A stretch of DNA of 34,704 bases, from contig CAMDJX010000007.1 in the NCBI GenBank assembly GCA_945900735.1, forward strand, positions 1-34,704. The letters run 5' to 3'. This DNA comes from Acidimicrobium ferrooxidans DSM 10331 (GTDB lineage Bacteria; Actinomycetota; Acidimicrobiia; Acidimicrobiales; Ilumatobacteraceae). The notes under the pieces were generated by a model. That model had not been told where the DNA came from. It ran no database searches and saw only the letters and a list, made by a program, of their open reading frames with translations. The position numbers and the translations under genes are program-made. Shown piece by piece: positions 1 through 34,704 of this stretch; within the stretch, counting starts at the first letter, position 1, and each line of letters starts with the position of its first letter.

Positions 1-87
1 TTGTCGGCGTCGGTGCGCGACGCATCGCTTGGTGTTGTACTCATTGCGTCATCACGACGGTTCACGCTACTTGCCGTGTGCCGATAG
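1..87 (+). CDS. possible 3' end of an upstream gene (partial, unidentified)
   Basis: Frame 1 is open from base 1 to TAG at 85-87 (LSASVRDASLGVVLIASSRRFTLLAVCR*); too short to identify. Confidence 0.35.
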   Translation: MSASVRDASLGVVLIASSRRFTLLAVCR

Positions 88-90
88 CCT
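85..90 (+). promoter_or_regulatory. candidate leaderless -10 (TAGCCT) for pgi
   Basis: TANNNT followed by 7 nt then GTG at 98. Confidence 0.45.
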
Positions 91-97
91 GAAACAA

Positions 98-1687
98 GTG
101 GATATCACCACCTCGACCCCGTGGAAGCAAGTGCTTTCGCTCGCGGCATCTAGCCAACAGCACACCCTTGCTCAGATGTTTGCCGCCGACGCCAAGCGCG
201 CAAGCACAATGACGATGCAGGCAAACGTTGGCGCACAATCGCTGCTTGTGGATGTTTCGAAGCAGAACATTTCTTCCGAAATACTGAGCGCACTCCTTGA
301 TGTTGTGCGCGAGGCGGGCGTAGAGCAACGACGCGACGTGATGTTCAGCGGCGCAGTAGTAAACAACACCGAGCAGCAGCCCGCCTTGCATATTGCATTG
401 CGCTCGAAGGCAACCTCAGACGTGTCGGCGGCGGTTGCGGCCGAGCGAAAAAAGATGACCGAGTTTGCCAACGGCGTGCGCAACGGCACGATTTGTGGAG
501 CAACCGGCAAAACATTTACACATGTTGTCAACGTGGGCATTGGCGGAAGTGACTTGGGGCCACGCTTGGTGTGGGAAGCGCTGAGCCCGGTGGTGAAAGC
601 CGATCTGCAGTGTCGTTTCGTTTCCAACATCGACCCACTCGGCGTGCAACAAGCGCTGCAGGGCCTGGATGCCGAGCGCACGTTGGTAGTGATGTGCTCC
701 AAGACTTTTTCGACAAGCGAAACACTGGCTAACAGCCGCGCGATTGCTGCCTGGTTAGAAAGTGCGTTGGGCGCCGATGCGGTTGCTCAACACTGCGTGG
801 TAGTTGCAGTAGACGCGCAGAAGGCGCGCGCACAGAACATCGCGTTCGCTCATTCGTTTGCCATGTGGCAGTGGGTTGGTGGGCGGTATTCGGTTTCTTC
901 GGCTGTCAATTTGTGCAACGTGGTTGCCTTCGGGCCAGAAGTGCACGACCAAATGTTGGATGGCATGCGTGCCATCGACGAGCATTTCGCGTCTGCACCG
1001 TTGCAACAAAACATTCCAATGGTGTTGGGTGCTATTGGCGTTTGGAATAGGTCGGTGCTTGGCCGCGCAACGCATGCGCTCATTTCGTACTCCGACGCGC
1101 TGGCCTCGTTTGCGCCGTACGTTCAGCAGCTAGAGATGGAAAGCAATGGCAAGCGCGTGCGCACAGACGGCACGCCGGTTTCGGTTGAAACGGCGCCGGT
1201 CATTTGGGGTGGTGTGGGCACCAACTCTCAGCACGCTTACATGCAGTTACTGCATCAGGGAACCTCTGTGATCCCTGTGGATTTCATTGGCTTTGCCAAA
1301 GTGCTTGCGCAGGGCTCAGAAGAACACGACGCGTTGGTTGCAAATATGTTGGCGCAGTCGCAAGCACTTGCATTCGGTCGCACAGCAGATGGCGCGGGTG
1401 ACGCTTCATTGGCCGAGCATCGCGCAATGCCAGGCAACCGCCCAAGCACCACCATCATTGCTAGCCAACTGTCGGCTGCAACCCTTGGGGCACTGATTGC
1501 CCTTTACGAGCACAGCACGTTTGTGCAGGGCTGCATTTGGGATATCAACTCGTTCGATCAGTGGGGCGTGGAGCACGGTAAACAACTTGCCGCCACGGTG
1601 GCTGCAGATATTGCCGAAGGTTCGGCAAGTGCCGGCCACGATTCTTCAACAAAATCGCTGCTTGATTGGTACTTGAAGCACCGATAA
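98..1687 (+). CDS. pgi: glucose-6-phosphate isomerase
   Basis: Pgi signatures (VNVGIGGSDLGPRL, SKTFSTSET, GGRYSVSSAVNL, QLEMESNGK). GTG at 98 preferred over the track's TTG at 29: TAGCCT at 85-90 lies 7 nt upstream and the Pgi-like N-terminus VDITTSTPWKQV begins there. Confidence 0.95.
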   Translation: MDITTSTPWKQVLSLAASSQQHTLAQMFAADAKRASTMTMQANVGAQSLLVDVSKQNISSEILSALLDVVREAGVEQRRDVMFSGAVVNNTEQQPALHIALRSKATSDVSAAVAAERKKMTEFANGVRNGTICGATGKTFTHVVNVGIGGSDLGPRLVWEALSPVVKADLQCRFVSNIDPLGVQQALQGLDAERTLVVMCSKTFSTSETLANSRAIAAWLESALGADAVAQHCVVVAVDAQKARAQNIAFAHSFAMWQWVGGRYSVSSAVNLCNVVAFGPEVHDQMLDGMRAIDEHFASAPLQQNIPMVLGAIGVWNRSVLGRATHALISYSDALASFAPYVQQLEMESNGKRVRTDGTPVSVETAPVIWGGVGTNSQHAYMQLLHQGTSVIPVDFIGFAKVLAQGSEEHDALVANMLAQSQALAFGRTADGAGDASLAEHRAMPGNRPSTTIIASQLSAATLGALIALYEHSTFVQGCIWDINSFDQWGVEHGKQLAATVAADIAEGSASAGHDSSTKSLLDWYLKHR

Positions 1688-1693
1688 GCCACG

Positions 1694-1699
1694 TAGTCT
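1694..1699 (+). promoter_or_regulatory. candidate leaderless -10 (TAGTCT)
   Basis: TAGTCT, 6 nt, GTG at 1706. Confidence 0.45.
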
Positions 1700-1705
1700 T
1701 TCGGC

Positions 1706-2656
1706 GTGGCCGTGCAGATTTCGCAAGCAGAACGGATGATGAACTTGCTGGCGTTGTTGGTGCAACGCTCGCAACCACTGACGCTCAAACAGATTCGCCA
1801 AGAATTGGGCAACCAGTATTCGCCGAGTGACACCGCAGCCAGGGCCGCATTCGAGCGCGACAAGAATGATTTGCGACAGATGGGAATACCCATCGAGATG
1901 ATCACGTTGGGCGGCGATGCGGCCGGCGAAGGCGCCTACAAAGTAGATCGCCGCAAGTTTGAGTTAAGCGATTTGCGGCTCACCGAAAGTGAAAGGGAAG
2001 CGTTGCAGATGGCTGTTGCGACCATTCGCTTGGGCGCAAGCCACGGCGACGAAGCGCTGTGGAAGTTGGGTGGCGAGCGCGCACTGAATACGCCTTCCAC
2101 CAGTGTGAACGTGCAACTGGACGACAGCATCTTGCCGGCACTTGCCGCGGGCGTGGTGGAGCATCGCACGTTCAACTTCACATATAAAGGTGAGAAGCGA
2201 CGCGTAGACCCATACGGGTTGTTGGCGCGAAATGGTTTTTGGTACATCGTTGGTTTCGACCACCTGCGTGGCGCGCAGCGAGTGTTCCGTGTAGATCGCA
2301 TCGAAGGGAAACTGGAAGCGGGCGACAAAGGTTCGTTTCAGCGCCCCGATGGTTTCGATTTGGCGAAGGCCGTGCCAACCGAGCAAGAGATGTTGGCAGA
2401 AGGCGACAGCCAAAGCCCAACTGCCGTGGTGTTGGTAGACAAAACACTTGCCAGCCGAGTGCGCCGCGAGTTTGGCGATGGTTCGGTAGCCAAAGAACGC
2501 GCAGATGGTTCGATCGAGTTTGTTATTCCGTGCGCCAACTTGGACGCCTTTCGGTTGTGGTTGTTTGCCATGGTCGACCGGGCCGAGGTGCTGTCGCCGC
2601 CGGCAATTAGGGCCAAAGTCATCGAGTGGCTTACACAACAGGCGCGGGGCAACTGA
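1706..2656 (+). CDS. WYL-domain transcriptional regulator, PafB-like
   Basis: N-terminal HTH region and WYL region (RVDPYGLLARNGFWYIVGFDHLRGAQRVFRVDRIEG). Confidence 0.88.
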   Translation: MAVQISQAERMMNLLALLVQRSQPLTLKQIRQELGNQYSPSDTAARAAFERDKNDLRQMGIPIEMITLGGDAAGEGAYKVDRRKFELSDLRLTESEREALQMAVATIRLGASHGDEALWKLGGERALNTPSTSVNVQLDDSILPALAAGVVEHRTFNFTYKGEKRRVDPYGLLARNGFWYIVGFDHLRGAQRVFRVDRIEGKLEAGDKGSFQRPDGFDLAKAVPTEQEMLAEGDSQSPTAVVLVDKTLASRVRREFGDGSVAKERADGSIEFVIPCANLDAFRLWLFAMVDRAEVLSPPAIRAKVIEWLTQQARGN

Positions 2657-3657
2657 TGGCTTCGCGAAAAGTTGTGCGTAAGGGAGTAGCCAATTTGTTG
2701 TCTGGGCGCAAAGCGCGCCGCGGCCCTCGCAGCGCGGCGGAGCGTGTGTCTGGTTTGCTCGTGATGTTGCCGTGGGTGCTCGAGCGCAAACGAGTGAAGC
2801 TTGCCGACATGGCCAAACAATTCAAATTGACCGAGGCCGAATTGATGGCCGACATCATGATGGCTGCAATGTGCGGCGTGCCGCCATATTCGCCAGATGC
2901 GTTGATCGATGTGTTTGTAGACGAAGACGAAGTGGTGGCCGAAGTGCCTTCCGTATTTTCCCGACCGTTGCAACTGAACACGGCAGAAGTGTTTGCCCTT
3001 GTCACCATGGGCCAGGCCGCAATGAAATTGGCCGGCGCCGACACATCGGGCCCTCTTGCAACCGCACTAGCCAAAGTGCGGCCGCTGTTGCCCGACGACT
3101 CGATGGTGGTGGTGGACATTGCCAACATCAAGTTTCTGCCCGAGTTGCGCCAGGCCCTGAACCCCGCCGAGCAAGTGACGATTACCTACTTCGCGCCGTC
3201 TACCGCCACACGCACCGAGCGCACCATCACGCCGCGTGCAGTGTTTGAAGACGCGGGCAATTGGTATGTGTCGGCCGACGACAACTTGTCTGGCGAGCGC
3301 CGCGTGTTTCGTGTCGATCGCATCGAGGCACTCACTCGCACCGGCGTACTGGCGCCAAAGTTTGGCGAGCCAGATGAAATGGACAGCGACGGCCCCGAAT
3401 GGTTTGGCGACGCAGTGCAACACGTGACGTTGCGCGTTGCCCCGCGGGCGCGGTGGGTTGTGGAGTCGTACCCCTACGTGTCGCGAGTGCAGGAAGCCGA
3501 TGGCAGCAGCGTGGTGCAGATGGCGGTCAGTAGCGAGCACTGGCTGGGCAGATTGTTGTTACGGGCAGGAAGCGATGTGCAGGTTGTAGAGCCCGCCAAC
3601 TTCGCCGACTTAAGCCAGCGCACGGCACGCAACGTGCTGCAGCGCTATGGCAAATAG
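2656..3657 (+). CDS. WYL-domain transcriptional regulator, PafC-like
   Basis: ATG at 2656 overlaps the preceding TGA (TGATG); WYL-like region (ITPRAVFEDAGNWYVSADDNLSGERRVFRVDRIEAL). Confidence 0.85.
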   Translation: MASRKVVRKGVANLLSGRKARRGPRSAAERVSGLLVMLPWVLERKRVKLADMAKQFKLTEAELMADIMMAAMCGVPPYSPDALIDVFVDEDEVVAEVPSVFSRPLQLNTAEVFALVTMGQAAMKLAGADTSGPLATALAKVRPLLPDDSMVVVDIANIKFLPELRQALNPAEQVTITYFAPSTATRTERTITPRAVFEDAGNWYVSADDNLSGERRVFRVDRIEALTRTGVLAPKFGEPDEMDSDGPEWFGDAVQHVTLRVAPRARWVVESYPYVSRVQEADGSSVVQMAVSSEHWLGRLLLRAGSDVQVVEPANFADLSQRTARNVLQRYGK

Positions 3658-4068
3658 TTATTTGGAGGCGAGTGCCTTGGTGAAGCTTTCGCGGTCGAAG
3701 TAGTCGCGCCACAGCGCAATTTTGCCTTCGCTGACCACAAATAGGCCTGCAATATCTAGCTCGATCCAGCGGCCATCCATTTCGAAGCGGTCGGTGCGTT
3801 CGTTCATGACAACGCCGTGTTCCATGTCGCCGCTGCTTACTTGGTGGTGAATGAGCCATTCAATCTTGGTTGCTTCGGCCATGAACTCGCTCAAAATTGC
3901 GATCATTGCATCTTTGCCAAACACCTTGGTGATGGGCACGTTGTCGTATTCGCAGTCGTCACTGACCATGTCCATTGCCGCAGTGAAGTGGCTTTGTTCG
4001 ATGTTCTCGATGAACCGTGTGACGAATTCGCCCGGATCGGTAATGGTGCTGATGCTTGCTGATGCCAT
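3658..4068 (-). CDS. SnoaL-like / limonene-1,2-epoxide hydrolase-type protein
   Basis: 136 aa; NTF2-like pattern (FIENIEQSHFTAAMDMVSDDCEYDNVPI ... IALWRDYFD). Confidence 0.8.
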   Translation of the reverse strand: MASASISTITDPGEFVTRFIENIEQSHFTAAMDMVSDDCEYDNVPITKVFGKDAMIAILSEFMAEATKIEWLIHHQVSSGDMEHGVVMNERTDRFEMDGRWIELDIAGLFVVSEGKIALWRDYFDRESFTKALASK

Positions 4069-4131
4069 GCCTCTAGTTTGACAGGCGCACCACGCGCAAT
4101 TGCGCTTATCGAGTGTGTATGGCCAACCTAA

Positions 4132-4494
4132 TTAAGCAGAGTGTGCAACGCGGGCACGGATGCCAATCGGTGCAGCAACGGTGTAGCCGGCCATGTGCCG
4201 CTGTTCTTCGTTTTCGCCGCCCCAAAAACCGTACTCGTGATTGTTTCGTGCGTACTCTTTGCAAATTGACTGCACGTTGCATGCGTCGCACAACGAACGC
4301 GCCTTTGCTTCGCGACGATCGCGTGCCTGAGGACGCTCTACTTTTGGTGCGAAGAACAACTTCATCTTGCCCTTGCAATTTGCTTCGCGAGTCCAGTCGG
4401 ATTCCTGAGTAATGGGCGTGAGCAAATCAACCGAATCGGAGACGCCAAAACGATGCTCGGCGGTGACCATTTTGATGGACGAGTTGAGCGACAT
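4132..4494 (-). CDS. WhiB-family transcriptional regulator
   Basis: Four-Cys arrangement (C..CDAC.....C) plus GFWGG variant of the GVWGG turn. Confidence 0.9.
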   Translation of the reverse strand: MSLNSSIKMVTAEHRFGVSDSVDLLTPITQESDWTREANCKGKMKLFFAPKVERPQARDRREAKARSLCDACNVQSICKEYARNNHEYGFWGGENEEQRHMAGYTVAAPIGIRARVAHSA

Positions 4495-4584
4495 TTTCGA
4501 TGCCTTTCACTACTGGGTGTATTTAACACTAAGTCGCTGAAGGCTGAAATTGCAAGGAAATAACCTGTGGCGTGTGGCTCTTGG

Positions 4585-5994
4585 TTACAGCAGTTCGGCA
4601 GCCAGGCTGGCTACCTCGCTGCGCTCGCAGGCGGCCAGCGTGATGTGCCCAAAGCAGCGCTGGCCTGCAAAGGCATGGATGAGGACCGCGAGGGCGTTGT
4701 TCGACTCGCCCATGTAGGGGGCATCGATCTGGCTGGTGTCGCCGGTGAAGACAACCTTGGTACCTTCGCCGATGCGGGTGAGGATGGTCTTCAGCGTGGT
4801 GGGCTCCAAGTTTTGGGCTTCGTCCACCACAACAAATTGCTGCTGCAGCGATCGGCCGCGAAGAAACGTCACCGACTCCAGTGTCAGTTGACCGCGATCG
4901 GTGAGGTCGTCGATGAGGCTGCGCGCATCGCGACTGGAACGCTGATCGGTGAGCGCCACGATCGCATCATGAATTGCCGACATCCACGGGTCGAGTTTTT
5001 CGTCCAAGTTGCCCGGCAGGAAACCAACGTCTGCTCGGCCAACTGGCACGAGCGGTCGGTACACAGCCAGCCGTTCGTAGCGGCGTTGTTCCACCACTTG
5101 CTCAAGCCCGCACGCAATTGCCATCAGCGTCTTGCCCGTGCCCGCGCGCCCGTCGAGGGCGATCACGGTGATTTCTGGATCGAGCAATAGTTCGAGCGCA
5201 AAGCGCTGTTCTTTGCTTCGCGCGCGCAAGCCCCATGCCTCGGGTGGTGCTTGCGAAAGCAGTTTCAGTTCGTTGTCGGTGCAGCGGGTGAGCGCCGACT
5301 GCGAACCGGAACGCAAGACCGCAAAGTTGTTGTCGACCAGCGCGGTTGTGCCAACAACCGAAACCATCTCGACGCCGCCACTTTTGTACAGCGCGTCGAT
5401 GTGCTCGACGGTGGTATCGATAGAAGTCCAGCCCATTGGCCTGCTGGAAACCGCCGCACCAACTGGCTGGTGTTCTTCTGCGATGAGGCCCATGTGGGCT
5501 GCCTTAATGCGCAGCGCCGCATCGTTGGAAATCATGCGCGTGGGCGATGTGCGCATTTGCCCAAGCGCTGCGCCAATAATCCGGTTGTCGGGAATCTCTG
5601 GGTCGAGCCCGTGCTCGATCAGCAAGTGGCGCTGAATGCCGTTCACTTCTATTTGCACCGTCCCGCCCTCGGGGGTGTCGTGCACTGCAACAGGCGTTGC
5701 AAGCGAACCGCCTGCTTTGCGTCGCAACTCTTCAATCGTTCGCAACGCTGTACGTGCGGAACGACCAACATCATCCATTCGTGTTTTCAATCCATCAAGC
5801 TCTTCAACAACAGTGAGCGGGATGACCACGTCGCAACCAACGTACGTAAACAAGCAGGCTGGGTCGGCAACTAATACCGATGTATCGAGAACGACGCGAG
5901 TGGGGCGAAGTGTTGGTGTGGCGTCGACGTGAAGAGCGAGTGTTTCGCCAGCGATGTCTGTGTGCTGGTCAGATGATGAGTCGTGAGTACGCAA
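4585..5994 (-). CDS. PhoH-family ATPase with N-terminal PIN domain
   Basis: PIN start (VVLDTSVLVADP), Walker A (ALDGRAGTGKTLMA), Walker B-like (FVVVDEAQNLEP). Start appears to be TTG. Confidence 0.92.
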   Translation of the reverse strand: MRTHDSSSDQHTDIAGETLALHVDATPTLRPTRVVLDTSVLVADPACLFTYVGCDVVIPLTVVEELDGLKTRMDDVGRSARTALRTIEELRRKAGGSLATPVAVHDTPEGGTVQIEVNGIQRHLLIEHGLDPEIPDNRIIGAALGQMRTSPTRMISNDAALRIKAAHMGLIAEEHQPVGAAVSSRPMGWTSIDTTVEHIDALYKSGGVEMVSVVGTTALVDNNFAVLRSGSQSALTRCTDNELKLLSQAPPEAWGLRARSKEQRFALELLLDPEITVIALDGRAGTGKTLMAIACGLEQVVEQRRYERLAVYRPLVPVGRADVGFLPGNLDEKLDPWMSAIHDAIVALTDQRSSRDARSLIDDLTDRGQLTLESVTFLRGRSLQQQFVVVDEAQNLEPTTLKTILTRIGEGTKVVFTGDTSQIDAPYMGESNNALAVLIHAFAGQRCFGHITLAACERSEVASLAAELL

Positions 5995-6544
5995 CAGTGC
6001 TTAGTGTTGCCGAACGGAAAATTGCAATGGTGGATACCGAGCAAGTTTTTTGTAATTTTTTGGTTTTGGGGGGTGAAAAAGGGCAATTTTGGGAAATATT
6101 TTTAAAATATTTTTCCGGTCTTTTTCGCCGGTTTTCGACCCTCTCAAACCCACTGTTTACGGGGGTGGCGAGGCTCAAATCCTTACCCGTATTGGAGTGG
6201 ATTTTCGCACGCTTGAAGCCCTTACTGGATAAGGAAATGGCCCAAAATCTCAAAATTGAGGCCCCGCGAAACCCAATACCAGTATGGATTTTAGCAAATT
6301 CATTGGGTTTTTGCCCGATTTCAACCCAGGAAAAACACTCAAAACAACACAACATTTTTTTATCAAAAGTTTGCTCAAAATTCTTCTCTTTCTGAACAAA
6401 AATCGATGAAGAAAATTGGTGACAACGGACTTCGCAGCAAGTGCTGAAAGGACGCAAAACGTTTTCAATGCTTGCAATTTGATTTCAGACCTATTCAGAT
6501 AGTGAATGAATCAGTTTCCGATTCCGAGAAAGTTAGGTAAGCAA
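5995..6544. other. AT-rich intergenic region between phoH and HU
   Basis: About 0.5 kb with no convincing ORF, strongly A/T-rich relative to flanks, containing a perfect AAATATTTT-T-AAAATATTT inverted repeat at 6094-6112. Confidence 0.7.
6094..6112. repeat. perfect 9-bp-arm AT inverted repeat
   Basis: AAATATTTT (6094-6102), T, AAAATATTT (6104-6112). Confidence 0.85.
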
Positions 6545-6829
6545 ATGACAAAAGCAGAGCTCATAGATGCAGTTGCTCAGAAGTCCGGAGTGTCGAAGGC
6601 AGATGCCGAACGCACTATCGCAAGCTTCTTTGAACTGGTCGTAGCCTCAGCGATTAAAGGTGAGAAAGTTGCATGGCCGGGCTTCGGTTCGTTCAGCACT
6701 TCAAACCGCAAAGCTCGTACCGGCCGTAACCCACAAACGGGTGCACCGGTTCAGGTACCAGCATCTACAGCAATGAAGTTCACTTCAAGCTCAACGCTGA
6801 AGAGTGAATTAAACCCAAACCGTAAGTAA
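6545..6829 (+). CDS. HU-family nucleoid protein
   Basis: MTKAELIDAVAQKSGVSKADAERTIASFFELV...GFGSFSTSNRKARTGRNPQTGAPVQVPAS. ATG at 6545 preferred over 6506. Confidence 0.95.
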   Translation: MTKAELIDAVAQKSGVSKADAERTIASFFELVVASAIKGEKVAWPGFGSFSTSNRKARTGRNPQTGAPVQVPASTAMKFTSSSTLKSELNPNRK

Positions 6830-6837
6830 TACCTATC

Positions 6838-6843
6838 AAGGAG
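6838..6843 (+). promoter_or_regulatory. Shine-Dalgarno AAGGAG for the 49-aa ORF
   Basis: AAGGAG, 7 nt before ATG 6851. Confidence 0.8.
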
Positions 6844-6850
6844 AAATATC

Positions 6851-7000
6851 ATGGCAGCAAAAAAGCGCAAGAAGGCCGCTAAGAAGGCCCCAGCAAAGAA
6901 GCGTAAGGCAGCAAAGAAGACAGCTAAGAAGGCAACGAAGAAGGCAGCGAAGAAAGCTCCTGCCAAGAAGCGTCGCAAGAAGGCTGCAAAAAAGAAATAA
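6851..7000 (+). CDS. 49-aa Lys/Ala-rich histone H1-like basic protein (not in supplied ORF track)
   Basis: Manual translation: MAAKKRKKAAKKAPAKKRKAAKKTAKKATKKAAKKAPAKKRRKKAAKKK*. Strong SD upstream and hairpin terminator downstream. Confidence 0.85.
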   Translation: MAAKKRKKAAKKAPAKKRKAAKKTAKKATKKAAKKAPAKKRRKKAAKKK

Positions 7001-7037
7001 GGCCTTAGCCGAAAATAATTCGGTTCGGAACACTGTA

Positions 7038-7069
7038 AATCGGGGGGCTTCGGCCCCCCGATTTTTTTT
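7038..7069 (+). terminator. intrinsic terminator after HU/H1-like genes
   Basis: AATCGGGGGGC-TTCG-GCCCCCCGATT, 11-bp stem with UUCG loop, followed by a T-tract. Confidence 0.95.
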
Positions 7070-7084
7070 ATGTCCAATAATGTT

Positions 7085-7699
7085 TTAAGCGAAGTCTCCG
7101 TTGAGCCAGCTTGCAGGCAATTGCGCCAAGTCATCTGGGGTATCAATGTCGAGAGCAAGTTGTTCGTTGCGCACAATGCGCACTGGTAAGCCCAAGCGGG
7201 CTGCCTCAGCCTGATGGGCGGCAAAACTGCCTGGCCCGTAATGAAACGTAAACCCGCTGCGGGCGGGGATCACGAGCACATTGGTGCCGTCCTCGTGGCG
7301 ATCGGGAACGATGGTCACGGTTGTGGCGGCCAACTGGCTGTCGACAACCGAAAGCAGTTGTTCGGCGAAGGGCAAGTCGCTGTGCGCAACTAAAACCCAG
7401 TCGCGTTTGAACTGTGCTGCATCCACCCCGCACGCAACCGCGGCATTGAGGCCGGGGGAGGTTTGGCGAATAACGAGAGCGCCTCGTTGGCGCGCCCACT
7501 GAGCAATGTCATCGTTGTCGCACACCACAAACGTGTCGACACCGAGCGCCGCTTCCAACAGCCCGCTTGCTGTGAATTCGGCAAGTGAGGCTCGGTTCTC
7601 TTTTGACAGCACCGACTCCAACCTGGCCTTGGCGTCTGTGAAGCCCTTAATGGGCAGTACAACAGCGCCGCCATGTAATGAGGAAACGGGAGAAGCCAC
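7085..7699 (-). CDS. cofC: 2-phospho-L-lactate guanylyltransferase (F420 biosynthesis)
   Basis: VVLPIKGFTDAKARL...VVCDNDDIAQWA...HSDLPF...FHYGPGSFAAHQAEAARLG...LALDIDTPDDL. Confidence 0.88.
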   Translation of the reverse strand: MASPVSSLHGGAVVLPIKGFTDAKARLESVLSKENRASLAEFTASGLLEAALGVDTFVVCDNDDIAQWARQRGALVIRQTSPGLNAAVACGVDAAQFKRDWVLVAHSDLPFAEQLLSVVDSQLAATTVTIVPDRHEDGTNVLVIPARSGFTFHYGPGSFAAHQAEAARLGLPVRIVRNEQLALDIDTPDDLAQLPASWLNGDFA

Positions 7700-7701
7700 G
7701 G

Positions 7702-7714
7702 CCGTAGCCTACGG
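7702..7714. repeat. 13-bp palindrome CCGTAG-C-CTACGG in the cofC/gpsA divergent intergenic
   Basis: Perfect 6-bp arms around one central base. Confidence 0.6.
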
Positions 7715-7732
7715 GCGATCAAATCTCGTAGC

Positions 7733-8737
7733 GTGAGTTGGGTGGGGACAACGGTATGTGTGGTGGGCGCGGGTTCGTGGGGTACAACCGTTGCTGCACT
7801 GATTGCACAGAACACCAGCACAACATTGTGGTCGCGTCGCCAAGCGTTGGCAGATGAAATAAACGATCGACACACCAACTCGGCTTACCTTGGCGATCAT
7901 CTGTTGCCAAGTTCGTTGCATGCATCGCACGACATGGGCAAGTTGATTGGCGAGGCAGACATTGTTGCAATGGCGGTTCCGTCGCAAGGGTTTCGCTCAG
8001 TGGCAACAGAAGTGCAGCGACATATTCGTGCCGGAGTGCCAATTATCAGCCTGTCGAAAGGTTTGGAAAGCGCATCGTTTTTGCGTATGAGCGAAGTGCT
8101 GCAAGAAGCTATACCTGGCAGCCCAATTGCTGCGTTGAGCGGGCCAAACTTGGCACGAGAAATTTTGGTGGGGCAGCCGGCGGCAAGTGTTGTTGCGTGC
8201 ACCGACGAAGGTGTTGCGCGAGAAATTGCAGACCTCATTGCACGACCGACGTTTCGTTTGTATACCAACAACGACATTGTTGGTTGCGAAATTGGTGGAG
8301 TCGTAAAGAATGTCATTGCGATTGCGGCAGGAATTGCGCAAGGTTTTGGTTTTGGTGACAACACCAAAGCAACGCTGGTGACACGCGGCCTGGCCGAGAT
8401 GAGCCGGTTGGGCGTGGCGCTTGGTGCAAACGCCCTCACGTTTGCCGGCCTGGCCGGAATGGGCGACATCATGGCCACGTGCGCCTCTGAGCAAAGCCGC
8501 AACACGCAGGTGGGTATGCGCCTTGGCAAAGGCGAATTGATTACTGACATTGTGCAGTCGATGAACATGGTTGCCGAAGGCGTGAAGAGCTCGTCGTCGG
8601 TTGTGCAATTGGCCCGATCCCGCGGTGTCGAAATGCCAATTGCCGAGCAGGTGGCTGCCGTATGTGACGGTTCGCAAACAGCCGAGCAGGCCCTGCGTTC
8701 GCTGATGAGTCGTTCCTCGCGCAGCGAATTCGACTGA
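7733..8737 (+). CDS. gpsA: glycerol-3-phosphate dehydrogenase [NAD(P)+]
   Basis: VVGAGSWGTTVAALIA...VPSQGFRSV...LSGPNLAREI...GVVKNVIAIAAGIAQGFGFGDNTKATLVTRGLAEM...GMGDIMATCASEQSRN. Confidence 0.95.
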   Translation: MSWVGTTVCVVGAGSWGTTVAALIAQNTSTTLWSRRQALADEINDRHTNSAYLGDHLLPSSLHASHDMGKLIGEADIVAMAVPSQGFRSVATEVQRHIRAGVPIISLSKGLESASFLRMSEVLQEAIPGSPIAALSGPNLAREILVGQPAASVVACTDEGVAREIADLIARPTFRLYTNNDIVGCEIGGVVKNVIAIAAGIAQGFGFGDNTKATLVTRGLAEMSRLGVALGANALTFAGLAGMGDIMATCASEQSRNTQVGMRLGKGELITDIVQSMNMVAEGVKSSSSVVQLARSRGVEMPIAEQVAAVCDGSQTAEQALRSLMSRSSRSEFD

Positions 8738-8744
8738 ACGCAGC

Positions 8745-8761
8745 ATTGCCTCATCGGCAAT
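8745..8761 (+). other. short hairpin ATTGCC-TCATC-GGCAAT between gpsA and the 418-aa ORF
   Basis: Perfect 6-bp arms, 5-nt loop; no T-tract follows. Confidence 0.4.
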
Positions 8762-8770
8762 ACTGAAGCG

Positions 8771-10027
8771 GTGAGTAATTCGCCCGGCGTCATTTCATCT
8801 ATCTCCTTAAGCGCCAGCGTGCGCAAGGCGCGACACGTGTTGGGGGTGCGCGGCGGCGGATGGAGCGCGGTTGTGAACGAGCGCGGCTCGGTCACGCTCG
8901 ACGATGGTTCGCCCACATTGTTGTGGCATGTTGCGGCCGACGACCGTTGGCACGACCCGGCAAAAGAGCCCGGTGTTCGTCAGCAACGACGCGCAGGCGT
9001 GCCAGTTGTGGAAACCCGCGTTCGCATTCCGGGCGGTGACGCGGTGCAGCGCGTGTATGCAGTGCCCGATCATGGCGGGCTTTTTGTCATGGAGTTCAGC
9101 AACGAATCCACATTGCCTATTGCTATTGCGCTCACCCGGCCAGACATCATTTCGATGCGCTCGCCAAGCCCAGTTGGCCCGCAAGGCATCGAGTTGCCAG
9201 AGGGAAGCGTGGTCTTTCCAGTTGCGCACGGCTCTACGTTGCGCGTTGCGTTGTGCGTGAACGGCTCGCAGCCAGCTATCAATCTCGACAGGTTGCCTAA
9301 CGCCGAACAACTGCAGCGCGGTTGGCTCACCAGCGTAGAAAAGGCGGGCTGGTCGATTGTTCCCGACAAGTCGCTTTCGCCGATCATCAACCGATTGCGC
9401 AGCGATGCGTTGGTGTTGAGTGCGCACCCCGTCTCGCAATGGGCCGACAACATTGAGGCCGACGATGTTGCGTTCTTGCTCACCGTGCACGAATTGGTGC
9501 GAATGGGTGAGCGCGTAGAGCAGCACATTTTTGCAGTGGTGCAAGCGGTGGAAAATGTGTTGAAGGCGCAACGCAAGGCAGCAAGCGTTGCGTGGGATGC
9601 AGAGCGCGCATTGTTTGCCGCGCAGTGTGTGTTTGGCGCGATGGGCGAGACGCGGGCTGCAAGCGATGTGCTGTTGTCGCGCACCCGCCTGGCAGATGTT
9701 GGTGCGTTGCCCAACGAGGCGCCCACCGATATTCGCGTTATTGGTTGGCTAGACGAACAGTTGGTTTCGGCCCGACGCGACGGAACGGTGGCGCTGTTGC
9801 GTTACGGCATTCCGCGCATGTGGCTTGGTGTCAACTTCGAATGCCACGACATTGTTGTCTCTCACAATCAGGCGGTTTCGTATGGCGTGCGCTGGCATGC
9901 CGAACGCCCCGCGTTGTTGTGGGAAGTGCAAGGCGCAAGCATCGCGCTCGATGCCGGGGCAACCGACCCAACGTGGTCGAGCACAGCCACCAGCGGAGAA
10001 ACATTGTTGGCTGGGTTTTTGCCGTGA
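8771..10027 (+). CDS. hypothetical protein (418 aa)
   Basis: Long ORF in operon-like position, with its stop overlapping the rnhB GTG; no family recognised. Confidence 0.85.
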   Translation: MSNSPGVISSISLSASVRKARHVLGVRGGGWSAVVNERGSVTLDDGSPTLLWHVAADDRWHDPAKEPGVRQQRRAGVPVVETRVRIPGGDAVQRVYAVPDHGGLFVMEFSNESTLPIAIALTRPDIISMRSPSPVGPQGIELPEGSVVFPVAHGSTLRVALCVNGSQPAINLDRLPNAEQLQRGWLTSVEKAGWSIVPDKSLSPIINRLRSDALVLSAHPVSQWADNIEADDVAFLLTVHELVRMGERVEQHIFAVVQAVENVLKAQRKAASVAWDAERALFAAQCVFGAMGETRAASDVLLSRTRLADVGALPNEAPTDIRVIGWLDEQLVSARRDGTVALLRYGIPRMWLGVNFECHDIVVSHNQAVSYGVRWHAERPALLWEVQGASIALDAGATDPTWSSTATSGETLLAGFLP

Positions 10028-10707
10028 CAACCCTGCCCACCACGGCAACCGAGCAAAGGTTGCTGTCTAGAGGGCATCACTACGTTGTGGGAATAGACGA
10101 GGTGGGCAAAGGCGCATGGGCCGGGCCGCTTGTCATTGGCGTTGCGGTACTCACGAACGACGTCATCCAATCGAAAGACCCAGGCGCACTGATGGGCGGC
10201 GCGCGCGACTCGAAACAATTGTCGGAAACAAAGCGCGAAGCAATGTTTGATCACGTAGCGGCAACGTGTGCGGGGTGGGCTACTGGCGCTGCATCACACG
10301 CAGAGTGCGATGAGCTGGGCATGAATGCTGCGCAAAGACTGGCCACCAAACGCGCTCTTTTACAGCTTGGCGAAAGTATCGACTTGCGAAAAGCATGTGC
10401 GGTCATCGACGGCAAGTGGGATTTTGTTTCGCCACACATCGCAAATGTGATGACCGAAGTGAAGGCCGACGCATCGTGCCTTTCCGTTTCTGCGGCTTCG
10501 GTATTGGCAAAGGTAAGTCGAGATCGATTGATGCGCGACTATGCGAAGGATTATTCGTTCTGGAGTTTTGAGACCAACAAGGGCTACCCGTGTGCGAAAC
10601 ACCGGCTGGCGTTGCAGGGGTACGGCCCTTCCGCCATTCATCGCACGTCGTGGGCGTTTATGGAGAACTTTGTGCCATGGCTGTCGGGTGCGCCTGGCGC
10701 AGCGTGA
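10024..10707 (+). CDS. rnhB: ribonuclease HII
   Basis: VVGIDEVGKGAWAGPLVIGVAVL...DSKQLSETKR...KVSRDRLM. GTG at 10024 (GTGA overlap) replaces the out-of-frame extension in ORF 9592-10707. Confidence 0.94.
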   Translation: MTTLPTTATEQRLLSRGHHYVVGIDEVGKGAWAGPLVIGVAVLTNDVIQSKDPGALMGGARDSKQLSETKREAMFDHVAATCAGWATGAASHAECDELGMNAAQRLATKRALLQLGESIDLRKACAVIDGKWDFVSPHIANVMTEVKADASCLSVSAASVLAKVSRDRLMRDYAKDYSFWSFETNKGYPCAKHRLALQGYGPSAIHRTSWAFMENFVPWLSGAPGAA

Positions 10708-11137
10708 GGGGAAGCCGCTGTAGTTGCCGGTTGCTCAGGGTTGGAAGAAACTGACGCACCGCTAAACCGCCCTGCAACGCTTGTGCCGCGCCAAACATGG
10801 TGCAGCGTTGCAACGAGCGAGTGAACGAACTGTTGGCGCCGGCGTTGAAACTGAGCCCAACGGCCGAAGCCATGTAGGGCACGTCGATTTCGAACCCGCC
10901 GGGAAACTCTTCAAACCCGATGACGATGCGCCGCAAAATCCAGAGCGCGCTTGGGCCAAGCACGGGCAACCAAAAGTGTTCGACGTACCGAGACAACACG
11001 CAATGGCCGTTGGTGTCCACCACCGGGTCGTGCCATGGCACCACCACCAAAGTTTGTTCAATCAGCAACTCGCGCGCTTTTGGCAAATGTCGCACCGTGT
11101 GTGGTTCGTGCACAGATTGTTGGTTCGGTTCGTCCAT
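10658..11137 (-). CDS. conserved actinobacterial hypothetical protein (159 aa)
   Basis: VVPWHDPVVDTNGHCVLSRYVEHFWLPVLGPSALWILRRI resembles actinobacterial hypothetical proteins from memory. Its 3' end overlaps rnhB antisense. Confidence 0.75.
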   Translation of the reverse strand: MDEPNQQSVHEPHTVRHLPKARELLIEQTLVVVPWHDPVVDTNGHCVLSRYVEHFWLPVLGPSALWILRRIVIGFEEFPGGFEIDVPYMASAVGLSFNAGANSSFTRSLQRCTMFGAAQALQGGLAVRQFLPTLSNRQLQRLPLTLRQAHPTAMAQSSP

Positions 11138-11148
11138 ACCCGTGATGT

Positions 11149-11928
11149 GTGCGCGAAGATGGTGCGGTGGAAGATGTGTCGTCGCAAGCGCTGAGCGAAG
11201 CGCGCACGTTGTTGGCGCAATCTCTGCGCGTCACCGTGTTTACCGGCGCGGGCATTTCTACCGATTCGGGAATCCCCGATTATCGCGGCCCCAATGGTTT
11301 GTGGACACGTAACCCGAAGGCCGAAAAAATGTCGTCGCTCAGCCACTATTTGGAAGATCCGGAGGTGCGCCAGTTGGCGTGGCAAAACCGCGTGCGTTCG
11401 CCGGCGTGGGATGCGCAACCAAACGACGGGCATCGCGCACTGGTGAAGCTGGAGGAGCGCGGCGTGTTGGTTGCGTTGGTGACGCAAAACATTGACGAGT
11501 TGCATCAGCAAGCAGGGCATCAACCGAACAACGTTGTGGAAGTGCATGGCACCATGCGTTATTCGCGGTGCTGGAGTTGTGCCGACCGTCGACCAATGCA
11601 AGAAACGTTGCAACGCGTGCGCGACGGCGAAATTGACCCGGCGTGTTTGTTATGTTCTGGCATTTTGAAAAGCGACACCATCAGCTTCGGTCAGTCGTTG
11701 GTGCCAGAAGTAATCGAGCGTGCCATGTGGGCGAGTGAGAACTGCGATGTGTTGCTTGCCGTTGGCTCGAGCTTGTCGGTGTTTCCTGCTGCCAACGTGG
11801 TGCCGCGGGCGAAGGCCGCTGGTGCGCGGGTGATCATCATTAATGGTGAGCCAACCAAGATGGATCAGTACGCCGACGTGTTGCTCGTGGGCAAGATTGG
11901 CGATGTACTTCCCGCCGTTATTGGGTAG
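11149..11928 (+). CDS. NAD-dependent deacylase (sirtuin)
   Basis: FTGAGISTDSGIPDYRGPNGLW, TQNIDELHQQAGH, CxxC...CxxC zinc site, VGSSLSVFPAA. Confidence 0.95.
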   Translation: MREDGAVEDVSSQALSEARTLLAQSLRVTVFTGAGISTDSGIPDYRGPNGLWTRNPKAEKMSSLSHYLEDPEVRQLAWQNRVRSPAWDAQPNDGHRALVKLEERGVLVALVTQNIDELHQQAGHQPNNVVEVHGTMRYSRCWSCADRRPMQETLQRVRDGEIDPACLLCSGILKSDTISFGQSLVPEVIERAMWASENCDVLLAVGSSLSVFPAANVVPRAKAAGARVIIINGEPTKMDQYADVLLVGKIGDVLPAVIG

Positions 11929-11931
11929 GCG

Positions 11932-11956
11932 TATAATCCCGACTTAAACGGTAGGG
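11932..11956 (+). promoter_or_regulatory. TATAAT -10 directly followed by imperfect palindrome CCCGAC-N7-GTAGGG upstream of the rhodanese-MoeB gene
   Basis: TATAAT at 11932-11937; arms 11938-11943 and 11951-11956 with one mismatch. Confidence 0.5.
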
Positions 11957-11979
11957 TATTAGCCGGAGGTCCCCCCAAC

Positions 11980-13146
11980 ATGGCCAGTTTCCGCGACTTG
12001 CTTGCACAAGCAAAAGCACAAATCACCGAGATCGATACCAACGAATCGGCCGCGCGCGTTTCCGCGGGCGGGGTCATCATGCTCGACGTTCGCGAGCCAG
12101 ACGAACACGAACAGGGCACACTTGTTGGCGCATTGCACATTCCGCGCGGACACCTTGAAGCCCAAATTGAGGGCAAGATCGTCGACAAGAATGCGCCAGT
12201 CATTGTGTATTGCGCGGGTGGCGTGCGAAGCGCATTTGCAGCAAAGACTTTGCAAGAACTTGGTTACACCAACGTGTTGTCCATGGCCGGCGGTTTCGGC
12301 AAATGGAAAGACGAAGGCCGCGAGTGGCGCACACCAACATTGCTGAGCGCCGAACAACGCAATCGTTATCAACGACACATCTTGTTGCCCGAAGTTGGGG
12401 TAGAGGGCCAGGCCAAATTGTTGGGAAGCAAAGTATTGATGCTTGGCGCGGGCGGCCTTGGTTCGCCTTCAGCGATGTACTTGGCTGCAGCAGGCGTTGG
12501 CACGATTGGCATTGTCGACATGGACGAAGTGGATGCATCAAACTTGCAGCGCCAAATTTTGCACAACATGGATCGCATTGGCGACCGCAAAGTTGAGTCG
12601 GCAAAAAAGACGCTCAACTTGCTGAACCCCGACGTCAAAGTGATTACGTACGACACGCGTTTGGATGCCAGCAACATCATGGAAATCATTAAGGGCTACG
12701 ACATCATCGTGGACGGCGCCGACAACTTCCCAAGCCGTTACTTGCTCAACGATGCAAGTATCAAACTTGGCATTCCAGTGGTGCACGGTTCCATCTTCCG
12801 CTTTGAAGGAATGGTGACGGTGTTCGATCCAAAGTCGGGCCCCACCTATCGCGACATGGTGCCCGAGCCGCCGCCAGCAGAGCTTGCACCAAGCTGTGCA
12901 GAAGCCGGCGTGTTGGGCGTGCTGCCAGGAATCGTTGGGTCGATTCAGGCGCTCGAAACCATCAAGGTGTTGTTGGGTCTTGGCGATTCACTCAGTGGCC
13001 GAATCCTTGCCATCGACACCACGGAAATGACGTTCCGCACCTTCAAATTGCGTCCGGATCCAAACAATCACGTGACGTATGCCAACCGCGACCGCATCGA
13101 AGTACGTGATCTTGAGGGTGCCTGCGCCCCTTGGCTTTCCCACTAA
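11980..13146 (+). CDS. rhodanese-MoeB/ThiF fusion (sulfur-carrier adenylyltransferase)
   Basis: N-terminal rhodanese (VIMLDVREPDEHEQG..., CAGGVRS loop), then ThiF/MoeB (RYQRHILLPEVGVEGQAKLLGSKVLMLGAGGLGSPSAMYLAAAGVG). Confidence 0.92.
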   Translation: MASFRDLLAQAKAQITEIDTNESAARVSAGGVIMLDVREPDEHEQGTLVGALHIPRGHLEAQIEGKIVDKNAPVIVYCAGGVRSAFAAKTLQELGYTNVLSMAGGFGKWKDEGREWRTPTLLSAEQRNRYQRHILLPEVGVEGQAKLLGSKVLMLGAGGLGSPSAMYLAAAGVGTIGIVDMDEVDASNLQRQILHNMDRIGDRKVESAKKTLNLLNPDVKVITYDTRLDASNIMEIIKGYDIIVDGADNFPSRYLLNDASIKLGIPVVHGSIFRFEGMVTVFDPKSGPTYRDMVPEPPPAELAPSCAEAGVLGVLPGIVGSIQALETIKVLLGLGDSLSGRILAIDTTEMTFRTFKLRPDPNNHVTYANRDRIEVRDLEGACAPWLSH

Positions 13147-13151
13147 GTAAC

Positions 13152-13157
13152 TAGTAT
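13152..13157 (+). promoter_or_regulatory. candidate leaderless -10 (TAGTAT) for glf
   Basis: TAGTAT, 6 nt, GTG 13164. Confidence 0.5.
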
Positions 13158-13163
13158 TTAGCC

Positions 13164-14324
13164 GTGGTGTCACGGTCGTTTGCCATCGTTGGCGCAGGAT
13201 TTTCAGGCGCTGTGGTGGCCCGCCAGATGGCCGAGGCTGGGCATACCGCAACCGTGTATGACACCAGGCCCCATGTGGCCGGCAACTGCTTCACCGCCCG
13301 CGACGAAACCGATGTGATGGTGCACGTATACGGCCCGCACATCTTTCATACGCAGCACCAACACGTGTGGGACTACATCAACCGCTTTGGCGAAATGATG
13401 CCGTACCGACACACGGTTCGCGCAATGGTGGGCGACACCATGTATCGAATGCCCATGAACCTGACGCTGATCAACGACTTTTTCGGCACCCAGTTCACCC
13501 CCGAAGAGGCTGAAGCGTTTGTTACGTCAAAGGCCGACGCAACAATTACGAACCCTGTTTCGTTTGAGGATCAGGCGCTTCGTTTTGTTGGACGCGAATT
13601 GTACGAAGCATTTTTTGCCGGCTACACAAAAAAGCAGTGGGGCGTCGACCCAACCGAATTGCCGGCCAGCATCTTGGCCCGGTTGCCACTGCGCTTCACC
13701 GCAGATGATTCGTATTTCAATCATCCGTTTCAGGCAATACCGCGCAACGGCTACACGCCAATCGTGCAAGCAATCCTGGATCACCCGAACATCACGGTGC
13801 ACCTGAACACGCGTTTCAACAAATCGCAATCCGGTTCGTTCGATCACGTGGTCTGGACTGGCCCCATCGATGCATATTTCAATTTCGAGCATGGCCGTTT
13901 GGGTTATCGCACACTTGATTTTGTTAAAGAAGTACACGATGGCGATTTCCAAGGCTGCCCAGTGCTCAACTATTGCGACGTGGAAGTTCCGTACACACGA
14001 ATTACCGAGCACAAACATTTTGCTCCGTGGGAAACACACGAACAAACCGTGACGTATCGCGAGTATTCGCGGTTGTGCGAGGAAAACGACACGCCGTATT
14101 ACCCAATTCGGTTGGTGGAAGAAAAAGATCAGTTGCTCAACTACGTGCAACGCGCACGTGACGAACGCAATGTCACGTTCCTGGGCAGGCTTGGCACCTA
14201 TCGTTATCTCGACATGGACGTCACTATTCACGAGGCGCTGCAGGCCGCGAGCGGCATGCTTTCGGCAATGGCCGACGGCAGCGACATCCCTTCGTTCTTC
14301 ACCGACCCAATTGGCGTGGCATGA
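13164..14324 (+). CDS. glf: UDP-galactopyranose mutase
   Basis: FAD-binding AIVGAGFSGAVVARQMAEAG; HVAGNCF; YGPHIFHT; GYTKKQWG. Confidence 0.93.
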   Translation: MVSRSFAIVGAGFSGAVVARQMAEAGHTATVYDTRPHVAGNCFTARDETDVMVHVYGPHIFHTQHQHVWDYINRFGEMMPYRHTVRAMVGDTMYRMPMNLTLINDFFGTQFTPEEAEAFVTSKADATITNPVSFEDQALRFVGRELYEAFFAGYTKKQWGVDPTELPASILARLPLRFTADDSYFNHPFQAIPRNGYTPIVQAILDHPNITVHLNTRFNKSQSGSFDHVVWTGPIDAYFNFEHGRLGYRTLDFVKEVHDGDFQGCPVLNYCDVEVPYTRITEHKHFAPWETHEQTVTYREYSRLCEENDTPYYPIRLVEEKDQLLNYVQRARDERNVTFLGRLGTYRYLDMDVTIHEALQAASGMLSAMADGSDIPSFFTDPIGVA

Positions 14325-16105
14325 CGCAAATGTTGCAACGGCTTACGTTGCCCAAGCCGGAAACCGCAGAACCGCTGTTGTATGCGCGCCTGGTTGGCGA
14401 ATCGCGCGTTGTTCCCGACGGCGTGGTGCTGGCAAGCGGCGCACAGGTTTCGTTCGACACTTCGTTCGGTGTGTTCGCTGCCGGCCGCTGGCGCCGCGTC
14501 TCCACGGTTAATCAACTGTCGGTAGAGGTTCGTGCGTCGGGCATTGGCGTTGTTGAAGTGGTTGCGGTTACCGGCGCGCGCGAGGAAGTGGTGGCGCATG
14601 CGTCGCTGCCGCGCGGCGAGGGCGCACCAACCAGCGTTGTGCTGTCGCTAGAGCCACTGCAAACATCCAAACACGGCACCTATTTCGTTCGTGTTCGCGC
14701 TGACGGTGGCGAGGTGTGCATGACGGGCGGGCAGTGGATTACTGGCGATGCGCCCGCGCATGATGTGCGCCTATCGCTCTCCATCACCACGTTCAACAGG
14801 CAGGAGTACGTGCGAAAAACTGTGCACAACGTGCTGCAGCTGGAGTCCGAACTTGCCGCGCTTACGGGGCGCTTGCGCGTGTTCGTGGTGGACAACGCAC
14901 AGAACGTCACGTTTGACGCCGCACCAAATGCGCCGCTGCAAGTGGTGCCAAACGGCAACTTGGGCGGCGCTGGCGGCTTCGCCCGCGGCCTGATGGAACT
15001 GCGCAAGCAGGGTTGGGCAACGCACGTGTTGTTTATGGATGACGACATCACGCTCGAGCCCGAGGCGCTGGTGCGAACCATGGCGTTGTTTGCATTTGCG
15101 CGCGACCCGAAGTTGTGCGTGCACGGCGCAATGCTGAGCGAAGAGCGCCCATGGCTGCAGTTCGAGGCCGGCTCGGAATATTCTTTTAGGTCTATCTACC
15201 CGCTGCAGGCCCTGGGCCGCGAAGACGACTTGCGCACGCGCGAGCTTGCCATCACAGACGCGCCAGAAATTCCGTTTGATTACACAGCGTGGTGGTACAC
15301 CGCGTTTCCTATCAACATCACCAAAGACAACCCACTGCCCGTGTTTGTGCGTGGCGACGACGTTGGCTTCGGCTTGATGCACACCGGAAAGCACTCCATC
15401 ACGCTGAACGGCGTCATTGTTTGGCACGCCGATTTCGGCCTAAAGAACAACCCGTCTTCGCTCTATTACGAGTCGCGCAACTTGGCGCTTGTCGACACGC
15501 TGGTGTTTGACAAGCATCACTGGTGGAACCTTGCGTACCGTTTCATGTCGTTCGGTTTCCGCAACTTGTTCTCCATGCGTTACGCCTCAACTGAATACAT
15601 GCTGAAGGGGCTGAACGCGTTTCTTGCTGGGCCAGATGCATGGATGAAGATCAACCACGCCGCATTGCACGACGAGTTGCGTGTTTGCGCAGAAGAGCGC
15701 CCGCAACCATTGTCTGGCGATTTGTTGCTGATTGCGCCACGCCAACCGCGCCACAAAGTGCTGCGTGCGTTTGGCTTCTTGTTTGCACTGTTGCTTGTGG
15801 GCGGCTACCTCATTCCTCGGCCACTGCGCCTGCGTCGTCACGGCATTGGCCCAATTGATGCACGGGCGGTAGGCGTTGCCACCTTGCGCAATAGCATTTT
15901 GTACCGTCACGATCGCATTGCAGATGGCTACGTGGTGCAGCGCGACACCAAACGATTCTGGAAACTACTTGGCGAGGTTGCTGGCTCGATCGTGCATATT
16001 GCGTCTTCGTACAACCGTTTGAAGCGCGAGTACCGCGCGGCGTATCCGTTAATGGTCAGCGATGCTGCGTGGGAAGAGCGGTTTAGCGCTGCGCTGAAGC
16101 GCTAA
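14321..16105 (+). CDS. GT2 glycosyltransferase, galactofuranosyltransferase GlfT2-like
   Basis: SITTFNRQEYVRKTVHNVL, NGNLGGAGGFARGL, FMDDDI, WWYTAFP, FVRGDDVGFGL, HADFGLKNNPSSLYYESRN; adjacent to glf (ATGA overlap). Confidence 0.88.
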   Translation: MTQMLQRLTLPKPETAEPLLYARLVGESRVVPDGVVLASGAQVSFDTSFGVFAAGRWRRVSTVNQLSVEVRASGIGVVEVVAVTGAREEVVAHASLPRGEGAPTSVVLSLEPLQTSKHGTYFVRVRADGGEVCMTGGQWITGDAPAHDVRLSLSITTFNRQEYVRKTVHNVLQLESELAALTGRLRVFVVDNAQNVTFDAAPNAPLQVVPNGNLGGAGGFARGLMELRKQGWATHVLFMDDDITLEPEALVRTMALFAFARDPKLCVHGAMLSEERPWLQFEAGSEYSFRSIYPLQALGREDDLRTRELAITDAPEIPFDYTAWWYTAFPINITKDNPLPVFVRGDDVGFGLMHTGKHSITLNGVIVWHADFGLKNNPSSLYYESRNLALVDTLVFDKHHWWNLAYRFMSFGFRNLFSMRYASTEYMLKGLNAFLAGPDAWMKINHAALHDELRVCAEERPQPLSGDLLLIAPRQPRHKVLRAFGFLFALLLVGGYLIPRPLRLRRHGIGPIDARAVGVATLRNSILYRHDRIADGYVVQRDTKRFWKLLGEVAGSIVHIASSYNRLKREYRAAYPLMVSDAAWEERFSAALKR

Positions 16106-18443
16106 GTATCGCAATCCACGTTTGGTAATTAATTGCACCAGTTTGTTTGAAGCCAACTGATTTCTGGAAGCGCTTCACCAGCCTGGTTGTGGCTGGGCCA
16201 AAGTTGCCGTCTGCTCGTAGTTTCACGTTCATCACGCGGCCAAGTGCGGTTTGCGCAGTCTTGATGCTTGCGTGCTTGGTGCCTTGCTTCAGCACGATGG
16301 TCGAGCTATTGATGCCCAGCAATGTAAGGACAACATCGTCTGCCGCGCCGTCTACTGCAAACACGTTATTGGTCTCGACGGTTCGCACAGCGGCAACTGT
16401 TCCCTTGCCGTAAACGCCGTCAACGGCAATGCGTTTCTTCTTTGGCAAGTTGAGATAGGTGTTCAGCGCAGTTTGCAGGGCTTTCACGTTGTCGCCGCGG
16501 TCGCCCGGGGCCATTGGGGTGCCAAGCGGCAAAATGGTTGCGACGCCACTGGTGATGATGCCTTGCGCGCGCAATGCATCCAACTGTGCGCGAATGAACA
16601 ACGTAAATTCGGCTTTGCCGGTGTTGGTGAGGTGCACATCGTCGCTGAACCAGCGCGATTGTGTTGGTGCCGAACTTGCGGTGTTCCAGTCGAGCACGGT
16701 CACGTTGGGGTATGCGTTGGCGGCGTTTGCTAAGACGGCATTAGACAGGCTGTAGTCGCGCGAGGTGCGGCGGGTAGAGAGGTTGATGAACACAATGCGT
16801 TGCACGCCTCGCGCGTTGAGTGCATTCACCACTTGGTCTACGTCTTGTTGCAACGTGTTTGGGTCGTCGTTGTAGCCAAGTTGCACGATGGCAATGTTCG
16901 GATATTTGTCGGGTGCAAGCGCATTGATTACGCCAAGCGCGTCGGGCTGGCCAACCGATGCCGCAACACAGCTTGGGCCAACCATGCATCGGTTTGAAAG
17001 CGCCTGATAATTCATGGTGGGGTATGCGGGGGTAATGACGGCGGTAAATGCGCTGGCAATACTTTCGCCAACCGAGTCGCCAACGAAGAGGAACGAACCC
17101 ACTGGCGCCGCGTCGTATGGCGCGCCAGATACACCGGTGGTTTCAAACCATGGAGCCGGAATGTCGAATGTTGTCTTAAATGTCCAGCCGCTCACATTCA
17201 CTGTGGATGCGGTGCCATTGATTGCAACGCTGGTGGCGTATCCGTTCCAGTCGGCGCCAAGGCCGTCGTGTGTGGTGACAACCGAAGTGAGCGTGCCAAT
17301 TTTTGGGTACTTGGCCACCAACTGCGCAGCAGAAATAACTCGTGTCCATACCAACAACGAATTCACGGGGTCGCTTGCCAAGTCGCCCGCGTCAACTTGC
17401 GCGGGGAATGTTCCGCCCGCAGTTCGGCCGCCGTTGCTGCTGGTGAATTCGGTTCGCGAAGGCGTGCCCTTCGGCGTCATCATCACCAAACTTGCGGTCT
17501 CGGCTATTGCCTGATCGGTGTATGGGTGTTCGAGCGAAATAGGTGTGGAGTTCAGCGACTCGCGCAGCATTGCGCCGCCGTACACCTGGCAGTCTTGCGA
17601 GTCGCACGTGCGGGCAAGGCCCGCGTAACGGTTTTCTGTTGCCGAATACGAGCGCGCCGCCACAGCCTGTGCTCGAAGCGCGTTCATGCCAGCGCCGCCC
17701 GCAGCAGCGCCCCACTCGGCAGGCGATTCGCGCGGCACAACACCACGCAAATACGTTTCGATCGGCAGGGCATTGATAGTTCGGTTTTCGCCCTTGGTGT
17801 TATTCACCGCTCTAATTTCGCCGCGGTAATACCTAATTTTGTTTCGTCCGTTGGTGCGCGGTTCGCACAAACCAATGGCAGTTGAAGCTGCAGAGGCCGG
17901 GTCGGCACTGGTGATAGTGGTGAACGATGCAACAGTTGCCACGTCGGCAACAACGGTGAAACCCTCACTGCCTGGGTCGGTTGTGCTGGTTGGGCATTTG
18001 CGTTCCATCGAGCCCCACACGCGATACACGCGCTGCGAAATCTCGCGCGCAACGAGCGACACCCAGGTGCGGCCGGGTGCTGGGTCTTGCACAAAAATTG
18101 CATTACCCGCATCGGCTACTACCGCGGTCTGGGCATCATTCATTGCACTCAGCCACACCGTCATTTCTTGGCCGGGGTTAGAGAGTGGGGCAATGACGTT
18201 GCCAGTTGGGCCGCCGTAATAGAAGTCGAGAATTTGCTGCCACGACCAGCCGTAAGTGGTTGCCCACCCGTACGAACCGTATTGGCTCATGCCACGGCCG
18301 TGGCCGTAACCACGACCATTCACCACAATGGCGTTCGGCAACATTCCGTCGTCTGCGCGCACCACCGCACTTGGCACAAGCGCCGCCACCATGCTGATGA
18401 CGACAATGCCAATAGCGGCAGAAATTTTGGGGGGTATGCGCAT
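16083..18443 (-). CDS. secreted SpoIID/LytB-like protein fused to SGNH hydrolase and two peptidoglycan-binding repeats
   Basis: Signal peptide; N-terminal GRGYGHGRGMSQYGSYGWA; SpoIID core (YLRGVVPRESPAEWG...ALRAQAVAARSYS...CQVYGG); SGNH blocks (FVGDSVG, LGYNDD, DDVHLT); two PGBD repeats (GVYGKGTVAAV, GNFGPATTRLVKRFQ). Confidence 0.87.
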   Translation of the reverse strand: MRIPPKISAAIGIVVISMVAALVPSAVVRADDGMLPNAIVVNGRGYGHGRGMSQYGSYGWATTYGWSWQQILDFYYGGPTGNVIAPLSNPGQEMTVWLSAMNDAQTAVVADAGNAIFVQDPAPGRTWVSLVAREISQRVYRVWGSMERKCPTSTTDPGSEGFTVVADVATVASFTTITSADPASAASTAIGLCEPRTNGRNKIRYYRGEIRAVNNTKGENRTINALPIETYLRGVVPRESPAEWGAAAGGAGMNALRAQAVAARSYSATENRYAGLARTCDSQDCQVYGGAMLRESLNSTPISLEHPYTDQAIAETASLVMMTPKGTPSRTEFTSSNGGRTAGGTFPAQVDAGDLASDPVNSLLVWTRVISAAQLVAKYPKIGTLTSVVTTHDGLGADWNGYATSVAINGTASTVNVSGWTFKTTFDIPAPWFETTGVSGAPYDAAPVGSFLFVGDSVGESIASAFTAVITPAYPTMNYQALSNRCMVGPSCVAASVGQPDALGVINALAPDKYPNIAIVQLGYNDDPNTLQQDVDQVVNALNARGVQRIVFINLSTRRTSRDYSLSNAVLANAANAYPNVTVLDWNTASSAPTQSRWFSDDVHLTNTGKAEFTLFIRAQLDALRAQGIITSGVATILPLGTPMAPGDRGDNVKALQTALNTYLNLPKKKRIAVDGVYGKGTVAAVRTVETNNVFAVDGAADDVVLTLLGINSSTIVLKQGTKHASIKTAQTALGRVMNVKLRADGNFGPATTRLVKRFQKSVGFKQTGAINYQTWIAILSASAQR

Positions 18444-18513
18444 GCTGAAGTTGGTCTCCTCGCCCGCTTAGACAACAGTCTACCGATAACAATCGGCAGG
18501 AAGAGGGCAGGCT

Positions 18514-19410
18514 TTAGGCCGTCTCGCTCACACTTGGTAATACATCGCGTTGTTGCACGACAACGCCAAGTAGCACGAGGGAAATCCCCATGTATTCGAT
18601 GAGTGTTGGTTTTTGATCAAGAAAAAAGAAACCGAACACCACTGCAGTTACGGGCAGCAATGCAAGCAAAACCGAAAATCGTCGCACAGGTATTTTGCGC
18701 ATGATCGATTGCTCGATGCCGTAACCAAGTGCATTGGAAAAAAGCCCAACAAGCAGACACAATCCAAGAATTGAAGGCGACGACCATGCAGGGCCGCTTT
18801 GCGCAGCGCCGAAAGGTGCAATAACTACGGCGCCAATTGCTAAGCCAACGCCAAGGCCAGCAACGCCGCGGTCGAGCTGCGCAACTTTGGAACCAATCAC
18901 GATGTATGCAGCCCAGCACGCCGAAGCAAGGAATATGTAGAGAAGCCCAAGCGGTTCGCTGCCAAGCTCGAGCCCCGACAAGACCACAACGCCCAACGTT
19001 GCAAGGCCGAGTGCTGCGGCATTGCGCCGCGTTTTTGTCTGCCATGCGGCAATGCAGATTGGGCCGATGAACTCGATTGCTACGCCCTTGCCTAAATCCA
19101 GCCTGTCGATCGCAAGATAAAACGTGAGGTTCATAAATGCAACGGCAATGCCAAACGTTGCGGCCGACAACAACTCTGCGCGCGTCCATCTGCCGTGTTT
19201 GAGCAGGCGCGGCGCAGAAAACGCCAGCAAAATGAGCGCAGCCGCAATGACACGCAACCACGCAACACTTGCGGGGGCTAATTGATCGAACAAATTGACT
19301 GCGATTATCGCGCCAAGGTATTGCGCGGATGCAGAGAAGATGAAAAATACTTCCGGCGGCAAATTGCCAATCTGTTTTTTGGCGGAACTCTTTGTTGTTG
19401 CGCTACTCAC
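18514..19410 (-). CDS. EamA/DMT-family transporter
   Basis: Multiple hydrophobic TM segments, EamA-like. GTG at 19410 gives a GTGA overlap with the upstream aldolase stop; the track's longer N-terminus is spurious. Confidence 0.85.
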   Translation of the reverse strand: MSSATTKSSAKKQIGNLPPEVFFIFSASAQYLGAIIAVNLFDQLAPASVAWLRVIAAALILLAFSAPRLLKHGRWTRAELLSAATFGIAVAFMNLTFYLAIDRLDLGKGVAIEFIGPICIAAWQTKTRRNAAALGLATLGVVVLSGLELGSEPLGLLYIFLASACWAAYIVIGSKVAQLDRGVAGLGVGLAIGAVVIAPFGAAQSGPAWSSPSILGLCLLVGLFSNALGYGIEQSIMRKIPVRRFSVLLALLPVTAVVFGFFFLDQKPTLIEYMGISLVLLGVVVQQRDVLPSVSETA

Positions 19411-20222
19411 TCGAACAAGTCGGGGTCTGACGCACAAATTTCTTGGAACAGTGGTTGAAACTGAAACCAACCAGCATCGGCGAAGCCTGTCAGTTGCTGC
19501 GTGTACAGCGCCATGTCGTGGGGGATTAGTTTCGGCGTGCCAGCGGCCTCGGCCAACAGTTGTGCTTGGCAGCTGCGGTCCATTGTGATGAACCAAAATG
19601 CTGCAGCCTCCACCGTTGTGCCAACAGTAAACAGACCGTGGTTTTGGTGAATGGCTGCTTTGCCTGTTGGGAACTTGGAGATGATTTCCTCTGCTGCAGT
19701 TTCCTCGAAAACAACAGCGCCGCCTTGCTCGGCAATCAGCACGTGGTCGTCATAAAAGATGCACGAGTCTTGCGTAATTGGGTCGAGCTTGCGCCCAAGT
19801 GTGGACCACGCCTTGCCGTAGGTGGAGTGCGCGTGTGCCGCACCAATCACGTCGGGGCGCGCCTTGTGGATTGCATCATGCAAAACAAATGCGGCACGGT
19901 TCACCGGTTGGCTGCCGTACACCACTTCGCCTGCGTGATTAACCAAGATCAAGTCGCTTGTCTTCATGTGGCGGAAACTTTTGCCGAATGGGTTCACCCA
20001 AAAGTGATCGGTAAATTCAGGGTCGCGCGCCGTGATGTGCCCGGCAACGCCTTCGCCGTATCCCAGTCGTCCAAACACGCGCAGTGCAGCTGCAAGGCCA
20101 ACCTTGCGCGCCCTTCGCTCGTCTTCAACGTTGTCGTAGGTGGGCCTGCCAATTGCGGCAACGGCTTTTGGCGTCAGTTCAACGCCGTCAATCATCTTGG
20201 TGTGCTGTTCAGTGATGGCCAT
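19407..20222 (-). CDS. class II aldolase/adducin-family protein
   Basis: GEGVAGHITARDP..., AAHAHSTYGKAWSTLG, QNHGLFTVG. Confidence 0.92.
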   Translation of the reverse strand: MAITEQHTKMIDGVELTPKAVAAIGRPTYDNVEDERRARKVGLAAALRVFGRLGYGEGVAGHITARDPEFTDHFWVNPFGKSFRHMKTSDLILVNHAGEVVYGSQPVNRAAFVLHDAIHKARPDVIGAAHAHSTYGKAWSTLGRKLDPITQDSCIFYDDHVLIAEQGGAVVFEETAAEEIISKFPTGKAAIHQNHGLFTVGTTVEAAAFWFITMDRSCQAQLLAEAAGTPKLIPHDMALYTQQLTGFADAGWFQFQPLFQEICASDPDLFE

Positions 20223-20228
20223 ATGGCA

Positions 20229-20234
20229 AGGCTA
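20229..20234 (-). promoter_or_regulatory. candidate leaderless -10 (TAGCCT) for the aldolase gene
   Basis: Minus strand TAGCCT-TGCCAT-ATG. Confidence 0.5.
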
Positions 20235-20262
20235 GCCATGCGTCCAAGCGGCCCATATCTCG

Positions 20263-20268
20263 TAGCCT
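20263..20268 (+). promoter_or_regulatory. candidate leaderless -10 (TAGCCT) for the mutase gene
   Basis: TAGCCT-GTACCA-ATG 20275. Confidence 0.5.
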
Positions 20269-20274
20269 GTACCA

Positions 20275-21861
20275 ATGGCCGAAACACCCTCACCCCGCCA
20301 AACCGACTCTGGGATCACCGTCGAGCCGCTGTACAACGACCAATCGTTGGCCGGCTTCGATACCCAAAGCCAGCTGGGTGCCCCCGGCAAGGCGCCATAC
20401 ACCCGCGGCATTTATCCAACAATGCACCGCGATCGTCTGTGGACAATGCGCCAGTATGCGGGCTTCGGCAGCGCAGCCGACACCAATCAACGATTCAAGT
20501 TTTTGCTCGAGGCCGGCCAGACAGGCCTTAGTTGTGCGTTCGACTTGCCAACGCAAATGGGTTACGACAGCGATCATCCTCGCGCTGCAGGCGAAGTAGG
20601 AAAAGTTGGCGTAGCAATCGACTCGCTCGACGACATGCGCACGTTGCTTGCCGACTTGCCTCTGGACAAAGTCACCACATCCATGACTATCAACTCCACA
20701 GCAGCAATTTTGTTGTTGATGTACGAGTTGGTTGCAGAAGAGCGCGGCGTACCAAGCACCGCCATTAGCGGCACCATTCAAAACGATTTGTTGAAGGAAT
20801 ACATTGCGCGCGGCACCTACGTGTATCCGCCAAAGCCTTCAATGCGCATCATCACCAACATTTTTGAGTACTGCGCGCAAAACGTTCCAAAGTGGAACAC
20901 CATTTCCATTTCCGGTTATCACATTCGTGAAGCCGGCTCTACCGCGGTGCAGGAACTTGCCTTTACCTTGTCTAATGCCATTGCCTATGTGCAGGCAGCA
21001 ATCGATGCGGGGCTGGATGTAGACGACATTGCATCGCGTCTCAGTTTCTTTTGGAACGGACACAACAATTTCTTCGAAGAGATTGCAAAGTTCCGTGCAA
21101 GTCGCCGCATGTGGCACGACATCATGACCAACCGATTTGGCGCGAAGAAGGAAGCAAGCAAACTGATGCGCTTCCACACACAAACCGGCGGATCCACACT
21201 GACCGCGCAGCAACCCCTCAACAATGTGGTGCGTGTTGCCGTGCAAAGCATGGCCGCAGTTTTGGGTGGCACGCAAAGCCTGCACACCAACGGCTACGAC
21301 GAGGCGCTCAGCCTGCCAACCGAAGAAGCCGCGCGCATTGCGCTTCGCACGCAGCAAATCATTGGCTACGAGAGCGGCATTATCGACACGCCCGACCCAC
21401 TCGCTGGCTCGTACTTCGTCGAGTCGCTGACGAACGAAGTAGAGCGCCTGGCATACGAATACATTGCGCGCATCGACGAGATGGGTGGAGCGGTGCAGGC
21501 GATCGAGGCCGGCTTCCAAATGGACGAGATTGAAGAGGCTGCGTACAGCTACACCAAGTCCATCGATGATCAGACTCGCGTGCTAGTTGGCGTCAACAAG
21601 TTCACCGTTGATAACGAGCCAGAGCCCAAAATCACGCCAGCAATACCCGGCTTGGAAAAGGGCCAGGTAGACCGCCTGTCTGCATACAAGGCAAACCGCG
21701 ACATGGCCAAAGTTGCCTCAACACTCGAAGCGTTGCGCGAAGCCGCAAAGGGAACAGGCAACATCTTGCACCCGATGAAAGATGCGTTGCGTGCAAACGC
21801 CACACTCGGCGAAGTGAGCGACGCGCTGCGCGATGTGTTTGGCGTCTATCGCCCAGGCTGA
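20275..21861 (+). CDS. methylmalonyl-CoA mutase-like acyl-CoA mutase large subunit
   Basis: [76 protein letters not shown]; no B12-binding domain in the ORF. Confidence 0.93.
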
Positions 21862-21869
21862 TCGCGGGT

Positions 21870-23063
21870 TTACAAGCTGTTTTGTTTGGCGACTTGCACC
21901 ATGATGGCGTCAAAGTCGCACTTGGAAAACAAGTCGGTGTAACCAAAAAGCGAGCTGTACCCGTATCCAATTGCCTGTTCGCCCATGCTGACGAGCGTGA
22001 TGATGGCTTGGTCTACTTTCGGAAATGATGCCTTCATTGCCGCATCAAGCTCCAGTACAACTTTTTTCATTTCGCTGTGTGTCTTTTTGTGATGTCGAGT
22101 GGCAATCAGGCATTCTTGTCGGAAGCGCAACCATGTTCGGCGGTCGGGGATTAGGCCGAAATCGAAACTGTCGGTCAGTCCGAAGTTGGGCTCCTTGGCC
22201 GAAGAAGCCGTACGTTTCGAATCGAGATTCTGTCGTTGAGTCGTACGCATCAGTTCGCTTACGGCATCGTTCATTAACGCTTCTTTGTCGGGGTAGAAGT
22301 TGTAGATAGAGCCGCTGGTAACACCCGACTTGCGCGCAATTCGAGAGATAGTTGCGCCGGTGAAGCCCGTCTTGCTCATCACTTCGGCCGTTGCATCAAT
22401 CAGCGCGTCACGCAGTGGGCTGCCAGTAGCCGACCTGATTGGTTTCGGCGCAACCGTCTTTCTTGGCTTTGATGTTGGTTTGGCCGCAAGGTACGCGTTA
22501 TGGATGCCATCAACGATCATTCTCATGCCGGGGTTAGAGCCCGTTACATACGATCGCAAGATAGAGCCGATGGCAATGGATGCGCCAAGCGCGACACCTG
22601 CTCGTGTGATCGAAGTGCTTTTGGGGTTTAGGCCTGCATCGTGTAGCCACTTGCTGACTTCGGCAATAACCACTTCTCCGACCACTTCATTTCGTTGAGC
22701 CATCACGACAAACTCGGCTCCAAGGCTCAATAGTCGCGAAGGCTTCTCAATCTGTGTGATCAGTTCGGTAGAGGGTTGTGTGCTCGGAGAAATAATTGCA
22801 TCAATCGTTTCGCGCACATGTGCCGCGAGCGCCGGTGCAATCACGCTCTCCCACAGCGCGATCAGCATCTCGTCGTTGTTTTCGTAGCGGCTGTAGACGG
22901 CGCCAGTAGTGAGCCCGGCACGCTTGGCAATCGAGCTGGTGGTAATGCCATCAAGGCCTCGATCGATTGCTTCTTGGGTAAGTGCCTTCATGACCGCGGC
23001 CGCATTGCGGGTGGAGCGCTCGGAAGTGGCTCGGCGGACTACTGGTGCGGGCTGTGTTGTCAT
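21870..23063 (-). CDS. tandem (double) TetR-family regulator
   Basis: Two TetR HTH units: DGITTSSIAKRAGLTTGAVYSRYENNDEMLIAL and TGATISRIARKSGVTSGSIYNFYPDKEALMNDAV. Confidence 0.9.
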   Translation of the reverse strand: MTTQPAPVVRRATSERSTRNAAAVMKALTQEAIDRGLDGITTSSIAKRAGLTTGAVYSRYENNDEMLIALWESVIAPALAAHVRETIDAIISPSTQPSTELITQIEKPSRLLSLGAEFVVMAQRNEVVGEVVIAEVSKWLHDAGLNPKSTSITRAGVALGASIAIGSILRSYVTGSNPGMRMIVDGIHNAYLAAKPTSKPRKTVAPKPIRSATGSPLRDALIDATAEVMSKTGFTGATISRIARKSGVTSGSIYNFYPDKEALMNDAVSELMRTTQRQNLDSKRTASSAKEPNFGLTDSFDFGLIPDRRTWLRFRQECLIATRHHKKTHSEMKKVVLELDAAMKASFPKVDQAIITLVSMGEQAIGYGYSSLFGYTDLFSKCDFDAIMVQVAKQNSL

Positions 23064-23075
23064 GGGCTCTTAATA

Positions 23076-23096
23076 ATCATTTCTATTGTATATGAT
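23076..23096. promoter_or_regulatory. imperfect inverted repeat ATCAT-N11-ATGAT with possible -10 TATGAT (23091-23096)
   Basis: In the divergent intergenic between the tandem TetR and the secreted-protein gene. Confidence 0.4.
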
Positions 23097-23155
23097 ACGG
23101 TGTGCAAATAAGAATTGAATAGACCCTACTGAATAGGAACGAAGGGAAGTTTGGC

Positions 23156-24289
23156 ATGAAAAACATTTACATTCGGCTGGTCACATCGCTCATGATTGCT
23201 TTTGGATTAGCAGTCTCAGCGCCCAGTGCAGTTTCGGCAGACCCGGCCGATGTTTTTCCATCTGGCCCCTATACGGCAACGTTGATCAGCGCAAAAATTT
23301 TATATCCATCACTCTTTGGTGTTGCCGCGGGCCTGCCGGTCGCCGACGTATCGGGCGTGCAGCTATCCAATGGCACCACTCGCGCTTATGTCTTTGCGCA
23401 GAACAAGGGCATTGTCATCGCCGATTCGCAGGATGGCATCAATTTCACTCAAGTAGGCAACGCCTTCGGTTCCGACCGAGGCCAAGGTATGCCTCGCGTA
23501 GTGAAACTGAGTGATGGTCGATTCCGCATGTACAACATGACGAGTTATGGCGTTTCGTGTTCCATTTCTTCTGATGGATTGAATTTCTCTGTCGAGAAAG
23601 ATTCGTGCATTCCAAGCAGTTCTTTTCCTTCCGCAAAAAATGGTTTGAGTGGAGCAGCATTCATCAAGTTGGCAGACGGTCGCTACCGCGCATATTTCTC
23701 CGACATGGTGAAGGCGGGTACTGGCCCAGACCCGCATCAGGTGTACTCGGCAACCTCTGCGGATGGGCTTACTTGGACAGCAGATAGTGGATTTCGCATC
23801 GGTACGGGAGCAGCATCACTCACGCGAAGCGCAGAGCACCCTGCTGCAATTGCTCATGCAGACGGTTCGGTAACCCTCTTCTATTACGACAACGGTGCTC
23901 GTCCTGGCGTTGATTCTTCAGGCAAGCAAAACATGGCTCCTAACGATCAAGGTCTCTGGTATTCCACCAGCAAAGACGGTGGTCTTACATTTTCAAATGA
24001 GTACAAAGTTTCGTTCCCAAGTGCATTCGGCGCGGGTTTCGGCAACGACCCAGATGTGTTTTTGAATAAGGCTGGCGAAATGATCTTGTGGGCCGGAGGC
24101 TTCGACCATTCGTTTGGTGGCTACATCGGTGCAGTCAAACTTACGAAGAGCACAAGCGCGAGTGTCCCAGCCAAGAGCACGACAACAACGAAGGCAACGA
24201 AAGCAACGATTACGTGCGTAAAGGGCAAGACCGTAAAGAAGGTGACTGGCGTGAAGCCGGTGTGCCCTGCTGGTTATAAGCGCAAGTAA
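23156..24289 (+). CDS. secreted Asp-box/sialidase-like beta-propeller protein with basic Cys-pair C-terminal tail
   Basis: Signal peptide MKNIYIRLVTSLMIAFGLAVSAPSAVSA; Asp-box-like repeats (SQDGINF, SSDGLNF, SADGLTW, SKDGGLTF); C-terminus TITCVKGKTVKKVTGVKPVCPAGYKRK. Confidence 0.82.
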   Translation: MKNIYIRLVTSLMIAFGLAVSAPSAVSADPADVFPSGPYTATLISAKILYPSLFGVAAGLPVADVSGVQLSNGTTRAYVFAQNKGIVIADSQDGINFTQVGNAFGSDRGQGMPRVVKLSDGRFRMYNMTSYGVSCSISSDGLNFSVEKDSCIPSSSFPSAKNGLSGAAFIKLADGRYRAYFSDMVKAGTGPDPHQVYSATSADGLTWTADSGFRIGTGAASLTRSAEHPAAIAHADGSVTLFYYDNGARPGVDSSGKQNMAPNDQGLWYSTSKDGGLTFSNEYKVSFPSAFGAGFGNDPDVFLNKAGEMILWAGGFDHSFGGYIGAVKLTKSTSASVPAKSTTTTKATKATITCVKGKTVKKVTGVKPVCPAGYKRK

Positions 24290-24295
24290 TTTTCG

Positions 24296-24850
24296 TTAAG
24301 AAAAGTAGGTGATGGCGGGCGCCGGGCGCTCGCGATCGGGCAGCGTGCGCGTTGGCCAACCCAAATACACCATTGCAGTGATGTGCGTGCCTTGTGGCCA
24401 GCCGCAGTGCTTTGCCACGTCGTCGTTTGCGCCCTTCGGGCAACTCGACCAAAAACTGCCTAGGCCCATTGCCGTCGCACCAAGCAACAGCGTTTGCACG
24501 CCAGCAGCCACAGCGTCACGGTTCTCTTCTTGTTGCAGTTCGGTCTCGCCTGGGGCGGTGCCAACAACAAGCAACACTGGCGAGCGCATGTACTTGGTGC
24601 GCGTCTTTGTCACTTTCATTTCGGTGTCGCCGTTTCGCTGCATGGCGTCGGCCGTTACGTTGCCCAGGCCGTGTCGTGCTTCGCCAGTGAACACGCCAAA
24701 CAACCACGGCCATGTTTGCTGGTGGTTCGGCGCATAAGAAGCCTCGGTGCACAGCTGATTAATGAGAGAGATGTCTACGCCGCGTTCTTGGTCCATCACC
24801 AATTGCGTTCGGCGCGCGCGAACGAGTTGGGAAAACTCTTCGAAGGTCAT
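24296..24850 (-). CDS. nitroreductase-family protein
   Basis: RRTQLVMDQERGVDISLINQLCTEASYAPNHQQTWPWLF...GVQTLLLGATAMGLGSFW. Confidence 0.85.
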   Translation of the reverse strand: MTFEEFSQLVRARRTQLVMDQERGVDISLINQLCTEASYAPNHQQTWPWLFGVFTGEARHGLGNVTADAMQRNGDTEMKVTKTRTKYMRSPVLLVVGTAPGETELQQEENRDAVAAGVQTLLLGATAMGLGSFWSSCPKGANDDVAKHCGWPQGTHITAMVYLGWPTRTLPDRERPAPAITYFS

Positions 24851-24853
24851 GAC

Positions 24854-25768
24854 TTAGTTTTTGTGCAGGGCAGCGTTAAGGCCGCCCCAATTACCTGTGC
24901 GCTGCGTTGCTTCGACCGCACCGGTTTGGCTGTTGCGACGGAAGAGCAGGCCGTTGGCGCCAGAGAGTTCGCGTGCTTTGACAACAGTGCCGTCTGGAAG
25001 TTTCACTTGCGTTCCCGCAGTGACATACAAGCCGGCTTCGATGATGCACTCGTTGCCAAGCGAGATGCCAAGGCCGCTATTTGCGCCAAGCAAACACTTC
25101 TCGCCAACGGTCACCATTTCTTTGCCGCCGCCAGACAACGTGCCCATGATGGATGCGCCGCCGCCAACGTCGGAGCCGTCGCCCACAATGACACCAGCAG
25201 AGATGCGGCCTTCCACCATGGATGCGCCAAGTGTGCCTGCGTTGAAGTTGCAGAAACCTTCGTGCATCACGGTGGTGCCGCTTGCAAGGTGTGCGCCAAG
25301 CCGAACGCGGCTGGCGTCGGCAATACGAACGCCGCTTGGTACTACGTAGTCGGTCATGCGAGGAAACTTGTCGACGCCGTGAACAACAAGGTGTTGGCCT
25401 TGGCGAAGCATGTTGTAGCGAACATCGTCGAGCGTGTTCAGTGCAACTGGGCCGATACTCGTCCAGGCAACATTGGTAAGCAAACCAAATGCGCCGTCCA
25501 AGTTGATGGTGCGCGGCAGGCAAATGCGATGCGACAACAAGTGCAGGCGCAAGTACACATCGGTGGCGCTGGTTGGCGCGGCATCGGTATCGATCACGAG
25601 TGTGGTCGGCATGATGGCAACGCCGCGGTTCTCATCAGTCGTCGACTGATTTTCTGTTGGCGTGTTGGCGGGCACTTCGGAGCCCAAGCCAAGGTGACGG
25701 AAAAAGGTGTCGAGTGTTGTGCCGTCTGCAGCGATAGTTGCCAGGCCAACACCCCATGCTGATGCCAT
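24854..25768 (-). CDS. dapD: 2,3,4,5-tetrahydropyridine-2,6-dicarboxylate N-succinyltransferase
   Basis: Left-handed-helix hexapeptide repeats; [61 protein letters not shown]. Confidence 0.92.
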
Positions 25769-25770
25769 GG

Positions 25771-27297
25771 CTACTTGGCCTCTGGACGAAGGGTGGGGAA
25801 CAGGATCACGTCCTTAATTGAACCTGCTGCCGAGAGCAACATGACAAGTCGGTCGATACCAATTCCGAGGCCTGCGGTTGGTGGCATGCCAAATTCCAGT
25901 GCGCGCAGGTAATCCTCGTCCATGCTGCCGGCCTCGTGGTCGCCCGCGGCTTTGGACTTCTGCTCGTCCTCGAAGCGCACGCGCTGCTCGATCGGGTCGT
26001 TCAACTCGCTGTAGCCGTTGGCAATTTCGCGTGCACCAATGAACAGCTCGAACCGCTCCGTCAGGTGCGGGTCGTTGCGGTCGGCTCGGGCAAGCGGCGA
26101 AATCTCTACCGGGTGGCCAGTAACAAAAGTTGGTTGTTGCAGCGTGCCTTCAGCCAGTTCGGCAAAGATCTCTTCAATAATTCGGCCGGAACCCCAGTGG
26201 CCTTCGGTTTTTACTTTGTGTTGCGCCGCAATCTTGCGCACTGCGTCAACAGGCATGCTCGGGTGCAACGTTTCGCCAGTGGCTTCGCTTGCCAAATCAA
26301 TCATGCGCACTTTGCGCCACGGCTGGGCCAAGTCGAACTGTTCGTCATTAATAGTGACGGTGGTTGTGCCAAGCGATTCGCGCGCGGCGTTGGTAATCAG
26401 CAGTTCGGTAAGCGCCATAACTTCGGTGTAGTCGCCATAGGCCTGGTAGCTCTCCATCATGGTGAACTCGGGGTTGTGGCGCGTTGAAATGCCTTCGTTG
26501 CGAAACACGCGGCCAATTTCAAACACGCGCTCCATGCCGCCAACGATGAGGCGCTTCAAGTGCAGTTCGAGTGCGATGCGCAAAAACAATTGCATGTCGA
26601 GCGTGTTGTGGTGCGTGATGAATGGGCGAGCATGGGCACCGCCCACTTCCATATGCAGCACTGGCGTTTCTACTTCAATGAATTTTTGATCGTGCAGGGT
26701 TTTTCTGAAGCTTGCAATAGTTGCGTGACGAACCTCGAATGTGCGGCGCGCTTCTTCGTTGATGATCAGGTCGGCGTAGCGCTGGCGGTAACGGGTATCT
26801 ACATCGGTAAGCCCATGCCATTTGTCGGGCAGTGGGCGAACGGCTTTCGAAAGCAGCATTGCTGTCTCAACTTTCACCGATAGCTCGCCTTTACGCGTGG
26901 TCATCACTAAGCCAGTAACACCAACCCAGTCACCCAAGTCGAAATCGTTGATTGCATCAAACTGTTCGTCGCCAACTACCGACTTGCTAATGAACAACTG
27001 AATCTCGTTGCCGCGGTCGCGCAACGTGCAGAATATAAGTTTGCCCTGGTCGCGCTTTAACAAGATGCGGCCCGCAACCGTGACCGATTGTGTTGTTTCG
27101 TTGCCTGCCTCTAATTGCCCAAATGCTTCGCGCACTTCGCCAAGCGTGTGCGTGCGGTCGAAGCGGTAGGGGTAGGGGTTTGTGCCGGCCTGGCGTAACG
27201 AATCAATGTGCCCAAGTCGGCGTTCGCGTTCGGCGGCAAGGCCGTGGGCGGCTTGTTCGGGCGTCAGCTCTTCGGGTGTTTCGTCGGCTGAAGTCAC
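25771..27297 (-). CDS. lysS: lysyl-tRNA synthetase, class II
   Basis: [20 protein letters not shown]...[24 protein letters not shown]...[23 protein letters not shown]...[13 protein letters not shown]. Confidence 0.96.
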
Positions 27298-27303
27298 GCA
27301 GTA

Positions 27304-27309
27304 AAACTA
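27304..27309 (-). promoter_or_regulatory. candidate leaderless -10 (TAGTTT) for lysS
   Basis: Minus strand TAGTTT-TACTGC-GTG 27297. Confidence 0.5.
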
Positions 27310-27331
27310 GTCGCGCGGCGCGCGCCCCCGC

Positions 27332-29080
27332 TTATTCAATTACGGCAAGTACATCGCCCGAGCCGACGGTGTCGCCGGCTTTGACGTTGATCTTGGCAAT
27401 CTTGCCTGCCTTCTCGGCAGTGATCTGGTTTTCCATCTTCATTGCCTCGAGCACAACGATCGAGTCGCCTACCGCAACGGTTTGGCCAACTTCAACATTG
27501 ACCTTGACGATGGTTCCCTGCATTGGTGCGGCAACGTCGCCGGTTGCCAAAGCGCCGCCGGAGCTTCCCGAACCGCGGGTTGGCTTCTTCGACTTCTTGG
27601 CAACGCCAGCCGTAAATTCGGGCACCCACATTTTTACGTCGAAGCGTTTGCCGTTCACTTCCACCGTGGTGGAACGTTCGATCAGCCCGTCTTCTGGTGC
27701 CTCGCCGCCACCCGCGCTGGAAACCAGTTTGGAAAGGTCGAGTGTTTCTTCCACCCACTTCGTGCTGTGCGTTACTGCACTGAAATCGGGGTGGCGCAAA
27801 ATGGCCAGGTCGGCAGGGATGGTGGTGTGCACGCCCTCGATCACCATTTCTTCAAGTGCGCGAATGGTTCGGGCAATCGCGGTGGCGCGGTCTTTGCCCC
27901 ACACAATCAATTTGCCAACAAGGTTGTCGTAATACTGGCTCACGGTGTCGCCGGCTTCGTAGCCGCCGTCGAAGCGTGTGCCGAAACCGTCTGGTGTAGT
28001 CAGCTTGGTGATCGTTCCTGGCGACGGCAAAAACTTTCCGGCGGTTGGGTTCTCGGCGTTGATGCGCACTTCGATGCCGTGGCCGTTGCGCAATGCAGCA
28101 ACTTGCTTTTGTGTCATCGGAAGTTTTTCGCCCGATGCAACGCGAATCTGCCATTCCACCAAGTCGATGCCAGTGATCACTTCGGTCACTGGGTGTTCTA
28201 CTTGCAGGCGGGTGTTCATTTCCAAGAAGAAGAAGTCGTCGTCTTGGTAGATGAATTCCACGGTGCCGGCGTTGTAATAGCCAACTGCTTTGGCTGCTTT
28301 CACGGCGGCTGCACCCATTGCTTCTTCCATGCCGTCTGGCAGGCCAGGTGCTGGTGCTTCTTCAATCAGTTTTTGGTGTCGACGTTGTGCCGAGCAGTCG
28401 CGGGTGGAGACCCACACCACGTTGCCGTGCTTGTCACCAACAAGTTGTACTTCAATGTGTCGCGGCCATGTGAGGTAGCGCTCGACATAAATTTCGTCGC
28501 GGCCGAAGAATGCTTTCGACTCGCGTTGTGCCGAGTCCATTGCTTCTTGCACTTGGTCGGCCGATTGCACCACTTTCATTCCGCGGCCACCGCCACCGAA
28601 TGCAGCTTTGATTGCTATTGGCCAACCAAATTCATTTCCGAAATCAGTGATCTCTTTTGCGCTGGTTACAAACTCGGTAGTGCCAGGCACGATTGGTGCG
28701 CCACCGCGCAAGGCTGCCTTGCGCGAAGAAACTTTGTCGCCCATTTCAACGATGGCTTCTGGTGGAGGCCCGATGAATGCCACACCCATGTCGGTGATGG
28801 CGCGGGCGAAGTCGGCGTTCTCGCTGAAGAATCCGTAACCAGGGTGCACGCCGTCGGCGCCGCACTTGCGAATGGCATCAAGAATTGCTTCGGTGTTCAA
28901 ATAACTTTCTGCTGCCGTTTGGCCGCCAAGCGCAAAGGCTTCGTCGGCGAGGCGCACATGCAAGGCGTTGCGATCCAACTCGGAATACACGGCAACGGTG
29001 GCAATGCCCATCTCGCGAGCGGTGCGGATGACGCGTACGGCAATTTCGCCGCGGTTGGCTATCAGGATTTTTTTCAACAC
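27332..29080 (-). CDS. acyl-CoA carboxylase alpha chain (biotin carboxylase + BCCP)
   Basis: KILIANRGEIAVRVIRTAREMGI; GGGGRGMKVV; EMNTRLQVEHPVTE; biotinylation motif VVLEAMKMEN. Confidence 0.95.
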   Translation of the reverse strand: MLKKILIANRGEIAVRVIRTAREMGIATVAVYSELDRNALHVRLADEAFALGGQTAAESYLNTEAILDAIRKCGADGVHPGYGFFSENADFARAITDMGVAFIGPPPEAIVEMGDKVSSRKAALRGGAPIVPGTTEFVTSAKEITDFGNEFGWPIAIKAAFGGGGRGMKVVQSADQVQEAMDSAQRESKAFFGRDEIYVERYLTWPRHIEVQLVGDKHGNVVWVSTRDCSAQRRHQKLIEEAPAPGLPDGMEEAMGAAAVKAAKAVGYYNAGTVEFIYQDDDFFFLEMNTRLQVEHPVTEVITGIDLVEWQIRVASGEKLPMTQKQVAALRNGHGIEVRINAENPTAGKFLPSPGTITKLTTPDGFGTRFDGGYEAGDTVSQYYDNLVGKLIVWGKDRATAIARTIRALEEMVIEGVHTTIPADLAILRHPDFSAVTHSTKWVEETLDLSKLVSSAGGGEAPEDGLIERSTTVEVNGKRFDVKMWVPEFTAGVAKKSKKPTRGSGSSGGALATGDVAAPMQGTIVKVNVEVGQTVAVGDSIVVLEAMKMENQITAEKAGKIAKINVKAGDTVGSGDVLAVIE

Positions 29081-29087
29081 GAGTGAC

Positions 29088-29093
29088 TATCTT
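29088..29093 (+). promoter_or_regulatory. candidate leaderless -10 (TATCTT) for birA
   Basis: TATCTT-TGCCTA-ATG 29100. Confidence 0.5.
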
Positions 29094-29099
29094 TGCCTA

Positions 29100-29852
29100 A
29101 TGAGCCATATCAATGCCAACTCACTTGGGGCAGACGCCGATTGGCCCAATGGGTGGCAGGTTCGCAGGGTGGCCGAAACGGGCAGCACTAACGCCGATTT
29201 ACTGCTTGCGGGGGAGGGCGGTGCCCCACATCACAGCGTGCTGATGGCCGATTTCCAGTCGTCAGGTAAGGGCAGGCTAGACCGCACGTGGGTAGCCGAG
29301 CCCGGTACCAACCTTTTGGTGTCGCTGCTCTTTCGCCTGGACGCCGGTGCGCAACGACCGCTGCATCAATTTACGCAAATGGTGGGCATGGCTGCAGCGC
29401 GCGCGTGCACCCAGGTTGCGGGCGTAACACCAAACATGAAATGGCCAAACGATTTGTTGGTAAACAACAAAAAGTTTTCTGGCATTCTTGCGCAAGGCGC
29501 GCCGCAGTTTGTGGTGGTGGGCATCGGTGTCAATGTTGGTTGGGCGCCCGAGGGGGCAACCTCACTTGTGCACGAAGCACCTGCATGCGCGGCAAAGCCA
29601 ACCGACGTGTTGCGCGCAATGCTTCCGCATATTGCTTCGTTCGAGTCGCTTACACCGCAGCAACTTCACCAGCTGTACCAAGACGAACTCTCCACCATTG
29701 GCCAGCGCGTACGCGTGGAACAACATGGCGGTGCTGTGTTGGAGGGAATTGCGGTTGCGGTGCACACCGATGGCAGGTTGTTGGTGCGCGAAGACAACGG
29801 CGCTGAGCATCATGTTGATACGGGCGACGTGGTCCATCTGCGTTCGGCCTAA
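29100..29852 (+). CDS. birA: biotin--[acetyl-CoA-carboxylase] ligase
   Basis: ETGSTNADLL; SSGKGRLDRTWVAEPGTNLLVSLL; KWPNDLLVNNKKFSGIL; VVVGIGVNVGW. ATG 29100; the track's upstream extension is spurious. Confidence 0.92.
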   Translation: MSHINANSLGADADWPNGWQVRRVAETGSTNADLLLAGEGGAPHHSVLMADFQSSGKGRLDRTWVAEPGTNLLVSLLFRLDAGAQRPLHQFTQMVGMAAARACTQVAGVTPNMKWPNDLLVNNKKFSGILAQGAPQFVVVGIGVNVGWAPEGATSLVHEAPACAAKPTDVLRAMLPHIASFESLTPQQLHQLYQDELSTIGQRVRVEQHGGAVLEGIAVAVHTDGRLLVREDNGAEHHVDTGDVVHLRSA

Positions 29853-29856
29853 CGAC

Positions 29857-29862
29857 TACCGT
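29857..29862 (+). promoter_or_regulatory. candidate leaderless -10 (TACCGT) for the LCP gene
   Basis: TACCGT, 5 nt, ATG 29868. Confidence 0.35.
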
Positions 29863-29867
29863 CAAAG

Positions 29868-30887
29868 ATGGTGACAACGAACGAAACTCCGCGGCGGCGA
29901 AAGAATTCGTGGTTGAATGCGTTGCTCACGCTGGTCATTGCCGCACTCGTTACCACCATCGCCGGCACCAATGGTTTGGTCCGCGCATTGCGCAGCGAAC
30001 TAGATGGCGTGAAACGCGAAAGCGTTGCCACCACCGCGCTGTCGCCCGCGCATCCCGACTTTGAAAACTATTTGTTTGTTGGTTCCGATTCGCGCGCTGG
30101 CTCCGACCCGTCGGATCCGGACTACAACAATGTTGGCGCCGAGGGCGACATCGGCGGGCAGCGAAGCGACACCTTGATGGTGATGCACTACGTGAAAGCG
30201 ACAGGAACGGTTTCGTTGCTGTCGATACCGCGCGACTTGTGGGTGTACATCGGCGATGGCGACGAGAGCCAGCGCGTAAATACCGCCTATCAGTTGGGTA
30301 CCGACGTGCTGGTGCGCACCGTGCAACGCGCGCTGAACATTCCCATTCATCACTATGTCGAAATCGATTTCCAGGGTTTCAAAACCATTGTCGATTCGGT
30401 TGGTGGTGTCTCTGTGTGTGTCGATCACGCATCGCGCGACAAACACACGGGCCTGTTCATGAAGCCCGGCTGTTCCACGCTCGACGGGGTAGAGGCGCTT
30501 GCGTTTGCGCGAAGCCGATTCTTCGAGCAAAAGATCGATGGCGATTGGCAGGTGGATGGATCTTCCGACATTGGCCGCACCGCACGTCAACGCCTGTTTG
30601 TGCAGGCGCTTGCAAAAAGCGCGGTGCTCGGCGTTTCCGACAACCCGTTCAGCGTCGGCAGCGTTATCGAAGGCGCGCTCGGCGCAGTGATGGTCGACGA
30701 ACAACTGAATCTCATCGAGTTCGGCAAGAAAATGCGCCCGGCTGCCAGCGGCAAGATTGCATCGTTTCCACTTGCCGTCTACGGCGACACCATCGGCGGT
30801 AACTCGGTGTTGCAATTAGGCGAGGACGCAGCCGAACTGTTGGCATTTTTTGCGGGCACCGGCCCGCGGCCTGTACTTAACCCTTAG
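29868..30887 (+). CDS. LytR-CpsA-Psr (LCP) family protein
   Basis: N-terminal TM; NYLFVGSDSR; RSDTLMVMHY; SIPRDLWVYI; GVEALAFARSR; RTARQRLFVQAL. Confidence 0.93.
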   Translation: MVTTNETPRRRKNSWLNALLTLVIAALVTTIAGTNGLVRALRSELDGVKRESVATTALSPAHPDFENYLFVGSDSRAGSDPSDPDYNNVGAEGDIGGQRSDTLMVMHYVKATGTVSLLSIPRDLWVYIGDGDESQRVNTAYQLGTDVLVRTVQRALNIPIHHYVEIDFQGFKTIVDSVGGVSVCVDHASRDKHTGLFMKPGCSTLDGVEALAFARSRFFEQKIDGDWQVDGSSDIGRTARQRLFVQALAKSAVLGVSDNPFSVGSVIEGALGAVMVDEQLNLIEFGKKMRPAASGKIASFPLAVYGDTIGGNSVLQLGEDAAELLAFFAGTGPRPVLNP

Positions 30888-32790
30888 TCAGGGTTTTTGC
30901 TCGCGCCGCAAAATCATCGGCGGTTGCTGCTTGTCCAACACGATTGCCCTGCATCAAGTCGCAACCCAGCAGGCGCAACCGTTGCATCTGATCCTCTGTT
31001 GTCACCCATTCGGCCACCACGCTCATGTTCAGTGAGTGCGCCAACTGCACGATAGAGCGCACGATTGGGTCGTCTCCGCCTTGTTGCCCAATGTCGCGCA
31101 CCATGCTGCCGTCCAACTTCAAATAGTCGGCCGGGCAGTCGCGCAGGTATGCGAGCGAGGAGTAGCCGGTTCCAAAATTGTCGAGCGCAAGTTTTACGCC
31201 AAGCCGCTTCAACGCGTTGATCGTGCGCATCACGGCGGGGTTGTCGCTGAGCATCGTCTTTTCCGTAATTTCAATGGTGAGGTGTTGCGCATCAAGTTGC
31301 GCGTCGCGCAACGAACCCATGACACGCTCTACAAATGCGGCGTCGTTCAATTGTCGTGTCGAAACATTGACGTGCATCACAAACGAGCGGTCGACAACGC
31401 CGGCATCAATCCATGCGCGTGCATCGGCGCACGCTGTGCGAATTGACCAGTCGCCAATGGGCCCGATAGCGCCCGACTCTTCGGCGAGGTCGAGAAACAT
31501 TGGCGGCGTCAGTAGGCCGCGTTCGGCATGGTTCCAGCGCAACAACGCCTCGGCACCCGCAATGCGGCCCGTGAGTGTGGAAACAACTGGCTGATACATC
31601 AAGAACAATTCTTTCGTTGCCAGCGCGCGCTCTAGCTCGGCCGAAAGCGACGAACGCTCCTTGGCGTTCTTGCGCATTTCTTCGCTGTACAACTCGCAGC
31701 GGCCGCGGCCTCGTTGCTTGGCGCGGTACATGGCCGTGTCGGCGTTATTCAACAGCGTTACTGCCGCATCCTTCGGCGCCTGCTCGGCCAGCAGTGCCGG
31801 CGTTGCCAGCGCAATACCAATGCTGGCGCTCGTAAATATCTCGATGCCTTGCAAAATCACTTGCCCCGTCATCGCTTGACGCACGCGCTCGGCAACATCC
31901 ATTGCAACGTGCTCGTCGCCCAGGCCGTCGCACAACACCACAAATTCGTCGCCGCCGATGCGGGCAACAATGTCGGATGGGCGAGTGGCGCTTGCCAATC
32001 GTTTGGCAATGGTGTTCAGCAACTGGTCGCCAACGTTGTGGCCTATGTTGTCGTTGACATCTTTCAGTTTGTCTAAGTCCACGAACAACACGCCAACGCC
32101 GCGCTTCAATGTGATGCTGCGCTCTAGCGCCTCGCTCAGTTTGCGCAAGAACAACACACGGTTTGGCAAACCTGTCAGCGCATCATGCGTTGCTTGGAAG
32201 GCAAGTTCGTCTTGCACTTGCTTCGCTTCCGTTATGTCGCGGGCAATTACCGAGAAGTGCTGCACCGCGCCGTCTGCCTCGCGAACAATGTGCAGCGTTA
32301 ACGCAAGCGTGCGCATGATGCCGTCGGGGCTGCGGAAACCAAGTTCGCCTTCCCACGTGTTGTTGGCCGAGTTGGCAACAACTTCACGCGGCACCTGATC
32401 GCGAATTGCTTGAATGAACAACTGTGTCGCAGCATCGGTGGTGGCAGAGTGCTCCGAAACACCAATCAGTGTTCGCGCACCGTCGTTAACAAACAAGAAC
32501 TCGCCGCGTGGGTCGAAAACAATGACAGCGTCTACCGACGAGTCGAGCAAACCAATCAGTTGGTTGCTCAACACTCGACGGTTCACCGAATCGGTTACGT
32601 CGTGCGCAGTGCCAATGAACCCTGTGTTGTCGGGAAGTGGCTGCGTCGAGACGCCAACCCAAAATGCTTCGCCAGTTGGTTTCCACAAACGAAACTCCAC
32701 GCTGAACGGTTGGCCGCTTTCGCGCGAGCGCTGCCATGCTTCTTCCGCATATGCACGATCCGATGGTTGAGCGTTCGACCACGGCGCCAC
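30877..32790 (-). CDS. PAS-GGDEF-EAL protein (start as in track; true 5' end probably upstream)
   Basis: RPSDIVARIGGDEF (I-site RxxD + GGDEF), GAEALLRW (EAL), LDNFGTGYSSL. PAS reading frame continues upstream to an in-frame TAG at 32950-32952. Confidence 0.93.
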   Translation of the reverse strand: MAPWSNAQPSDRAYAEEAWQRSRESGQPFSVEFRLWKPTGEAFWVGVSTQPLPDNTGFIGTAHDVTDSVNRRVLSNQLIGLLDSSVDAVIVFDPRGEFLFVNDGARTLIGVSEHSATTDAATQLFIQAIRDQVPREVVANSANNTWEGELGFRSPDGIMRTLALTLHIVREADGAVQHFSVIARDITEAKQVQDELAFQATHDALTGLPNRVLFLRKLSEALERSITLKRGVGVLFVDLDKLKDVNDNIGHNVGDQLLNTIAKRLASATRPSDIVARIGGDEFVVLCDGLGDEHVAMDVAERVRQAMTGQVILQGIEIFTSASIGIALATPALLAEQAPKDAAVTLLNNADTAMYRAKQRGRGRCELYSEEMRKNAKERSSLSAELERALATKELFLMYQPVVSTLTGRIAGAEALLRWNHAERGLLTPPMFLDLAEESGAIGPIGDWSIRTACADARAWIDAGVVDRSFVMHVNVSTRQLNDAAFVERVMGSLRDAQLDAQHLTIEITEKTMLSDNPAVMRTINALKRLGVKLALDNFGTGYSSLAYLRDCPADYLKLDGSMVRDIGQQGGDDPIVRSIVQLAHSLNMSVVAEWVTTEDQMQRLRLLGCDLMQGNRVGQAATADDFAARAKTLTKG

Positions 32791-32962
32791 ACCAGGAGTG
32801 AAACCAGCGCCACCCAGAGCGAGTGTTCGAAAAGCGTCGTTAGCGGCGGTCAGTCGACCATGGTTGTCGGTCTGAAATACCCCAATTGGGAGGGACGCGG
32901 CTGATTGGTCAATATCCCTATTGTGACAGGTTGACCCATGCAGGAATGGCTAACTGGCGTGT

Positions 32963-33556
32963 TCAGCCGGTAACGACGAAAGTGTTCGAAACAGTGTCGA
33001 GGGCGGCAAGTTCGATGGCATTAATCAGTGTGATGCTGTCGGTTCCGTCGGGCAGATCCAGCTGTTGTGGAAGCCCATATCCAGTAAGACGAAACGTGTG
33101 AGTTTCGCCGGCTGGCGCGCATGGCGCGTGGTAGCCAGTGGTGCCGGCCACATTGATTGCCTGAATGGCGCCAGCAGGCACGGCGTTTTCGCTCAACGTG
33201 GGTTGAGTCACATCGATGTTGGCAACGATCCAGTGCATGGCCGAGCCGGCCGTTTCGTCCACCAAACTGACGGCAAGCGAGACAACGTCGGGCGCAATAT
33301 TGGAAAACGTGATGGACGGCGAAATGCTGCCGCCGGTGCACGTGAACATGGCGTCGATGGCGCCGCCGTCGGCCCACGGCGTAGTGATGGAAAAACCCGT
33401 GCCAACGGTTTCGGCAATTGTGGTGACGATCGCAATGGATTGTGTTTGGTCTGGCGAAGGCGCGCTCATGTCGCGGCCATCTCGCGAACAGGCAGTAACG
33501 AGTGCGCTCAGCGCGACCAACGTTGCAAGGTTTCGGGCAATTCGATTCATCTGCAC
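32963..33556 (-). CDS. YbhB/YbcL-like (PEBP/RKIP) lipoprotein
   Basis: Lipobox LVTAC; MFTCTGGSISPSITFSNIAPDVVSLAVSLVDETAGSAMHWIVANI; GYHAPCAPAGETHTFRLTGYGL. Start 33556 (GTG) or 33550 (ATG). Confidence 0.88.
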   Translation of the reverse strand: MQMNRIARNLATLVALSALVTACSRDGRDMSAPSPDQTQSIAIVTTIAETVGTGFSITTPWADGGAIDAMFTCTGGSISPSITFSNIAPDVVSLAVSLVDETAGSAMHWIVANIDVTQPTLSENAVPAGAIQAINVAGTTGYHAPCAPAGETHTFRLTGYGLPQQLDLPDGTDSITLINAIELAALDTVSNTFVVTG

Positions 33557-33562
33557 CAGCAA

Positions 33563-33568
33563 AGGTTA
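33563..33568 (-). promoter_or_regulatory. candidate leaderless -10 (TAACCT) for the PEBP gene
   Basis: Minus strand TAACCT-TTGCTG-GTG 33556. Confidence 0.4.
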
Positions 33569-33581
33569 CGACATGGAGCAC

Positions 33582-33587
33582 TACAGT
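33582..33587 (+). promoter_or_regulatory. candidate leaderless -10 (TACAGT) for the LmbE/Mca gene
   Basis: TACAGT, 7 nt, GTG 33595. Confidence 0.45.
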
Positions 33588-33594
33588 GCTGAGC

Positions 33595-34512
33595 GTGAAT
33601 TTGTCGAATACTCCGTTGTGCGTGCTTACTGTGCATGCACACCCCGACGACGAAGCATCAAAGGGTGCGCCAACCATGGCCATGTACGCGCAGCAAGGCG
33701 TGCGCACCGTGCTGGTGTGTTGCACGGGCGGCGAAGAGGGCGATGTCAACAACCCTGCACTGAAAGAACCGGGCCAACCATTTCACGGCCTCGACGCCGC
33801 AGAGGAAAAAGCGTTGCTCGCACGTCTTCGCCCAGCCGAGTTGGATGCCGCGGCAAAAGTAATTGGTTTCCATCACGTAGAAATGTTGGGCTACCGCGAT
33901 TCGGGCATGGCCGACAGCCCTACCAATAACAACCCCGCCTGTTTTCACATGGCCGACATCGACGAAGCGGTTGGCAAGTTGGTTGCAGTCATTCGCCGCG
34001 AACGCCCGCAGGTGTTAGTCACGTACAACGAAGATCAACGCGGCTATCCGCACCCCGATCACTTAAAGGTGCACGACATCAGCGTGCTCGCATTCGATCG
34101 CGCCGCAGACGACGAGTGGTATCCAGAAGCAGGCGAGCCATGGCAGCCAGTGAAGATGTATTACTCCACGTGGTCGCGCATGCGATTAACCGCAATTCAC
34201 GAAGCGCAGTTGCGCCTGCGTGGCAAGTCGCCGTTCGACGAAACGTGGTTCGATCGCCTCGATCTAGACAGCCAGATCACCACCCGCATTCCTGTTGCGC
34301 AATTTATGTACGCGCGTTCGGGCGCACTTCGCGCGCACAAAACCCAAGTAGATGAAAACGAGCCATTCTGGTTTGGCCTCAGCGATGACGAACTTGCCCA
34401 GGTTTACCCGTTCGACGACTGGGTGCTGGCAAAGTCGCTTGTTCGTGGCGCGCCGCTTGAAGCCGGGCAATACGAAGACGATTTCTTTCGCGGTATTCGC
34501 GCAAGCAAATAG
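33595..34512 (+). CDS. mca: LmbE-family amidase, mycothiol S-conjugate amidase-like
   Basis: VHAHPDDEASKGAPTMAMYAQQGVRTVLVCCTGGEEGD; GYRDSGM; YPHPDHLKVHD; GRT2-like metal-site His/Asp set. GTG 33595 preferred. Confidence 0.88.
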   Translation: MNLSNTPLCVLTVHAHPDDEASKGAPTMAMYAQQGVRTVLVCCTGGEEGDVNNPALKEPGQPFHGLDAAEEKALLARLRPAELDAAAKVIGFHHVEMLGYRDSGMADSPTNNNPACFHMADIDEAVGKLVAVIRRERPQVLVTYNEDQRGYPHPDHLKVHDISVLAFDRAADDEWYPEAGEPWQPVKMYYSTWSRMRLTAIHEAQLRLRGKSPFDETWFDRLDLDSQITTRIPVAQFMYARSGALRAHKTQVDENEPFWFGLSDDELAQVYPFDDWVLAKSLVRGAPLEAGQYEDDFFRGIRASK

Positions 34513-34704
34513 TTATGCGCGCATGGCGTCGCGCAGCGCGCGATAGCCAATCATTACTGCGCCGCTAGACGCAATGGCGTCGCGCAACGAAGCGTCATTC
34601 ACAACAAGTTCGTAGTCGTCAATCCATCCAGAAGCCACGCTGCCAAGCGCCCTAATTTCTGGCGTGTCAATGCATGGCTGCACATGGATTTCGGTTACAC
34701 CCGG
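34513..34704 (-). CDS. C-terminal part of a ChbG/YdjC- or polysaccharide-deacetylase-like protein (partial)
   Basis: Manual translation: PGVTEIHVQPCIDTPEIRALGSVASGWIDDYELVVNDASLRDAIASSGAVMIGYRALRDAMRA*; 5' end lies outside the window. Confidence 0.6.
   Translation of the reverse strand, partial: PGVTEIHVQPCIDTPEIRALGSVASGWIDDYELVVNDASLRDAIASSGAVMIGYRALRDAMRA

Follow-up and report, generated by a model that had tools for sequence, protein, structure and literature searches.

A predicted two-gene operon of a tailless HU and a small lysine-rich peptide in Ilumatobacteraceae, with attached and separate HU tails in the Acidimicrobiia

The gene pair described here is probably a two-gene operon in which a tailless HU is followed by a free H1/HupB-tail-like, DNA-condensing peptide that would act in trans with HU, a reading that we draw from comparison of sequences and hold with fair, though not full, confidence. 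The second gene, a small ORF of 49 codons, can on comparative grounds be taken as established as a conserved protein-coding gene, because nucleotide differences among its relatives are synonymous in one frame and its length changes by whole codons. At the level of the class, the Acidimicrobiia appear to have moved the tail of HU between an attached and a separate form at the same chromosomal place.

Results

The window analysed is a 34.7-kb contig from a genome of 1.64 Mb in 136 contigs, whose family was taken as Ilumatobacteraceae, class Acidimicrobiia. The HU gene (HU1), the linker open in the same frame, the 49-aa ORF, its AAGGAG Shine-Dalgarno (SD) motif and the UUCG terminator described in the initial annotation were all confirmed, coordinates included (Table 1). 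HU1 belongs to the HU/IHF family (PF00216, Bac_DNA_binding, positions 1-90 of 90, E=1.2e-30) and ends in LNPNRK directly before its stop (TAA, 6827-6829), with no lysine-rich tail on the same polypeptide of the HupB/HupS kind. Its start is at 6545 and not at 6506, the position given by the mechanical ORF list, since several relatives have a stop just 5' of the equivalent Met (open frame of 96 aa). A divergent gene for a PhoH/PIN protein lies 5' of HU1, while the pair is followed by CofC on the opposite strand and then by GpsA, the latter judged by sequence and not by a model; HU1 stands between PhoH and CofC in 12/12 family members examined in larger stretches, usually with GpsA next.

Table 1. 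Features of the HU1 locus in the window
Feature	Position	Strand	Evidence or remark
SD-like AGGT 5' of HU1	6535..6538	+	sequence
HU1, 94-aa tailless HU-family protein	6545..6829	+	Pfam PF00216; PDB HU/IHF homologues; orthologues in PhoH-HU-CofC-GpsA synteny
Linker, 21 nt, in HU frame and open here; frame not conserved in relatives	6830..6850	+	
SD of the small ORF, AAGGAG	6838..6843	+	7 nt 5' of ATG; conserved in genus
Putative 49-aa free H1/HupB-tail-like peptide; K/A/R/P/T	6851..7000	+	sequence, relatives, synonymous differences
Intrinsic terminator stem-loop, UUCG loop, then T run	7037..7064	+	stem AAATCGGGGGGC-UUCG-GCCCCCCGATTT; dominant stem in RNA fold

The codons of the linker (TAC CTA TCA AGG AGA AAT ATC) hold no stop in the HU frame and lead directly into the ATG at 6851 of the small ORF, which closes with TAA at 6998-7000 and encodes a 49-mer of net charge +28 that matches no Pfam or NCBIfam model. 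The initial annotation had placed a free H1-like protein behind HU, ahead of a shared terminator and on the same mRNA; selection on it as a protein is seen (below), and co-transcription is probable, judging from the spacing of the genes and the single terminator that they share. The estimated strengths of the HU1 and small-ORF SD sites are similar (-9.1 vs -8.3 kcal/mol, anti-SD assumed). Production of the peptide in excess, judged by SD strength, was considered and is unsupported, the sites being similar and the HU site usually slightly stronger. On the opposite strand, a 157-aa L/F/A-rich ORF (6751-7224, -) is most likely spurious, a mirror of the lysine and alanine codons. A Sir2-family deacylase is encoded 4.3 kb from HU1 (11149-11928, +), and HupS is deacetylated by CobB1 (PMC11229371); we claim no link between Sir2 and HU, as this neighbourhood is kept in the 3 tested members of the genus and was not seen in other family members.

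The same genome encodes a paralogue, HU2 (G000 contig 34, L002 1342-1749, -), approximately 39% identical to HU1 over the HU domain and provided with its own terminator and with a 47-aa K/A/P-rich tail fused to the HU polypeptide, as in HupB and HupS. Going by its genome, the cell has this tailed HU2 alongside the tailless HU1 and the free peptide gene, and the peptide therefore does not take the place of the sole HU tail. In another member of the family (G283, g42), only a weak HU2-like match (E 8.7e-15) was obtained, and HU1 was not found. A RidA/YjgF-like protein, recognized by eye on contig 31 of the source genome (L218 1468-1941, +), carries an N-terminal K/A/P-rich extension resembling HU tails.

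The DNA 3' of HU was scored in 87 distinct HU loci chosen by an Ilumatobacteraceae-type sequence motif. The initial annotation had allowed that the 49-aa ORF might not be conserved, and conserved it is: a lysine-rich ORF begins 1-67 nt past the HU stop in 78 distinct loci (78/87; Ilumatobacteraceae, acIV lineage), and in 68 of the 78 the linker shows an SD-like motif. The closed free ORFs range from 23 to 152 aa across the family loci, and the composition over the 78 loci is 43% K, 40% A, 8% P and 5% R. The nine loci without the ORF comprise five contig ends, one run of N inside the ORF, two loci where the tail is fused, both from the sister family f13, and one true absence within the family (L033, genome G027); a second true absence was seen at L035 (genome G026), which lacks the counting motif. 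The peptide is thus dispensable in G026 and G027, both of which keep HU1 without it. With the same detector, 39 distinct HU domains taken from the phylum's other classes yielded no free ORF (0/39), a result that also served as a false-positive control. Given its presence at 78 distinct loci of the family and at none of those outside the class, the pairing of HU with a basic ORF is not due to chance.

Runs of N or contig ends fall within or at the repetitive small ORF in L011/L080, L117, L018, L021, L024, L109 and L142, and the free-peptide gene is therefore probably undercounted in draft genomes. The HU loci L105, L115, L120 and L129 (titled Bifidobacterium breve) and L106 and L108 (titled Acidobacteria) belong with Ilumatobacteraceae, and the titles of these MAGs look taxonomically wrong.

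In protein-guided alignments, the fraction of synonymous differences was 0.88-0.94 in each set of close relatives, against an expected 0.26-0.29. Because an alignment of this kind favours a synonymous result, the count was repeated without gaps in five distinct genes of 84 nt, where the codons with a single difference were synonymous in 22/22 cases in the ORF frame and in 0/22 in each other frame, these being counts over pairs and not independent events. Purifying selection on one reading frame, as expected of a translated gene, is hence what was found.

Within the family, HU1 genes lack a tail and make up one supported clade (SH-aLRT 95), in which 64 have the free gene, 2 lack it and 5 were not scorable. 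Elsewhere in the class, a tailed HU with a separate basic ORF immediately after it occurs in members of nine other Acidimicrobiales families. In a second order, a free basic ORF, often beginning MV(T/P)(V/M)PPAK, lies 12-95 nt past many of the tailless HU genes. CofC was found near HU with a fused tail (families f13, f29, f39, f8, f127 and f131), near HU with both a fused tail and a free gene (f7, f14 and f29), near HU with a free gene in the second order and near bare HU; it also lies close to three HU genes outside the class. Four states are therefore present at the hup-cofC locus in the class, namely HU without a tail, HU with the tail fused, HU with the tail as a free peptide, and HU with both, and since CofC lies near HU in all four architectures, they would most simply be compared as versions of one orthologous locus. 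At least 19 changes of free-gene state are required on the HU tree, which was built from 90 columns and has many unresolved forks. We give about even chances to the proposal that a single orthologous hup-cofC locus switches between four conditions, the tail in cis, in trans, in both forms or absent, and that the trans tails go down to 23 aa.

As for origin, it is possible, and we offer it tentatively, that an ancestral tailed HU underwent lineage-specific fission and that the peptide is a former HupB-like tail, which would be compatible with a mechanism in trans. Outside the family, the closest relatives of HU1 (f13 and part of f29) agree with such an event, for they are CofC-linked and have a fused tail with no free gene, but free ORFs also stand beside tailless HU in the second order and beside tailed HU in the nine Acidimicrobiales families. 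Such a scatter calls for gains, losses or fusions on several occasions. Of what the initial annotation had anticipated, the existence of HupB-like fused and split states among relatives is borne out at the same locus, whereas fission is not established, since a tailed HU and a free ORF occur side by side in several families. Rooting the fused-to-free direction from the HU tree was discarded, as 90 columns do not resolve it.

Discussion

Both tailed HU proteins and free H1-like proteins, such as Hc2 and AlgP, are already known. As in mycobacterial HupB (Hlp/MDP1) and Streptomyces HupS, whose tails are disordered lysine-repeat segments, a HU domain is here accompanied by a disordered stretch rich in K/A/P/R and carrying PAKKA-like repeats (PMC5683647; PMC11229371). 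In those proteins the tail is part of the same polypeptide; here it is encoded separately, with a start and SD of its own, behind a tailless HU. The likeness of the free peptide to fused tails is one of composition, for low complexity bars a homology test. The chlamydial Hc2 and the H1-like proteins of Bordetella and Burkholderia, which bind DNA, are similarly free, lysine/alanine-rich and variable in size through intragenic repeats (PMC2848022), although Hc2 is longer (165-237 aa). The cut-offs of the Hc2/H1-like models (Pfam HC2 PF07382, NCBIfam NF038053 and NF038052) were not reached, the 49-mer of the window giving no match and relatives of 96 and 152 aa scoring 17-38 bits against cut-offs of 40-135. 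We know of no Hc2 or H1-like protein encoded as a partner behind hup.

Pseudomonas AlgP is likewise an H1-like lysine-rich repeat protein (PMC9239181); it belongs to a different phylum, is linked to polyphosphate granules, and is likened to our peptide by description and not by sequence. In a 2017 survey of HU, Acidimicrobiia were placed only in an actinobacterial clade described as being without C-terminal extension (PMC5683647), a picture to which the fused tails and free peptides found in this class now add. Among the open-access papers searched, none was found to describe a hup operon in which the tail has a gene to itself, or switching between cis and trans at one locus, and open-access work on HU, histones or nucleoid-associated proteins of Ilumatobacter and the Acidimicrobiia contained nothing on this operon.

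We propose that the two genes would be carried on one mRNA with separate ribosome entry, the first encoding the tailless HU and the second a free, disordered, lysine/alanine-rich peptide whose make-up resembles that of the C-terminal tails of actinobacterial HupB and HupS. Such a peptide may bind DNA (or RNA) non-specifically by its charge, neutralise the backbone and bridge or condense DNA bent by HU, and we infer condensation of DNA together with HU in trans, a role that the tail of HupB and HupS fills in cis. Truncating the HupB tail is reported to have abolished DNA affinity and decompacted the nucleoid (PMC11229371). Variation in repeat number by whole codons might tune charge and length with HU untouched, and the stoichiometry of HU1 and the peptide could be set independently. 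It is less probable, and in our judgement unlikely, that the translated protein acts mainly on RNA, ribosomes or polyphosphate and neighbours HU because both are highly expressed. Polybasic K/A peptides do bind to polyanions of every kind, AlgP, itself H1-like, has an effect on polyphosphate granules in Pseudomonas (PMC9239181), and the RidA-like protein of the same genome also has a K/A-rich extension, but the association is specific to HU, at a locus where sister families fuse such a tail onto HU.

It is highly improbable that the ORF forms an untranslated, repetitive 3' UTR or an antisense or regulatory RNA, even though its complexity is low and the region 6800-7075 folds slightly more stably than shuffled sequences (z -1.96, mostly owing to the terminator), since the differences are synonymous in just one frame and lengths vary by whole codons. 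A dedicated RNA element was likewise rejected, Rfam giving no match and the fold being unremarkable except for the terminator.

The initial annotation had further suggested that rare readthrough of the TAA would yield a HupB-like fusion, which is not supported and was rejected on the analysis of frames. Relative to HU, the ORF lies in frames 0, 1 and 2 at 41, 15 and 22 of the 78 loci, and readthrough of the HU stop would give a fusion in 26/78, the remainder being in the same frame behind a further stop (15/78) or out of frame (37/78). With only 26 loci able to fuse in this manner, the in-frame open linker is a trait local to one part of the family rather than a conserved device. The possibility, also raised there, that the TAA is a sequencing error was rejected, because the HU stop is TAA, TAG or TGA among relatives and the ORF frequently lies in another frame than HU. 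A leaky TAA or an assembly error concealing a true HupB-like fusion, for which one might cite the linker, open in HU's frame both in the window and at those 26 loci, is very improbable in view of the loci with shifted frames or further in-frame stops, the varying stop codon, the ORF's own start codon and SD, and the identical TAA arrangement in an independent genome (L003/L072).

The proposed two-gene operon brings to light a family of conserved, very small basic genes (23-60 aa among the freshwater acIV bacteria), which are easily overlooked by length cut-offs and, because of their repeats, break assemblies. To our knowledge, whether the lysine-rich tail of HupB or HupS works only when attached to HU is an open mechanistic question, and natural versions of one locus with the tail in cis, in trans, in both forms or in none would make it testable by swaps. 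If the switching proposed for the Acidimicrobiia is true, the short forms of the peptide would rank with the smallest nucleoid proteins encoded on a chromosome, and the function of the HU tail would need no covalent linkage.
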